DNA of 64,000 nt from Ruegeria spongiae (GTDB lineage: Bacteria > Pseudomonadota > Alphaproteobacteria > Rhodobacterales > Rhodobacteraceae): contig NZ_JAMFMB010000004.1 of the NCBI RefSeq assembly GCF_023502395.1, positions 124,001 through 188,000 on the forward strand, read 5' to 3'. The notes beneath the pieces are model-generated. The model was given only the letters and a program-made list of their open reading frames with translations, was not told where the DNA came from and did not search any database. Shown piece after piece: positions 1 through 64,000 of this stretch. Made by a program: the position numbers and the translations under genes. Position 1 is the first letter of the stretch. Each line of letters starts with the position of its first letter.

Positions 1-2
1 GG

Positions 3-113
3 ATGATCGAAGTGACGACAAATCCTGCCACAAGCCGTGCTTTTCTCAAGGCGCATGAAGAGCGCGCGAAAGCAGTCAAATTGTTTTGGCGGTGGCTGAA
101 AGGTTCCCGCTGA
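3..113 (+). CDS. Small hypothetical protein, possibly 5' truncated
   Basis: An open frame runs from an ATG at 3 to a TGA at 111-113 and encodes 36 residues. The C-terminal half is basic and ends in Lys-Leu-Phe-Trp-Arg-Trp-Leu-Lys, which could form an amphipathic helix. I do not recognise the family. The ribosome binding site would lie outside the window, so the ATG may be internal to a longer gene. Support is limited to codon use like its neighbours and the hairpin that follows at 140-175. Confidence 0.4.
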   Translation: MIEVTTNPATSRAFLKAHEERAKAVKLFWRWLKGSR

Positions 114-139
114 ACGCAGCGCGCGCGTTCTTACGGGAT

Positions 140-175
140 GAAGGCGAGGGCCGGTCCATGTGCCGGCCCTCCTTC
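140..175. terminator. Hairpin between the small ORF and phaB, possibly bidirectional
   Basis: GAGGGCCGG (146-154) pairs perfectly with CCGGCCCTC (163-171) around an 8-nt loop, and flanking GAAGG/CCTTC extends the stem with one bulge. It sits just past the phaB stop codon on the reverse strand and after the small forward ORF. No clear U-tract follows on either side. Confidence 0.55.
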
Positions 176-179
176 GTTA

Positions 180-902
180 TCAGACGAAGAACTGCGCGCC
201 GTTGGCCGAGATGGTCGAGCCGTTGACAAAGCCTGAATCGTCAGAGGCCAGGAACGCGACGCAGCGTGCGATCTCTTCCGGTTCGCCCAGGCGACCTGCG
301 GGAATCTGGCTGATGATCGATTCGCGCACCTTCTCAGGCACTGCCATCACCATTTCGGTCGCGATATAGCCGGGGCAGACCGCGTTGGCCGTGATGCCTG
401 CGCGCGCGCCTTCCTGGGCCAGCGATTTGACGATGCCCAGATCGCCTGCTTTGGTCGCGGCATAGTTCGCCTGAGCGAACTGGCCCTTCTGGCCGTTGAT
501 CGAGCTGATCACGATGACGCGGCCGAATTTGCGCTCGCGCATGCCCGGCCAGACCGGGTGGACGGTGTTGAAGACACCGGTAAGGTTGGTGTCGATCACC
601 TGATGCCACTGTTCCGGTGTCATCTTGTGGAACGGTGCGTCCTTGGTGATGCCCGCATTGGCCACCACGATGTCGATCGGGCCCAGATCGGCCTCGACCT
701 TTTTGATGCCGGCCTTCGATTCGTCGTAATCGGCGACGTTCCATTTGTAGGTGGCGATGCCGGTTTCTGCGGTGAAGGCGGCAGCCGCTTCTTCATTGCC
801 TGCGAAGGTGGCGGCCACATTGCAGCCTTCCGCTTTCAGAGCCTTGGAAATTGCTGCGCCGATGCCGCGTGAGCCACCGGTGACGAGTGCCGTTCGTGCC
901 AT
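180..902 (-). CDS. phaB: Acetoacetyl-CoA reductase (NADPH)
   Basis: This 240-residue short-chain dehydrogenase reduces acetoacetyl-CoA to (R)-3-hydroxybutyryl-CoA, the monomer precursor of polyhydroxybutyrate and also the substrate that leads into the ethylmalonyl-CoA pathway. The cofactor motif TGGSRGIG is at residues 8-15 and NAG at about 82-84. The catalytic triad is Ser134, Tyr147 and Lys151 in YAATK. Length is standard for PhaB. GGAGG lies 8 nt before the ATG. It is 186 bp downstream of phaA in the same direction, with a terminator-like hairpin between them, so it may have its own promoter as well as read-through. Confidence 0.95.
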   Translation of the reverse strand: MARTALVTGGSRGIGAAISKALKAEGCNVAATFAGNEEAAAAFTAETGIATYKWNVADYDESKAGIKKVEADLGPIDIVVANAGITKDAPFHKMTPEQWHQVIDTNLTGVFNTVHPVWPGMRERKFGRVIVISSINGQKGQFAQANYAATKAGDLGIVKSLAQEGARAGITANAVCPGYIATEMVMAVPEKVRESIISQIPAGRLGEPEEIARCVAFLASDDSGFVNGSTISANGAQFFV

Positions 903-1040
903 TGAGGGGTCCTCCAGATTATTCTGACCTTGGTAATGTTGTTACTGCCCTGATCCGGGATGCGCAATTATGTTGCTGCCGTTTTGTTGTCTTTTGATGT
1001 GTCCATTCTGTCGCAGATTTAACACACTGAATTGGTCGCA

Positions 1041-1066
1041 AAGAAAAGGGCGCCCGCAAGCGCCCT
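1041..1066 (-). terminator. Rho-independent terminator after phaA
   Basis: AGGGCGC (1047-1053) pairs with GCGCCCT (1060-1066) around a 6-nt loop. On the reverse strand the stem is followed by TTTTCTTT, a good U-tract. It lies about 22 bp past the phaA stop. Confidence 0.8.
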
Positions 1067-1088
1067 ATCCGGTCCTGTTAACCGCCGC

Positions 1089-2264
1089 TCAATCCCGCTC
1101 GACGCAGAGGGCGACGCCCATGCCGCCACCGATGCACAGCGTGGCGAGGCCTTTCTTGGCGTCACGGCGCTTCATCTCGAAGAGCAGCGTGTTCAGCACG
1201 CGGCAGCCCGACGCACCGATCGGGTGGCCGATGGCGATCGCGCCGCCGTTCACATTCACGATCGACGGGTCCCAGCCCATGTCCTTGTTCACGGCGCAGG
1301 CCTGTGCAGCAAAGGCTTCGTTGGCCTCGACCAGGTCAAGGTCGTCCACCGACCAGCCTGCTTTTTCCAGCGCCTTGCGCGAAGCATAGATCGGACCGAC
1401 ACCCATGATCGACGGGTCCAGACCGGCAGTGGCATAAGACGCGATCCGCGCCAGCGGCTCGATGCCGCGCTTTTCGGCGTTGTCCGCCGACATCAACAGG
1501 GTCGCCGCCGCGCCATCGTTCAGACCGGATGCGTTGGCTGCAGTGACAGAGCCATCCTTGGCGAAGGCGGGGCGCAGTTTGGCCATCGCCTCCATTGTTG
1601 CGCCATGGCGGACGTATTCGTCGCTGTCCATCACGATGTCGCCCTTGCGGGTCTTGATGGTAAAGGCGGCGATCTCGTCGGCGAACTTGCCTGCCTTTTG
1701 GGCGGCTTCGGCCTTGTTCTGGCTGGCGACGGCGAACTCGTCCTGCATGTCGCGGCTGATCTGCCATTTCTCGGCCACGTTCTCGGCGGTCTGGCCCATG
1801 TGATAGCCGTTGAAGGCGTCCCACAACCCGTCGCGGATCATGGTGTCAATATACTTCATGTCGCCCATCTTGTGGCCCGCCCGCAAGGCAGCGGCATGTG
1901 GGCTGAGCGTCATGTTTTCCTGCCCGCCTGCGGCCACGATCTCGGCGTCTCCCAACTGGATGTGCTGCGCACCCAGTGCCACGGCCCGCAGCCCCGACCC
2001 ACAAACCTGATTGATGCCCCAGGCCGCGCTTTCCTGCGGCAGGCCAGCATTGATGTGGGCCTGACGGGCGGGGTTCTGGCCCTGTGCCGCAGTCAGGACC
2101 TGACCCAGAATGGTCTCGCTGACCTCGCCCTTGTCGACGCCGGCGCGTTCGACCACGGCTTCCAGCACAGCCGCGCCAAGATCATGTGCAGGTGTGTTGG
2201 CAAATGAGCCGCCAAAACTGCCGACGCCGGTCCGCGCCGCCGATGCTATTACTACGTTTGTCAT
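1089..2264 (-). CDS. phaA: Acetyl-CoA C-acetyltransferase (beta-ketothiolase)
   Basis: This 391-residue thiolase condenses two acetyl-CoA to acetoacetyl-CoA. The nucleophilic cysteine is Cys88 in QVCGSG. The C-terminal GHPIGASG motif holds His347, and the second active-site cysteine is Cys377 in CIGGGMG. The full length matches biosynthetic thiolases. It precedes phaB on the same strand, the usual phaAB order. A TGC-rich palindrome about 115-127 bp upstream resembles a PhaR repressor site. AGAGGA lies ahead of the ATG. Confidence 0.96.
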
Positions 2265-2364
2265 GTGGTCAGTCCTCTGCCGTCAGGGTCAGCGGAACGT
2301 GTTTGACGCATTCGGGATCCTGACAAAGGTCCCCAGAGCGCCCAATCATCCCCGCTCTGACACT

Positions 2365-2391
2365 CGCAATAGCGCAACGCTGCAGATGCAG
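2365..2391. promoter_or_regulatory. TGC-rich palindrome upstream of phaA, PhaR-type operator candidate
   Basis: CTGC AGAT GCAG at 2380-2391 fits the CTGC-N3/4-GCAG pattern described for PhaR, the PHB-granule-sensing repressor of Paracoccus and Rhodobacter. The adjacent CGCAACGC (2373-2380) reads GCGTTGCG on the phaA strand, the same core found upstream of ecm and ccr. The PhaR assignment is inference. Confidence 0.45.
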
Positions 2392-2443
2392 CAACCGGTA
2401 GCTTTGCAGCATCGGCACGGATCATCCGACGCGAGAGGCAGGT

Positions 2444-3283
2444 TCAGGCCATGCGGCGTTGGCTGTCCGTCTGCCAGGGCGCTTTGACGCTGGGTGCGCC
2501 GAACAGGTAGCCCTGTAGCGCATCAACGCCCGCCTCGACCAGAAAGCGGGCATCGTCCTCGGTCTCGACCGATTCAGCCACAATAAGCATGTCGAATTCA
2601 CGGGCGAGCGCGATCAGCGACCGGACCACAGATTGATTGCCCACATCGGAAGCGACCTGACGCACGAACTGCCCGTCGATCTTCACCGCATCGAAGAAAA
2701 AGTCGCGGAAATGGCTGAACGACACCGGGTCGGCGCCGTAATCGTCGAGCGCAAAGGCGATCCCCAGGCCCTGCAAGCGGTCCATGAAATCGATCACCAG
2801 TTCAGGCACGGTCATCGCCGACCCCTGATTGATTTCAAGGATCAACCGCTCGCCCAGCGTCTCGTCCTGTTTCAGGAACCGTTCCAGAATACGCATCCAT
2901 CGCCTGTACCCGATCGACCGCGCGGACATGTTGATCGACAGGCGGATCTGCGGTGCTTTCGACAACGTCTTGAGGCCGGTTTCCAGCGCAATACAATCGA
3001 GGTCACGCCCCACTTCGGTGTTTTCGACCGCTGGCATGAACTCGCGCGCGGGAATCACGCGGCCTGTTTCGTCGAGAACCCGAATGAAGCCTTCATAAAA
3101 TGCGATCTGATTGGGTGTGCGGGCCTGCATCACTGGCTGAAAGGCCAGCATGCACTGCTTGTGCCGGACTGCGTCCTTGGCCATTTGCAGCACTGATTTG
3201 TCGCGCCGTTCGACCGCGTTGTTGAGCGGGCTCTCGGCACCTTCTGGAAGATCGTTCTTCCGGCGTTCTCGTTTCAGGATCAT
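2444..3283 (-). CDS. EAL-domain protein, probable cyclic-di-GMP phosphodiesterase
   Basis: A 279-residue protein that is essentially one EAL domain, with no sensor, GGDEF or membrane segment. The signature EAL is changed to EGF at 64-66, but the residues normally needed for c-di-GMP hydrolysis are present: Glu64, Asn118 in NMS, Glu150, Asp180-Asp181 in DDYG, Lys201 in KID, Glu237 in ESVET and Gln257 in QGY. The ELTES segment is degenerate (EINQGS), so activity could be weak or the protein could be a c-di-GMP receptor. It lies upstream of phaA on the same strand, 179 bp away. Confidence 0.85.
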   Translation of the reverse strand: MILKRERRKNDLPEGAESPLNNAVERRDKSVLQMAKDAVRHKQCMLAFQPVMQARTPNQIAFYEGFIRVLDETGRVIPAREFMPAVENTEVGRDLDCIALETGLKTLSKAPQIRLSINMSARSIGYRRWMRILERFLKQDETLGERLILEINQGSAMTVPELVIDFMDRLQGLGIAFALDDYGADPVSFSHFRDFFFDAVKIDGQFVRQVASDVGNQSVVRSLIALAREFDMLIVAESVETEDDARFLVEAGVDALQGYLFGAPSVKAPWQTDSQRRMA

Positions 3284-3395
3284 GATCTGGATTCCTGCGC
3301 GACAAAGGGGCAGGTACAGCTTTGCTCAAAACTGTAAACAGGCGCTTAACGAGCGGATATTCGGAAAATTGGAGCTGTGAACGCGTGACCAGTTG

Positions 3396-3695
3396 TCACC
3401 GCCGCATCTGCTTTTTGATTTGTTTCGAAACCGGAGCCGCATTCCGGTTTGCAGAGCTTGCAGCGCTGAGCTGACCTGCCTGCGGCGGGTGAGCATCCTC
3501 GAATCGCGGTTTCCGGGGGTTCAGAAACTGCGGCAGGCTGACCAGAAGACATCCCAGCGCGCCCATGCCCATCAGACCAAGGCCGACGAGATAGAGCAAC
3601 GGAACACCGGGCAGCATCTGCACAGCGAACGAGGCGAGCAGAATCCCGATACATCCGGCAAACAGAAAAAAGCGCATCGATGTCGTCATGACCAT
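3396..3695 (-). CDS. Small membrane protein of unknown function
   Basis: A protein of about 99 residues with a hydrophobic hairpin: one segment from roughly residue 7 to 23 and a second glycine- and leucine-rich segment from about 27 to 50. A basic, alanine-rich cytoplasmic tail ends in Lys-Lys-Gln-Met-Arg-Arg. The start is uncertain. ATGs lie at 3701, 3695 and 3689, and I chose 3695 because a GGG lies 6 nt upstream. The frame stays open to 3974, but the upstream translation does not look like protein. Family not recognised. Confidence 0.5.
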   Translation of the reverse strand: MVMTTSMRFFLFAGCIGILLASFAVQMLPGVPLLYLVGLGLMGMGALGCLLVSLPQFLNPRKPRFEDAHPPQAGQLSAASSANRNAAPVSKQIKKQMRR

Positions 3696-4004
3696 CGTCA
3701 TCCCAACTCTGGTTGCTGCGGGGCGACATTCACCCGGCAGGATTTTCGCCGCTCTTGAAGTGACGTTTATGTAGAAAGCCACTTGCCGGTATTCAATGGA
3801 AGGAGACTGCAGCGACACCTCATCTATCCCGCAAGTCTTTGGCACAATGTGGAAAGATAATGGGAAACATAAAGGCGTTTCCGGCCATTCGGTGCCACAA
3901 TTAACCGCCCTGTAAGTGAATTTCGCGACGTCGCGCAAGATCGGTTCTGCCTGAACGTTCCGCAGCCGAGACACATCGGTGTTTAAATCACAGGTATTTC
4001 TTGA
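3696..4004. other. Gene-poor stretch between the thioredoxin-like gene and the small membrane protein
   Basis: About 309 bp holding no convincing gene. It presumably carries the promoter of the small membrane protein and the 3' end region of the TlpA-like gene. A 39-codon forward ORF (3796-3915) lacks a ribosome binding site and is not called. I see no RNA gene or repeat. Confidence 0.5.
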
Positions 4005-4568
4005 TTAACTTCCGGGCCCGATCAGTTCGGCGATGATGGCTTTGGCGCTGTCCGAGTTCCAATCGGCGTCGCCGCGCATCCGCGCGATCTCGTTTCCCTC
4101 GGGGTCGAGGATTATCGTGATCGGCAGCCCCAGGACTGCCATATCACGGGCAACCGCCTGTTTGGGGTCCTGATGGCGGGGCAGGTTGTCGATTCCGGCG
4201 TCCTCAAAGAACTTCAGTATCCCGGCAGGCGCATTGCGGCCAGAGGCCAGGGTCAGAACCTCGAAATGCTCACCGCCAAACTCTTCCTGCAGTTCCGAGA
4301 GCATTGGCATCTCTTTGCGGCAGGGCGCGCACCATGTAGCCCAGAAATTCAGCAGCACATATTTGCCCTGATAGTCAGCGAGGGTTGCGCTGCCTGCACC
4401 ATCGGCCAACTCAAAGGCCTGCCCCGAGGTCGCCTTGGGTTCCAGATGAAAGACCAGCTTTTTCATCTGGCCTTCGCGTAGGGCTTCCAGCGCCGCGATA
4501 TCTTCGCCAGCCGCATTTGCACCCGAGGCGAGGGCGGTATAGACGAGCGCAAGCAACAGTTTCTTCAT
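4005..4568 (-). CDS. TlpA-family periplasmic thiol-disulfide oxidoreductase
   Basis: A 187-residue exported thioredoxin-fold protein. Residues 1-19 form a Sec signal peptide ending near Ala-Asn-Ala. The redox motif is WCAPC with Cys80 and Cys83, and [12 protein letters not shown] later holds the conserved cis-proline. Such proteins reduce periplasmic disulfides, for example during cytochrome c maturation; the substrate here is unknown. It diverges from argH across only 26 bp, so the two promoters must overlap or lie inside the neighbouring gene. Confidence 0.9.
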
Positions 4569-4594
4569 ATCCCCTCCGAAGGGTTTTCAGACCA

Positions 4595-5986
4595 ATGACC
4601 GACACGACCTCGAACCAGATGTGGGGCGGCCGCTTTGCCGCCGGACCAGACGCGATCATGGAGGCGATCAATGCCTCGATCGGGTTCGATCAGCGGATGG
4701 CGGCGCAGGACATTGCCGGATCGCGTGCCCATGCGGCGATGTTGGCCGCAACAGGCGTTATTACTGATAGTGATGCGCAGGCCATTCGGGAAGGGCTGCT
4801 CACCGTTTTGTCAGAGATCGAGGCCGGGAATTTCGCGTTTTCCACCGCGCTGGAAGATATTCACATGAATGTCGAGGCGCGGCTGAAAGAGATCATCGGA
4901 GAACCCGCCGGGCGCCTGCACACGGGCCGCTCGCGCAACGATCAGGTGGCGACGGATTTCAAACTCTGGGTGCGCGATCAGTTGGACGCCGCCGAAAGCG
5001 GGCTGCTGGCTCTGATCGGTGCGCTTTTGTCGCAGGCCGAGGCCGGGGCCGACTGGGTGATGCCGGGCTTTACCCACCTGCAGACCGCGCAGCCGGTGAC
5101 ATGGGGACATCACATGATGGCCTATGTCGAGATGTTTGGCCGCGACCTGAGCCGTGTGCGCGACGCGCGCGCGCGGATGAACGAATCGCCTTTGGGCGCG
5201 GCAGCGCTGGCGGGCACCTCGTTTCCGATCGACCGGGACATGACGGCCAAGGCGCTGGGATTTGACCGGCCCGCTGCCAATTCGCTGGATGCGGTCAGCG
5301 ACCGGGATTTCGCGTTGGAGTTCCTGTCGACCGCCTCGATCTGCGCCATGCATCTGTCGCGCTTTGCCGAAGAACTGGTGATCTGGTCCTCGGCCCAGTT
5401 CCGGTTTGTCGCGCTCAGCGACCGGTTCTCGACCGGATCGTCGATCATGCCGCAAAAGAAAAACCCCGATGCCGCTGAACTGATCCGCGCCAAAGTGGGC
5501 CGGATCTACGGGGCCAATACCGCGCTGATGATGGTGATGAAGGGGCTGCCGCTGACCTATTCCAAGGACATGCAGGAAGACAAGGAACAGGTCTTTGACG
5601 CCGCTGACAACTGGATGCTGGCGCTGGCCGCGATGGAAGGCATGGTCCGCGACATGAGTGCCAACCGCGACAGCCTTGCTGCGGCGGCGGGCAGCGGGTT
5701 TTCCACGGCGACCGATCTGGCCGACTGGCTGGTGCGGGTGCTGGGCCTGCCCTTCCGCGATGCCCATCACGTGACCGGCGCGCTGGTGGCCCGTGCCGAA
5801 AGCCGCGGTTGCGATCTGCCCGATTTGACCCTGGCCGAGATGCAGGAGGCCCATGCGGGCATAACGGCCGATGTCTACAGTGTTCTTGGGGTCGAAAATT
5901 CGGTAAACTCGCGGACATCTTATGGTGGAACGGCTCCTGCTCAGGTGCGGGCACAGGTTCAGAGATGGAAGGACATGTTGGGATGA
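4595..5986 (+). CDS. argH: Argininosuccinate lyase
   Basis: This 463-residue member of the fumarase/aspartase superfamily cleaves argininosuccinate to arginine and fumarate, the last step of arginine synthesis. The family signature [12 protein letters not shown] is at about residues 281-292, and HTGRSRND near residue 110 is the conserved substrate-binding stretch. The frame is open further upstream, but the ATG at 4595 gives the standard [14 protein letters not shown] start. The TGA overlaps the next gene's ATG (ATGA), so a small lipoprotein is translationally coupled to argH, an arrangement I associate with this bacterial group. Confidence 0.97.
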
Positions 5987-6276
5987 AACCCCTCGCCGCA
6001 CTGGCCGGGCTTGTTCTGCTGGCCGCCTGCGAGTCGACAAGCACTGGCGTCGGCGCCTCGGTTGGGGCCGATGGTGGTGCGGTGGGCGTTGGGGCCAGTT
6101 CCGGTCCGGTGAATGTCGGGGCGGGGACCGGTGGCGTTGGGGCCAGTGTGGATGTCGTCAATACCGGCAATGCGGCGGTGACGGTCGGGACCGGTGGTCC
6201 GGCGGCCTCGGTGCGGGTTGGCAACTCGCCGATCCGGGTGGGTCTTGGACTGGGCGGATTGAGGTTGGGAATATGA
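5983..6276 (+). CDS. Small glycine/valine-rich lipoprotein
   Basis: A 97-residue predicted lipoprotein. The signal sequence [16 protein letters not shown] ends in the lipobox LAAC with Cys16. The mature part is an unusual Gly/Val/Ala/Thr repeat in which variants of VGAG, VGASV and VGTGG recur. This suggests a beta-rich or flexible envelope protein. Its ATG overlaps the argH stop, and its own stop overlaps the next lipoprotein's ATG. No known function. Confidence 0.75.
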
Positions 6277-6443
6277 AAAAACTCTGCGTACTTGCCTTGC
6301 TGGCGCTCGCTGCCTGCGGTGCCGATGGTGAACCGGTGCAGCCGACGCTGAACGCTTATGGTGGTCTGGGCAGCAGTGGCGGTTATGTCGGCGGCGCGGT
6401 TGGTCTGAACAAGGGGCCGCTGGGCATTTATCTGGGGTTCTGA
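6273..6443 (+). CDS. Very small lipoprotein
   Basis: A 56-residue predicted lipoprotein with signal [15 protein letters not shown] and lipobox cysteine Cys15. The short mature part is rich in glycine and ends in Ile-Tyr-Leu-Gly-Phe, an aromatic ending like that of some outer-membrane-associated proteins. It starts within the previous gene's stop codon (ATGA) and completes an argH-lipoprotein-lipoprotein unit. Function unknown. Confidence 0.75.
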   Translation: MKKLCVLALLALAACGADGEPVQPTLNAYGGLGSSGGYVGGAVGLNKGPLGIYLGF

Positions 6444-6504
6444 ACCGGTTCAGGCTGGTGGACTCCGCGCGATGCGCTAGATGCGCCGGAAACCGGAGAT
6501 CACC

Positions 6505-6825
6505 ATGAGAATTGTCTACCTTGCGCTCGCCATCTGGGGCGCGATCCACCCGATGGTCTATTTCCTGCGCTGGTTCCGCGAGAACGGCTTTGACCTGTCT
6601 GGAATGGTCGAGGCCTGGCACGCCAATGCGGCCAGCTCAGGTCTAGTCTGGGATCTGACCATTGCCGCCATAGCCCTGACCCTCTGGATCATCGCCGAGA
6701 CCGCCGCGCGCCGCCAATGGCGCAACCTGATCGCCATTCCAGCCACCTTCTGCATCGGCGTCAGTTGCGGGTTGCCGCTCTACCTCTTTCTGCGATCCGG
6801 ATCTCAGGACGGTCCGATCAGGTAA
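6505..6825 (+). CDS. DUF2834 family membrane protein
   Basis: A 106-residue protein with three hydrophobic segments: about 2-20, about 45-65 and about 75-97. It has the general pattern of DUF2834 proteins. The start at 6505 is chosen over an in-frame ATG at 6481 because GGAG lies 7 nt upstream. Its 3' end overlaps the convergent cyclase gene by 22 nt. Function unknown. Confidence 0.7.
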   Translation: MRIVYLALAIWGAIHPMVYFLRWFRENGFDLSGMVEAWHANAASSGLVWDLTIAAIALTLWIIAETAARRQWRNLIAIPATFCIGVSCGLPLYLFLRSGSQDGPIR

Positions 6826-8072
6826 TAGGCCTGAATTTCGCCCTTTCCCTTGATCTCAAGAGTCCCGCGTTTTTCGAACCTGTAGAGGTCGGACAATACA
6901 TCATAGGTTTCTTGCGCCACCTGAATGCGACCCGGCGTGCCGTAGCTTTCCAATCGCGACGCCATATTCACGGTGTCGCCCCAGACATCATAGAAAAACT
7001 TGCGGGTCCCGATCACACCTGCAACCGCCGGGCCGGTATGGATGCCGATCCGCACCGTAAGCATTTCACCCATCTCACGGCTGATTTCTTCGGTGATCGC
7101 GAGCATCTCCAACGCCATGTCAGCCACGGCTGAGGCGTGATCCGGGCGGGGTTCGGGCATGCCGCCCGCGATCATATAGGCGTCGCCGATGGTTTTGATC
7201 TTTTCCAGCCCGTGGCGGTCTGCGAGGTCGTCAAACTGCGTGAAGACGCGGTTGAGAAAAGACACCAGCTCTGCCGCCCGCATCTGCGAGGCCCGGGGCG
7301 TGAAATCCACGATATCGGCGAACAGGATCGTCACCTGCAACAGATCATCGGCGATGATCTGGTCCGGCTCCTGTTTCAGCCGTTCGGCGATCGGGGCGGG
7401 CAGAATATTCTCAAGCAGCCGTTCAGAGCGGTCATATTCGTGTTCGATCCGGGCCTTCTGAACCTCGATCACCTCTCTTGCGGCTTCGAGTTGCCGGTAG
7501 CCGGAGAACACCAGAAAATAGATGAAAAACACACCGATCGTCATCGCCAGGCTTTCGCCGGTCGCCAAGGGCTGTTTGAGGGGCGATTGAAACAGCGACC
7601 CCGTCGGATTGCTTGCGTTCTGGTTCACTGCCAGGGAAATCTGCGGCAGGGCAGAATCCAGAAAAGGCAGCGCGAACATCACCAGCAGGCAGGCGGCAAA
7701 CCACGGCCGGGATTTTTTCGGGCCGATGACAACCACCGCGGCGGCGGGCATCACCAGAAACGGCAGAACATCCCCTTCGCGATTTCCGTTGAGCAGCATG
7801 AAGATAAACTGGATGGTCAGAAAGACCGGGGCGAAGACATAGAACACCGTTTCCACTTTGCGCGTGTGGTGCAGCAGCGAAAGGCTGGTGAGGATGGTAA
7901 CCACCACGGCAACATCAAGCACCCGGTAGAGGAGCGACCGGTCCGGTTCCAGGAAAAAGCCCAGAGCCATGCACATGATCACGAGCAGAATGACCGTCGA
8001 CATGGATTTCAGGCGCCGCAAGCGCAGACTATCGTCCGCCGCATGGCCGATGCGGATATAGTCAACAATCAT
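6804..8072 (-). CDS. Class III adenylate/guanylate cyclase with membrane sensor domain
   Basis: A 422-residue protein with about six transmembrane helices between residues 23 and 190, a short helical linker (about 191-240) and a C-terminal cyclase catalytic domain. Metal-binding aspartates are Asp253 in FADIV and Asp297 in GDAYM. Lys291/Lys293 in EKIKTIGDAY are in the purine-selecting region and point to ATP as substrate. It probably makes cAMP in response to a membrane or intracellular signal. The start at 8072 is chosen over 8141 because the N-terminus then begins just before the first helix. It lies between argH and lysA, facing lysA. Confidence 0.88.
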   Translation of the reverse strand: MIVDYIRIGHAADDSLRLRRLKSMSTVILLVIMCMALGFFLEPDRSLLYRVLDVAVVVTILTSLSLLHHTRKVETVFYVFAPVFLTIQFIFMLLNGNREGDVLPFLVMPAAAVVVIGPKKSRPWFAACLLVMFALPFLDSALPQISLAVNQNASNPTGSLFQSPLKQPLATGESLAMTIGVFFIYFLVFSGYRQLEAAREVIEVQKARIEHEYDRSERLLENILPAPIAERLKQEPDQIIADDLLQVTILFADIVDFTPRASQMRAAELVSFLNRVFTQFDDLADRHGLEKIKTIGDAYMIAGGMPEPRPDHASAVADMALEMLAITEEISREMGEMLTVRIGIHTGPAVAGVIGTRKFFYDVWGDTVNMASRLESYGTPGRIQVAQETYDVLSDLYRFEKRGTLEIKGKGEIQAYYLIGPS

Positions 8073-8240
8073 CGTGCGCGCCCCGCCCTCAGGATTTCCC
8101 GTCTCGACCGTTATACGTGATGGGGCGGGTATTCCTATCACGGTAACGGCTTCTCAATCGTGCCATCTGCCCTGAGAGAGGATCCATGCAAGGAACAACC
8201 CCATTGAACCTGAACGGCATTTCAGTCTAAGCGCGAACCC

Positions 8241-9506
8241 ATGGATCATTTTCTTTATCGCGACGGCAGCCTCTATGCCGAAGATGTGCCCCTGACCGAG
8301 ATCGCGGCCGAGGTCGGCACGCCGTTCTATGTCTATTCCACCGCCACGCTGCTGCGCCATTTCCGGCTGTTCGACGAAGCGCTGGAGGGCACCGACCACC
8401 TTGTCTGCTACGCGATGAAGGCAGCCAGCAATCAGGCGATCCTGAAGACGCTGGCGCAGGCGGGTGCGGGAATGGATGTGGTCTCGGAAGGGGAATACCT
8501 GCGTGCGAAAGCGGCGGGTGTGCCCGGCGAGCGGATCGTGTTTTCGGGCGTCGGCAAGACGGGCCATGAAATCCGCACCGCGCTGACCGGCGGTATCCGC
8601 CAATTCAACATCGAATCCGAGCCCGAGATGCAGGTGATCAGCGCCATTGCCTCAGAATTGGGCGTGATCGCACCGATCACCATCCGCGTGAACCCGGATG
8701 TCGATGCCAAGACCCATGCCAAGATCGCCACCGGGAAATCCGAGAACAAATTCGGCATCCCGATTGCCCGTGCGTCGGAGGTTTATGCGCTGGCCGCCTC
8801 GCTGCCGGGGCTCGAGGTGATCGGCATCGATGTGCATATCGGCTCGCAACTAACCGAGCTTGAGCCGTTCGAACTGGTCTACAAGAAAGTGGCCGAACTG
8901 ACCGAACAACTGCGCAGCGAGGGGCATAATATCCGCCGCCTCGATCTGGGCGGGGGCTTGGGCATTCCTTATGCGCGCTCCAACGACGCGCCGCCGCTGC
9001 CGGTGGAATATGGCGCGCTGATCAAGCGTACTGTTGGCCATCTGGGCTGCGAGATCGAGATCGAGCCGGGCCGGTTGATCGCGGGCAATGCCGGGCTGAT
9101 GGTCTCAAAGGTGATCTATGTGAAATCCGGCGAGGGGCGGGATTTCCTGATCCTCGACGGGGCCATGAACGACCTGATTCGCCCCGCCATGTACGAGGCG
9201 CATCACGATATCGTGCCGGTGATCGAACCGGCGCCGGGGGCTGAACAGCAGCCCTATGACATTGTGGGTCCCGTTTGCGAAAGCGGTGATACCTTTGCCA
9301 AACAGCGCAACATGCCAAAGCTGACGGCGGGCGATCTGGTCGCCTTTCGCAGTGCCGGGGCTTATGGCGCGGTCATGTCGAGCGAGTACAACACGCGACC
9401 GCTGATCCCCGAGGTTCTGGTCCATCAGGATCAATTCGCGGTTATTCGCCCACGCCCGACCTTTGACGAAATGATAAACCGCGATACCATACCTGAGTGG
9501 CTTTGA
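8241..9506 (+). CDS. lysA: Diaminopimelate decarboxylase
   Basis: This 421-residue fold-III PLP enzyme decarboxylates meso-diaminopimelate to lysine, the last step of the pathway. The Schiff-base lysine is Lys60 in YAMKAASN. The phosphate-binding GGGLGIPY lies near residue 236, and PVCESGD near residue 345 carries the catalytic cysteine. Length is standard. It is followed 38 bp later by the TIGR02302 gene, the usual neighbour in this bacterial group. Confidence 0.97.
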   Translation: MDHFLYRDGSLYAEDVPLTEIAAEVGTPFYVYSTATLLRHFRLFDEALEGTDHLVCYAMKAASNQAILKTLAQAGAGMDVVSEGEYLRAKAAGVPGERIVFSGVGKTGHEIRTALTGGIRQFNIESEPEMQVISAIASELGVIAPITIRVNPDVDAKTHAKIATGKSENKFGIPIARASEVYALAASLPGLEVIGIDVHIGSQLTELEPFELVYKKVAELTEQLRSEGHNIRRLDLGGGLGIPYARSNDAPPLPVEYGALIKRTVGHLGCEIEIEPGRLIAGNAGLMVSKVIYVKSGEGRDFLILDGAMNDLIRPAMYEAHHDIVPVIEPAPGAEQQPYDIVGPVCESGDTFAKQRNMPKLTAGDLVAFRSAGAYGAVMSSEYNTRPLIPEVLVHQDQFAVIRPRPTFDEMINRDTIPEWL

Positions 9507-9544
9507 CGCTGTAGCAGCGCTGGCCCGTCAGGAGGCCAAGTTAC

Positions 9545-12106
9545 GTGTCAAACCGGTCCACATATCTGCCCGTCCCGCGCTGGTCGCTGGGGCTGACGCG
9601 ATTCGGGATGCTCTCGGAACGGGTATTGCGCAGTTTCTGGCCGCTGATCTCGATCCTGCTGACTGTCTGCGCCCTGCTGATGCTGGGGCTTCACGATCTG
9701 GTTCCGGTCGAACTGGTCTGGGGCAGCGGAGCTGTTGCTATCACTGGCGCGCTGGTTGCGTTGGTGTGGGGTGCGCGGCGCTTTCACTGGCCCTCGCGGG
9801 CCGAGGCGCTGGCACGGCTGGACGAGGTCCTGCCGGGTCGTCCGATTCAGGCGCTGCTGGATGAACAGGCGATCGGCGAACGGGACGCCGCCTCGGTCGC
9901 TCTCTGGCGCGCGCATCAGGAGCGGATGGCGGCACGCGTTTCGGGCGCTGCCCCGGTGCAGCCCGATCTGCGACTGTCCGCGCGTGACCCCTATGCGCTG
10001 CGCTATGCGGCGCTATTGCTGTTCTGCGTGGCGCTCCTGTTCGGATCGGTCTGGCGGGCCGGGTCGATCACCGAGATGACGCCGGGCGCGGCCAATGCTG
10101 CCCAAGGACCAACGTGGGAAGGCTGGGTCGAGCCGCCGCGTTATACCGGGTTGCCGACTCTCTATCTGAACGACATCTCGGAACCCGAACTGGATATTCC
10201 CGAAGGCAGCCGCATCGTGTTGCGCTTTTATGGCGAGGTTGGCGCGCTGCGCCTGACCGAAACGGTGTCGGATTCCGGTGTCGAGGCCGCGTCTGACCCC
10301 GAGCAGGCACTGGTCGTCACGCGGGACGGAACCCTGACCATTGACGGCAATGGCGGGCGCACATGGGTGGTGGGCGTGGTTGCCGACACCGCACCGCAGA
10401 TTGCGGTGGCAGGTGTGGCCGAGGCGCAGGCCGCCGGGCAGATGAGTTTGCCTTTCACCGCCAGCGACGATTATGGCGTGGTGTCCGGCATGGCCGAGAT
10501 CGCGCTCGATCTGGCCTCGGTGGATCGCCGCCATGGGCTGACCACAGCGCCGGACCAGCGCAAAGCGGTCTCGGCCGATCTGCCGATGCCGATCACCGGT
10601 GACCGCGACATCTTTACCGAGGACCTGATCGAGGATTTCTCGCAGCATCCCTGGGCCAACCTGCCGGTGACGATCACACTCACCGCCCGCGACGCGGCGA
10701 ATCAGGTGGGTGCGGCGGAACCGCTGCAGACCAACCTGCCTGCGCGGCGCTTCTTCCAGCCCTTGGCGGCGGCGGTCATCGAACAGCGGCGCGATTTGCT
10801 GTGGGCGCGTTCGAACGGGCCGCGCGTCGCGCAAATCCTGCGGGCGGTCTCGCACCGGCCCGAGGATGTGTTCCGCTCGCAGACTGCCTATCTGCGCTTG
10901 CGGGTGACGTTGCGGCGGCTTGAGACCTTCAACGAATACGGGCTGAAGCCCAAACAGCAGGAAGAGATCGCGCAGGCGCTCTGGGATCTGGCGATCATCC
11001 TCGAAGAGGGCACGCTAACGGACGCGCTGGAACGGCTGCGCCGCGCGCAGGAGCGGCTGTCGGAGGCGATGAAGAACGGGGCCTCGGATCAGGAGATCGC
11101 CGAACTGATGCAGGAGCTGCGCGAAGCGACTGACGACTACCTGCGCCAGTTGCAGCGGCAGGCCCAGCAGGACGGAGAAAACAGCGACGAGCGTCAGCCG
11201 GGCCAGGATGGCGAGACGATGCAGATGACGCAGGACGACCTGCAGCGCATGATGGACCGCATTCAGGAGTTGATGGAGCAGGGCCGCATGGCCGAAGCGC
11301 AGCAGGCGTTGCAGGAACTTCAGGAAATGATGGAGAACATGCGCGTCACCCAGGGCCAGGGGCAGGGTCAGCAATCCGAAGGTCAGCAAGCGATGGAGGG
11401 GCTGGCCGAGACCCTGCGCAATCAGCAGGGCCTGTCCGATCAGGCGTTCCGTGATCTGCAGGAACAATTCAATCCCAATGCCAACCGCGGCGAAAGCCAG
11501 CAGAACCAGGGCCGCAGCGGTGGTGCCGGGCGTGGTCAGAGCCACGAGGGCGAGGGTGGGCAGGGTCAGGGCGATGGCCAGCGGCAGGGCGAAGGCGAAG
11601 AACAGGGCGGCGCCGGGCAGGGCTCACTTGCCGACCGCCAGCAGGCGCTGCGCGATGAACTGCGCCGTCAACAACAGGGCCTGCCCGGCGCAGGCACGCC
11701 CGAAGGTGACGCGGCACGCGATGCGCTGGACCGCGCCGGGCGCGCCATGGACGGCGCAGAAGAGGCGCTGCGGCAGAATGACATGGCCGACGCCATCGAC
11801 CGGCAATCCGAGGCGATGGAAGCGTTGCGCGAAGGCATGCGCGCACTGGGCGAGGCGCTGGCGCAGCAACAGCAGCAACCTGGTCAGGGCACACAGGAAG
11901 GCGACATGCGCGCCCAAAACCGCGACCCGCTGGGCCGCAATCCTGGGTCTCAGGGATCAATCGGAACCGATGAGCAGCTGTTGCAGGGCGAGGACGTCTA
12001 TCGCCGCGCCCGCGAATTGCTGGACGAGATCCGCCGCCGTAGCGGCGAAGGGGAACGCCCGCAGATCGAGCTGGATTATCTCAGACGGTTGCTGGACCGG
12101 TTCTAA
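9545..12106 (+). CDS. TIGR02302 / DUF4175 family large membrane protein
   Basis: An 853-residue protein of unknown function characteristic of alphaproteobacteria. Two N-terminal transmembrane helices (about 34-52 and 57-75) and a third near residues 155-175 anchor it. A presumably periplasmic beta-rich region follows, then a long helical and low-complexity region. From about residue 590 to 720 the protein is dominated by Gln, Gly, Glu and Met with repeated GQGQ and QQ stretches. It starts with GTG, preceded by AGGAGG. The family sits beside lysA in many Rhodobacterales. Envelope or stress roles have been suggested, but none is evident from sequence. Confidence 0.85.
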   Translation: MSNRSTYLPVPRWSLGLTRFGMLSERVLRSFWPLISILLTVCALLMLGLHDLVPVELVWGSGAVAITGALVALVWGARRFHWPSRAEALARLDEVLPGRPIQALLDEQAIGERDAASVALWRAHQERMAARVSGAAPVQPDLRLSARDPYALRYAALLLFCVALLFGSVWRAGSITEMTPGAANAAQGPTWEGWVEPPRYTGLPTLYLNDISEPELDIPEGSRIVLRFYGEVGALRLTETVSDSGVEAASDPEQALVVTRDGTLTIDGNGGRTWVVGVVADTAPQIAVAGVAEAQAAGQMSLPFTASDDYGVVSGMAEIALDLASVDRRHGLTTAPDQRKAVSADLPMPITGDRDIFTEDLIEDFSQHPWANLPVTITLTARDAANQVGAAEPLQTNLPARRFFQPLAAAVIEQRRDLLWARSNGPRVAQILRAVSHRPEDVFRSQTAYLRLRVTLRRLETFNEYGLKPKQQEEIAQALWDLAIILEEGTLTDALERLRRAQERLSEAMKNGASDQEIAELMQELREATDDYLRQLQRQAQQDGENSDERQPGQDGETMQMTQDDLQRMMDRIQELMEQGRMAEAQQALQELQEMMENMRVTQGQGQGQQSEGQQAMEGLAETLRNQQGLSDQAFRDLQEQFNPNANRGESQQNQGRSGGAGRGQSHEGEGGQGQGDGQRQGEGEEQGGAGQGSLADRQQALRDELRRQQQGLPGAGTPEGDAARDALDRAGRAMDGAEEALRQNDMADAIDRQSEAMEALREGMRALGEALAQQQQQPGQGTQEGDMRAQNRDPLGRNPGSQGSIGTDEQLLQGEDVYRRARELLDEIRRRSGEGERPQIELDYLRRLLDRF

Positions 12107-12127
12107 CAGATCCGGCAGCACTTGTTG

Positions 12128-13021
<894 letters not shown>

Positions 13022-13201
13022 TCTGCCTCCGGTTTCGGGATCTGCCTGCTTTGCTTTTTTTCGCGATGATAAGTTCTTAATGTCTGGGCGAAAAGGGAGA
13101 TTTGGAAAAACTCACCAGAAGTGTCGCCAAACCGCCCCGGTCGGGGCATTGAAACCCCATCCCGACTAGGGCAAGAAGGCGGCCAAAGAAACTAGGGGGC
13201 A

Positions 13202-13882
13202 GTGTTGATCGAGCTCGAAAACGTGGGCTACAGCTATGGCGGTGGCGAATTGCTGAGCGATGTCTCGGTGTCGCTTGCACCCGGCTCGTTCCATTTCCTG
13301 ACCGGCCCGTCGGGTGCGGGCAAGACCACCTTGCTGAAACTGTGCTATGGCGCGCTGCTGCCGACGGCGGGGCGGGTGCAGGTGTTTGACCGCGACATGG
13401 GCGCGCTCGACCGCGATGATCTGGCCATGCTGCGGCGTCGTGTCGGCGTCGTGCATCAGGATTGCCGCTTTCTCGATCATTTACCGCTGTCGGAAAACAT
13501 TGCCTTGCCGCTTGTCGTCTCTGGGCGCGGCCAACGTGCGGAAGACGACAATCTGAAAGAATTGATGAGCTGGGTTGGCCTGTCGTCGCGCGCCGAAGCC
13601 CTGCCACCCGAATTGTCAGGTGGTGAGCGGCAGCGCGCGGCACTGGCCCGCGCAGTGATCATGTCGCCGGATGTGGTTTTGGCGGATGAGCCCACCGGCA
13701 ATGTCGACTGGGACATGTCGCAGCGCCTGCTGCATCTGCTGGTCGAGCTGAACCGGATGGGCAAGACGGTGCTGATCGCAACCCATGACCTGAGCCTGAT
13801 CCGCGCCGCCAAAAGCCAGGTTCAGGCCCGCGTGCTGCGCATTTCGAACAAGGGTTTGCAACTTGCGGGGGCCGATCTGTGA
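13202..13882 (+). CDS. ftsE: Cell division ATP-binding protein FtsE
   Basis: A 226-residue ABC ATPase that pairs with FtsX to control septal peptidoglycan hydrolases. Walker A GPSGAGKTT is at 35-43, the signature LSGGERQR at about 138-145, and Walker B with DEPTGNVD at about 159-170. It starts with GTG at 13202. The last bases overlap the ftsX start (GTGA), so the two are coupled. Order ftsE-ftsX-plsC. Confidence 0.95.
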   Translation: MLIELENVGYSYGGGELLSDVSVSLAPGSFHFLTGPSGAGKTTLLKLCYGALLPTAGRVQVFDRDMGALDRDDLAMLRRRVGVVHQDCRFLDHLPLSENIALPLVVSGRGQRAEDDNLKELMSWVGLSSRAEALPPELSGGERQRAALARAVIMSPDVVLADEPTGNVDWDMSQRLLHLLVELNRMGKTVLIATHDLSLIRAAKSQVQARVLRISNKGLQLAGADL

Positions 13883-14778
13883 GCAACGGAACCATCCGGG
13901 GATTGCTGTTGAGCGACAAGCAAGCCGACCGCGTCGTCCCGCCGACCGGCTTCACCGCGCAACTGACGGTATTTGTCGCCGGTGCGATGGCGTTTATGGC
14001 GGTCTTTGCGCTGGCGCTGTCGCTGGCTTCGGGTCGGCTGGCCGACCGCTGGTCGCAGGAGCTTGCGAAGGCTGCAACCCTGCGGATCAACGCACCTGCC
14101 GAGCAACGCGCGGCACAGACCGAGACGGCGCTGAAACTTCTGCGCCAGACGCCCGGCGTTGCCAAGGCCCGTGCGCTGTCGCCCGAAGAACAGGCGGCTC
14201 TGCTGTCGCCCTGGTTCGGACCGGACCTGCCCATCGACGCGCTTCCCGTGCCGCAGCTGGTCGAAGTCACCGCGGGCGAGCCGGGCTATGATATTGCCGG
14301 TCTGCGTCTGCGGCTGAGCGCCGAGGTGCCGGGCGCGGTGCTTGATGATCACACCCGCTGGCGCGAACCGCTGGTCGACGCGGCCAATGGGTTGCGCCGT
14401 CTGGGCTTGATCGCGATCCTGTTGATTGGCGGGGCAACGGCGGCGATGATCACGCTGGCCGCCAATGCCGCGCTGGCGGCCAATGCGCAGGTGATCGAGG
14501 TTCTGCGGCTGGTGGGGGCCAAGGATGGCTATATCGCCGGGGCTTTCGTGCGCCGCTTCACCCTGCGCACCCTGATCGGAGCAGCAGTGGGGGTTGTGTT
14601 CGGCATGATCGGTGTGATGCTGTTGCCCGCGGCCTCGGACGAGGGCGGGTTTCTGACCGGCCTTGGCTTTCGCGGCATCGGCTGGGGGCTGCCGTTGCTG
14701 ATCCCGGTCTTGGGGGCCGGGGTCGCCTTTGCCGCCACTTGGGCCGCAGCCCGGCGCAGATTGAAGGAGTTGAGTTGA
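13879..14778 (+). CDS. ftsX: Cell division protein FtsX
   Basis: A 299-residue permease-like partner of FtsE. The first transmembrane helix is at about 33-53, followed by a periplasmic domain to about 170. Three more helices lie near 175-195, 225-252 and 268-290, the standard four-helix FtsX layout. It starts with GTG overlapping the ftsE stop and ends in TGATG shared with plsC. Role: anchoring FtsE and transmitting ATP-driven changes to periplasmic amidase regulators. Confidence 0.92.
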   Translation: MSNGTIRGLLLSDKQADRVVPPTGFTAQLTVFVAGAMAFMAVFALALSLASGRLADRWSQELAKAATLRINAPAEQRAAQTETALKLLRQTPGVAKARALSPEEQAALLSPWFGPDLPIDALPVPQLVEVTAGEPGYDIAGLRLRLSAEVPGAVLDDHTRWREPLVDAANGLRRLGLIAILLIGGATAAMITLAANAALAANAQVIEVLRLVGAKDGYIAGAFVRRFTLRTLIGAAVGVVFGMIGVMLLPAASDEGGFLTGLGFRGIGWGLPLLIPVLGAGVAFAATWAAARRRLKELS

Positions 14779-15500
14779 TGGCTGTCCAGTGGCTTCGTTC
14801 GGTTGTGTTCACGATCATCATGTATCTGTGGATGGCGGTGATGGGCATCCTCTTCTCGCCCTATGCGCTGCTGTCGCGCAACGGCGCGCTGCACGCCTGC
14901 AAAATCTATGCGCGTTCGGTGATCTGGATGGCGGGCTGGATGATCGGCCTCAAGGGCCAGGTGCGTGGCCCGGTCCCAACCGGAGAGGTGGTGATCGCCG
15001 CCAAGCACCAGTCGTTTTTTGACATCATGCTGATCTTTGTCGCAGTGCCCCGCGCCAAGTTCATCATGAAACGGGAGCTGCTCTGGACACCCTTCATCGG
15101 CCTTTACGCAAAGCGGCTGGGATGTATCCCGGTCGATCGCGGCAAGAAGGGCGCAGCGGTAGCCAAGATGGTCAAGGATGTGGCGTCGGAGTTTTCCGAA
15201 CCGGGGCAATTGGTGATTTATCCGCAAGGCACCCGCGTCGCGCCGGACGTGTACAAGAAATACAAGGTCGGCACGGCAATCCTTTACAAGGGTTTGAACT
15301 ACCCTTGCGTCCCTGCAGCGACCAATGTGGGTGTCTTCTGGCCCCGAAGCGGAATCCTGCGCAAGCCGGGTCTTGCGACGGTGGAATTCCTGCCGACGAT
15401 TGCGCCGGGCGTCGGGCGCGACGCGTTCATGGCGCAACTGGAAGACGCGATTGAGACCCGCTCGAACGACCTGATGCGTGAGGTCGGCTTTCTACCGTAA
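14778..15500 (+). CDS. plsC: 1-acyl-sn-glycerol-3-phosphate acyltransferase
   Basis: A 240-residue membrane acyltransferase converting lysophosphatidate to phosphatidate. The catalytic HX4D motif is His77 to Asp82 in HQSFFD. The substrate-binding block is PQGTR at 149-153, where most PlsC proteins have EGTR. The N-terminal hydrophobic segment is at about 8-30. The ATG overlaps the ftsX stop and is preceded by AAGGAG. I chose this start over an upstream in-frame ATG inside ftsX. Confidence 0.9.
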   Translation: MAVQWLRSVVFTIIMYLWMAVMGILFSPYALLSRNGALHACKIYARSVIWMAGWMIGLKGQVRGPVPTGEVVIAAKHQSFFDIMLIFVAVPRAKFIMKRELLWTPFIGLYAKRLGCIPVDRGKKGAAVAKMVKDVASEFSEPGQLVIYPQGTRVAPDVYKKYKVGTAILYKGLNYPCVPAATNVGVFWPRSGILRKPGLATVEFLPTIAPGVGRDAFMAQLEDAIETRSNDLMREVGFLP

Positions 15501-15520
15501 ACCCAAACCTTAGGCCGAAT

Positions 15521-15557
15521 GGGATCGCGACCGCTGATGTTGAACGGTTGCGATCCC
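15521..15557. terminator. Hairpin between convergent plsC and TerB-like genes
   Basis: GGGATCGCGACCG (15521-15533) pairs with CGGTTGCGATCCC (15545-15557) with one G-U pair and an 11-nt loop. It lies between two converging genes. Neither side has a U-tract, so it is only a probable bidirectional terminator. Confidence 0.55.
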
Positions 15558-15567
15558 CTCCGAACCG

Positions 15568-16410
15568 TCACACTGGCGTGGCACTGATGCTGCGGAACAT
15601 GCCTTGCACTTCATTTGCATCCAGGCTCAATCCGCGGGCGAGTTTTTGAACAAAGGCGTTCTCCTGCCGGTCGATATTGCCGTCGGCGGCAACAATCATC
15701 AGTGTAGCCTGCATGACAAGACGGCGCTGATCCAGCGGCAACCCTTTGCCAAAGCTGGCAAACTGTGCGTCGGTGGGCTTGGCCTCGGCCAATTCATACA
15801 TTCGCTGGATGCGGGCGCGATCGAAAGCGGCCCCGGTCATCTTTTCGGTGATATCCGCGATGATTTTGATCTCTTCCTCATCAAGGCTCCCATCCGCCTT
15901 GGCCGCATGGCACATCGCATCGGCGATCTTGATGGCAACAGGCGCAGCACCCGTCATCTCGCCCTGGCGCCGACGGGTGCGCGCCGCCCGGTCCGCCATC
16001 TTGAACCCTGCAAGGACCAGCAATCCGCCGATTGCGGCCAAACCCCAGAAACCGGACAGGATTTCGTTCATGTTCAGGCGCGCGACAGACGGGACCGTGT
16101 CGGGGATTTCGCCCACAACCTGCGCAGCTATAACCTGTTCTTCTGAGATCGGATAGAAGCGCTCGGCTTCGCAGCGGTCTGCAGCCAGTACATAGCCCTT
16201 GGACGTGCGCCAAACATTGGCAAAGATGACGTTATGGGTCTTGGTGAGGTGGCAAAGCGAATAGGCCACCCCGTCATTTACAATATTGGTGTCTGATACC
16301 AAGCCGAGGGATTCGCTATATCCCGACGTGCCGCCGCGGCGGGCTTCGGCGTCTTCGGTGGTTATCAATGTCAGGGTGATCGCTGTTGCGAGAAGTGTCA
16401 AAAAACGCAT
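15568..16410 (-). CDS. TerB-domain membrane protein
   Basis: A 280-residue protein with a signal peptide (residues 1-23), an uncharacterised periplasmic region with two cysteines, a transmembrane helix at about 118-136, and a cytoplasmic TerB-like helical domain at about 155-275. The TerB domain carries acidic pairs in AKADGSLDEEEI and VAADGNIDRQE, probable metal sites. Such proteins are often annotated as tellurite resistance, but a general envelope-stress role is equally likely. No other ter genes are nearby. Confidence 0.8.
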   Translation of the reverse strand: MRFLTLLATAITLTLITTEDAEARRGGTSGYSESLGLVSDTNIVNDGVAYSLCHLTKTHNVIFANVWRTSKGYVLAADRCEAERFYPISEEQVIAAQVVGEIPDTVPSVARLNMNEILSGFWGLAAIGGLLVLAGFKMADRAARTRRRQGEMTGAAPVAIKIADAMCHAAKADGSLDEEEIKIIADITEKMTGAAFDRARIQRMYELAEAKPTDAQFASFGKGLPLDQRRLVMQATLMIVAADGNIDRQENAFVQKLARGLSLDANEVQGMFRSISATPV

Positions 16411-16520
16411 ATTGTAGCCTCAATGAAAATCCGGTGGTTTGGCAGGGTGGAAGATGACCGGAGGGGTCGCGCTCTGCTTGGCTGCAGAACGGACCCAATT
16501 TGAGACTTGATCGCGTCAAA

Positions 16521-16547
16521 ATAGTGGCGAGCCTGTTTGGCTCGCCA
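16521..16547 (-). terminator. Rho-independent terminator after lpdA
   Basis: TGGCGAGCC (16525-16533) pairs with GGCTCGCCA (16539-16547) around a 5-nt loop. The reverse-strand transcript continues with CTATTTT. It lies 24 bp past the lpdA stop and closes the suc block. Confidence 0.8.
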
Positions 16548-16570
16548 TAAGGGTTAGTGAGGCTGACTGA

Positions 16571-17959
16571 TCAGCTGTGGATCGGCCCGTCGCCGCAGGC
16601 CAGCGCGGCCTCGCGCACGGCTTCCGAATAGGTCGGGTGGGCGTGACAGGTCAGGGCCAGATCCTCGGCCGAGGCGCCAAATTCCATTGCCACGCAGACC
16701 TCGTGGATCAGATCACCTGCGCCGGGGCCAATGATATGTGCGCCCAGGATGCGGTCGGTATCCTTGTCGGCGAGGATCTTCACGAAGCCGTCAGCGGCGA
16801 AGTTGGCCTTGGCGCGGCCATTGCCCATGAACATGAACTTGCCGACCTTATAGGCGCGGCCTTGTTCCTTGAGTGTCGCCTCGGTCTCGCCCACATTGGC
16901 CACTTCGGGCCAGGTGTAGATCACGCCGGGAATGACGCCATAGTTCACATGCCCATGCTTGCCCGCGACCTGTTCGGCGGCGGCCATCCCTTCGTCTTCG
17001 GCCTTATGGGCCAGCATCGGACCGTCGATGCAGTCACCGATGGCGTAGATGCCCTTGACGTTGGTCTGCCAGTCCTTGCCCACCTTGATCTGACCACGCG
17101 GGCTCATCTCGACCCCCAGCGCGTCGAGGCCCAAGCCGTCGGTGAATGGTTTGCGCCCGGTGGCCACCAGAACCGTGTCGGCGTCGATCACATGCTCGCT
17201 GTCATCCTTTCGCAGCTTGTAGGTGACCTTGGCCTTGGTCTTGGTGGCTTCGGTCTTTTGCACCGCCGCGCCCATGATGAATTTCATGCCCTGCTTTTTC
17301 AGGATGCGCTGGAAGCTCTTTTGCACCTCGGGGTCCATGCCCGGCGTGATCGCGTCGAGGAACTCGATGACTGTCACCTCGGTGCCCAGCCGCTGATAGA
17401 CCGAGCCCAGTTCCAGCCCGATCACGCCCGCGCCAATGACGACCAGTTTCTTGGGAACCTTGCCCAGTTCCAGCGCGCCGGTGGAGGTGACGACCACCTT
17501 TTCATCCACCTCGACACCGGGCAGCGACGAAGGTTCGGAGCCGGAGGCGATGATGATGTTCTTGGCGGTGTGGGTCTCACCCCCCACCTTGACCTGACCG
17601 GCAGCGGGGATCGATCCCCAACCCTTGAGCCAGTCGATCTTGTTCTTCTTGAACAGGAACTCGATGCCCTTGGTGTTCTGGTCGATCGTGTCGGATTTGT
17701 AGGCCAGCATCTGTTTCCAGTCGACCGAAGGGGATTTGCCCTTGAGGCCCATCTTGGCGAAGTTGTGCTCGGCCTCATGCAGGGAATGCGAAGCATGCAG
17801 CAGTGCCTTGGAGGGGATGCAGCCCACGTTGAGGCAGGTCCCGCCCAGCGTTTCGCGCCCCTCGACGACGGCGGTTTTCAGCCCCAACTGGGCGCAGCGG
17901 ATGGCGCAGACATAGCCACCGGGGCCCGCGCCGATGACGATCACGTCATAATTTGCCAT
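16571..17959 (-). CDS. lpdA: Dihydrolipoyl dehydrogenase (E3)
   Basis: This 462-residue flavoprotein reoxidises dihydrolipoamide in the 2-oxoglutarate dehydrogenase complex and possibly others. The FAD motif GAGPGG is at 10-15. The redox disulfide is Cys42-Cys47 in GGTCLNVGC, the NAD motif GAGVIG lies near residue 180, and the active-site pair is His441 and Glu446 in HAHPTYSE. It is the last gene of the reverse-strand suc block and ends at a strong terminator. Confidence 0.97.
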
Positions 17960-18031
17960 TCATAATCTCCTTTTGCGGATCGGGCACACAAGTGCCCCGA
18001 TGCGAATTCTATTTTCCGGACATGAGCTCAA

Positions 18032-18301
18032 TTAGACGGGTTCCAGCAGTTTCACCTCGACATGCGCGACGCCGCCACGTTCGTGGTACATCGCGAGGTC
18101 TTCAGACTGCAGGAAAGCGCTGGCTTTGTTCAGATCAGTGATCTCGAACATGGCGATGGCGTGATTGGCGCGATCGGGGTCGCGCCACACATGCAGGTCC
18201 TTGACCCCGGCGGATTTGCGCGCGGCTTTGTCTTCGTGAAACACCTTCAGCCAGACGTCGAAATCGGCCACATCGGCCTGCCAGAGAACATGTGTTGCCA
18301 T
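18032..18301 (-). CDS. Small protein with antibiotic-biosynthesis-monooxygenase-like pattern
   Basis: An 89-residue soluble protein. The pattern of alternating strands and the placement of Trp and His residues resemble the dimeric alpha-beta barrel of ABM-type proteins, but no catalytic residue can be assigned. It lies between sucB (2-bp gap) and lpdA (72 bp) and is almost certainly cotranscribed with them. A role in 2-oxoglutarate dehydrogenase function is possible from context only. Confidence 0.65.
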   Translation of the reverse strand: MATHVLWQADVADFDVWLKVFHEDKAARKSAGVKDLHVWRDPDRANHAIAMFEITDLNKASAFLQSEDLAMYHERGGVAHVEVKLLEPV

Positions 18302-18303
18302 GG

Positions 18304-19821
18304 TTACAGATCCATCAGCAGGCGGCGGGGGTCTTCCAGCGCTTCCTTGACACGCACAAGGAAGGTCACCGCGCCCTTGCCGTCAACGATACGGTGGTCA
18401 TAGGTCAGCGCCAGATACATCATCGGGCGGATCTTGACCTCGCCATTGATGGCCATCGGACGGTCCTGGATCTTGTGCATGCCCAGGATACCCGATTGCG
18501 GCGGGTTCAGGATCGGCGAGGACATCAGCGAGCCATAGACGCCACCATTGGAGATGGTGAAGGTGCCGCCCTGCATCTCGGCCATCGACAGCTTGCCGTC
18601 ACGGGCGCGTTTGCCCTTTTCGGCGATGGCCTTCTCGATGGCGGCGAAGGACATTGCATCGGCGTCGCGGATGACCGGAACAACCAGACCCTGCGGCGTC
18701 CCGGCGGCGACGCCCATATGGACGAAGTTCTTGTAGACGATGTCGGTGCCGTCGATCTCGGCATTGACCTCGGGCACCTCCTTCAGCGCATGACAACAGG
18801 CCTTGGTGAAGAAAGACATGAAGCCCAGGCGCACGCCGTGCTTCTTCTCGAACTGGTCCTTGTACTGATTGCGCAGCGCCATCACTTCGGTCATGTCCAC
18901 CTCGTTGTAGGTGGTCAGGATCGCGGCGGTGTTCTGGGCATCCTTCAGGCGCCTGGCGATGGTCTGGCGCAGGCGGGTCATCTTGACCCGTTCCTCGCGC
19001 GAGGCATCTTCGGCGGCAACCGGCGCGCGCGGGGCCTGGGTTGTGGCAGGTGCGGCGGCTGGTGCCGCAGTTGCGGCGGCGGCAACGGCGCGGGTCACGT
19101 CTTCTTTCATTACACGGCCATCGCGACCGGTGCCCTGCACCTGATCAGCGCTCAGCCCAGCCTCGGCCATGGCTTTTTCAGCCGAAGGCGCGTTGGCGAT
19201 GTCCTTGCCGCTTGTCGCGGCGCTTGCCGCAGGTGCTGCCGCTGCAGCGGGGGCAAGTGCCGCACCGCTGGCAGAGCCCGAGATCACCGCCAGTTTGGCG
19301 GTGGCATCCACGGTTGTGCCTTCGGGCGCGGAGATTTCCGCCAACACACCCGATGCGGGTGCGGGTACCTCGACTGAGACCTTGTCGGTTTCCAGCTCAC
19401 ACAGCATTTCGTCCTGCGCGACAGCGTCGCCCACCTGTTTGAACCAGGTGGAGACGGTGGCTTCGGTGACGGACTCACCCAGCGTAGGCACCATCACGTC
19501 GACCGATCCACCGGAAGCAGCGTGTGCGGCTGCGGGTGCCGCGTCGGCGGCGGGGGCAGCGGCAGGCGCGGGGGCAGCGCCTTCGTCGGCGCTGATGGTG
19601 GCAAGCAGCGCGTCGACGCCAACGGTTTCACCTTCGGCGGCGACGATCTCCCCCATGGTACCGGCGGCGGGCGAGGGGACCTCGACCGTGACCTTGTCGG
19701 TCTCGAGCTCGCAGAGCATTTCGTCAATGGCGACGGCATCGCCGGGCTTCTTGAACCACGTGGCGACCGTGGCTTCGGTCACGGATTCGCCAAGCGTGGG
19801 AACACGAACTTCGGTTGTCAT
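18304..19821 (-). CDS. sucB: Dihydrolipoyllysine succinyltransferase (E2) with two lipoyl domains
   Basis: A 505-residue E2 core of 2-oxoglutarate dehydrogenase. It has two lipoyl domains with lipoylated lysines Lys43 and Lys147, each in ELETDKV. A peripheral subunit-binding domain lies at about 207-246, and the C-terminal catalytic domain holds His476 and Asp480 in HRIVDG. Alanine/proline-rich linkers separate the domains. It is about 100 residues longer than E. coli SucB, which has one lipoyl domain. It follows sucA by 3 bp. Confidence 0.95.
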
Positions 19822-19824
19822 GTG

Positions 19825-22782
19825 TTACTTTCCTTCGATGCTCAGCGCTTCGTTCACGAGCGCCTCTTGTTGGAATTTGTGCTGGCTGGCCAGACCGGTC
19901 GCGGGTGAGGCCGAGGTGGCGCGACCGACATAGCGTGGGCGCGAGTGTTTGGCTTTGATCCGGGTGAGGACCCATTCGATGTTGGGTTCGATAAAGCTCC
20001 AGGCGCCCTGGTTCTTGGGCTCTTCCTGGCACCAGACGATCTCGGCCCCTTTGAAGCGTTCCAATTCGTTGATCAGCGAATGGGCCGGGAATGGGTAATA
20101 CTGTTCGATCCGCATCAGGTAGACATCGTCGATGCCGCGCGCGTCGCGTTCTTCCAGCAGGTCAAAATAGACCTTGCCCGAGCAAAGCACCACTCGCTTG
20201 ATCTTGTTGTCGGGTTTGAGCTTGGTGTCGGAATTGCCGTGCTGGGCGTCATCCCACAGCACCCGGTGGAAGCTGGAGCCGGTGGTGAACTCCTCGGTCT
20301 TGCTGACCGCCAGCTTGTGGCGCAGCAGCGACTTGGGTGTCACCAGGATCAGCGGCTTGCGGAAGGTGCGGTGCAACTGACGGCGCAGGATGTGGAAATA
20401 GTTCGCGGGCGTGGTGCAATTCGCCACGATCCAGTTGTCCTGACCGCACATCTGCAGGAACCGTTCCAGCCGGGCCGAGCTGTGTTCGGGGCCTTGCCCC
20501 TCGAATCCGTGCGGTAGCAGGGTGACCAGGCCCGACATGCGCAGCCACTTGCTTTCGCCCGAGCTGATGAACTGATCGAACATGATTTGCGCACCATTGG
20601 CGAAATCGCCGAACTGCGCCTCCCACAGGACCAACGCATTTGGTTCGGCCAGCGAGTAACCATATTCAAACCCCAGCACCGCATATTCGCTGAGCATCGA
20701 GTCGATCACATCATAATGCGATTGCCCGGCGCGGATGTTGTTGAGCGGGTAATAACGGTCTTCGGTGTCCTGATTGACGAAGCCGGAATGGCGTTGCGAG
20801 AAGGTGCCACGCGTGGCGTCCTGCCCCGACAGGCGGACCGGATACCCTTCGGTCAGCAGCGAGCCGAAGGCCAGCGCCTCGCCGGTGGCCCAATCGAACC
20901 CTTCGCCGGTTTCGAACATCTTCTTCTTGGCGTCCATCAGCCGGCCCACGGTCTTGTGCATGGGGAAGCCTTCAGGAACGCGGGACAGCGCGGCACCGAT
21001 CTCGGCAAAGGTCTCGGGTTTGATAGCCGTGTCGCCGCGGACATACTCGTCTTTGCTTTTGTCCATATGCGACCAGCGCCCATCCAGCCAGTCGGCCTTG
21101 TTGGGCTTGTAATTCTTTCCGGCCTCGAACTCTTCGTTCAGATAGGCCTGGAAGGCGGCCTTCATATCCTCGATCTCGCCCTCGGGAAGCAGCCCGTCCT
21201 TGACCAGCCGCGCAGTATAGAGGCTGAGCGTGGTCTTATGCGTCTTGATCTTCTTGTACATGATCGGGTTGGTGAACATGGGCTCATCGCCCTCGTTATG
21301 CCCGAAGCGGCGATAGCAGAAGATGTCGATCACCACGTCCTTGTGGAACTTCTGCCGGAATTCGGTCGCCACTTTGGCGGCATGCACAACCGCCTCGGGG
21401 TCGTCGCCGTTGACGTGGAAGATCGGCGCCTCGACCATCAGCGCGATATCGGTCGGATATGGCGATGAGCGGCTGAAATGCGGTGCGGTGGTAAAGCCGA
21501 TCTGGTTGTTGACCACGATATGCATGGTGCCACCGGTCTTGTGCCCTTTCAGGCCGCTCAGACCGAAGCCTTCGGCGACCACGCCCTGACCGGCAAAGGC
21601 CGCGTCCCCATGCAGCAGGATGCCCATCACCTTGGTGCGTTCGGTGTCGTTCAACTGATCCTGCTTGGCGCGGACCTTGCCCAGAACCACAGGGTTCACC
21701 GCCTCAAGGTGGCTGGGGTTGGCGGTCAGCGACAGGTGCACCGTGTTGCCGTCGAACTCGCGGTCACTGGAGGCACCCAGATGGTATTTCACATCGCCCG
21801 AGCCATCCACATCTTCGGGCTTGAAGCTGCCGCCCTGAAACTCGTTGAAAATCGCCTTGTAGGGCTTGGCCATCACGTTGGCGAGGATGTTCAGCCGCCC
21901 CCGGTGCGGCATGCCGATCACGATGTCCCGCAGACCCAGCGCACCACCGCGCTTGATGATCTGTTCCATCGCCGGGATCAGGCTTTCACCGCCATCAAGG
22001 CCGAACCGTTTGGTGCCCATGTATTTGACATGCAGGAATTTCTCGAACCCTTCTGCCTGCACCATCTTGTTGAGGATTGCCTTGCGCCCCTCGCGGGTAA
22101 AGCGGACCTCTTTGCCGAACCCTTCGATCCGTTCCTTCAGCCAGGCAGCCTCGTCCGGGTTCGAGATATGCATGTATTGCAGCGCGAATGTGCCGCAATA
22201 GGTGCGTTTGACGATCTCGACGATCTGCCGCATCGAGGCGACCTGCAGACCCAGCACGTTGTCGATGAAGATCGGCCGATCCATGTCACCATCGGTGAAG
22301 CCATAGGTCTTGGGGTCCAACTCGGGGTGCGGGGTGCCGGACCGCATGCCCAGCGGGTCCAGATCGGCGACCAGATGGCCCCTGATGCGATAGGCCCGGA
22401 TCAGCATCAGCGCCCGGATTGAATCAAGCACCGCGCGTTTGATCTGATCATCGCTGACCTCGACGCCCGCGCTGGCGGCCTTGTCCTTGATCTTCTTGCC
22501 CGCCGCCTTGGTTTCGGCCACCGGCCATTCCCCGGTCAGCGCGCCGGTGATCTCATCAGCAGGCACAGGCGGCCAGTCATTGCGCGCCCAGGAAGGACCC
22601 GCCGCATCGGCCTTCACATCCAGCTCGGCATCACCCATCTGCCTGAAAAACTCGGCCCATGCAGCATCCACCGCGTTGGGGTCGTTGGCGTATTGGGCAT
22701 AGAGCTGCTCCAGATATGCCGCATTGTGCCCCTGCATGAAGCTCGAGGCATGGAACTGGTCGTTGGGCGATTGGTCGGTCAT
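19825..22782 (-). CDS. sucA: 2-oxoglutarate dehydrogenase E1 component
   Basis: This 985-residue thiamine-diphosphate enzyme decarboxylates 2-oxoglutarate and transfers succinyl to the lipoyl groups of SucB. Recognisable blocks are the N-terminal segment near residues 12-50, HRGRLN and GDAAFAGQG in the ThDP domain, and LSGQDATRGTFSQRH in the second domain. Length is slightly above E. coli SucA (933). The ATG overlaps the stop of the upstream DUF805 gene by 4 nt, so the two are coupled. Confidence 0.97.
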   Translation of the reverse strand: MTDQSPNDQFHASSFMQGHNAAYLEQLYAQYANDPNAVDAAWAEFFRQMGDAELDVKADAAGPSWARNDWPPVPADEITGALTGEWPVAETKAAGKKIKDKAASAGVEVSDDQIKRAVLDSIRALMLIRAYRIRGHLVADLDPLGMRSGTPHPELDPKTYGFTDGDMDRPIFIDNVLGLQVASMRQIVEIVKRTYCGTFALQYMHISNPDEAAWLKERIEGFGKEVRFTREGRKAILNKMVQAEGFEKFLHVKYMGTKRFGLDGGESLIPAMEQIIKRGGALGLRDIVIGMPHRGRLNILANVMAKPYKAIFNEFQGGSFKPEDVDGSGDVKYHLGASSDREFDGNTVHLSLTANPSHLEAVNPVVLGKVRAKQDQLNDTERTKVMGILLHGDAAFAGQGVVAEGFGLSGLKGHKTGGTMHIVVNNQIGFTTAPHFSRSSPYPTDIALMVEAPIFHVNGDDPEAVVHAAKVATEFRQKFHKDVVIDIFCYRRFGHNEGDEPMFTNPIMYKKIKTHKTTLSLYTARLVKDGLLPEGEIEDMKAAFQAYLNEEFEAGKNYKPNKADWLDGRWSHMDKSKDEYVRGDTAIKPETFAEIGAALSRVPEGFPMHKTVGRLMDAKKKMFETGEGFDWATGEALAFGSLLTEGYPVRLSGQDATRGTFSQRHSGFVNQDTEDRYYPLNNIRAGQSHYDVIDSMLSEYAVLGFEYGYSLAEPNALVLWEAQFGDFANGAQIMFDQFISSGESKWLRMSGLVTLLPHGFEGQGPEHSSARLERFLQMCGQDNWIVANCTTPANYFHILRRQLHRTFRKPLILVTPKSLLRHKLAVSKTEEFTTGSSFHRVLWDDAQHGNSDTKLKPDNKIKRVVLCSGKVYFDLLEERDARGIDDVYLMRIEQYYPFPAHSLINELERFKGAEIVWCQEEPKNQGAWSFIEPNIEWVLTRIKAKHSRPRYVGRATSASPATGLASQHKFQQEALVNEALSIEGK

Positions 22783-23327
22783 GATGTTACCTCATGTGGG
22801 TTGGGACCGTATTTGTTGGTGCCGGGTTGGCTGGGGCGGGTCAGCCACCACAGCATCAGTAGCGGCGATAGCACGAGAATGATTAACGTCGGGATCACGA
22901 TCAGGAGCGTGGCGCGGGTGAAGAGGATGTCGAGGCGATGCGCGCCTCCGTGACCCAGCGTCGAGGCAAGGCCGATGCCAAAGACCAGCACAGCCAGCGC
23001 GCCAAGCGCCAGCAGAATGGGAAACAGCGCATACAGCCCGCTGCGCCCGGTATCATGCATCCGCCGCCAAGCGACAGCCAGATTGGGCAGAAAGACGATC
23101 AGGGCAACGATGCTCTGCACCGGGCCGTTCGAAGTGGCCGTCACGGTGGTTATGTCGTTCACTTGTGTCTTGGACACCTGAGTGAAGAACTGTGCGTCGA
23201 TGATCCCGGCAAGAACGCTCCAGATCACGACGAACAGGAAAAAGAACCAGTATTCGGGGCGAGAGGCCCGCCCCGAAAAGGTGAGGAATTTAGAGAAACA
23301 CGTTTTGACTGCCAAGCCAAAGGTCAT
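22779..23327 (-). CDS. DUF805 family membrane protein inside the suc block
   Basis: A 182-residue protein. The N-terminal GRASRPEYWFFFLF pattern, followed by four hydrophobic segments, is typical of DUF805. It starts at 23327, where GGGAGGAG lies 8 nt upstream. An ATG 27 nt further upstream lacks such a site. It lies between sucD and sucA on the same strand, its stop overlapping the sucA ATG. Function unknown. Its conserved position suggests only cotranscription. Confidence 0.82.
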   Translation of the reverse strand: MTFGLAVKTCFSKFLTFSGRASRPEYWFFFLFVVIWSVLAGIIDAQFFTQVSKTQVNDITTVTATSNGPVQSIVALIVFLPNLAVAWRRMHDTGRSGLYALFPILLALGALAVLVFGIGLASTLGHGGAHRLDILFTRATLLIVIPTLIILVLSPLLMLWWLTRPSQPGTNKYGPNPHEVTS

Positions 23328-23371
23328 GTGCTTCGCTCCTCCCAAAGCTACCAATCGGTGGCCGAGCGGCC

Positions 23372-24253
23372 TTACCCGATCGCTTCCAAAACGGCTTCAC
23401 CCAGCTGCGCCGGGCTTTCGGCCACGACGATACCGGCTGCGCGCATGGCTTCGATTTTGTCCTCGGCACCGCCTTTGCCACCGGCGACAATCGCGCCCGC
23501 GTGGCCCATGCGGCGGCCCGGAGGGGCCGTGCGGCCTGCGATGAAGCCTGCGGTGGGTTTGGAGCGGCCCTTCTTGGCCTCATCGGCCAGGAATTGCGCG
23601 GCCTCTTCCTCGGCCGACCCGCCGATCTCACCGATCATGATGATGCTTTCGGTTTCGTCATCTCCAAGGAACCATTCCAGCACATCGATATGCTCGGTGC
23701 CTTTGATCGGGTCGCCACCGATGCCGACGCAGGTGGACTGGCCAAGACCCACGTCGGTGGTCTGCTTGACCGCCTCATAGGTGAGCGTGCCCGAGCGTGA
23801 CACAACGCCGACCGAGCCACGCTTGTGGATGTGGCCGGGCATGATGCCGATCTTGCAGGCGTCGGGCGTGATGACACCGGGGCAGTTGGGGCCGATCAGG
23901 CGCGATTTCGAGCCTTCCAGCGCGCGCTGCACCTTCATCATGTCCAGAACCGGGATGCCTTCGGTGATGCAGACGATCACCTCCATCTCGGCATCAATCG
24001 CTTCGAGGATCGAGTCGGCGGCAAAGGGGGGCGGGACATAGATCACCGAGGCATTGGCCTCGGTCACCGCCTTGGCCTCGTGGACCGAGTTGAAGACCGG
24101 CAGGTCGAGATGGGTCATCCCGCCTTTGCCCGGCGTCACGCCACCGACCATCTTGGTGCCATAAGCGATGGCCTGTTCAGTGTGGAATGTGCCCTGCGAG
24201 CCGGTCAGGCCCTGACAGATGACTTTGGTGTTTTCGTCGATGAGGACGGCCAT
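23372..24253 (-). CDS. sucD: Succinyl-CoA ligase alpha subunit
   Basis: A 293-residue subunit that binds CoA and carries the phosphohistidine. The CoA-binding TGSQGTFH is near residues 17-24, VTPGKGG near 39-45 and GPNCPG near 122-127, and the active-site His251 is in GHAGAIV. It pairs with SucC for substrate-level ATP or GTP formation. It is separated from sucC by an unrelated small gene (24266-24610), unlike the usual adjacent sucCD. Confidence 0.97.
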
Positions 24254-24265
24254 TGATTTCTCCAG

Positions 24266-24610
24266 TTAAAGTATCGTCTGAATGCCGGAAATTGCCATTC
24301 CGACCACTCCGACGATGAGAAGCCCGAGCAATGGAATGCGCAGGAACTTCATTGCTGAATTGTAGGAGCCTTCTGAAACGTGATGTGTCCTGTAGGTCAC
24401 GCCAAAAGACTTGTCGAAAGTCTTGAGTGGGTTTTCCGTCACCGAAACCACGGGAACGTTTCCATCCTGATCCGCAGACATGCTCGCAGCGGCTTGACCT
24501 GCGTATGTAAGTCCTACGAATATCAAGCTTACGCCGCTAATAGCCAAATGCTTCAGGAATGTTCCTTCAGCGGCCCAGGTGGACACAATTTCCCAAACAG
24601 TAGTCGGCAT
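24266..24610 (-). CDS. Small two-helix membrane protein between sucC and sucD
   Basis: A 114-residue protein. Hydrophobic segments at about 20-42 and 88-112 flank a polar middle part, so both ends may lie on the same side of the membrane. The ATG follows the sucC stop directly with no gap, with AAGGG in the sucC tail as possible ribosome binding site. Codon use matches less well than in its neighbours and the DNA is more AT-rich. I do not recognise the family. Confidence 0.65.
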   Translation of the reverse strand: MPTTVWEIVSTWAAEGTFLKHLAISGVSLIFVGLTYAGQAAASMSADQDGNVPVVSVTENPLKTFDKSFGVTYRTHHVSEGSYNSAMKFLRIPLLGLLIVGVVGMAISGIQTIL

Positions 24611-25804
24611 TTAACCCTTAACCGCCTTCACGATCTTCTCGGCACCGTCCTTCAGGTTGTCCGCCGCGATCACGTCCAGGCCAGAGGTGTTGATGATCTC
24701 TTTGCCCTTCTCGACATTCGTACCTTCCAGCCGCACGACCAGCGGAACTTGCAGGCCGACCTCTTTCACCGCGGCAACAACGCCCTCTGCGATGACGTCA
24801 CAGCGCATGATGCCGCCAAAGATGTTGACTAGAATGCCTTTGACCTGCGGGTCCGAGGTGATGATCTTGAACGCTTCGGTCACTTTCTCTTTGGTCGCAC
24901 CGCCGCCCACGTCGAGGAAGTTGGCAGGCTCGGCGCCGTAGAGCTTGATGATGTCCATGGTCGCCATCGCCAGACCCGCACCGTTGACCATGCAGCCGAT
25001 CTCACCATCCAGCGCGATGTAGTTCAGGTCGTATTTGGAGGCTTCCAGTTCCTTGGGGTCTTCTTCGGTGGTGTCGCGCAATTCAGCGATATCGGGGTGG
25101 CGGTAGACCGCGTTGCCGTCAAAGCCGACTTTGGCGTCCAGCACTTTCAGATCGCCGCTGTCGGTGACGATCAGCGGGTTGATCTCGAGCATCTCCATGT
25201 CTTTGTCGATGAAGGCCTTATAGAGCTGACCCATCAGCTTGACGCACTGCTTGACCTGACCACCGGTCAGACCCAGCGAGAATGCAATGCGGCGACCATG
25301 GTAGGGCTGATAGCCGGTGGCGGGATCGACCGAGAAGGACAGGATTTTCTCGGGCGTCGAGGCGGCGACCTCTTCGATGTCCATGCCGCCTTCGGTCGAG
25401 CAGACAAATGAGACGCGGCTGGTCTGGCGATCCACCAGCAGGGCGAGGTACAATTCGGTTTCGATGCCCGAGCCTGCTTCGATGTAGATGCGGTTGACCT
25501 GCTTGCCCGCCGGGCCGGTCTGATGGGTGACCAGAGTGCGGCCCAGCATCTTCTTGGCTTCTTCGGCGGCTTCCTCGACAGATTTGGTCAGGCGCACGCC
25601 GCCTTTTTCGCCAGCATCGGCCTCTTTGAAGCTGCCCTTGCCGCGTCCGCCCGCGTGGATCTGGGCCTTGACGACCCAGAGCGGTCCGTCAAGCTCTCCG
25701 GCGGCGGTCTTGGCTTCGTCGGCGCGGGTGATGACCTGGCCTTCGGACACCGGAGCGCCATAGCTGCGCAGAAGCGCCTTTGCCTGATATTCGTGGATGT
25801 TCAT
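24611..25804 (-). CDS. sucC: Succinyl-CoA ligase beta subunit
   Basis: A 397-residue subunit with an N-terminal ATP-grasp fold and a C-terminal ligase domain. It starts MNIHEYQAK as in most Suc[13 protein letters not shown] (about 46-57) is the nucleotide-binding loop, and [11 protein letters not shown] near residue 325 is the conserved C-terminal block. First gene of the sucC-to-lpdA run. The paired palindrome 104-139 bp upstream is its likely operator. Confidence 0.97.
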
Positions 25805-25907
25805 GAAAACTGTCCCGTGTGGCTGCGTTTGGGACTTTTTGGCGTGTGTGATATGTGGATTTAAAGGGTTTTTTGCAGGAACTGTGGAAAAACAGGCGAT
25901 TTTCGGT

Positions 25908-25943
25908 ATTTGTGATCACACGAAAAAAAGTGTGATCACAAAT
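25908..25943. promoter_or_regulatory. Paired TGTGATCACA palindromes upstream of sucC
   Basis: Two copies of the 10-bp palindrome TGTGATCACA (25911-25920 and 25931-25940) have centres exactly 20 bp apart. Together they form a perfect inverted repeat with 14-bp arms and an 8-bp A-rich centre. An almost identical pair lies upstream of sdhC. Not GC-rich and not next to a stop codon, so an operator is more likely than a terminator. Confidence 0.7.
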
Positions 25944-26006
25944 TCCCGACACCAGATGTTCTGGGGGTTTTGAAACCTGGCAGAAACGGATGATTCTGGC
26001 CGGAAC

Positions 26007-26035
26007 GAAAAATGCGCGCCCGGTTGGACGCGCAT
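26007..26035 (-). terminator. Rho-independent terminator after mdh
   Basis: ATGCGCG (26012-26018) pairs with CGCGCAT (26029-26035). The reverse-strand transcript then reads TTTTTCG. It lies about 29 bp past the mdh stop, separating mdh from the sucC promoter region. Confidence 0.75.
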
Positions 26036-26063
26036 ACACTATGTCGCGGTGAATCGGTGGCGG

Positions 26064-27065
<1,002 letters not shown>

Positions 27066-27187
27066 CTAGTCGTTAATGGCGCGGCTTGCAAGTGTTCTGC
27101 GACGCGGCATGGGCGCAGAGGCGCTCTATCGCTCTGCACTTGGCTGGGCTAAACCTCGGGCCGGACAGTTCTATTTGGGATGGCGCG

Positions 27188-27943
27188 ATGCCTGAGCTTG
27201 ACCCCTGGTTTTTTGCGGTCGCCATTCCGGCGGTGATCTTTGCGGGCTTTTCCAAGGGAGGCTTCGGCGGCGGTGTGGCCTTTGCCTCGTCGTCGATCCT
27301 GGCACTTGTACTGGAGCCGGGACAGGCGCTGGCGCTGATGTTACCGCTGCTGATGCTGGTCGATGTGGCGACGCTGAAACCCTATTGGAAGCGTTGGAGC
27401 GCGCGCGATTCCTGGGTGTTGGTTCTTGGCGGCCTGCCGGGGGTGGCGCTGGGGGCGTGGCTCTACAAGGCGACCGATGCCGATCTGTTGCGTCTTCTGA
27501 TTGGCGGTATTTCCGTGGGATTCGTAATTTGGCAGCTGTCGCAGAGCCGTGGCTGGGTGCGCGGCTTCCAACACGGGCTGACGGCAAAGGCGGGGCTATT
27601 TGCGGGGCTTGTGGCGGGGTTCACAAGTTTTGTCAGCCATGCGGGCGGCCCGCCAGCGGCGGTCTATCTGCTGGCCCAGCGTCTGGGCAAGACCGAGTAT
27701 CAGGCCAGCACCGTGCTTGTGTTCTGGGTGATCAACTTTGCCAAGGCGATACCCTACGCTTATCTGGGGCTGTTTACACTGGAAACGATCTGGGCCGATC
27801 TGCTGCTGGCCCCCTTTGCATTGCTGGGGGCCTGGCTGGGGGTGCGTGCGCATTGGATGGTGCCAGAGCGGCTGTTCTTTTCGCTCGCCTATCTGTTGCT
27901 GATGATCACGGGCTGCAAACTGATCTGGGATGCGCTGACGTGA
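27188..27943 (+). CDS. TSUP (TauE/SafE) family permease
   Basis: A 251-residue integral membrane protein with about seven to eight helices and the TSUP hallmark glycine-rich N-terminal motif FSKGGFGGG (about 21-29) and its C-terminal counterpart VSHAGGPPAA. The family exports sulfite, sulfoacetate or other organic anions; substrate unknown here. The start at 27188 omits 34 upstream in-frame codons that do not resemble a membrane segment. Confidence 0.85.
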   Translation: MPELDPWFFAVAIPAVIFAGFSKGGFGGGVAFASSSILALVLEPGQALALMLPLLMLVDVATLKPYWKRWSARDSWVLVLGGLPGVALGAWLYKATDADLLRLLIGGISVGFVIWQLSQSRGWVRGFQHGLTAKAGLFAGLVAGFTSFVSHAGGPPAAVYLLAQRLGKTEYQASTVLVFWVINFAKAIPYAYLGLFTLETIWADLLLAPFALLGAWLGVRAHWMVPERLFFSLAYLLLMITGCKLIWDALT

Positions 27944-27985
27944 CCCCTGTACGCGGCAGCTGAAAAGCCGCGCGGCGCGTCTGCA

Positions 27986-28300
27986 TCAGGCATCCTTGCC
28001 CTGGGCCGGCGCGGCCTCGGCCAGTGTTTCATAGGACTGACCCGAGGCAATAAGGCAGGTCATCCCGTTCGGCAGTGTGACCGTGATGGTCCACGTCCCG
28101 GTGGTGTCCGAGGCAAAGACCTCCATCACCGATCCCTGTTGCACCAGCCCGATGCCACGGCGGCTTTCGCCATATTTGTCGGAAAGCCGGTCCAGCACCA
28201 CGTCCCGAGGGGCGCAGTTGTTTTGTTCTGCCTGTAGCTGCTGTGCGGCCAGCGCCATCAGGCCCAGCCCCATCGTCATCTTGAGAAATCCGAGTGTCAT
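27986..28300 (-). CDS. Small secreted hypothetical protein
   Basis: A 104-residue protein with a signal peptide ending near Gln-Ala-Glu (about residue 25). It has two cysteines in the mature part (NNCAPRD and MTCLIAS) that may form a disulfide. The middle contains GTWTITVTLPNG, a probable beta hairpin. It diverges from mcl2, as I recall for homologues in this group. Family function unknown. Confidence 0.7.
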   Translation of the reverse strand: MTLGFLKMTMGLGLMALAAQQLQAEQNNCAPRDVVLDRLSDKYGESRRGIGLVQQGSVMEVFASDTTGTWTITVTLPNGMTCLIASGQSYETLAEAAPAQGKDA

Positions 28301-28397
28301 TGGTGGCCTCGCTGTTCTGAACCGATGTGAACAGGCTGCGCGAAGGGGCCTGACACCGGGTTAACGTGACGTTTCGGGCGGATGCAACAGGCTTTTG

Positions 28398-28413
28398 CTG
28401 CGATGCGGCGAAA
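28398..28413. promoter_or_regulatory. Ethylmalonyl-CoA-gene motif, mcl2 copy
   Basis: CTGCGATGCGGCGAAA lies 67-82 bp before the mcl2 ATG. It matches the ecm and ccr upstream copies (CTGCGTTGCGGCAYAA) at most positions. Confidence 0.5.
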
Positions 28414-28479
28414 TTATCCTTGAACTTTCCGGCAGAAAAATGCACCTCTCCGCGCAACTATATTGCTCAGGAGAGGCAC

Positions 28480-29340
28480 ATGGATCAGCGCCAGCGACCC
28501 TATCGTTCCGTATTGTACATCCCGGCATCGCGGGAACGCGCGCTTGAGAAAGCCAGAACGCTGCCGGTCGACGCCATCATCTTTGACCTCGAAGATGCGG
28601 TCTCGGCTGACGAAAAAGACGCCGCGCGCGAAACGCTGAAATCGGCGCTTGCGCAGGGTGGCTATGGCAACCGGTTCCGGATCGTGCGGATCAACGGGCT
28701 GGATACGCCCTGGGGCCGCGCCGACGCGGAAGCAGTGCGCGAGATGGGTGCGGATGTGGTTCTGGTTCCCAAAGTCGGATCGGCGACGGATGTGGATGCC
28801 GTGGCGGCGATCACCGGCGACCTGCCGATCTGGGCGATGATGGAAACACCACGTGGCATGCTCAACGCGGCCCAAATCGCGGCGCATCCGCTGATGGCAG
28901 GGTTCGTGATGGGCACCAATGATCTGGCCAAGGAATTGCAGACCAACTTCCGCCCGGATCGTGAACCGCTGTTGACCTCGCTGGGACTCTGTCTGCTGGC
29001 GGCCAAGGCCGAGGGGCTGATCATTGTCGACGGCGTCTATAACGCATTCAAGGATGTCGACGGGCTGGCCGTCGAGTGTCAGCAGGGTCGCGATATGGGG
29101 TTTGACGGCAAGACGCTGATCCACCCGGCGCAGGTCGAGGTGGCAAATACCGCCTTTGCGCCCTCCGACGGCGACATCGATCTGGCCCGCCGCCAGATCG
29201 CCGCTTTTGACGAGGTTCATGCGCAGGGGCAGGGCGTTGCCGTGGTCGACGGCAAGATCGTCGAAAACCTGCATGTTGCAACCGCCCGTGAAATTCTGGC
29301 AAAAGCCGAAGCAATTCAGGTCATGCAAGCGGAGAGCTAG
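28480..29340 (+). CDS. mcl2: (3S)-malyl-CoA thioesterase (HpcH/HpaI, CitE-like)
   Basis: A 286-residue CitE-fold protein. It has RSVLYIPAS near the N-terminus, the metal-binding IIFDLEDAV (about 32-40) with Glu and Asp ligands, PKVGS and METPRG. By length and by neighbourhood (mch three genes downstream, mdh and sdh flanking) it corresponds to Mcl2 of Rhodobacter sphaeroides. That enzyme hydrolyses (3S)-malyl-CoA to malate and CoA in the ethylmalonyl-CoA pathway. Malyl-CoA lyase (Mcl1) is a related alternative. GGAGAGG precedes the ATG at 28480. Confidence 0.85.
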   Translation: MDQRQRPYRSVLYIPASRERALEKARTLPVDAIIFDLEDAVSADEKDAARETLKSALAQGGYGNRFRIVRINGLDTPWGRADAEAVREMGADVVLVPKVGSATDVDAVAAITGDLPIWAMMETPRGMLNAAQIAAHPLMAGFVMGTNDLAKELQTNFRPDREPLLTSLGLCLLAAKAEGLIIVDGVYNAFKDVDGLAVECQQGRDMGFDGKTLIHPAQVEVANTAFAPSDGDIDLARRQIAAFDEVHAQGQGVAVVDGKIVENLHVATAREILAKAEAIQVMQAES

Positions 29341-29343
29341 CTT

Positions 29344-29898
29344 ATGGGTTTTGTCCTTTTGGTCCTCGGTCTGGCGCTCTGGTGGGGCGCTCATCTTTTC
29401 AAACGTCTGATGCCCGAGCAGCGGCGGGCGATGGGGGGCAAGGGGAAGGGTGTTGTCGCTCTTGGATTGCTGTTGGCGGTCATTCTGATGGTGGTCGGGT
29501 TCCGAATGACTCCCTTTATCCATGTCTGGGCACCACCCAGCTTCCTTGTCCATGTCAACAACCTGTTGATTCTGATCGCGATCTGGATGATGAGCCCGGC
29601 GGGCCAGAAAGGCCGCCTGCTGAATGGTGTACGCCACCCGATGCTGACGGGGTTCGGCCTCTGGGCGATTGCGCATCTGCTGGTGAATGGTGATCTGGCG
29701 GGCATAATTCTGTTTGGCGGGCTCTGGGCCTGGTCGCTTGCCGAGAAAATCGTGATCAATCGGGCCGAAACGCAATGGACACCGGGTGTACCTGGAACGC
29801 TGGCCAAGGATGGGATGTTCTTTGCAGCCTCGATTGTATTGCTTGTCGTTATTGGGTTGATCCATGGCTGGATCGGTCCGTGGCCCTTTGGTGGCTAA
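29344..29898 (+). CDS. NnrU family membrane protein
   Basis: A 184-residue protein with about five transmembrane helices. NGVRHPMLTGFGLWAIAHLLVNGD near the middle is the NnrU/mdpB hallmark, with conserved His pairs. The family is linked to nitrite and nitric oxide metabolism in denitrifiers and is related to isoprenylcysteine-type methyltransferase folds, but no denitrification genes are here. It starts 3 bp after mcl2 and is part of the mcl2-mch operon. Confidence 0.82.
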   Translation: MGFVLLVLGLALWWGAHLFKRLMPEQRRAMGGKGKGVVALGLLLAVILMVVGFRMTPFIHVWAPPSFLVHVNNLLILIAIWMMSPAGQKGRLLNGVRHPMLTGFGLWAIAHLLVNGDLAGIILFGGLWAWSLAEKIVINRAETQWTPGVPGTLAKDGMFFAASIVLLVVIGLIHGWIGPWPFGG

Positions 29899-29911
29899 GG
29901 GGAACCCTCTG

Positions 29912-30118
29912 ATGTCTTTGCTCTATCGCCTTCTGACCGAGGAAGACACCTCGGGTTTTTGCCACAAGGTCAGCGATGCACTGGCAAAGGGCTGGGCCCT
30001 GCATGGTGACCCGTCTTACGCCTATGACCACGCCACCGGCAAGATGCGCTGCGCGCAGGCGGTGACAAAACAGATCGACGGGGTCTACACCCCGGACATG
30101 AAGCTAGGTGAACAATAA
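29912..30118 (+). CDS. DUF1737 family small protein
   Basis: A 68-residue protein. YRLLTEEDTSGFCHKVSDALAKGW is the DUF1737 pattern, with the Trp-x-Leu-His-Gly block after it. The ATG at 29912 follows AGGGGAA. Its TAA overlaps the mch ATG (TAATG). Function unknown. It sits in the mcl2-mch operon as a likely small accessory protein. Confidence 0.8.
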   Translation: MSLLYRLLTEEDTSGFCHKVSDALAKGWALHGDPSYAYDHATGKMRCAQAVTKQIDGVYTPDMKLGEQ

Positions 30119-31146
30119 TGAGCAAGACCAATTCGGGCTTTTTCTTTGAGGATTACAGTGTTGGGCAGACCCTGATACACGCCGTGCCGCGTACGGTGTC
30201 GGGCGGCGAACGCGCGCTCTATCATGCACTCTATCCGGCGCGTCATGCGCTTTATTCCTCGGACAGTTTTGCGCAGAATTGCGGCCTGCAGGCCAGCCCG
30301 ATCGACGATCTGGCGGCGTTTCATGTGGTGTTCGGCAAGACCGTTCCCGATATCTCGCTGAACGCGGTGGCCAATCTGGGCTACGCCGAAGGGCGCTGGC
30401 TGAAACCGGTCTGGGCGGGCGACACGTTGCGCTCGGAATCCGAGGTGATCGGGCTGAAGCAGAATTCGAACGGCAAAACCGGCGTGGTCTATGTGCGCAC
30501 GCGCGGGTTGAACCAGCCCGACGAGGTGGTGCTGGAATATTGCCGTTGGGTGATGGTGCGCAAAAAGGATCTGGACGCGCCCGCGCCCGAAACCGTGCTG
30601 CCGGAACTCAGCAAGGTCATTCCCGCCGATCAGCTTGTGGTGCCTGAGGGGCTGAATTTCTCAAACTACGATTTCGCGCTGGCGGGCGAGCCGCATCGCT
30701 GGGGCGATTACGAGATCGGTGAAAAGATCGACCATGTGGACGGCGTCACCATCGAGGAAGCCGAGCACATGATGGCGACCCGCCTGTGGCAGAACACCGC
30801 CAAGGTGCATTTCGACCTCACCGTGCGGCCCGAGGGGCGGTTGATCTACGGCGGTCATGTGATTTCACTGGCGCGCACGCTCAGCTTCAACGGTCTGGCC
30901 AATGCGCAGATGATCGTGGGTCTGAATGCCGGGGCGCATGCCAATCCCTGCATGGCGGGCGACACGGTCAAGGCCTGGTCCGAGGTGCTGGAGAAGGCCG
31001 AAACTGCTACGCCGGGTGTGGGTGCGATTCGACTGCGCCTGGTCGCCACCAAGGGTGGTGAACCGTTCCAACTCAGGACTGAAGAGGGCCGGTATCGCCC
31101 CGAAGTGCTGCTGGATCTGGACTATTGGGCACTGATGCCGATCTAA
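30118..31146 (+). CDS. mch: Mesaconyl-CoA hydratase (MaoC-like)
   Basis: A 342-residue double hot-dog protein hydrating mesaconyl-(C1)-CoA to beta-methylmalyl-CoA in the ethylmalonyl-CoA pathway. The N-terminal half has an MaoC-like DYSVGQTL entry, and the C-terminal half begins with YEIGEKIDHVDGVTIEEAEHM, a second MaoC unit. Length and gene context match Mch of Rhodobacter. Its ATG overlaps the DUF1737 stop. The C-terminus ends 68 bp before the DUF1194 gene. Confidence 0.88.
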   Translation: MSKTNSGFFFEDYSVGQTLIHAVPRTVSGGERALYHALYPARHALYSSDSFAQNCGLQASPIDDLAAFHVVFGKTVPDISLNAVANLGYAEGRWLKPVWAGDTLRSESEVIGLKQNSNGKTGVVYVRTRGLNQPDEVVLEYCRWVMVRKKDLDAPAPETVLPELSKVIPADQLVVPEGLNFSNYDFALAGEPHRWGDYEIGEKIDHVDGVTIEEAEHMMATRLWQNTAKVHFDLTVRPEGRLIYGGHVISLARTLSFNGLANAQMIVGLNAGAHANPCMAGDTVKAWSEVLEKAETATPGVGAIRLRLVATKGGEPFQLRTEEGRYRPEVLLDLDYWALMPI

Positions 31147-31213
31147 GAGCGGCGGCGCGCCACTCTGACAGGCATTTGACTCCACGCCCGAAATTTCGTG
31201 CTAGTCTTGGCCC

Positions 31214-31876
31214 ATGTTCGGATTGCGCGCCTTCGCACTGACAACACTCCTCTCTTCTCCGGCGCTGGCATGTGATCTGGCGCTGGCGCTGGCGGTGGAT
31301 GTGTCCGGGTCGGTTGATTCCCAGGAATACCGCATCCAGATGGATGGGCTGGCGCATGCGCTACGCGATCCCATCATCTCCGAGGCGCTGGTGCGGGGGC
31401 AGGCGCAGCTGATGCTGATCCAGTGGACAGGTTCGTCACGCCAGCAGGTCACCATCCCCTGGACAACGATCGACAGTTTCGATGCCATCGACCGGTTTGC
31501 GGATGCGGTTGCTGCGGACAAGCGGGTCTGGCGCAACTTCTCGACCGCGATCGGCGAGGCACTGGCCACCACGATGGTCCGGTTTGACGAGGTGGCCGAT
31601 TGCAAGCGGCATCTGATCGACCTGTCCGGCGATGGCATGTCGAACGAAGGGGTCGAACCCACATCTCTGCGCGCCGATCTGGCCGCCCGCAACATCACGG
31701 TCAATGCCATCGCCATCGAACAGAGCGAGCCCGACCTGACGGCGTATTTCTACGAGAATGTGATCATGGGCGATGGCGCATTTGTGGTCACAGCCGGAGG
31801 GTTTCGCGACTATCCCGAACGGATCAGAAAGAAATTGCTGCGCGAGGTAACCGAACAGACCGCCGCAGCGCGCTGA
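31214..31876 (+). CDS. DUF1194 secreted von Willebrand A-like protein
   Basis: A 220-residue exported protein. A signal peptide (about 1-19) is followed at once by LALAVDVSGSVD, a metal-ion-dependent adhesion site of DXSXS type. IDLSGDGMSNEG later contributes the second MIDAS loop. DUF1194 proteins are periplasmic VWA domains of unknown role. It lies between mch and sdhC on the same strand but the sdhC operator follows, so it is probably the end of the mch operon or alone. Confidence 0.85.
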   Translation: MFGLRAFALTTLLSSPALACDLALALAVDVSGSVDSQEYRIQMDGLAHALRDPIISEALVRGQAQLMLIQWTGSSRQQVTIPWTTIDSFDAIDRFADAVAADKRVWRNFSTAIGEALATTMVRFDEVADCKRHLIDLSGDGMSNEGVEPTSLRADLAARNITVNAIAIEQSEPDLTAYFYENVIMGDGAFVVTAGGFRDYPERIRKKLLREVTEQTAAAR

Positions 31877-31943
31877 AAGAAGATTCGTTTTCTTTCAATA
31901 TGGTCTGTATGAATTGACGCTGCCGCAGTTCTTCCGCGCCCTC

Positions 31944-31976
31944 TGTGATCACGGCAATTGTATGTGTGATCACAAA
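31944..31976. promoter_or_regulatory. Paired TGTGATCAC(A/G) palindromes upstream of sdhC
   Basis: TGTGATCACG (31944-31953) and TGTGATCACA (31965-31974) have centres 21 bp apart, 113-143 bp before sdhC. The 13-mer GTGTGATCACAAA at 31964-31976 is identical to one in the sucC operator. Confidence 0.7.
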
Positions 31977-32086
31977 CCCGAGAAACGCGGGGTATGTGAC
32001 AAAAAACACCGTCGGTTTGCGCTCGCAGCAGGTGACAGGGCGGTAAAATCCGCTAAAACCGTTGCAGCTAACGGAAAGGAGCCACC

Positions 32087-32473
32087 ATGGCAGATGTCAA
32101 CAGGGGCAATCGCCCTCTTTCGCCGCATCTGACGATCTATCGTCCGCAGCTGACCTCCGTGACCTCGATCCTGACAAGGATTACCGGCAATGCGCTGATC
32201 GTTGCGGCCCTGCTGATCGTCTGGTGGTTTCTGGCCGCTTCCACCTCTCCCGAAGCGTTTGCCCGCGCCGATTGGTGGATCACCTCGCTGCTGGGCGATG
32301 TGGTCATGGCGTTGTCGCTCTGGGCGATCTGGTACCATACGCTGGCCGGTATCCGGCATCTGATCTGGGACAATGCGATTGGTCTTGATGTGCCGGTGGC
32401 CGAAAAGCTGGGCTGGGCCGTCGTGATCGGGTCCTTCGTCCTGACGCTCATCACCCTCATCATTGTCGCGTAA
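32087..32473 (+). CDS. sdhC: Succinate dehydrogenase cytochrome b556 subunit
   Basis: A 128-residue membrane anchor of complex II. RPLSPHLTIYRPQLTS is the conserved N-terminal block and binds near the quinone. Three transmembrane helices follow, with HTLAGIRHL carrying the candidate heme ligand. AAGGAG lies ahead of the ATG. First gene of sdhCDAB. Confidence 0.95.
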   Translation: MADVNRGNRPLSPHLTIYRPQLTSVTSILTRITGNALIVAALLIVWWFLAASTSPEAFARADWWITSLLGDVVMALSLWAIWYHTLAGIRHLIWDNAIGLDVPVAEKLGWAVVIGSFVLTLITLIIVA

Positions 32474-32484
32474 GGAGACCCCCG

Positions 32485-32856
32485 ATGCGTTATCTTACCG
32501 ACCGCAAGCGGGCCGAGGGCCTTGGCTCTGCCAAAACCGGCACCGCGCATTTCTGGTCGATGAAGGTCAGCGCGGTTGCGCTGCTGTTTCTGATACCACT
32601 TTTCATCTTCACCTTCGGTCCGATGCTGGGGCAGCCGCATGACGCGGTGATCGCCTATTACAGCAAGCCGTTCCCCGCCATCGTTGCGGTGCTGACACTG
32701 ATCGTGGGCTTCAAGCATTTTGCCGAAGGCGCGCAGGTGCTAATCGAAGATTATGTTCACGGGCTGGCCCAGAAAATCCTGATCATTCTGGTGATTTGCC
32801 TTTCTTATGCAGCTGCCGCGGCAGGCGTTTTCGCCATCGCGCGCATCGCCCTTTGA
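32485..32856 (+). CDS. sdhD: Succinate dehydrogenase membrane anchor subunit
   Basis: A 123-residue anchor with three transmembrane helices (about 30-50, 60-80 and 93-118). GSAKTGTAHFWSMKVSAVAL is the typical alphaproteobacterial SdhD start, and ADY/EDYVHG in the loop corresponds to the quinone-side region. It lies 11 bp after sdhC with an AAGGAG site. Confidence 0.93.
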   Translation: MRYLTDRKRAEGLGSAKTGTAHFWSMKVSAVALLFLIPLFIFTFGPMLGQPHDAVIAYYSKPFPAIVAVLTLIVGFKHFAEGAQVLIEDYVHGLAQKILIILVICLSYAAAAAGVFAIARIAL

Positions 32857-32879
32857 CGCGCTCTAGGAGTTTCTGACAC

Positions 32880-34685
32880 ATGGCTGCTTACGAATACGAG
32901 ACGCATGAATATGACGTCGTAGTGGTTGGTGCCGGTGGCGCGGGTCTGCGCGCCACGCTGGGCATGGCCGAGCAAGGGCTGCGCACTGCCTGCGTGACAA
33001 AGGTGTTCCCGACCCGTTCCCACACGGTCGCGGCGCAGGGCGGCATTGCCGCATCACTGTCCAACATGGGACCTGACCATTGGCAATGGCATATGTATGA
33101 CACCGTCAAGGGCTCGGACTGGCTGGGTGACACCGATGCAATGGAGTATCTCGCGCGCGAGGCCCCCAAGGCGGTCTATGAGCTGGAACATTACGGCGTG
33201 CCGTTTTCGCGCACCGAAGAGGGCAAGATCTATCAGCGCCCCTTTGGCGGTCACACCACCGAGTTCGGCGAAGGCCCCCCGGTGCAGCGCACCTGCGCCG
33301 CCGCCGACCGGACCGGTCATGCGATCCTGCACACGCTTTATGGCCAGAGCCTCAAGAACAACGCCGAGTTCTATATCGAGTATTTCGCCATCGACCTGAT
33401 CATGTCCGAGGACGGTCAGTGTCAGGGTGTCGTGTGCTGGAAGCTGGACGATGGCACCATGCATGTGTTCAACGCCAAGATGGTCGTGCTGGCCACCGGC
33501 GGCTATGGTCGCGCCTATTTCAGCGCAACCTCGGCCCATACATGCACCGGTGATGGCGGTGGCATGGTGGCCCGTGCAGGCCTGCCGATGCAGGATATGG
33601 AGTTTGTGCAGTTCCACCCGACTGGCATCTATGGTTCGGGCTGCCTGATCACCGAAGGCGCACGGGGTGAAGGCGGGTACCTGACAAACTCCGAAGGCGA
33701 ACGCTTCATGGAGCGCTACGCGCCCCACTACAAGGACCTTGCGCCACGCGATTATGTCTCGCGCTCGATGACGATGGAAATCCGCGAGGGGCGGGGTGTT
33801 GGCAAAGATGGCGATCACATCCACCTGAACCTCAGCCATCTGCCTGCCGAGGCGCTGCACGAGCGTCTGCCGGGCATCTCGGAAAGCGCCAAGATCTTTG
33901 CCGGTGTCGATGTCACCAAAGAACCGATCCCGGTTCTGCCGACCGTGCATTACAACATGGGTGGCATCCCAACCAATTACTGGGGCGAGGTTCTGAACCC
34001 GACCGCCGAGAATCCGACCGCGCATGTGCCCGGTCTGATGGCCGTGGGTGAGGCTGGCTGCGCCTCGGTTCATGGGGCCAACCGCCTGGGCTCGAACTCG
34101 TTGATCGACCTGGTGGTCTTTGGCCGCGCGGCGGCGATCCGCGCCGGTAAGATCGTCGACCCCGAAGCGCCGAATCCGGTGCTCAACCAAGCGTCGGTCG
34201 ACAAGGCGTTTGACCGCTTTGACACCGTCCGTAATGCCAGTGGCGGGACGCCGACGGCCGAGCTGCGGCTTGAGATGCAGCGCACCATGCAGGCGGATGC
34301 GGCGGTGTTCCGGACCTCCAAGACCATGGCCGAAGGGGTTGAGAAAATGACCGCGATTGCGGCCAAGATGGACGATCTGCAGGTCACCGACCGATCGCTG
34401 GTCTGGAACAGCGACCTGATGGAAAGTCTGGAACTGACCAACCTGATGCCCAACGCGCTGGCCACCATCGTCGGTGCCGAGGCGCGCAAGGAGTCGCGTG
34501 GCGCCCATGCCCATGAGGACTTCACCACGCGCGATGACGAAAACTGGCGGGTCCACACGGTCTCGCGTATCGACGGCAACAAGGTCGACCTCAGTTATCG
34601 TCCGGTGATCGTCGACCCACTTAGCACCGAGGCCGATGGCGGCATCAATCTTGAAAAAATCGCGCCCAGGGCGCGGACCTTCTAA
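32880..34685 (+). CDS. sdhA: Succinate dehydrogenase flavoprotein subunit
   Basis: A 601-residue flavoprotein oxidising succinate to fumarate. GAGGAGLRA is the FAD motif near residue 18. [10 protein letters not shown] holds the histidine that binds FAD covalently (near residue 49), and HTCTGDGGG and [10 protein letters not shown] are active-site blocks. [12 protein letters not shown] near the end of the FAD domain is conserved. Length is standard. Confidence 0.98.
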
Positions 34686-34697
34686 GGAGAGGATGAC

Positions 34698-35477
34698 ATG
34701 GTACAACTGACCCTCCCCAAGAACAGCCGCATCACCACGGGCAAGACCTGGCCCAAGCCCGAGGGTGCCACCAATGTGCGCAAGTTCCAGATCTATCGCT
34801 GGAACCCCGATGACGGGAAGAATCCAAGCGTCGATACCTATTTCCTGAACATGGATGAGTGCGGCCCGATGGTTCTGGACGCGCTGATCAAGATCAAGAA
34901 CGAGATCGACCCGACGCTGACCTTCCGCCGGTCGTGCCGCGAGGGCATCTGTGGCTCTTGCGCGATGAATATCGACGGCATCAACACGCTGGCTTGCATT
35001 TATGGCATGGATGAGATCAAGGGCGACGTGAAAATCTACCCGCTGCCGCATTTGCCGGTGGTCAAGGATTTGATCCCGGACCTGACGCATTTCTATGCCC
35101 AGCACGCCTCGATCATGCCTTGGCTGGAAACCAAGACAAACCGCCCCGCGAAAGAGTGGAAGCAATCCATCGAGGATCGCAAGAAGCTGGACGGGCTCTA
35201 TGAGTGTGTGATGTGCGCGTCCTGCTCGACCTCGTGCCCCTCCTATTGGTGGAATGGCGACCGCTATCTTGGTCCCGCCGCGTTGCTGCATGCCTATCGC
35301 TGGATCATCGACAGTCGGGACGAGGCCACCGGAGAGCGGCTGGACGAGCTGGAGGACCCCTTCAAGCTCTATCGCTGCCATACGATCATGAACTGCGCCA
35401 AGACCTGCCCCAAAGGCCTGAACCCGGCAAAGGCGATTGCTGAGATCAAGAAGATGATGGTGGAACGCACCGTCTGA
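34698..35477 (+). CDS. sdhB: Succinate dehydrogenase iron-sulfur subunit
   Basis: A 259-residue subunit carrying three clusters. [11 protein letters not shown] with the later Cys of TLAC binds [2Fe-2S]. [12 protein letters not shown] and [12 protein letters not shown] bind [4Fe-4S] and [3Fe-4S]. It passes electrons from SdhA to ubiquinone in the membrane. Last gene of the operon, followed by a strong terminator at 35501-35531. Confidence 0.98.
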
Positions 35478-35500
35478 TCGACGCGCATCAACTCTGAACA

Positions 35501-35531
35501 AACCTCTGGCGTCACTGCCAGAGGTTTTTTT
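35501..35531 (+). terminator. Rho-independent terminator of sdhCDAB
   Basis: AACCTCTGGC (35501-35510) pairs with GCCAGAGGTT (35517-35526) around a 6-nt loop, followed by a U-tract of seven including the stem end. It lies 24 bp after the sdhB stop. Confidence 0.92.
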
Positions 35532-35654
35532 GAATGCGGCGTTGCGACGCAGATGCATCAGGCGCATGTCCAGATTGCACAGACATGGGGTGAAACCGGG
35601 TGACTGCGGGTATAGTTTGTTGGCAGGGAGGGTACGGAACCAAAGGATCGGGTC

Positions 35655-35801
35655 ATGAAACTCTCTGAAACCCCAACACCAACCGCGCAAGAGGCGCTGG
35701 ATTATCTCGAAGAGGCCTGGGCATATTTTTGCCCGGTGCCGGTCGAGACGAAATCGGAAGAGCAGGAACCGGACCTGTTCCAATACGCCAACGCGGCCTG
35801 A
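35655..35801 (+). CDS. Small acidic hypothetical protein
   Basis: A 48-residue ORF starting at ATG 35655 with AAGGA 8 nt upstream and ending at TGA 35799-35801. The protein is acidic, with a helical segment EALDYLEEAWAYF followed by CPVP. Size and spacing suggest a true small gene. Family not recognised. Confidence 0.55.
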   Translation: MKLSETPTPTAQEALDYLEEAWAYFCPVPVETKSEEQEPDLFQYANAA

Positions 35802-35856
35802 AAGCCTCGCGGGCAGGGTGCTTGCCGCCCAAGCCTCAAAAGGGTAGGGAACGGGG

Positions 35857-36042
35857 ATGCCCGTTCTGTTGTTATTGCTCGGCCTTGCGGTCTTTGCCTA
35901 TTTCTTCTGGCGGTCCAGAACGACCAGCCTGACGCGCGATTGCCGTTGGCGCCAGCACCGCAGCGAAGACCTGTGGCGCTGCAGCGCCTGCGGCGCCGAG
36001 CATAAAGGCATGGACGAACCCAACACCTGTCTCAGGCAATAA
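35857..36042 (+). CDS. Small membrane protein with cysteine pair
   Basis: A 61-residue protein. An N-terminal transmembrane segment (residues 1-17) is followed by a basic region, then CSACGAEH and a final Cys, which could bind metal like a half zinc ribbon together with Cys28. AGGGTAGGG precedes the ATG. It lies 50 bp before the DUF1989 gene, with no visible function. Confidence 0.65.
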   Translation: MPVLLLLLGLAVFAYFFWRSRTTSLTRDCRWRQHRSEDLWRCSACGAEHKGMDEPNTCLRQ

Positions 36043-36092
36043 CACTTGCATCAAGCGCCGCTCTCTGGCCCTTTCCCGATGGGAGAGGGTTT

Positions 36093-36953
36093 ATGATGAC
36101 AAACGCACCAAGAGATGCCGAGGCCCGGCGCGCAATTGCACCGGTGATCTGCTATCCGAACGAGACTTTGCCTGTGCCGGACATGTCGCTTTACGCCCGC
36201 GCACGGCAGGCGGCGCGGAAGGTGGGCGAAACGCTGGTTCCGCCGCGCGATGCACGCTGCTTCGCGGTGCCAGCGGGGCACTTCTTTCGCATCACCAGTG
36301 TCGAGGGGCCGCAGGTCGGCGATCTGAACCTGTGGAATGCGGACGATCTGATCGAGCGGTTCTATTCCGGCAAAACCCGCGCGCTGCACGGCACCCATTT
36401 GACCACAGGCGAGCGGATGTGGAGCAGCTTTCCACATCTTCGGCCAATGGCCACCATCGTGTCGGACACGCTGGATTGGTATGGGATCGACAGTTTTGGC
36501 GGATCGGTGCATGACGTGATTGGTACACGTTGTGACCCCTATACCGGCAATCTGTTGGCGGGTACGCAGTACCATCATTGCTGCCATTCCAACCTGACGC
36601 GCGCCCTGGCGGATCATCTGGGCGTTTCCCCCGACAAGGCCGAGGCGCATGTGCATGATGTGCTGAACGTCTTCATGTGCACCGGGTTCACCCGCGACAC
36701 CGGGCAATACTTTATGAAAGCCTCGCCGGTGCGGCCAGGGGACTATCTGGAGTTCTTTGCCGAGATCGATCTGCTGGGTGGGCTCAGCGCATGTCCCGGT
36801 GGCGACTGCTCCGCCGAACATTCCTCGGATACAGCGCCGTGCCACCCCTTGTTGGTCGAGGTATTCGCCCCAATTGAGGGCGCGCTGGATGGATGGTCGC
36901 GTCCGGGTCCCAATGGCTATGACCGGACGCATGGGTGGGGTCAGGTCGGCTGA
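36093..36953 (+). CDS. DUF1989 / urea-carboxylase-associated family protein
   Basis: A 286-residue soluble protein. RCFAVPAGHFFRITSVEGPQVGDLN, HGTHLTTGERMWS and CHSNLTRAL are the family blocks, with several conserved His and Cys residues (CCHSN, CPGGDCS) that suggest a metal site. Members accompany urea carboxylase or aminomethyl-transfer genes. None is nearby here, so its substrate is open. GGGAGAGG precedes two adjacent ATGs at 36093 and 36096. Confidence 0.85.
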   Translation: MMTNAPRDAEARRAIAPVICYPNETLPVPDMSLYARARQAARKVGETLVPPRDARCFAVPAGHFFRITSVEGPQVGDLNLWNADDLIERFYSGKTRALHGTHLTTGERMWSSFPHLRPMATIVSDTLDWYGIDSFGGSVHDVIGTRCDPYTGNLLAGTQYHHCCHSNLTRALADHLGVSPDKAEAHVHDVLNVFMCTGFTRDTGQYFMKASPVRPGDYLEFFAEIDLLGGLSACPGGDCSAEHSSDTAPCHPLLVEVFAPIEGALDGWSRPGPNGYDRTHGWGQVG

Positions 36954-36971
36954 ACCGCCCCAACCCGTTGT

Positions 36972-37679
36972 TCAGTCGGCAAATGCCGCCTGCAAAGCGA
37001 TTTCGACCATGTCGCCGAAACTGCTTTGCCGTTGATCGCTGGGCAGTGCCTCGCCGGTCAGCAGGTGATCCGAGACCGTCAGAACCGCCAGCGCGCGGCG
37101 TTGGTACCGGGCGGCGAGATTGTAAAGCTCGGCCGCTTCCATCTCGACACCCAGAATGCCGTGACGCACCATCTGTTCGTTCAGGTCAGGCCGTTCGTCA
37201 TAAAACACATCCGCGGAATAGATGCCGCCGACATGGGTGGGCGTGCCTTTTGCTTCCGCTGCTTGGGCGGCGGCCTTCAGAAGGCTCCAATCCGCGCAGG
37301 GGGCAAAATTCAGTTCCTTGAAGATGCCACGTGACGGCGTGCTGAGTGTCGACGCCGTCATGGCAAGGATCACATCGCGAAGGCCCACATCCTGCTGCAT
37401 TGCGCCGCAGGACCCGATCCGGATCAGGGTCTTGGCCCCGAAGGTGCTGATCAGTTCGTTGACGTAAATGGAAAGCGAGGGCATTCCCATGCCGCTGCCC
37501 TGAATGGTGACGGGATTGCCGTTCCATTCGCCGGTAAACCCCAGCATCCCACGCACGTCATTTACCTGTCGCGCGTTTTCCAGAAATGTTTCTGCGGCCC
37601 ATTTCGCCCGCAGGGGATCGCCCGGCAATAGAACGGTTTCCGCAATTTCGCCAGGGTTTGCGCCAATATGAATTGTCAT
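36972..37679 (-). CDS. deoD: Purine nucleoside phosphorylase (DeoD type)
   Basis: A 235-residue hexameric-type phosphorylase that cleaves purine nucleosides with phosphate. [11 protein letters not shown] (about 17-27), [25 protein letters not shown] and VSDHLLTGE are the family blocks. The Ser and Asp of SDH are the catalytic pair for base recognition. It is convergent with the DUF1989 gene and downstream of the H-NS-like gene, 16 bp away on the same strand. Confidence 0.95.
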
Positions 37680-37695
37680 GGTGAGACTTGCTCAA

Positions 37696-38013
37696 TCAGA
37701 TTTCCAGATCGGAGATATCCGCGCCCGAGGTCAGCGCGTCGTGAATCCATTGCGGTTTGCGCCCGCGCCCGGTCCAGGTCTGTTCCGGATTGGCCGGATT
37801 GCGGTATTTGGCTGCCGCCTTGGTGCCCTTGGTGGACTTTCTAGTTTCACTTTGCAGTTCAGACAGTGAGAAACCAAAATCAGCCGCCGCCTTTTCGGCC
37901 GCCGCCAACGCGTCTTTTCTTTCTTTTTGTTCGGCGTTTTTGAGCGCCTTCTCGACGTCGGATTGCAATTTCAGCAATTCCTTCCGCGACATCGCTTTCA
38001 GATCCATCCCCAT
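37696..38013 (-). CDS. H-NS family nucleoid protein (HvrA/Spb-like)
   Basis: A 105-residue protein. A coiled-coil oligomerisation region spans about 5-55, and a C-terminal DNA-binding motif is KYRNPANPEQTWTGRGRKPQW with the AT-hook-like GRGRKP. In Rhodobacter the related HvrA and Spb tune photosynthesis and nitrogen genes. Here it probably silences AT-rich or horizontally acquired DNA. It stands 16 bp before deoD. Confidence 0.9.
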   Translation of the reverse strand: MGMDLKAMSRKELLKLQSDVEKALKNAEQKERKDALAAAEKAAADFGFSLSELQSETRKSTKGTKAAAKYRNPANPEQTWTGRGRKPQWIHDALTSGADISDLEI

Positions 38014-38118
38014 TTCTTTCTCCTTTGGAATTCACCAACAACAGCGTGGCGCTACCGCGCCACACTAGGGAATTCAATGACGCTGTTCAGCGCCTTTTTC
38101 AAGGAAATTGAGGGTGAT

Positions 38119-40083
38119 TTATGCCGCCATTTGATTTGGATCGGCCAAATTGACAATATCGGACATAATCGAATTCAATTCGAAGTCTTTCGGCGTGTAG
38201 ATTTTTGCGACGCCAGCGGCTTTCAGTTTTTCCGCATCCTCATCGGGAATGATGCCGCCTACGACAACCGGAATGTGGCCCAACCCTTCGTCCCGCATCC
38301 GTTGCATGACCTCTTCTACCAGCGGCAGGTGGCTGCCGGACAGGATCGACAGGCCAACCACATGCGCGTCATCTTCAATTGCGGCGGCGACGATTTCTTC
38401 GGGTGTCATGCGGATGCCGTCATAAGAAATGTCCATGCCGCAATCGCGGGCACGGAAGGCGATCTGTTCGGCGCCATTGGAATGGCCGTCAAGACCCGGC
38501 TTACCCACCAGAAACTTGAGCCGCCGCCCCAGCTTGTCGCTGACCGCATCCACCTGGCCGCGCAGATCTTCGAGCCCTTCGGTTTTGTTTGAAACCGAGC
38601 GCGAGACGCCGGTGGGTCCACGATAGGTCCCAAAGGCCCGGCGCATTTCTTCGGCCCATTCACCGGTGGTAACGCCTGCCTTGGCAGCCCGGATGGAAGG
38701 GCCCATGATATTGCCGCCGGACCGCGCGGTGTCGCGCAGAGCTGCGAGCGCGTCCTTCACCGCATTGGCATCGCGGCTGGTGCGCCAGTCCTCAAGGCGG
38801 TCGATCTGTTGCTGCTCCACCGCCGGATCGACGGTCATGATGCCGCCATCCTCGGTTTCCAGCGGCGAGGGTTCGCCCTCGGTCCATTTGTTCACGCCGA
38901 CCACGATGGTCTCGTTGCGCTCGATCCGGTTCAGACGTTCGGCATTGGCATCGACCAGACGGGATTTCATGTATTCGATCGAGGCGACCGCGCCGCCCAT
39001 CCCGTCGAGATTGCCCAACTCGGCGCGGGCGCCTTCCTTGAGCGCTTCGACCTTGGCATCGACCGCCGGGTTGCCTTCGAACAGATCGTCAAATTCCAGC
39101 AGGTCGGTTTCATAGGCCAGGATCTGCTGCATCCGCATGGACCATTGCTGGTCCCACGGGCGCGGCAGGCCCAGCGCCTCGTTCCAGGCGGGCAGTTGCA
39201 CCGCGCGTGCGCGGGCTTTCTTGGACAGGGTCACGGCCAGCATCTCGATCAGGATACGGTAGACGTTGTTTTCCGGCTGCTGCTCGGTCAGGCCCAGCGA
39301 GTTCACCTGCACGCCATAACGGAAGCGGCGGAATTTGGAATCCTCGACGCCATAACGTTCCAGCAGGATCTCGTCCCAAAGGTCGACAAAGGCGCGCATC
39401 TTGCACATCTCGGTGACAAAGCGGATGCCCGCATTCACAAAGAACGAAATCCGTCCGCAAAGCGCCGGGAAGTCTTCGGCCGGGACGCGTGGACGCAGCT
39501 CGTCCAGAACGGCGATGGCGGTGGCCAGCGCATAGGCCAGCTCTTGTTCCGGCGTCGCGCCCGCCTCTTGCAGGTGATAGGAACACACGTTCATCGGGTT
39601 CCATTTCGGCACGTTCTCGTAGCAGTATTCAGCCACATCCGCGATCATCTTCAGCGATGGTTTCGGCGGGCAGATATAGGTGCCGCGGCTCAGATATTCC
39701 TTGATCAGATCGTTCTGAACCGTGCCCTGCAGCTTGGAGACATCCGCGCCCTGTTCCTCGGCCACCGCAACATAAAGCGCCAGCAGCCAGGGCGCAGTCG
39801 CGTTGATTGTCATCGAGGTGTTCATCTGTTCCAGCGGGATCTGGTCGAACAGCGTGCGCATGTCGCCCAGATGGCCGACCGGAACGCCAACCTTGCCAAC
39901 CTCGCCGCGCGCCAGCACATGGTCGCTGTCATAGCCGGTCTGGGTCGGCAGATCGAAGGCGACGGACAGGCCGGTCTGGCCCTTGGACAGGTTGCTGCGA
40001 TACAGCGCATTCGAGGCTTTGGCGGTGGAATGACCGGCATAGGTACGAATGAGCCAGGGGCGGTCTTTCTGCGGCTGCGTCAT
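38119..40083 (-). CDS. ecm: Ethylmalonyl-CoA mutase
   Basis: A 654-residue B12-dependent mutase. The N-terminal half is the TIM-barrel substrate domain and the C-terminal half is a cobalamin-binding domain with DGHSNG, in which His534 is the lower ligand. It converts ethylmalonyl-CoA to methylsuccinyl-CoA. Its length, shorter than methylmalonyl-CoA mutase (about 700), and the nearby ccr support Ecm. A motif shared with ccr and mcl2 lies 81-96 bp upstream. Confidence 0.93.
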   Translation of the reverse strand: MTQPQKDRPWLIRTYAGHSTAKASNALYRSNLSKGQTGLSVAFDLPTQTGYDSDHVLARGEVGKVGVPVGHLGDMRTLFDQIPLEQMNTSMTINATAPWLLALYVAVAEEQGADVSKLQGTVQNDLIKEYLSRGTYICPPKPSLKMIADVAEYCYENVPKWNPMNVCSYHLQEAGATPEQELAYALATAIAVLDELRPRVPAEDFPALCGRISFFVNAGIRFVTEMCKMRAFVDLWDEILLERYGVEDSKFRRFRYGVQVNSLGLTEQQPENNVYRILIEMLAVTLSKKARARAVQLPAWNEALGLPRPWDQQWSMRMQQILAYETDLLEFDDLFEGNPAVDAKVEALKEGARAELGNLDGMGGAVASIEYMKSRLVDANAERLNRIERNETIVVGVNKWTEGEPSPLETEDGGIMTVDPAVEQQQIDRLEDWRTSRDANAVKDALAALRDTARSGGNIMGPSIRAAKAGVTTGEWAEEMRRAFGTYRGPTGVSRSVSNKTEGLEDLRGQVDAVSDKLGRRLKFLVGKPGLDGHSNGAEQIAFRARDCGMDISYDGIRMTPEEIVAAAIEDDAHVVGLSILSGSHLPLVEEVMQRMRDEGLGHIPVVVGGIIPDEDAEKLKAAGVAKIYTPKDFELNSIMSDIVNLADPNQMAA

Positions 40084-40163
40084 TTAGGGGCCTCGCGATC
40101 AGATAGGGCAACAATGTTTCACGGGCTTGGGGTAGATCGCAATTTTCCGTCAATGTCAATTCG

Positions 40164-40179
40164 CTGCGTTGCGGCACAA
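40164..40179. promoter_or_regulatory. Ethylmalonyl-CoA-gene motif, ecm copy
   Basis: CTGCGTTGCGGCACAA lies 81-96 bp before the ecm ATG, and it also lies ahead of the divergent PlsB-like gene. It is identical in 15 of 16 positions to the ccr copy, in inverted orientation relative to its gene. Confidence 0.55.
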
Positions 40180-40232
40180 ACGGGTTGAATCGTTAGATTG
40201 TGATGGGTTTCGTTTGGTGGCAGGTTGGCCGC

Positions 40233-41642
40233 ATGACTGAAACCATCGAGATGCCGCTCTGGCTGTTGCTGCTGATTCTGGGCTTCGCCATTGTGGCCGC
40301 TCTGGACAAGGTCATGTTCCCATCGGTCAGGTGGTTCTTTCGCCGCCGCCTGGAACGAGCCGTCGCGCGGCTGAACCAGCAATTGACGCGGCCGATCCAG
40401 CCCTTCAAGCTGATGCGACGGCACGACATGATGCAACACATCATATACGACCCCGAAGTCGGGCGGGCAGTGCAGGCCCACGCGCATGAGCATGGCATAC
40501 CCGAGGCCGTCGCCTCGGAAACCGCCCGGAAATATGCCCGCGAAATCGTTCCGTCGTTTTCGGCCTTTGCCTATTTCTCCTTCGCGATCCGCGCAGCGCG
40601 GTTGGTCAGCAACGCCCTGTTTCGCGTCCGGCTGTCCTACGTGGATGCCGAGGCGCTGCGATCCATTCCCGAGGACACGACCGTGGTGTTTGTGATGAAC
40701 CATCGCAGCAACATGGACTATGTGCTGGTGACCTATCTGGCCGCCGACCAATCCGCGCTGTCTTATGCCGTTGGAGAATGGGCGCGGGTCTGGCCGCTGA
40801 GCCGCCTGATCCGCGCGATGGGGGCCTATTTCATCCGGCGCAAGTCTCGCAGCGATCTCTATCGCCACGTACTGGCCTGCTATGTACGCCACGCCACCGA
40901 GGCCGGAGTGACCCAGGCCATCTTCCCCGAAGGCGGGCTGAGCCTGACCGGCGGGATGGGCCCACCAAAACTGGGTCTTTTGAAATATATGATCGACGCG
41001 GCGCAGGAAAGTGGCCGCGACGTGGTCTTCGTGCCGGTTGCGATCAACTATGACCGGGTTCTGGAAGACACCATCCTCACAGCAGCCGCCAGCCGAAACG
41101 AGCGGCGGTTCCGGGCGCGGATCGGGGTCATCTTTGTCTGGATGCTGAAGCAGATCTGGCAGCGCATCCTGGGTCGGTTCCGCCGTTTCGGATTCGCGGC
41201 AGTGAGTTTTGGGGAACCGGTCTCGCTTGGCAGTTTCGAGGCGTTGCATGATCGGGATCTCACGATCCCGCTGGCCCGCGAATTGTCGCGGCGGATCGGG
41301 GCATTGGTGCCGGTGCTACCGGTTCCGCTTGCTGCGTGGCTGATGCAGAAACACGGCGATATGACCCGCGATGAGGTGGTGTCGGCCTTCGCCCGCATCT
41401 TTCCGGCCCTGCCCGGGGGACAGGAAATCCTTCCAACTAAAGATATTGCTTCGGCGGCAGAGGACGCCCTGCAGCAACTGGTGGACCGGCGGATGCTGAT
41501 ATGCGATGGCGATCGGTATCGGTTATTGGGTGAGCGCGCTGATCTTCTGGCATTTTATGCCTGTTCGGTTGCGCATCTCTTGGAAGCAGGGCCTCCTTCT
41601 CATGCGGTCGCAGAAGAAAATGCTGCAACTGCGGGGTCATAA
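40233..41642 (+). CDS. PlsB-like glycerol-3-phosphate acyltransferase
   Basis: A 469-residue acyltransferase. One N-terminal transmembrane helix (about 9-27) precedes the catalytic core with NHRSNMDYV (HX4D), FIRRKSRSDLYR and FPEGGLSLTG, the block order of PlsB-type enzymes. It is much shorter than E. coli PlsB (about 800). I chose the ATG at 40233 because the protein then begins with the short tail and helix; earlier in-frame GTG and ATG codons (40200, 40203) exist. It diverges from ecm and precedes ccr. Confidence 0.8.
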   Translation: MTETIEMPLWLLLLILGFAIVAALDKVMFPSVRWFFRRRLERAVARLNQQLTRPIQPFKLMRRHDMMQHIIYDPEVGRAVQAHAHEHGIPEAVASETARKYAREIVPSFSAFAYFSFAIRAARLVSNALFRVRLSYVDAEALRSIPEDTTVVFVMNHRSNMDYVLVTYLAADQSALSYAVGEWARVWPLSRLIRAMGAYFIRRKSRSDLYRHVLACYVRHATEAGVTQAIFPEGGLSLTGGMGPPKLGLLKYMIDAAQESGRDVVFVPVAINYDRVLEDTILTAAASRNERRFRARIGVIFVWMLKQIWQRILGRFRRFGFAAVSFGEPVSLGSFEALHDRDLTIPLARELSRRIGALVPVLPVPLAAWLMQKHGDMTRDEVVSAFARIFPALPGGQEILPTKDIASAAEDALQQLVDRRMLICDGDRYRLLGERADLLAFYACSVAHLLEAGPPSHAVAEENAATAGS

Positions 41643-41714
41643 AGTTTCAAACGTTAGCCAAAATGGGTTGCAATGTTGCGCCTCCGTGAATATCCCTTCC
41701 GGGACGCCGCGATT

Positions 41715-41730
41715 CTGCGTTGCGGCATAA
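41715..41730. promoter_or_regulatory. Ethylmalonyl-CoA-gene motif, ccr copy
   Basis: CTGCGTTGCGGCATAA lies only 21-36 bp before the ccr ATG, ahead of the AGGAGG site. That would fit an operator near the transcript start or a leader element. Confidence 0.55.
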
Positions 41731-41750
41731 TGCGAACACAGGAGGCCAAC

Positions 41751-43037
41751 ATGGCTTTGGACACGGATGGTGGTGTGGCGGCCTATGAAGCGCCAGAAAA
41801 AGACCTCTATGAAATGGGGGAAATCCCTCCGATGGGGTATGTCCCCAAACAGATGTATTCCTGGGCCATCCGTCAGGAACGGCATGGCGAGCCGAACACG
41901 GCAATGCAGCAGGAAGTGGTCGATGTGCCCGAACTGGGCAGTCACGACGTGCTGGTGCTGGTTATGGCGGCGGGCGTCAACTACAACGGTGTCTGGGCCG
42001 CGCTGGGTCAGCCGATCAGCCCGTTTGATGGCCATGGCGAGCCCTATCACATCGCCGGTTCCGATGCGTCCGGTATCGTCTGGGCGGTAGGTGACCGGGT
42101 GAAGAACTGGAAGGTCGGGGATGAGGTCGTCATCCACTGTAACCAGGACGATGGCGACGACGAGGAATGCAATGGCGGCGATCCGATGTTCTCGCCCAGC
42201 CAGCGTATCTGGGGCTATGAGACTCCCGACGGATCTTTCGCGCAGTTCACCCGTGTGCAGGCCCAGCAGCTGATGCCGCGCCCCAAGCACCTGAGCTGGG
42301 AAGAAGCCGCCTGCTACACGCTGACGCTGGCCACCGCTTACCGGATGCTGTTCGGCCATCACCCGCACGACCTGAAGCCGGGCCAGAACGTTCTGGTCTG
42401 GGGGGCTTCGGGCGGCCTGGGGTCGTATGCGATCCAATTGATCAACACCGCCGGCGCAAACGCGATCGGTGTGATCTCGGACGAGGACAAGCGCGATTTC
42501 GTGATGGGTCTGGGCGCCAAGGGCGTGCTGAACCGCAAAGATTTCAACTGCTGGGGCCAGCTGCCGAAAGTGGGCAGCCCCGAATACGGGACATGGTTCA
42601 AAGAGGCGCGCAAATTCGGCAAGGCGATCTGGGAGATCACCGGCAAGGGCAACAATGTCGACATGGTGTTCGAACACCCCGGCGAGGCCACCTTCCCGGT
42701 GTCGAGCTTTGTGTGCAAAAAGGGCGGCATGGTCGTGATCTGCGCGGGGACCACCGGGTTCAATCTGACCTTTGACGTACGTTACGTCTGGATGCACCAG
42801 AAACGCCTGCAGGGCTCGCATTTTGCCCATCTCAAGCAGGCGGCAGCCGCCAACAAGCTGATGCTCGAGCGTCGCCTTGATCCCTGCATGTCCGAGGTCT
42901 TTACCTGGGCCGATCTGCCCGAGGCGCATATGAAGATGATGCGCAACGAGCACAAACCGGGCAACATGTCGGTTCTGGTTCAGGCCCCCAAGACCGGGCT
43001 GCGCACGTTGGAAGAGGTCCTCGAAGCCGGTCGTTAA
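41751..43037 (+). CDS. ccr: Crotonyl-CoA carboxylase/reductase
   Basis: A 428-residue NADPH-dependent medium-chain reductase that carboxylates crotonyl-CoA to ethylmalonyl-CoA, the key step of the ethylmalonyl-CoA pathway. Blocks include VNYNGVWAALG, HIAGSDASGIVW, WGASGGLGSYA (cofactor), and VFEHPGEATFP, which supplies Glu-His residues near the CO2 site. The ATG at 41751 follows AGGAGG by 6 nt; the frame is open further upstream. A terminator separates it from the luxR unit. Confidence 0.96.
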   Translation: MALDTDGGVAAYEAPEKDLYEMGEIPPMGYVPKQMYSWAIRQERHGEPNTAMQQEVVDVPELGSHDVLVLVMAAGVNYNGVWAALGQPISPFDGHGEPYHIAGSDASGIVWAVGDRVKNWKVGDEVVIHCNQDDGDDEECNGGDPMFSPSQRIWGYETPDGSFAQFTRVQAQQLMPRPKHLSWEEAACYTLTLATAYRMLFGHHPHDLKPGQNVLVWGASGGLGSYAIQLINTAGANAIGVISDEDKRDFVMGLGAKGVLNRKDFNCWGQLPKVGSPEYGTWFKEARKFGKAIWEITGKGNNVDMVFEHPGEATFPVSSFVCKKGGMVVICAGTTGFNLTFDVRYVWMHQKRLQGSHFAHLKQAAAANKLMLERRLDPCMSEVFTWADLPEAHMKMMRNEHKPGNMSVLVQAPKTGLRTLEEVLEAGR

Positions 43038-43063
43038 CCGGATACGAGGGCAATCGCCGCTAC

Positions 43064-43102
43064 AAAAGTCAGCGAATCACTTGGGTGATTCGCTGACTTT
43101 TT
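43064..43102 (+). terminator. Rho-independent terminator after ccr
   Basis: A 17-bp perfect stem (AAAAGTCAGCGAATCAC at 43064-43080, complement at 43085-43101) with a 4-nt loop ends in a run of five T. It lies 27 bp after ccr. Confidence 0.93.
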
Positions 43103-43185
43103 CTGTTCCAAAGGTGCTCGGATGTACTTCAACAGCTTAGAAAAATTACCCTCGCTATTTCTGGGGAGTGGAAAGCAGCGAATTT

Positions 43186-43233
43186 CCTAACAAAATAGGT
43201 ACATGCTATAGTTGAAATTAACACTTCGTTAAC
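43186..43233 (+). promoter_or_regulatory. Promoter region of the luxR unit with CtrA-type box and possible lux box
   Basis: TTAA-N7-TTAAC at 43218-43233 matches the CtrA full-site consensus. TATAGT at 43207-43212 is a possible -10. CCTAACAAAATAGG at 43186-43199 is an imperfect dyad where a -35 would lie and could be a LuxR-type site. The 69-residue ORF starts at 43252. Confidence 0.5.
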
Positions 43234-43251
43234 GGTTGAGGGGAGAGTGTT

Positions 43252-43461
43252 ATGGCAAGAAACGATTGGATCCTTGATGTGTTGGCGGATCTCAAGACGT
43301 TCGCATCGGCAAACGGGTTGGAAACCCTTGCCGAGCAGCTGGGGGATACCCAACTGATCGCGGCCGTCGAGATCGCCAAGCTCGAGGACGAGCCTAAGAT
43401 ACGGGTAGATGTACAGGAAAGCCGATTTGAGCCCCATTTTGGAGGAGTTGGACGCCACTGA
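43252..43461 (+). CDS. 69-residue hypothetical protein overlapping luxR
   Basis: A small soluble protein with strong helical potential (DWILDVLADLKTFASANGL and LAEQLGDTQLIAAVEIAKLE). GAGGGGAGAG precedes the ATG. Its last 53 nt overlap luxR in another frame, so expression of the two is coupled. Codon use and ribosome binding site support translation. I recall similar small ORFs ahead of luxR in roseobacters, but no function is known. Confidence 0.7.
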   Translation: MARNDWILDVLADLKTFASANGLETLAEQLGDTQLIAAVEIAKLEDEPKIRVDVQESRFEPHFGGVGRH

Positions 43462-44128
43462 CGGGCTCGATGGGCTGCAGGCCGTATCGGCCGGTCTGCG
43501 CGACGCGCTGAGCATAGATCACATCGTCTATCACTGGGTGGACAGCGCGGGGGACCAATATGGCTGCGGAACCTATCCAGAGGATTGGATTCAGCGCTAT
43601 ATCGACAAACAATATCTGCGCGTGGACCCGGTCATTGTCGGCTGTTTCCAGCGGTTTCATCCGGTTGACTGGAAAGCGGTGGACTGGTCGGGAAAGGCCG
43701 CGCGGGAATTTTTGACCGATGCGCTCGATAACGGCGTCGGCAATCAAGGCTACTCGATCCCCGTGCGTGGGCCGAGCGGGCAATTTGCGCTGTTTACAGC
43801 CAATCACAACTGCAGTGACGAGGAATGGTCGGAGTTCAAGGAAATCTACGGCCACGATCTGATCCTGATCGCGCATTATTTCAATCGCAAAGCACTGGAT
43901 TTCGAAGAAAATCGCGCCCCGCAACCGGTGCGCGCCCTGTCGCCGCGTGAAGTGGACGCGCTGACATTTCTGGCGCTGGGCTACAGCCGTGCGCAGGTTG
44001 CGCACTCGTTGTCGATCTCCGAGCACACGCTACGGGTCTATATCGAGAGCGCGCGCTTCAAGCTTGGCGCGCTCAACACAACCCATGCGATAGCAAAGGC
44101 ACTGAGCCAGGGCTTGATCGTCATGTGA
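43409..44128 (+). CDS. LuxR-family quorum-sensing regulator
   Basis: A 239-residue protein. The N-terminal autoinducer-binding domain (about 10-160) has the conserved Trp, Tyr and Asp residues (YHWVD, DPVI, WKAVDW), and the C-terminal LuxR helix-turn-helix is at about 172-232 (LSPREVDALTFLALGYSRAQVA). The start is uncertain. ATG 43409 has a weak site, while TTG 43427 is preceded by AGGA at 8 nt. It overlaps the 69-residue ORF by 53 nt and precedes the luxI gene by 107 bp. Confidence 0.92.
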   Translation: MYRKADLSPILEELDATDGLDGLQAVSAGLRDALSIDHIVYHWVDSAGDQYGCGTYPEDWIQRYIDKQYLRVDPVIVGCFQRFHPVDWKAVDWSGKAAREFLTDALDNGVGNQGYSIPVRGPSGQFALFTANHNCSDEEWSEFKEIYGHDLILIAHYFNRKALDFEENRAPQPVRALSPREVDALTFLALGYSRAQVAHSLSISEHTLRVYIESARFKLGALNTTHAIAKALSQGLIVM

Positions 44129-44177
44129 TGCACCCTCGGTCGCGGGTTTTCGCGCCGCACGCCTCGGTGACCAGATA

Positions 44178-44185
44178 TTAACCAT
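44178..44185 (+). promoter_or_regulatory. CtrA-type half-site upstream of luxI
   Basis: TTAACCAT at 44178-44185 matches the CtrA half-site. It is 50-57 bp before the luxI ATG. A single half-site alone is weak evidence. Confidence 0.3.
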
Positions 44186-44234
44186 TCTTACGTACTCCCT
44201 TTGTTCCAGATTTCGGACGGCAAGGGGAAGTCAA

Positions 44235-44873
44235 ATGCTACGTTATCTTTACGCAGATCAATTGCACCAGCATCGCGACCTGGCGCGATCGATGTTTCAG
44301 GATCGGGCAGATCAGTTCAAAACAAGGCTCGGCTGGGACGTGACGGTTGATGAGAATGGGGAAGAGCGCGACCAGTATGATGTGCTTAATCCGCTGTATG
44401 TGATCTGGGAAAACGCGGATGGCGGCCATGGGGGGTCGATGCGTTTTCTGCCTACGACAGGCCCGGTCATGGTAAACGACATTTTTGGCCACCTGACCGG
44501 TGGTGCACCGATCTGCAGCCCATTGATCTGGGAATGCACGCGTTTCTGCCTGTCGCGTGACGCCGACAGCCGGGTGGCGGCCGCCCTGATGCTGGGGGGC
44601 GGAGAGATCATGACCGGCTTCGGTATCAGGCATTTCGCAGGTGTCTTTGATGCCCGCATGGTGCGCATTTACAAAGCCATCGGATCCTCGCCTGAAATCC
44701 TTGGATCTGAGGGCGAGGGGCGTGACCGGATTTCGGTGGGATTGTGGGAATTCACCGAAGAGGCGCGCAACAAGGTGGCAACGCGCGCCGACATCCCGCT
44801 GGATCTGTCCCGGCTTTGGTTCACCCGCGCGTTTGGATCGGCGGGACAACACCGGTTCGCACAAACCGCCTGA
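44235..44873 (+). CDS. LuxI-family acyl-homoserine lactone synthase
   Basis: A 212-residue synthase. The conserved N-terminal Arg and Trp-Asp (LARSMFQDRADQF, LGWDV), Asp in DQYD, NPLYVI, GSMRFLPTTG and ECTRF form the S-adenosylmethionine and acyl-ACP sites. AAGGGGAAG lies ahead of the ATG. It follows luxR with no terminator. The acyl chain cannot be predicted from sequence. Confidence 0.95.
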   Translation: MLRYLYADQLHQHRDLARSMFQDRADQFKTRLGWDVTVDENGEERDQYDVLNPLYVIWENADGGHGGSMRFLPTTGPVMVNDIFGHLTGGAPICSPLIWECTRFCLSRDADSRVAAALMLGGGEIMTGFGIRHFAGVFDARMVRIYKAIGSSPEILGSEGEGRDRISVGLWEFTEEARNKVATRADIPLDLSRLWFTRAFGSAGQHRFAQTA

Positions 44874-44935
44874 CATCGCGGCAAAGCCGCACGCCGCGTC
44901 TGGTGATCCGCCAGGCGCGGCGATAGGGTCGCGGC

Positions 44936-46468
44936 ATGAGCAGTCCCGCAGTTACATTCTCCGATGATCAGGCCGCTGCTTTCGACAGCGTGACAGATAT
45001 GCTGCGCCATGCGGGCATTGACCTTGACGACGAAACGCTCCGTCTGTCTTCGGGCACTGAAAGCTCGGGCGTCATGGCTGTGGTCGGCAAGGCAGGATCG
45101 GGAAAAACCCTGCTGCTTGCCGAGCTTTACAAGGCGCTGGAAGGGGCCGGCGTGCACGTCGTGTCCGGCGATTTCGAAAGCCGCAAAGCACGTGAGCGCC
45201 GCACATTGGCGATCCTTGCACCAACCAACAAGGCGGCCAGCGTGCTGCGTTTGCGTGGTGTGCCCGCGACAACCATCCACCGCATTCTCTATACTCCGGT
45301 CTATGACCCGGAATATGAGCGCATCGCCGAATGGCTGGCAGGCAGCGGCGAGCGGCCTGAAGTCGAAGGCCTGAGCGACGAGGCGCTGAACCGCGCCGCT
45401 GCCTTTTACGAGCGCAACAAATCCATTCCTGGTGCTCTGGCTGCCGCTGGGCTGCGCGGTTCGGATTTCATCACAGGTTGGAAGCGACGGGATGAACCGC
45501 TGGATATCGGTTTTGTCGATGAATCCTCGATGCTGGATGATCGACAGTTCGAGGATCTCAAAGAGATCTTCCCGACCCTGCTGCTGTTTGGCGATCCGGC
45601 GCAGCTGGCACCGGTGAACCAATCCGGCTCAATGGTCTTTGACGGATTGTCGGAGCCGCGCAAACTGAACCTCGAACGAGTACATCGGCAAAAGGCCGAC
45701 AATCCGATCCTCGATTTGGCCCATGCGCTGGCTGATCCGGCCCTGGGCTTCCAGGACTTCGAGGACATGATCCAGGACACGGCGCAGAGCGATGATCGGG
45801 TTGTCTGGGGCGCACGGGTCGAGGTGGACCTGATGGCGCGTAGCCCGGTTCTGGTCTGGCGCAACGCCACACGCATCCGCCTGATCAACGCGTTCCGCGC
45901 GGTCCACGGCGCACCGGAAGAGGCGCTGCTGGAAGGTGAGCCACTGATCTGCGACGGGATCGAATTGCCGCTCAAGCATCGCAAGAAACGGCTGGACCTC
46001 GAAGCCCGCGGGCTGATCAAGGGCGCGCAGGTCATTTATCTGGGACCGGGGCGGAAACCGGGGTTCTCAAAACTGCATGTGATCGGGGCCGAAGAGCCGC
46101 AGGTCAGCGCCGCTTCGATCGTGAAGATCGAAAAACCCGACGAGGAAGAACCGTTCATCCCTTTCGCTGCGCGCATGGGCGCGACCTTTCTGCATGGCGC
46201 GGCGGTCACGATCCACAAGGCGCAGGGCTCGCAATGGAACACCGTGCAGGTCTTTGGGCCTGACCTTTACGCGGCGGCTCGGATGGGTCGTGTCGAGGCG
46301 GGCCAACCCTTGTGGAAACGTCTGGCCTACGTGGCGATTACCCGGGCACAGGACCGGCTGATCTGGGTAGTGCGAAACCGGTTGTCAAAACCCACCTATC
46401 CGCTGCGCGTGGATGATCTGCGGCAGGCACCGGCAGCGGCGCTGAAACTGGAAGGTCAGGACAGCTGA
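44936..46468 (+). CDS. RecD-like SF1B DNA helicase
   Basis: A 510-residue helicase. Walker A is VVGKAGSGKT (about 49-58), motif II region VDESSM, motif III GDPAQLAP, and motifs V-VI TIHKAQGSQW and AITRAQDRL. It is a stand-alone RecD-like protein without RecBC neighbours, so a role in replication fork or RNA-DNA processing is possible. No CRISPR or restriction genes are nearby. Confidence 0.9.
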   Translation: MSSPAVTFSDDQAAAFDSVTDMLRHAGIDLDDETLRLSSGTESSGVMAVVGKAGSGKTLLLAELYKALEGAGVHVVSGDFESRKARERRTLAILAPTNKAASVLRLRGVPATTIHRILYTPVYDPEYERIAEWLAGSGERPEVEGLSDEALNRAAAFYERNKSIPGALAAAGLRGSDFITGWKRRDEPLDIGFVDESSMLDDRQFEDLKEIFPTLLLFGDPAQLAPVNQSGSMVFDGLSEPRKLNLERVHRQKADNPILDLAHALADPALGFQDFEDMIQDTAQSDDRVVWGARVEVDLMARSPVLVWRNATRIRLINAFRAVHGAPEEALLEGEPLICDGIELPLKHRKKRLDLEARGLIKGAQVIYLGPGRKPGFSKLHVIGAEEPQVSAASIVKIEKPDEEEPFIPFAARMGATFLHGAAVTIHKAQGSQWNTVQVFGPDLYAAARMGRVEAGQPLWKRLAYVAITRAQDRLIWVVRNRLSKPTYPLRVDDLRQAPAAALKLEGQDS

Positions 46469-46477
46469 GTCCGCCGG

Positions 46478-47251
46478 TCAGCGGTTGCGCAACACGGTAA
46501 AAGCGGCAGAGGCGCCCCAACCGGCGAAGATCGCAATCGCCAGCGACATCAGACCATAGATTGCCGGTTGCTGCCGCGACAGGTTGTACAGGAACCGCTC
46601 CAGCCCGACCTTTCGAACATCGATATCGGTCACGATCTGAGACACGACCCGGCCACCTCGGGTCAAGTAGATACGTGTCTTGTAATCGCCTTCGATCAGA
46701 TTGGCGGGCATCTCGATTGAGGTGCGAAACAGCGTCTGCTGATCCACGGCGACCGTATCCTCGCGCAGCGAATACAGGCCTTCGGCCTTGCGGATGCGAA
46801 TGACGGCCTGGGCAAACTCCTGGGCATCCTGAACCTTCATATCCGCCCCGACCGAGCGGATCGCTTGCGGGATCGACACCTTGTAGCGCAGGTCCTCGGT
46901 ATTGGTCAGCACTTCGTTGAACGGGGCGCTGGTGGCAACCGCGTAAAAGCTAGGCGCGGAATCCACCAGAACGCTATCCACATTGACCCAGATGCCGAAC
47001 TTCTTTTCCTTCCGGCGCACAATGACCGGCTTTGACGGGCCTGAGACGGTGATCACAACCTCCAGCGGTTCCGCGTCCGGAATCGGCGTTTCGCGTTTGA
47101 CCGCACCAAAAACCAGAATGTCGTCCCCGTCGAAGGTCGAGGTAATGGCCACCCGGTCCTGACTCAGGCCCAGCACGATTTCTTCTTCGATGGCCTGCGC
47201 GGGCAGCGCGGCAAACAACATCAGGACAAGCAGAGCGCGCATCATGATCAA
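46478..47251 (-). CDS. TIGR02186 family membrane protein
   Basis: A 257-residue protein with an N-terminal signal peptide (about 1-20), a long periplasmic beta-rich domain (EEEIVLGLSQDRVAITSTFDG and RVVSQIVTDIDVRKVGLERF), and a C-terminal transmembrane helix at about 233-253. It overlaps the upstream TauE-like gene by 4 nt on the same strand. The pair is common in Rhodobacterales and is probably a transport unit. Function unknown. Confidence 0.85.
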   Translation of the reverse strand: MIMMRALLVLMLFAALPAQAIEEEIVLGLSQDRVAITSTFDGDDILVFGAVKRETPIPDAEPLEVVITVSGPSKPVIVRRKEKKFGIWVNVDSVLVDSAPSFYAVATSAPFNEVLTNTEDLRYKVSIPQAIRSVGADMKVQDAQEFAQAVIRIRKAEGLYSLREDTVAVDQQTLFRTSIEMPANLIEGDYKTRIYLTRGGRVVSQIVTDIDVRKVGLERFLYNLSRQQPAIYGLMSLAIAIFAGWGASAAFTVLRNR

Positions 47252-48171
47252 TGCCCCCCGTCCGTACCCAGCGAGAACAGCTCAGCCGGTTGCAGCAGAA
47301 GATCCAGCGCCAGCTTGCCACAGACCACCAGAACCATCATCGCCAGCAAAATCCGCAATTGTTCGGCCTTGAGCTTGGTGCCGATCTGGGTGCCGATCTG
47401 CGCCCCGATCACACCGCCAACCAGCAGCAGAACCGCCAGTACCACATCAACGGTGAAATTGGTGGTCGCGTGCAGCATGGTGGTAAATGCGGTGACGAAG
47501 ATGATCTGGAACAGCGAGGTGCCGACAACCACCTTGGTGGGCATGCCCAGGATATAGATCATCGCGGGCACCATGATGAAGCCGCCGCCGACACCCATGA
47601 TGGCCGACAGGATGCCGACGAAAACGCCGACAATCAGGGGTGGGATGGCCGAGATATACAGGCCCGAGGTGCGAAACCGCATTTTCAGGGGCAACGCGTG
47701 GACCCATCCTCGCTGACGGCGCTTTGCTGGCGCCGTACCACCTGCCTGGCGGGCTTTGCGGATCGCGTTCAGGCTTTCGATGAACATCAGCCCGCCGACC
47801 ACGCCCAGAAAGACCACGTAGCAAAGCTTGACCAGCAGATCGACCTGCCCAAGGCTTTTGAGGTAGTTGAACACCACCACACCCAGCGCCGCGCCGGTCA
47901 GACCGCCGGCCAATAACACCCCGCCCATCTTGAAATCGACGGTTCGCCGCCTGAAATGGGCCAGCACACCGGAAAAGGACGAGGCGACGATCTGGTTGGC
48001 CTCGGTCGCAACCGCGACGGCGGGGGGGATGCCGATGAAAAACAGCAGCGGTGTCATCAGAAAGCCGCCGCCGACCCCGAACATGCCGGACAGAACCCCG
48101 ACGAGGCCCCCCAGACCCAGCAGCAGGAACGCGTTGACCGAAACTTCAGCGATGGGAAGGTAAATCTGCAT
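47248..48171 (-). CDS. TauE/SafE family transporter
   Basis: A 307-residue permease with about eight transmembrane helices. The family motifs GMFGVGGGFLMTP and IMGVGGGFIMVPAM are at about 27-39 and 175-188. Members export sulfite or sulfonates and related anions. It is coupled to the TIGR02186 gene. I chose ATG 48171 over an earlier GTG (48198); neither has a strong ribosome binding site. Confidence 0.88.
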   Translation of the reverse strand: MQIYLPIAEVSVNAFLLLGLGGLVGVLSGMFGVGGGFLMTPLLFFIGIPPAVAVATEANQIVASSFSGVLAHFRRRTVDFKMGGVLLAGGLTGAALGVVVFNYLKSLGQVDLLVKLCYVVFLGVVGGLMFIESLNAIRKARQAGGTAPAKRRQRGWVHALPLKMRFRTSGLYISAIPPLIVGVFVGILSAIMGVGGGFIMVPAMIYILGMPTKVVVGTSLFQIIFVTAFTTMLHATTNFTVDVVLAVLLLVGGVIGAQIGTQIGTKLKAEQLRILLAMMVLVVCGKLALDLLLQPAELFSLGTDGGH

Positions 48172-48398
48172 GTTTACTGTTATTTCACGCGGCGTCACAA
48201 AATCAACCGCTTATGCTGCCTTGCAGCACAAGTTGCGGATCACAATTTGAGTCAGTTTTGAAGCGGCGGGGCAGAAAAAGCGCCCTTAACAAGGTAAATT
48301 ACGGCCCCGATCGGTGCTGCGCAAAAACCTGATAATGATTGTGGGCTTATAGATCGGTCGAAACTGGCCTTGTATCGGACCAAATGCCAGGACCCATC

Positions 48399-48426
48399 TG
48401 GCAAACAGGCCGAGGCCTGTTTGCCA
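48399..48426 (-). terminator. Perfect hairpin after the BMP gene
   Basis: TGGCAAACAGGC (48399-48410) pairs perfectly with GCCTGTTTGCCA (48415-48426). It starts 15 bp past the BMP stop on the reverse strand. No U-tract follows, so it may act with Rho or stabilise the mRNA. Confidence 0.55.
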
Positions 48427-48441
48427 GCAATGTTCAACGGT

Positions 48442-49446
48442 TCAGAAGTTCAGAACCGGGCAGCTGTCGTCGCTGGTATAATCGTGAACGTCGATTTCAC
48501 CTGCGATGATCTTGGCCTTTGCGTCCTCGACCGAGGATTGCATGTCACCGCTGACCAATTCGGCGTTGTTGTCATCCATGGCATAGCCCACACCGTCGGC
48601 GGAGAGGTCCAGAACCAGAACGCCCGGCTCCATCTCTTCACCCGCGGTCATGACGTTATAAACCGCCACGTCGACGCGCTTCAGCATCGAGGTCAGAACC
48701 TTGCCCGGGTGCAGGTGGTTCTGGTTGCTGTCCACGCCGATCGACAGGATGCCCTCGTCAGCGGCGGTCTGCAGAACGCCCACGCCGGTGCCACCGGCTG
48801 CGGCATAAACCACGTCTGCGCCCTGGCTGATCTGCGCTTTGGTCAGTTCCGAACCCTTCACCGGGTCGTTCCAGGCCGATGGTGTGGTGCCGGTCATATT
48901 CGCGATCACGGTGGCATCGGGGTTGGCCGCCTTGACGCCCTGCGCATAACCGCAAGCGAATTTGCGGATCAGAGGCACATCCATGCCGCCGATGAACCCG
49001 ACAGTGCCCGATTGCGACGCCTGTGCCGCCATCATGCCGACCAGATATGACCCTTCATGCTCGGTGAAGCCGATGATCAGCACGTTCGGATGTTTCTCCG
49101 GATCTACCCATCCGTCAATTGTGACGAAGTTCGTGTCAGGATAATCGCCCGCGACTTCCTCCAGCACCGAGGCGATGGCGAATCCGGTGGTAACGACAGG
49201 GTTGAAACCCGCCTCGGCGAAACGCCGAACCGCTTGTTCACGCTGTGCTTCGGTCTGGATCTCGATGTCTTTATACGAGCCGCCGGTATCCTTCGCCCAG
49301 CGTTCTGCGCCGTTGTGAGCCGCCTCGTTGAACGATTTGTCGAATTTGCCACCCAGATCATAGATCAGCGCCGGTTCGGCAGTGGCGAGGCCTGCAGTCA
49401 GGGCAACCGCAGCAGCGGCACCCATCAGGGATTTCATGAGGGTCAT
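48442..49446 (-). CDS. BMP-family ABC substrate-binding protein
   Basis: A 334-residue periplasmic binding protein of the BmpA/Med family. The signal peptide is at about 1-23, and the ligand-binding fold includes DLGGKFDKSFNEAAHNG, GGMDVPLIRKF and YAAAGGTGVG. Family members bind nucleosides or related molecules for ABC transporters. No permease or ATPase gene is adjacent, so its partners lie elsewhere or it is a sensor component. GGGAG lies 7 nt before the ATG. Confidence 0.88.
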   Translation of the reverse strand: MTLMKSLMGAAAAVALTAGLATAEPALIYDLGGKFDKSFNEAAHNGAERWAKDTGGSYKDIEIQTEAQREQAVRRFAEAGFNPVVTTGFAIASVLEEVAGDYPDTNFVTIDGWVDPEKHPNVLIIGFTEHEGSYLVGMMAAQASQSGTVGFIGGMDVPLIRKFACGYAQGVKAANPDATVIANMTGTTPSAWNDPVKGSELTKAQISQGADVVYAAAGGTGVGVLQTAADEGILSIGVDSNQNHLHPGKVLTSMLKRVDVAVYNVMTAGEEMEPGVLVLDLSADGVGYAMDDNNAELVSGDMQSSVEDAKAKIIAGEIDVHDYTSDDSCPVLNF

Positions 49447-49600
49447 TGGATACTCCCGTTGTTTTTTGGTTGAGGGCACGGGTTGTTCCCGATGCCCCGG
49501 TGATTGATCAACTGTATATGACGCTGGCAATTAAGGCCGTGCCCGGTGCCGGGGGTCAACCGCTTTTTGCAACTGCGGGCAGCCGCGCGCGCGCTTTCCT

Positions 49601-50014
49601 TCACGGCAAGGCACGTTCCATCGCGATCGCATCGAGTTTCAGCCCGCCGTCGCGCAGGTAATAGGCACGCCGCACGCCGCACCGGGCATAGCCGCAGCGC
49701 TGATAGAGGGACAGCGCCGGTGTGTTGTCCTCAGCCACGTCCAGAAAGGCGCGCCGGGCGCCATTTGCAGCCGCCTCTTTCTGCCAAAGCTCCATGCAGC
49801 GCTGGGCAAGGCCTTGCCGCTGGAAGGCCGGATCGGTGGCGATAGCCAGCAATTCGGCCTGATCCGCGATCAGTGTGTAGACCGCGAAACACCGCGCATC
49901 GCCTGCCGTGTGGGTGAAGCGGTTCGTCAGCAGTGCTTCGAACTCTGCCGCCGACCATGGTCGCGATGCGGTAAAGGCGGCGGCATGGGTTTGGGCCATC
50001 TGCGCTGGTGTCAT
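49601..50014 (-). CDS. rimI: Ribosomal-protein-alanine N-acetyltransferase (GNAT)
   Basis: A 137-residue GNAT protein. The acetyl-CoA loop is DPAFQRQGLAQRCM (about 61-74), and DVAEDNTPALSLYQRCGY is the C-terminal block. RimI acetylates ribosomal protein S18 in E. coli; other N-terminal acetylations are possible. Its ATG overlaps the tsaB stop by 4 nt. Confidence 0.87.
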   Translation of the reverse strand: MTPAQMAQTHAAAFTASRPWSAAEFEALLTNRFTHTAGDARCFAVYTLIADQAELLAIATDPAFQRQGLAQRCMELWQKEAAANGARRAFLDVAEDNTPALSLYQRCGYARCGVRRAYYLRDGGLKLDAIAMERALP

Positions 50015-50583
50015 GCGTCCAGAATGACCGGCGGGGGGTCGCTGGCCGGGGCGGCATCTGCTGGGCGGGCATAGACCGGGGCAGGGGGCTGTGTCGCGCC
50101 AAGCCGGCGTTCGGCGGTGATCCGGGCAATGGCCTGAACGAGGTCCAGCGGGTCAATATCGGCATGAACGAGCCCGTCGACCTCGGATCGGGCGACCATG
50201 GTGATGCCCACCTCTGTTCGCAGGTAAAGCTGATCGCGCGGGGCAGGGACCGCGACCCGTTGACCGGGCGGTGCAGATAACGCGCGGGCATCAAAACCGT
50301 CCACGCCCACTGCCGGAATGCCAAGGCCCAGCGCCAGACCGCGCGCGGCTGACACTGTGATGCGGATGCCGGTGAAATTGCCCGGCCCGGTGCCAACGCC
50401 GATGGCATCCAGATCGCGCCAGGTGACCCCGGTCTGGCTCAGAGCCTCTTCGAGCAACGGCATCACCCGTTCGGCCTGCCCTTTGCTCATTGCCTCATGG
50501 CGCAGGGTCAACACCTGCCCATCACGCAGCAAGGCGGCGGCGCACCAAGGGCCGGACGTGTCGAAGCCAAGGATCAGGGTCAT
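50011..50583 (-). CDS. tsaB: tRNA threonylcarbamoyladenosine biosynthesis protein TsaB
   Basis: A 190-residue ASKHA-fold protein. LGFDTSGPWCAAAL is the N-terminal block and GVGTGPGNFTGIRI the phosphate loop. It scaffolds TsaD in making t6A37 of tRNA. TsaB proteins are shorter and degenerate in the C-terminal lobe, as here. Overlaps both the GFA gene and rimI by 4 nt. Confidence 0.95.
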   Translation of the reverse strand: MTLILGFDTSGPWCAAALLRDGQVLTLRHEAMSKGQAERVMPLLEEALSQTGVTWRDLDAIGVGTGPGNFTGIRITVSAARGLALGLGIPAVGVDGFDARALSAPPGQRVAVPAPRDQLYLRTEVGITMVARSEVDGLVHADIDPLDLVQAIARITAERRLGATQPPAPVYARPADAAPASDPPPVILDA

Positions 50584-51020
50584 CGGTCACGCGCGCTGTT
50601 CAGGGTATTCCGGCCAGAGCCTGTGGCGCGGTCCAACCCATCGGCAAGGTGCAGCCAACGCAGCCCTTTGTCGGCATGACAATGCAGGCGTGGAGGGAAA
50701 TCATCTGCCTGATCCAGCAGGCCGATGGGCACATAGATCTGATCGGGCAGATAATCGAATGTCGCCGCCAGAGGCGACCCGCAGCGGGTACAGTTCCAGC
50801 GCCGCACGCCCGGATGATGCGAGGCTCCGTCACCCAGCGCGGGCTCGCTCGTCAGATCGTTGCGACCGAAGGCGGCAAAGGCCCCCACCGGCGCGCCGGT
50901 CCAGCGGCGGCAATCGGCGCAATGGCAATAGGCCACCGTCAGGGGGGCGGCGGCGGCGGACAGACGTATCGCGCCGCAATAGCACCGCCCGGTCACGAAA
51001 ACGGCCGGGTCAGACGGCAA
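50580..51020 (-). CDS. GFA family protein (zinc, Mss4-like fold)
   Basis: A 146-residue protein. GRCYCGAIRL with CHCADCRRW and CTRCGSPL provides the paired cysteines for zinc, the GFA pattern. Members are often annotated as glutathione-dependent formaldehyde-activating, an activity that has been questioned. It overlaps the nfu gene by 11 nt and tsaB by 4 nt, so it is embedded in the operon. Confidence 0.88.
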   Translation of the reverse strand: MPSDPAVFVTGRCYCGAIRLSAAAAPLTVAYCHCADCRRWTGAPVGAFAAFGRNDLTSEPALGDGASHHPGVRRWNCTRCGSPLAATFDYLPDQIYVPIGLLDQADDFPPRLHCHADKGLRWLHLADGLDRATGSGRNTLNSARDR

Positions 51021-51573
51021 CCGGGCGCACCTCGGTCACTTCGGGGATATAGTGGCGCAGCAGGTTCTCGATGCCCATCTTCAGCGTCAGGGTCGAGGAC
51101 GGGCATCCGGCGCAGGCGCCCTGCATATGCAGATAGACAACCCCACGGTCAAAGCCGTGAAAGGTAATGTCGCCGCCATCCTGCGCCACCGCAGGACGCA
51201 CCCGGCTGTCGAGCAGTTCCTTGATCTGGTCGACCACTTCGGCATCTTCGCCGGTATGTTCGGCATGGCCGGACCCGGCCGTGTCGCCATCGTTGATGAC
51301 CGGCTGCCCCGACTGGAAATGCTCCATCACCGCGCCCAGAATGGCGGGTTTGATATGGTCCCATTCGACGCCATCACCCTTGGTGACGGTGACGAAATCA
51401 TTGCCCAGAAACACACCGGTCACACCGTCCACAGCAAAGATCCGGCCAGCCAGCGGAGATTTCCCAGCCGTGTCGGCAGAGGGGAAATCAGCGGTACCCA
51501 TGTCCAGCACAGTCTGTCCCGGCAGGAATTTCAGCGTTGCGGGGTTCGGGGTCGATTCGGTCTGGATGAACAT
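51010..51573 (-). CDS. NifU/NfuA-type iron-sulfur scaffold
   Basis: A 187-residue protein. The N-terminal Nfu domain (MFIQTESTPNPATLKFLPG) and a C-terminal NifU-like domain with GACAGCPSST, whose Cys pair carries a transient [4Fe-4S] cluster. It delivers clusters to client proteins. GGAG lies 8 nt ahead of ATG 51573. A perfect Irr/ICE-like box lies 59 bp upstream. First gene of nfu-gfa-tsaB-rimI. Confidence 0.93.
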   Translation of the reverse strand: MFIQTESTPNPATLKFLPGQTVLDMGTADFPSADTAGKSPLAGRIFAVDGVTGVFLGNDFVTVTKGDGVEWDHIKPAILGAVMEHFQSGQPVINDGDTAGSGHAEHTGEDAEVVDQIKELLDSRVRPAVAQDGGDITFHGFDRGVVYLHMQGACAGCPSSTLTLKMGIENLLRHYIPEVTEVRPVAV

Positions 51574-51631
51574 TCTGGGGTCTCCATGATCAGAGCAGCA
51601 GATATGCGACCCGTCCGGGCGCAAGTCAAGG

Positions 51632-51648
51632 TTTAGAACAATTCTAAA
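51632..51648 (-). promoter_or_regulatory. Perfect Irr/ICE-type box upstream of nfu
   Basis: TTTAGAA CAA TTCTAAA is a 7-bp perfect dyad with a 3-bp spacer, matching the iron control element TTTAGAA-N3-TTCTAAA described for Irr in alphaproteobacteria. It lies 59-75 bp before the nfu ATG. Confidence 0.75.
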
Positions 51649-51707
51649 TCGGGTGGGGGCGAGGTCAAGTCCTGCCACACCCGAAATTTACCGGGCGCAT
51701 CCGTGGA

Positions 51708-52163
51708 TCAGGTGATCGCCTCCAGCTTTTCCTTGCTCAGATCGCCGGGCACGATGGTGAACGGGATCGGCAGTGACCCCGATGAGCGGCTCATCTGCGT
51801 GACCAGCGGTCCGGGGCCTTTCTTGTCGGTCCCTGCACCCAGCACCAGCACCCCGATCTCGGGGTCTTCGTTCACCTGGGCGATGATCTCGGGCACGGCT
51901 TCGCCTTCGCGGATGATCAGTTCGGGTTCAACGGACTGCTTGTCGCGCATCCATTTGGCGAACACTTCGTAATGGGCGTGGATGCGCTCGCGCGCTTCTT
52001 CGCGCATCACTTCGCCCACGCCGATCCAGTGGTTGAATTCATCCGGCGGGATCACCGACAGGATGGCGACGCCGCCGCCCGTATGGGCCGCACGCATGGC
52101 CGCGAAACGCATGGCGTTCAGGCATTCGCGGCTGTCATCAAGGACGACCAGAAACTTCCGCAT
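51708..52163 (-). CDS. Universal stress protein (UspA family)
   Basis: A 151-residue UspA-fold protein. The N-terminal VVLDDSRECLNAM contains the conserved Asp. The C-terminal LVLGAGTDKKGPGPLVTQMS corresponds to the GXGX9G phosphate-binding loop, though spacing is somewhat changed. Single domain, soluble. It follows the ilvE-like gene on the same strand by 80 bp. Role in stress survival is inferred from the family. Confidence 0.88.
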   Translation of the reverse strand: MRKFLVVLDDSRECLNAMRFAAMRAAHTGGGVAILSVIPPDEFNHWIGVGEVMREEARERIHAHYEVFAKWMRDKQSVEPELIIREGEAVPEIIAQVNEDPEIGVLVLGAGTDKKGPGPLVTQMSRSSGSLPIPFTIVPGDLSKEKLEAIT

Positions 52164-52243
52164 GAGGATGGCTCCTTTCCCTCTGGATCATGCCCCAGCA
52201 ACAGGGGGCTGGCAACCGGTGGTTTTGCAGGTGTCTCAAAGGG

Positions 52244-53107
52244 TTAGCGGTCTGACGCCGCCCAGTCCCAATACAGCTCGCGCACCCGCCGCGCAATCGG
52301 GCCGACCTGATAGCCGGTATCTTCCAGTGCGGTGACCGGGGTCACCTTGTTCATGTTGCCCGACATAAAGACCTCGTCCGCGTCGTGAAAATCATCGAAG
52401 GACAGCACTGTTTCATGCACCGTCACCCCGTCCGCGCGCAGATTGGCGATATGCCGCGCCCGGGTGATCCCGGCCAGGAATGTGCCATTGGGAATGGGGG
52501 TAAAGACCTCGCCATCGCGGACCATGAAGATATTGGCGGTGTCCGTTTCCGCCACATTGCCCATCGCATCGGCCGCCAGTGCATTTGAGAACCCCTTCTG
52601 GTGGGCCTCGCGCAGCATCCGCGCGTTGTTGGGATAAAGCGCGCCGGCCTTGGCGTTCACTACCGCCGCCTCAAGCACCGGACGTCTGAACCGTGTCGTG
52701 GTCAGTGTTGCGGTGGCATGCGCCGGGGCCATGGGAATCTCTTCGAGGCAGATCGCAAAGCCGGTTTTGTCCTGCGACGGCACGATGGTCGTGCTGCCAC
52801 CGTCGATACCCCAATACATCGGGCGGATGTAAACCGCAGCACCCGGCGTGTATTTTTTCAGCCCGTCATCGACGATCGCGACCATCTCTTCAGCGGTGAC
52901 GGTGGGCGTCAGCATCATTGCCTCGGCAGAGCGGTTCACCCGAGCGCAATGAGCGTCCAGATCGGGGCTCAGCCCGTCTACGTGGCGCGCGCCGTCGAAT
53001 ACATTTGTGCCCAGCCACGCACCGTGATCCGCCGCCCGCATGATCGGGACATCACCCTCATGCCACTGGCCGTCGAAATAGGTGCGGATGTTTTTGCCCG
53101 TCGCCAT
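52244..53107 (-). CDS. ilvE: Branched-chain amino acid aminotransferase (class IV PLP)
   Basis: A 287-residue fold-IV aminotransferase. Blocks are FDGARHVDGL, RPMYWG, RRPVLEAAVVNAKAGALYPNN with the probable PLP lysine in NAKAG, and DANIFMV-like TDTANIFMVRDGEVFTP. D-amino acid aminotransferase or aminodeoxychorismate lyase are less likely alternatives. GGAGG precedes ATG 53107. It lies 71 bp after an Lrp regulator and near leucine dehydrogenase, which supports branched-chain substrates. Confidence 0.85.
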   Translation of the reverse strand: MATGKNIRTYFDGQWHEGDVPIMRAADHGAWLGTNVFDGARHVDGLSPDLDAHCARVNRSAEAMMLTPTVTAEEMVAIVDDGLKKYTPGAAVYIRPMYWGIDGGSTTIVPSQDKTGFAICLEEIPMAPAHATATLTTTRFRRPVLEAAVVNAKAGALYPNNARMLREAHQKGFSNALAADAMGNVAETDTANIFMVRDGEVFTPIPNGTFLAGITRARHIANLRADGVTVHETVLSFDDFHDADEVFMSGNMNKVTPVTALEDTGYQVGPIARRVRELYWDWAASDR

Positions 53108-53178
53108 CTGGTCCTCCCTGAACGGACGAAACCTAGGCAGGAATGTCGCAGGCGTCCAGAGCAGTTTCACCCGAGGGG

Positions 53179-53637
53179 TCACGCGGGCGTCGGCAACTCG
53201 GTACGCTTCATGATGGTCCTGAGTGCGAAGTTCGATCGCAGATTGCGGATACCGGGGATCTGCATCAGCCGGTTTTCCAGAAACCGGTCGAATGCCGCAA
53301 GATCGGCAGCCACCACACGCAGCAATATGTCACGCGATCCGGTCATCAGGTAACATTCCATGACTTCATCGCAGGTCAGGATCGCTTTCTCGAAGGCATC
53401 AATTGCCGCTTTGTCCTGACGCGCCAGTTCCACCGAGACAAAGATCGACACGCCCAGCCCCAGCTTGCCCGGATCGACCCGCGCGCCATATCCGGTGATG
53501 ACGCCCCGTGTCTGCAACCGCTCCACCCGCCGCGCGCAGGGCGTTGCGGACAGGCCCACCATCTCGGCCAGTTCAGTCACTGTCATCCGCCCGTCTTTCT
53601 GGAGGTGGTGCACGATTCGATAATCAATGGCGTCCAT
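53179..53637 (-). CDS. Lrp/AsnC family regulator
   Basis: A 152-residue regulator with an N-terminal winged helix-turn-helix (about 1-60, MTVTELAEMVGLSATPCARRVERL) and a C-terminal ligand-binding RAM domain (about 70-145, MECYLMTGSRDILLRV). It diverges from leucine dehydrogenase and precedes the aminotransferase, so it probably senses a branched-chain amino acid and controls both, as BkdR and Lrp do elsewhere. Confidence 0.92.
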   Translation of the reverse strand: MDAIDYRIVHHLQKDGRMTVTELAEMVGLSATPCARRVERLQTRGVITGYGARVDPGKLGLGVSIFVSVELARQDKAAIDAFEKAILTCDEVMECYLMTGSRDILLRVVAADLAAFDRFLENRLMQIPGIRNLRSNFALRTIMKRTELPTPA

Positions 53638-53764
53638 GGGGAAATCTCCGAAAAAATCGACCGTTGTTGGAGGATACCTTCAATATTGGTTAGCGGGCTA
53701 GTCGAAATTGGAGGGTATTGCTGTGCGCTTCGTGAGAAAATTCGAACATGGACGGAGGAAAGAG

Positions 53765-54814
53765 ATGAACCTGACGCAAATCGAGGTGCCCGGGCATGAA
53801 GGTGTATATCGTATCGAGGACCGCGAAAGCGGCCTGTTGGGCCTGATCGCGATCCATTCGACACAGCTTGGCCCGGCGGCGGGTGGTGTGCGGATGCGGC
53901 CCTATTACAGTTTCGACGCGGCGCTTAAGGATGCGCTGCGTCTGTCACAGGGCATGACGCTGAAGAACGCTGCCGCCGGTCTGCCCCTGGGCGGAGGCAA
54001 GGCGGTGATCATCGGCGATCCTGCGGGCGACAAGACACCCGGCCTGTTGCAGGCCTTTGGCCGCGTGGTTGCGCAGCTCGACGGGCGCTATTGGACAGCC
54101 GAGGATATGGGCATGACCCCGGCCGACATGGCCGAGATTGCGCGCGAGACGGAATGCGTGGCCGGGCTTGAGCAGGGCAGCCACGCGAGCGGCGATCCGT
54201 CCCCAATCACGGCGCAAGGCATCTTTAACGCGATCCGGGCGGTGGCGCGGCACCGGTTCGGGTCCGATGATCTGTCGGGCCGGACCGTGAGCGTGCAGGG
54301 GCTTGGCAATGTCGGCTGGCATCTCTGCGGTTTCCTGAGGGATCAGGGCGTGCGGCTGGTGGTGACCGATATCAACGCGGCACGCGTTGCGCGAGCCGAA
54401 GCCGAATTTGGTGCGCGGGCAGTGGCGTGTGATGCGATTTTCGATGCCGATGCCGATATCTTTGCGCCCTGCGCCATAGGGGGAATTCTTGATGCGAACA
54501 GGATCGAGCGATTGCGGGTCAAGGCGGTCGCGGGCGGGGCAAACAACCAACTTGCAACGCCGGAAGACGGGCACCGGCTGCACCGGAGGGGAATTCTCTA
54601 TGCGCCGGACTTCGTGGCCAATGGCGGCGGTATCATCAATGTCGCGACCGAGATTTTGCGCATCGACGCGCGCGAGGCGTGGGTCGCCGACAAGCTAACA
54701 GCTCTCGACAGCACCATGGACCGCATTCTGCACGCGGCCAAGGCGCGCGATGTCAGCCCGCATCACGTGGCCGAGGCGATCGTGGCGGACGTGCTGCAGC
54801 AGGACGCGGCTTAA
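53765..54814 (+). CDS. ldh: Leucine dehydrogenase
   Basis: A 349-residue Glu/Leu/Phe/Val dehydrogenase. Lys67 in MTLKNA and Lys79 in GGGKAV are the substrate and catalytic lysines, YWTAEDMG is conserved, and GLGNVGW is the NAD motif at about 180. It deaminates leucine, isoleucine and valine to their 2-oxo acids. Length matches bacterial LeuDH. GGAGG lies 7 nt ahead of ATG 53765; the open frame continues upstream to 53708. Divergent from the Lrp gene over 127 bp. Confidence 0.92.
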   Translation: MNLTQIEVPGHEGVYRIEDRESGLLGLIAIHSTQLGPAAGGVRMRPYYSFDAALKDALRLSQGMTLKNAAAGLPLGGGKAVIIGDPAGDKTPGLLQAFGRVVAQLDGRYWTAEDMGMTPADMAEIARETECVAGLEQGSHASGDPSPITAQGIFNAIRAVARHRFGSDDLSGRTVSVQGLGNVGWHLCGFLRDQGVRLVVTDINAARVARAEAEFGARAVACDAIFDADADIFAPCAIGGILDANRIERLRVKAVAGGANNQLATPEDGHRLHRRGILYAPDFVANGGGIINVATEILRIDAREAWVADKLTALDSTMDRILHAAKARDVSPHHVAEAIVADVLQQDAA

Positions 54815-54842
54815 AAAACCAAGCCCGTTCAAGCGGGCTTGG
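54813..54842 (-). terminator. Rho-independent terminator after trpS
   Basis: CCAAGCCCG (54819-54827) pairs with CGGGCTTGG (54834-54842). The reverse transcript continues with TTTTTT. It lies just past the trpS stop and overlaps the last codon of ldh on the other strand. Confidence 0.85.
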
Positions 54843-54856
54843 TCGTCACCGGCGTG

Positions 54857-55885
54857 TCAGAAGGACACTGGCGGCACCATCCCGATGATGTCGTAGGTCT
54901 GGCGCAGGATTGGTGCGGTGATCGCCCGTGCCCGCTCGGACCCGCGGGTCAGAATGCGGTCGATTTCGGTCTGGTCGTTCATCAGCCGCGCCATCTCGGT
55001 CGCGATCGGGGCCAGTTTTTCCACCGCCAGTTCTGCCAGCATCGGCTTGAATGCGCCAAACTGCTTGCCGCCCACCTCGGCCAGTACCTGATCGACGTTC
55101 TGATCGCTCAGCGCCGCATAGATATCGACCAGATTGCGCGCCTCGGGACGGTCTTCCAGACCTTTCGCCTCGGATGGCAGGGCATCGGGATCGGTCTTGG
55201 CCTTGCGGATTTTCTTCGCAATGGTCTCCGCGTCATCGGTCATGTTGATGCGGCTGGCATCCGAAGGGTCGGATTTCGACATTTTCTTCGACCCGTCGCG
55301 CAGGCTCATCACCCGTGTGGCAGCGCCTTCGATCACCGGTTCGGTGACCGGGAAGAAATCAACGCCATAGTCGTGGTTGAACTTGATCGCGATATCGCGG
55401 GTCAGTTCCAGATGCTGCTTCTGGTCCTCACCCACCGGCACATGGGTGGCGTGATAGACCAGAATATCTGCAGCCATCAGCGCCGGATAGGCAAACAACC
55501 CCAGCGAGGCGTTCTGCGCGTTCTTGCCCGCCTTGTCCTTGAACTGCGTCATCCGCTGCATCCAGCCCATCCGGGCGATACAGTTGAAGACCCAGGCCAG
55601 TTGCGCATGTTCGGGCACCTGGCTCTGGTTGATCAGGATCGATTTCTCGGGATCGAGGCCCGACGCGATATAGCCCGCGCACAGCTCGCGCGTGGCATGG
55701 CGCAGCTCGGCCGGGTCCTGCCAGACGGTGATCGCGTGCAGGTCGACCATGCAATAGATCGTCTCGAACTCCGATCCCTGCATCCGCACCCAGTTCCGCA
55801 GCGCCCCAAGATAATTGCCCAGGTGCAGGTTGCCCGAAGGCTGCGCACCGGAAAATACCCGTGGTGTGAACGTGGTCTCGGTCAT
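54857..55885 (-). CDS. trpS: Tryptophanyl-tRNA synthetase
   Basis: A 342-residue class I synthetase. The HIGH-type motif is HLGN in [12 protein letters not shown] (about 16-27), and [11 protein letters not shown] is the KMSKS block near residue 199. It charges tRNA-Trp. The C-terminus is at the terminator, convergent with ldh. No leader peptide or riboswitch is obvious upstream. Confidence 0.98.
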
Positions 55886-55972
55886 GTAAAGCGACTCCCG
55901 TCTGGAAAATTCGGCCTTCGTCGCTTACCCATGGGGTCCAATGACGTCAACAGGCGCAACAAGGACAAAGAC

Positions 55973-56659
55973 ATGAGCAGCCCCAGCCACACTCCACCCG
56001 TGAATCCGTTGCCGCCCGTTGTGGTGGCGCTTGTTCTGGTTCTGATGGGGATCGAGATCGTCTTCATGGCGGGCACCAAAGGGCTGATCGGCGGTCCCGA
56101 GGCCGTGGGTTGGCGCGTGGCGGCGATCCAGAAATATGCGTTTTCCGGAGATATCTTCGACTGGATGGTCGAGACCGGGCGCATGCCCTTCGAACATCTG
56201 ATGCGCTTTGTGACCTATCCGTTTGTCAGCGTGACCTTCACCCAGACGATCTTTGTCTGCGTCTTTGTGCTGGCGATGGGCAAGCTGGTGGCCGAGACCT
56301 TTGGCGCATTGGCGATGCTGCTCATTTTCGTTCTGAGCGGGATCGGCGGTGCGCTGCTATATGCACTGCTGCTGAACGAGCCCTATCCGCTGGTGGGTGG
56401 CTTCCCCCCGGTCTACGGGCTGATCGGGGCCTTCACCTATCTGCTCTGGCGCAAGCTGTCGCTGGTGGGTGAGAATCAGGCGCGGGCCTTTACACTCATC
56501 GCGTTTCTGATGGGCGCGCAGCTGCTGTTCGGGCTGCTGTTCGGAGGCGGCCTGGACTGGGTGGCCGATCTGGCGGGGTTTGCCACCGGCTTTGGCCTGT
56601 CCTTCTTTTTGGCCCCTGGCGGCTGGGCGCGGATACGCAACCGCATCCGCCACGACTGA
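55973..56659 (+). CDS. Rhomboid-like membrane protein lacking catalytic residues
   Basis: A 228-residue protein with about six transmembrane helices in the rhomboid arrangement. The active-site helix reads GGFPPVYGLIG (142-152) where rhomboid proteases have GASG...G, so the serine is missing. Near residue 199 the position of the catalytic histidine is Asp in DWVADLAGF. It is therefore a pseudoprotease, like iRhoms or derlins. ATG 55973 has AAGGA 8 nt upstream. Convergent with murJ by 4 bp. Confidence 0.78.
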   Translation: MSSPSHTPPVNPLPPVVVALVLVLMGIEIVFMAGTKGLIGGPEAVGWRVAAIQKYAFSGDIFDWMVETGRMPFEHLMRFVTYPFVSVTFTQTIFVCVFVLAMGKLVAETFGALAMLLIFVLSGIGGALLYALLLNEPYPLVGGFPPVYGLIGAFTYLLWRKLSLVGENQARAFTLIAFLMGAQLLFGLLFGGGLDWVADLAGFATGFGLSFFLAPGGWARIRNRIRHD

Positions 56660-56663
56660 GCGC

Positions 56664-58205
56664 TCAGCCGCGCCGCATCATCTGCCGCAATTCGCCAAGG
56701 CGGAAGGCACCCAGAATGTGCCCGGCCGCGTAGTAGGCAAGGCTACCGAACAGCACCAGTGCGAGCAGCGCGAGATAGCGCCATCCAGGCACCTGAAACG
56801 CCCAGCCAAAGAACTGGTTCGCGGCATAAAGCGCCACACCCATCAGGGCCGAGGCCAGCGCGATTCGCCAGGCGCGCGCGCGAAACCGGTCGTCTGGCTG
56901 CGCCACCGCGCCCATGCGCAGCGATCCCAGCGCCAGAAGCGCAACCATCGCCCAACCCGCGACCGACGCAGCGATGGCCGGGGCAATCCATCCGACAACC
57001 GGATAGAGGCCAAAGGCAAGCACCGCGTTCACCACCATGGCCACCGCCGCATAACGGAATGGTGTCTTCGTATCCTCACGCGCGAAATAGAGCGGTTGCA
57101 GTAGCTTCTGCAGCACGAAAGCAGGCAGGCCCAGACCATAAATTGCCACCGCCAGCGCCATCGCAGCGCTGTCTTCGGCACCGGTCGCACCACGTTCGAA
57201 CAGGACTGAGATCAGCGGCAGCGGCACGGTGACAAGCGCAACCGCAGCAGGCAACGACAGCATCAGCGTGAATTCTCCGGCGCGGGAATAGGCGTTGCGC
57301 GCGCCCGTTTCATCGCCCGCACGCAGCTTGCGCGACAGGTCCGGCAGCAGCACCACTCCAACGGCGATGCCCACCACTCCCAGCGGCAATTGATAAAGCC
57401 TGTCCGCCGCAAACAGCCAGCTGACCGCGCTTTCGGTTTGTGAGGCGACCAGTTGCCCCACCACCAGATTGATCTGCGTAACGCCCATCGCCAGCGCGGC
57501 GGGAACCGCCACTGCCACCATATGGCGCATCTCGGGTGTCAGCCGGGGCAGGCCGGGCCGGATGCGGATATCCGCCCGCTCTGTTGCGACCCAGACCAGC
57601 GCCAGTTGCGCCACGCCCGCGACCGGGATCACCCAGATCAGCCAGGTGATCACATCACCCCCCCTCAGCGCGCCAATCAGCATCGCACTGCAGGCCAGAA
57701 TGTTGAGAAGGACCGGCGCGGCAGCGGCGGCGGCAAAGCGCCCGGTGGCGTTCAACACGCCGGAAAACAGCGCCGCCAGCGCCATGAACAGGATGTAGGG
57801 AAAGACCACATGACCATAGCCCACCGCCAGATCGAACCGTGCATCCCCGGCAAAACCGCCCGCCGTGGCCCAGACCAGCGCGGGCATGAAGACCATGCCA
57901 AGCCCGACCAGCGCCAGCACCGCCAGTCCCAGCAGGTTGAAGGCCTGATTGGCAAAGCCCTGCGCGTCCTCGCCCGCCTCGAGCCGTTTCGAGAACATCG
58001 GCACGAAGGCTGCGTTGAACGCGCCCTCGGCAAAGAAGCGGCGGAACATGTTGGGCAAGCGGAAGGCGGCGACAAAGGCGTCCATCACCGGGCCGGGGCC
58101 GATATAGGCGGTGATCAGGATCTCGCGGACAAACCCCAGTATGCGGCTGGCCAGCGTCCAGAACCCGACGGTGAAGAACCCCGAGAGCAGTCTGATCTGC
58201 TTCAT
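56664..58205 (-). CDS. murJ: Lipid II flippase MurJ
   Basis: A 513-residue protein with about 14 transmembrane helices, the MurJ/MviN length and layout. Recognisable blocks are SRILGFVREILI near the N-terminus, LPNMFRRFFAEGAFNAAFVPMFS, and FVLQKLLQPLYFAREDTKTP. It flips lipid II for peptidoglycan synthesis. Its start overlaps the glnD stop by 4 nt. Confidence 0.95.
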   Translation of the reverse strand: MKQIRLLSGFFTVGFWTLASRILGFVREILITAYIGPGPVMDAFVAAFRLPNMFRRFFAEGAFNAAFVPMFSKRLEAGEDAQGFANQAFNLLGLAVLALVGLGMVFMPALVWATAGGFAGDARFDLAVGYGHVVFPYILFMALAALFSGVLNATGRFAAAAAAPVLLNILACSAMLIGALRGGDVITWLIWVIPVAGVAQLALVWVATERADIRIRPGLPRLTPEMRHMVAVAVPAALAMGVTQINLVVGQLVASQTESAVSWLFAADRLYQLPLGVVGIAVGVVLLPDLSRKLRAGDETGARNAYSRAGEFTLMLSLPAAVALVTVPLPLISVLFERGATGAEDSAAMALAVAIYGLGLPAFVLQKLLQPLYFAREDTKTPFRYAAVAMVVNAVLAFGLYPVVGWIAPAIAASVAGWAMVALLALGSLRMGAVAQPDDRFRARAWRIALASALMGVALYAANQFFGWAFQVPGWRYLALLALVLFGSLAYYAAGHILGAFRLGELRQMMRRG

Positions 58206-61030
58206 GAATCGGCGCGCTCCGCGCCTTCGGTGATGGCTGTGCGCAGGCGTTTTTCCAGCGTGCGCTGCTTGCCTTCGGAGTAATATTTCAACCCGAACAT
58301 GTCCTTCACATAGAAGGTGTCGACAACCTGTTCGCCATAGGTCGCGATCACCGCATTGGCGACATAGACATTCGAAGCTGACAGGGCGCGGGCCAGATCA
58401 TAAAGCAACCCCGGCCGGTCGCGGGTGTCGACCTCGATGATCGTGTAGATTTCCGAACCGTCATTGTCGAAGGTGATATGGGTCGGGACATTAAAGGCCT
58501 TTTCCCGTTTCTTGATCTTGTCACGCGATTTGAACGCATCGCTGGCGACCACTTCACCCTTCAGGGTCTTGTGGATCATCTGGGTCAGGCGCGGCAAGCG
58601 CGCGGCCTCATAGGGGTGGCCTTCGACGTCCTGAATCCAGAACGCATCGGTCACATAGCCGTCCTTGGTGGTATAGCTGCGAGCATCGACCACATTTGCG
58701 CCCACCAGTGCCAGAGCGCCCGCGACGCGGGCGAATATACCCGGATGGTCGCCCATGGCAAAACAGGCGCGGGTGGCGTCGCGGTCTTCGTCCGGGTGCA
58801 GGCGTATCTCCACCGCGCCGGCATCGCCGCTGTCTTCGAGGGTGCGCAGCATCTCGGCGAATTCGACATGGGCAGACAGGTTCAGCCCCTGCCAATAGGG
58901 GTCATAATGTCGCCCGGTTTCCAGCTTGAGGTCCGCTTTCGACCAGTTGTCCAGCGCCGCGCGCAGCGCCTTTTTGGCGCCGGCCCCGCGATTGGCACGG
59001 TTCAGGTCCTCCATCCCGGTTTCCAGCGCCCGCTTGGTTTCGGCATGCAGCGCGCGCAGCAGGGTGGCCTTCCAGTTGTTCCAGGTGTTGGGGCCAACGC
59101 CGCGAATGTCGCAGACCGTCAGTACCGTCAGCAGGTCCAGCCGCTTGACGGTTCCGACCGCCTTGGCGAAATCGCGCACGGTGCGCGGGTCCGAGATGTC
59201 GCGTTTCTGCGCCATATCCGACATCAACAGGTGATAGCGCACCAGCCATTCTACCGTCTCGCAATCGGATTTGCCGAGCCCCAGACGCGGCGCGACCTTG
59301 CGCGCGATCTGGGCACCGAGGATCGAATGATCCTGCTCGCGCCCCTTACCGATATCGTGCAGCAGCAGCGCCACATAAAGGACCTTGCGGTTGATCCCGT
59401 CCTCCAGGATGCCCGAGGCCAGCGGCAGCGCCTCGACCAGTTCTCCGCGTTCGATCTGGGCGAGGTTGACGATGCACTGGATGGTATGCTCGTCCACCGT
59501 ATAGCTGTGGTACATGTTGAACTGCATCATCGCGACGATAGGTTCGAACTCGGGGATGAAGGCGGACAGCACCCCCAACTCGTTCATCCGGCGCAGGGCG
59601 CGCTCGGGATTGCCGTGTTTCAGCAGCAGATCAAGGAAGATGCGCCGCGCCTCGCGGTTGGTGCGCATATCCTCGTCGATCAGGTCCAGATTTGCGGTGA
59701 CCAGCCGCATCGCGTCCGGGTGGATCAGCATGCCGGTCCGCAGCCCTTCCTCGAACAGCCGCAGCAGGTTCAGCTTGTCGGTCAGGAATGCCTCGGGATC
59801 GGTGATGTCGAGCCGGTTATGGACCACCTTGTAGCCCGATTTCACCCGCGGCTTGCGGCGAAAGATGCGTTCCAGCAGCGGATCGCTTTTCTTATGCGCC
59901 GCTTCCAGTTTGGTCAGAAAAATCCGGGTCAGTTCGCCCACCGAGGTCGCCTCGCGGAAATAGCGCTGCATGAACACTTCGACCGCCCGTCGCCCGGCAC
60001 GGTCAGAATAGCCCATGCGGTCGGCCACTTCGACTTGCAGGTCGAATGTCAGCTGTTCGGTGGCGCGCCTTGTCACCAGATGCAGATGCGCGCGCACGGC
60101 CCAGAGGAATTCTTCGGCCTGAACGAAGCGTTCAAACTCCTCCGCCTCGAACAGGCCCAGCCCGACCAGTTCGGCCACATCGCGAACGCCATAGATATAC
60201 TTGGCGATCCAATAGAGCGATTGCAGGTCGCGCAGCCCGCCTTTGCCCTCTTTGACATTGGGCTCGACCATATAGCGCTCGCCCTGCTTGTGATGGCGTT
60301 TCTCGCGCTCATCCAGCTTGGCTTCGATGAATTCGCGCCCGGTGCGGTCGAACAGCTCGGCCTTCAGGGTTTTTGCCATTTCGCTGGCCAGCGGCGCGTG
60401 GCCCGCCAGAAAGCGCTGCTCCAGCATGGCGGTGCGGATCGTGTGATCGTCTTGCCCCATGCGCACGCAATCGCGGATGGTGCGCGAGGAATGCCCGACC
60501 TTCAGCCGCAGATCCCACAGGATATAGAGCATGGATTCGATCACACTCTCGGCCCAGGCGGTGATCTTGTAAGGGGTCAGGAACAGCAGATCGACATCGG
60601 AAAACGGCGCCATTTCGCCACGCCCGTAACCGCCCACGGCCATCACCGCGATGCGCTCGGACCGGGTCGGGTTTGACAGCGGGTGCAGCACTTCGCTGGC
60701 CACATAGAGCGCGGTGCGCACCATGCCATCGGTCAGATAGGTGTAGGAGCGGGTCAGGGGCCGGGCCGCAAAGGGCTTTTCGGCATAGGCCGCGGCGATC
60801 GCATCGCGACCCGCCTTTTGCGTGTCGCGCAGGATCGCCACAACCCCGCCGCGCCGCGCGGCATTTTCGGCCTCGTCTTCGACAAGCGCCTCGACCCGGG
60901 CCATGACCTGAGCGGGATCGAAAATCTGATCCGGCGGGCAGATCAGATCGCCAGCCAGATCAGGCGTTATACGCTGGATCTTTTCCGGATCAGAACCCGG
61001 CACCGGAGAATGTTTGTGGAGCAGGGTCAA
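58202..61030 (-). CDS. glnD: Bifunctional uridylyltransferase / uridylyl-removing enzyme
   Basis: A 942-residue nitrogen sensor that modifies PII proteins by glutamine level. The nucleotidyltransferase motif is GGYGRGE with SDVD (133-147). The HD domain has LLHDIGKG, and two ACT domains occupy the C-terminus (about 720-930). The ATG overlaps the upstream gene by 41 nt. It pairs with murJ, 4-nt overlap. Confidence 0.96.
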   Translation of the reverse strand: MTLLHKHSPVPGSDPEKIQRITPDLAGDLICPPDQIFDPAQVMARVEALVEDEAENAARRGGVVAILRDTQKAGRDAIAAAYAEKPFAARPLTRSYTYLTDGMVRTALYVASEVLHPLSNPTRSERIAVMAVGGYGRGEMAPFSDVDLLFLTPYKITAWAESVIESMLYILWDLRLKVGHSSRTIRDCVRMGQDDHTIRTAMLEQRFLAGHAPLASEMAKTLKAELFDRTGREFIEAKLDEREKRHHKQGERYMVEPNVKEGKGGLRDLQSLYWIAKYIYGVRDVAELVGLGLFEAEEFERFVQAEEFLWAVRAHLHLVTRRATEQLTFDLQVEVADRMGYSDRAGRRAVEVFMQRYFREATSVGELTRIFLTKLEAAHKKSDPLLERIFRRKPRVKSGYKVVHNRLDITDPEAFLTDKLNLLRLFEEGLRTGMLIHPDAMRLVTANLDLIDEDMRTNREARRIFLDLLLKHGNPERALRRMNELGVLSAFIPEFEPIVAMMQFNMYHSYTVDEHTIQCIVNLAQIERGELVEALPLASGILEDGINRKVLYVALLLHDIGKGREQDHSILGAQIARKVAPRLGLGKSDCETVEWLVRYHLLMSDMAQKRDISDPRTVRDFAKAVGTVKRLDLLTVLTVCDIRGVGPNTWNNWKATLLRALHAETKRALETGMEDLNRANRGAGAKKALRAALDNWSKADLKLETGRHYDPYWQGLNLSAHVEFAEMLRTLEDSGDAGAVEIRLHPDEDRDATRACFAMGDHPGIFARVAGALALVGANVVDARSYTTKDGYVTDAFWIQDVEGHPYEAARLPRLTQMIHKTLKGEVVASDAFKSRDKIKKREKAFNVPTHITFDNDGSEIYTIIEVDTRDRPGLLYDLARALSASNVYVANAVIATYGEQVVDTFYVKDMFGLKYYSEGKQRTLEKRLRTAITEGAERADS

Positions 61031-62162
61031 TCACAACCACCTGTTTGTTCTGGATCGTGGCCACTGCCAATCCCCGTTGGTTCGTGCCATCCGGCAACAG
61101 GCGGAATATACCGCCCACGCCCTGGAAACCAGCCCCTTGTGTCAGCGCCGCCCCGGTCAGTGCATTGGATTTGCCCGATCCGACCAGGGCTCCGATGGCG
61201 GCGATGCCGTCATAGGCGAGCCCGCTGATCGGATGCGGCGCACTGCCATAGGTGGATTGATAGCGCGCGCGGTAATTCTGGCTCTTGCTCGGATCGGGGA
61301 GGGCGAACCAGCCGCCCTGAACACCGGGCAGTGCCAGCGTCTGTGCGGGAATGTCCCAACGGGTCAGGCCGATGAACTGCGTGGTGGCGTTGGACACACC
61401 CGCTTCAGGCAGAAGCTGCGTGAAGAGCGGTAGTGCGCCCGCCGTGGTCGACGTCATGAACACCGAGGCGTCACCGGCGCTGTCTACCGCCGCTTTCACC
61501 TGCGGGACCGCGTTGATCACGCCTTGCTGCGACCGCTCGTAGGGGACCGAACCGGCCAGCGTCGCGCCGCTGTTGCGGATGCCGTTCTCGATGGCGGCCT
61601 TGCCCAGTTGCCCACCCTCGTCATTGCTGTAGACCACGACCATCCGGCCCTTGCCCTGACGGGCGGCATAGCTGGTCAGACGGTTGGCCGAGTTCTCGAA
61701 TGTCGAGCCAAGCACAAAGACGTTGCCGCCCGCGATATTGGTGTTGTTGGAAAAGGACAGCAGATTGATGTTCTTGTTCAGAACCGAAAGCCCGGCGGCG
61801 TTCACCGCTTGCGAATAGACCGGCCCGATGATGATCTTCGCCCCTTCATCGACCGCTTGCTGCGCCACCGCCGAGGCCGTTGCCGAACTGCCCGCTGTGT
61901 CATAGACCCGCAGGTCGATCTGCACGTTCTGCAAATCCCCCATCGCCAGCCGCGCGGCGTTCTCAAGGCTTTGCGCCATGGACGCATCGCCGGAGCGGCC
62001 CGATCCTTTGGGCACCAGCAGCGCCACTGGCACCGGTTTCGAGGTGTTGATGCTGGGGCCACCGCTGATCGCGGGCATGTCGCAGGCTGCCAGAAATCCG
62101 GCAACGGTCAGCGCAAGCGCCGTTTTGGCAAATGTGCGGGTGGGCTTGAAAAACGCAAACAT
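60990..62162 (-). CDS. Penicillin-binding protein activator (LpoA-like lipoprotein)
   Basis: A 390-residue lipoprotein. The signal ends in FLAAC (lipobox Cys27), and the rest is a type I periplasmic binding fold (VALLVPKGSGRSG, IIGPVYSQAV, GLAYDGIAAIGAL). In the family LpoA stimulates PBP1A, but lengths here match the shorter alphaproteobacterial version. Its 3' end overlaps glnD by 41 nt. It diverges from rsmI. Confidence 0.88.
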   Translation of the reverse strand: MFAFFKPTRTFAKTALALTVAGFLAACDMPAISGGPSINTSKPVPVALLVPKGSGRSGDASMAQSLENAARLAMGDLQNVQIDLRVYDTAGSSATASAVAQQAVDEGAKIIIGPVYSQAVNAAGLSVLNKNINLLSFSNNTNIAGGNVFVLGSTFENSANRLTSYAARQGKGRMVVVYSNDEGGQLGKAAIENGIRNSGATLAGSVPYERSQQGVINAVPQVKAAVDSAGDASVFMTSTTAGALPLFTQLLPEAGVSNATTQFIGLTRWDIPAQTLALPGVQGGWFALPDPSKSQNYRARYQSTYGSAPHPISGLAYDGIAAIGALVGSGKSNALTGAALTQGAGFQGVGGIFRLLPDGTNQRGLAVATIQNKQVVVIDPAPQTFSGAGF

Positions 62163-62248
62163 CTAAATGAAAACTCCCTGATCGTGCATCCGGGCGGCCG
62201 CCTGGGGACAGGCCGCGATAATAAACGTCATGAAAGGCGGGTCCAGCT

Positions 62249-63103
62249 TTGAATTACCAGAAAACCCATTTGTCACCCGGCCTTTACTTTGTTGCCACAC
62301 CAATCGGGACGGCCCGCGACATCACCCTGCGCGCGCTGGATGTGCTGGCCTCTGCCGATGTGATCGCCGCCGAGGATACACGCAGTCTGCGCCATCTGAT
62401 GGATATTCACGGCGTGCCGCTCGAAGGGCGGCGGATTGTGGCCTATCACGACCATAGCGGCGCAGGCGCGCGGGCGCGGCTGCTTGAGGCGTTATCGGCG
62501 GGAAAATCCGTGGCTTATGCGTCCGAGGCGGGCATGCCCCTGATTGCCGATCCCGGCTATGACCTGAGCCGCGCGGCGGCGGAGGCCGGGCATCAGGTGA
62601 CGGTGGCGCCGGGGGCCTCTGCGGTGCTGGCGGCGCTGACGCTGGCAGGATTGCCGACGGATGCGTTTTTCTTTGCGGGCTTTCTGCCCAATGCGACCAA
62701 GGCACGGCGGACGCGTCTGGAAGAGCTGCGCGAGGTGCCGGGCACGCTGGCGTTTTACGAATCGCCCAAGCGGGTGGCCGACAGCCTTGCGGATATGGCG
62801 GCGGTGCTGGGCGACCGGCAGGCGGCGCTCTGCCGCGAGCTGACCAAGAAGTTCGAAGAAGTCCGGCGCGGGTCCTTATCCGAACTCGCCACCGCGCTGA
62901 AGGCGCAGGGCGTCAAGGGCGAGATCGTGGTGCTGGTCGACCGTGCACGTCAGGCCGCCGCCAGCGAGGCGGATGTCGAGAACGCTTTGTTAACAGCCCT
63001 TGAGACACATTCGGTCAAGGATGCGGCGGAACTGGTGGCAGGGATGTATTCCCTGCCGCGCCGCCCGCTTTACCAAAGGGCGCTGAAACTTGGCAAAACA
63101 TGA
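62249..63103 (+). CDS. rsmI: 16S rRNA 2'-O-methyltransferase RsmI
   Basis: A 284-residue SPOUT-like tetrapyrrole-methylase fold enzyme methylating C1402. FVATPIGTARDIT, AAEDTRSL and YASEAGMPLIADPG are the family motifs. It starts with TTG at 62249 because no ATG with better context exists in frame. It overlaps yraN by 14 nt. Confidence 0.95.
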   Translation: MNYQKTHLSPGLYFVATPIGTARDITLRALDVLASADVIAAEDTRSLRHLMDIHGVPLEGRRIVAYHDHSGAGARARLLEALSAGKSVAYASEAGMPLIADPGYDLSRAAAEAGHQVTVAPGASAVLAALTLAGLPTDAFFFAGFLPNATKARRTRLEELREVPGTLAFYESPKRVADSLADMAAVLGDRQAALCRELTKKFEEVRRGSLSELATALKAQGVKGEIVVLVDRARQAAASEADVENALLTALETHSVKDAAELVAGMYSLPRRPLYQRALKLGKT

Positions 63104-63476
63104 GATCACGGATCATGCCCGGCGCGGCTACCGCAACCATCGCGCCGGGGATGCCGCCGAGGATCGCATTGCCTCGGCCTATAACGATCTTGGGTTTGCA
63201 GTCGTAGAACGTCGCTGGCGCGGGGCTGGCGGAGAAATCGACCTGATCCTGCGCGGGCCGGGCGGGCTGATCTTTGCCGAGGTCAAGCAAAGCCGCGATT
63301 TCGCACAGGCGGCGGCTGCGCTGAGTGCGCGCCAGATGCGCCGTATCTTCGCTGCGGCGCAGGAATTTCTGGCCGAGGAAGCGATGGGGCAGGACACCGA
63401 AGCGCGGTTCGATGTGGCGCTTGTGGACCAGATGGGCCGGTTTCAAATCATCGAGAACGCCTTTGGTCAGATGTGA
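63090..63476 (+). CDS. yraN: YraN/UPF0102 family protein
   Basis: A 128-residue protein with a restriction-endonuclease-like fold. GEIDLILRGPGGLIFAEVK contains the Asp and Glu-x-Lys motif. It is usually next to rsmI, as here. It starts with TTG at 63090. Function unknown, possibly nuclease-related. Confidence 0.88.
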   Translation: MAKHEITDHARRGYRNHRAGDAAEDRIASAYNDLGFAVVERRWRGAGGEIDLILRGPGGLIFAEVKQSRDFAQAAAALSARQMRRIFAAAQEFLAEEAMGQDTEARFDVALVDQMGRFQIIENAFGQM

Positions 63477-63536
63477 TCCCCATTGAACCTGCCGCGCGGC
63501 TGCGCCATGTAGCTGGCAGATCATGAGGAGCGCGCC

Positions 63537-64000
63537 ATGAAGATCGCCTTTCAGATGGACCCGATCGGGGCCGTAGACATCAATGCCGACAGTTCCTTCC
63601 GCCTCGCCGAAGAGGCGCAGGCGCGCGGTCATTCGCTGTTTTTCTACAGCCCCGACAAGCTGGCCTATGAAGAAGGGCGCGTCACTGCCCGCGGTCAGGA
63701 TATGACCGTGCAGCGCGTGGCAGGTGACCCGGCCATTCTGGGCCCAGAGCGCGAAGTGGATCTGGCCGCGTTCGATGTGGTCTGGCTGCGCCAGGATCCG
63801 CCCTTCGACATGCACTACATCACCTCGACCCATCTTCTGGACCGGCTCAAGGGGCAGGCTCTGGTGGTCAATGATCCGTTCTGGGTGCGCAACTATCCCG
63901 AAAAGCTGCTGGTGCTGGATTTCCCCGACCTGACGCCGCCGACGACGATTGCCCGCGATCTGGACACGATCAAGGCGTTCAAGGCCCGCCATGGCGATAT
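63537..64000 (+). CDS. gshB: Glutathione synthetase, 3' truncated by window end
   Basis: Starts at ATG 63537 with GAGGAG nearby and runs open to the window end (154 codons). MKIAFQMDPIGAVDINADSSFRL, VWLRQDPPFDMHYI and NDPFWVRNYPEKL are the conserved N-terminal blocks of GshB. It ligates gamma-glutamylcysteine and glycine using ATP. The ATP-grasp domain lies beyond the window. Follows yraN by 60 bp. Confidence 0.93.
   Translation, partial: MKIAFQMDPIGAVDINADSSFRLAEEAQARGHSLFFYSPDKLAYEEGRVTARGQDMTVQRVAGDPAILGPEREVDLAAFDVVWLRQDPPFDMHYITSTHLLDRLKGQALVVNDPFWVRNYPEKLLVLDFPDLTPPTTIARDLDTIKAFKARHGD

Follow-up and report, generated by a model that had tools for sequence, protein, structure and literature searches.

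By its sequence, the palindrome at positions 51632-51648 of the window (i.e., the whole analysed stretch of 64,000 nucleotides of Ruegeria spongiae DNA) is the predicted site from which Irr would control the nfu-(gfa)-tsaB-rimI operon. For the reading that Irr would activate this operon from there in low iron, we estimate a probability of about 0.5.

Irr box and promoter of nfu

The site (TTTAGAACAATTCTAAA) has 0 mismatches to the Irr/ICE consensus TTTAGAANNNTTCTAAA, i.e., all 14 defined bases of TTTAGAA-N3-TTCTAAA are present. From the base composition, 1.7e-5 exact matches are expected for the window and 1.2e-3 for the genome of 4.59 Mb, in which the nfu box is the only one. The exact match upstream of nfu that the initial annotation had reported is thus confirmed. 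It had also placed nfu 59 bp from the box; the upstream placement holds, while the distance between box and ATG is 58 bp (nfu 51573-51010, minus strand). The following elements surround the start of nfu.

51632..51648, minus strand: Irr/ICE box (TTTAGAATTGTTCTAAA when read towards nfu), at roughly -54 to -38 relative to the predicted +1
51624..51629, minus strand: -35 element TTGACT, separated from the box by 2 bp, from the alignment of 107 family members
51601..51606, minus strand: -10 element CATATC, N17 from the -35 hexamer, with the same spacing in 105/107
51582..51585, minus strand: Shine-Dalgarno-like GGAG, from the sequence
51641..51668, minus strand: possible second promoter TTGACC-N16-TAGAAT with its -10 inside the box, in this genus only (G000, G001)

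When upstream regions are aligned at the box, TTGAC follows 2 bases behind it and CATATC another 17 bp further, and this promoter could be matched in 107 upstream regions out of 111 boxes. The gap between box and -35 is 2 bp in 89/107 and 1-4 bp in all 107/107 regions. Transcription of nfu is predicted to start at about 51594. The nfu box thus precedes the -35, such that both -35 and -10 are left free. That the box abuts a conserved nfu promoter is a new observation.

Conservation of the box

The initial annotation had suggested to compare the box in the nfu promoters of other roseobacters, and it is indeed present in close relatives. We sampled 112 Irr-positive Rhodobacteraceae, i.e., the best-ranked among the matches listed with close relatives over-represented. 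In 106/112 of them, a box with at most 4 mismatches precedes the nfu ATG by 69-86 bp. At most 2 mismatches are observed in 98/112 of these genomes and in 0.02% of shuffled upstream regions. Among named relatives (Phaeobacter, Leisingera, Ruegeria, Sulfitobacter, Roseovarius and others), 80/80 carry the box. A chance palindrome at 51632-51648, for which only the AT-rich spacing DNA speaks, is refuted by this conservation within the family and also conflicts with the low expected number of matches, such that we give this explanation next to no credence.

Genomes without a detected Irr show an nfu box in 5/21 cases (G112, G172, G164, G093, G232). These five are draft or incomplete, i.e., Irr may simply be absent from the assembly. 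Comparing 106/112 with 5/21 gives a Fisher p-value of 6.6e-12 with kinship ignored, and on these terms the sequence-based association of box and Irr is strong. Trees of nfu only and of four genes have too little support for a kinship correction of this association; well-supported branches yield only 2 independent pairs, mostly in the expected direction.

The conserved promoter TTGAC-N17-CATATC is often kept in box-less genomes with or without Irr (e.g., G024, G027, G017, G013, G031, G216), and eroded boxes are found in the same position in G192 and G220, for which no Irr was detected. The nfu box is thus a separable upstream module. Six genomes (G027, G017, G013, G030, G031, G216) encode Irr and show no nfu box, with the promoter kept in most of them.

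Outside the Rhodobacteraceae, no convincing nfu box was found in the Irr-positive genomes examined, and the box thus most likely arose within the family.

The probable nfu operon

The genes downstream of the box and the upstream neighbour are as follows.

51010..51573, minus strand: nfu, Fe-S cluster carrier/scaffold with Nfu_N and NifU domains and a CAGC motif
50580..51020, minus strand: gfa, GFA-domain protein
50011..50583, minus strand: tsaB, subunit of t6A synthesis (NCBIfam equivalog TIGR03725, 125.1 bits, cut-off 69.3)
49601..50014, minus strand: rimI-like GNAT acetyltransferase (best match TIGR01575 with 71.9 bits, below the cut-off of 86.4; named also from synteny)
51708..52163, minus strand: usp, universal stress protein, upstream neighbour with conserved synteny, not counted in the operon

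Consecutive genes overlap at their ends, i.e., nfu ends at 51010 with gfa starting at 51020, gfa ends at 50580 with tsaB starting at 50583, and tsaB ends at 50011 with rimI starting at 50014. Given these overlaps, nfu, gfa, tsaB and rimI very probably form one operon. The genes also share one strand and the order nfu-tsaB-rimI is conserved, which together with the overlaps backs the operon that the initial annotation had proposed. Terminator-like sites in the operon region are no more frequent than expected by chance.

The order usp-nfu-(gfa)-tsaB-rimI is near universal among the relatives. Between nfu and tsaB, gfa is an insertion found in 15/80 named relatives, in register and with overlapping ends. 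Other alphaproteobacteria show the order nfu-tsaB-rimI without the box, in several cases with mur downstream of it. Judging from gene order, the operon's tie to a metal regulator is old and mur is gone from the operon in Rhodobacteraceae. At five loci of other alphaproteobacteria (L075, L077, L080, L083, L087), a mur/fur gene comes after nfu-tsaB.

Irr and further boxes in the genome

The genome encodes three Fur-family proteins, namely Mur/Fur, Zur and Irr. The latter (L006:1396-1815) scores 203.5 bits for the Irr equivalog (cut-off 150), and we take an adjacent ORF, by eye, to be fabA. The Irr sequence carries the heme motif HPH (HXH) and no Cys-Pro (CP) motif, which is the type described for the Irr of R. 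sphaeroides, a heme-binding protein (PMC3413700).

Beside the nfu box, pattern searches of the genome revealed two further close matches, both in the isc-suf operon. Such searches miss boxes with several mismatches, e.g., that of mbfA, which is listed here as well.

L003:1501-1517 (G000 C1:258726-258742): Irr box ahead of iscR, in the region that separates this gene from a divergent hydrolase-like one
L002:1501-1517 (G000 C1:257462-257478): intragenic Irr box of iscS, which includes the 16-mer TTAGAAATATTCTAGA
L330 (G000 C54, near 26,900): Irr box of mbfA (3 mismatches), located 14-30 bp upstream of the ATG and behind a -10-like TACTAT

Over the 16 bases of its 16-mer, the iscS box is identical to the iscS site of R. 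sphaeroides, which is bound by Irr in vitro, while binding to iscR could not be shown in that species (PMC6956336). Either box is also found in many Irr-positive relatives, and neither occurs in the three Irr-less genomes examined. The iscS box uses the rare codons AGA and CTA (2/191 Arg and 3/169 Leu codons in ten neighbouring genes) and is kept with them in most Irr-positive relatives examined. This suggests selection on the DNA itself, i.e., on the iscS box as a DNA site. Given the iscR and iscS boxes, Fe-S assembly would be under the same regulator, Irr. The remaining matches to the core motif lie within reading frames and look like chance; L004 was rejected as an Irr site given two mismatches and no partner.

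Since the genome encodes further Fur-family as well as Rrf2-family proteins, another regulator, e.g., Mur/Fur or IscR, might use the nfu box. We consider this very improbable: many Irr-less genomes keep a Mur-like protein yet lack boxes, IscR is encoded in all three Irr-less genomes examined while the boxes are absent, and the motif is the ICE consensus rather than the Iron-Rhodo-box.

Activation or repression

We infer that Irr binds, with which sign it acts, that iron elicits a response, and that tsaB and rimI are co-transcribed. At low heme and iron, a heme-free Irr dimer would bind the palindrome immediately ahead of the -35 (about -54 to -38). Bound at that position, it would most likely increase transcription of the nfu operon, such that Fe-S delivery by Nfu is maintained. 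With plentiful heme, Irr would be off the site and the nfu promoter back to its basal level.

According to a review, Irr can work in both directions, with the location of the box deciding between activation and repression, and it commonly activates targets directly (PMC7762939). In this genome, the mbfA box is, by its sequence context, in repressor position, unlike the nfu box upstream of the -35. Repression at nfu is thus not supported by the geometry, and the different placement favors activation in low iron. The initial annotation had assumed that Irr represses the operon; with a box that lies off promoter and start site, and a regulator whose sign depends on position, this claim is not supported. 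NfuA is reportedly needed under iron starvation in E. coli (Angelini 2008), with which an activation of nfu would fit.

The main competing explanation keeps the same operator, but here Irr would get in the way of RNA polymerase at the -35 and thereby repress or damp the operon under iron scarcity. Within this genus, Irr would also cover the -10 of the possible second upstream promoter, which is in the box; this second promoter is, however, not seen outside the genus. Repression is also the view of the initial annotation, and damping is what R. sphaeroides shows: when irr is deleted, expression in low iron is slightly higher for both ccpA (PMC3413700) and iscS P3 (PMC6956336). Their geometry resembles that of nfu, and the observed damping thus counts against activation. 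The same holds for a possible Fur-type footprint, which, being wider than the 17-bp core, could touch the -35. On the other hand, neither -35 nor -10 is covered by the nfu box, in contrast to mbfA. Weighing both sides, we regard repression as a real but less probable option and lean somewhat towards activation in low iron.

Overall, Irr effects in R. sphaeroides are small (PMC3413700). This would also agree with an Irr that binds with little effect, i.e., with a weak or redundant box while IscR or OxyR set Fe-S assembly. Such a scenario is quite improbable for a box that is near-universal in the family and has fixed spacing.

tsaB, rimI and translation

If Irr directly activates the nfu operon in Rhodobacteraceae, TsaB and RimI would rise as well under iron limitation, such that iron would tune both the supply of tRNA t6A and the acetylation of S18. 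We consider this unlikely. The order nfu-tsaB-rimI is older than the box, and an iron response of tsaB and rimI may therefore be a by-product, i.e., the link from iron to translation may be passive. In the pattern search, intergenic core boxes are found only at nfu and iscR. The other t6A genes thus do not appear to be co-regulated, leaving tsaB alone, and we rejected a coordinated iron control of t6A genes. A link of Irr to translation genes should not be assumed.

Comparison with known Irr systems

For R. sphaeroides, the cited predicted Irr targets are mbfA, ccpA and, in one study, iscR (PMC3413700, PMC6956336). The literature we searched, to which Rodionov 2006 with a possible in silico prediction does not belong, contains no link of Irr to nfu, tsaB or rimI. 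From sequence, nfu is a solid new predicted target of a known regulator. It extends the set of Irr targets predicted for the Rhodobacteraceae, a family with few known direct targets in which Irr seemed to play a small part. This suggests Fe-S assembly (nfu, iscR-suf) as a conserved core of the Irr regulon in this family.

Among the known systems, ccpA of R. sphaeroides resembles nfu in that about 40 nt separate the start site from a box to which Irr bound in vitro (PMC3413700). It differs in encoding a cytochrome c peroxidase rather than an Fe-S gene, and in its slight damping. The iscS P3 promoter of the R. sphaeroides isc-suf operon resembles nfu as an Fe-S assembly target whose start follows the box at a distance of about 50 nt (PMC6956336), but it is an intragenic secondary promoter. 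Regulator and motif are also the same for mbfA, whereas the R. sphaeroides start site is located inside the box and Irr represses (PMC3413700). Finally, the ICE elements of Bradyrhizobium japonicum reportedly show the same motif with positive or negative control by Irr (Rudolph 2006), while they belong to other genes in another order.
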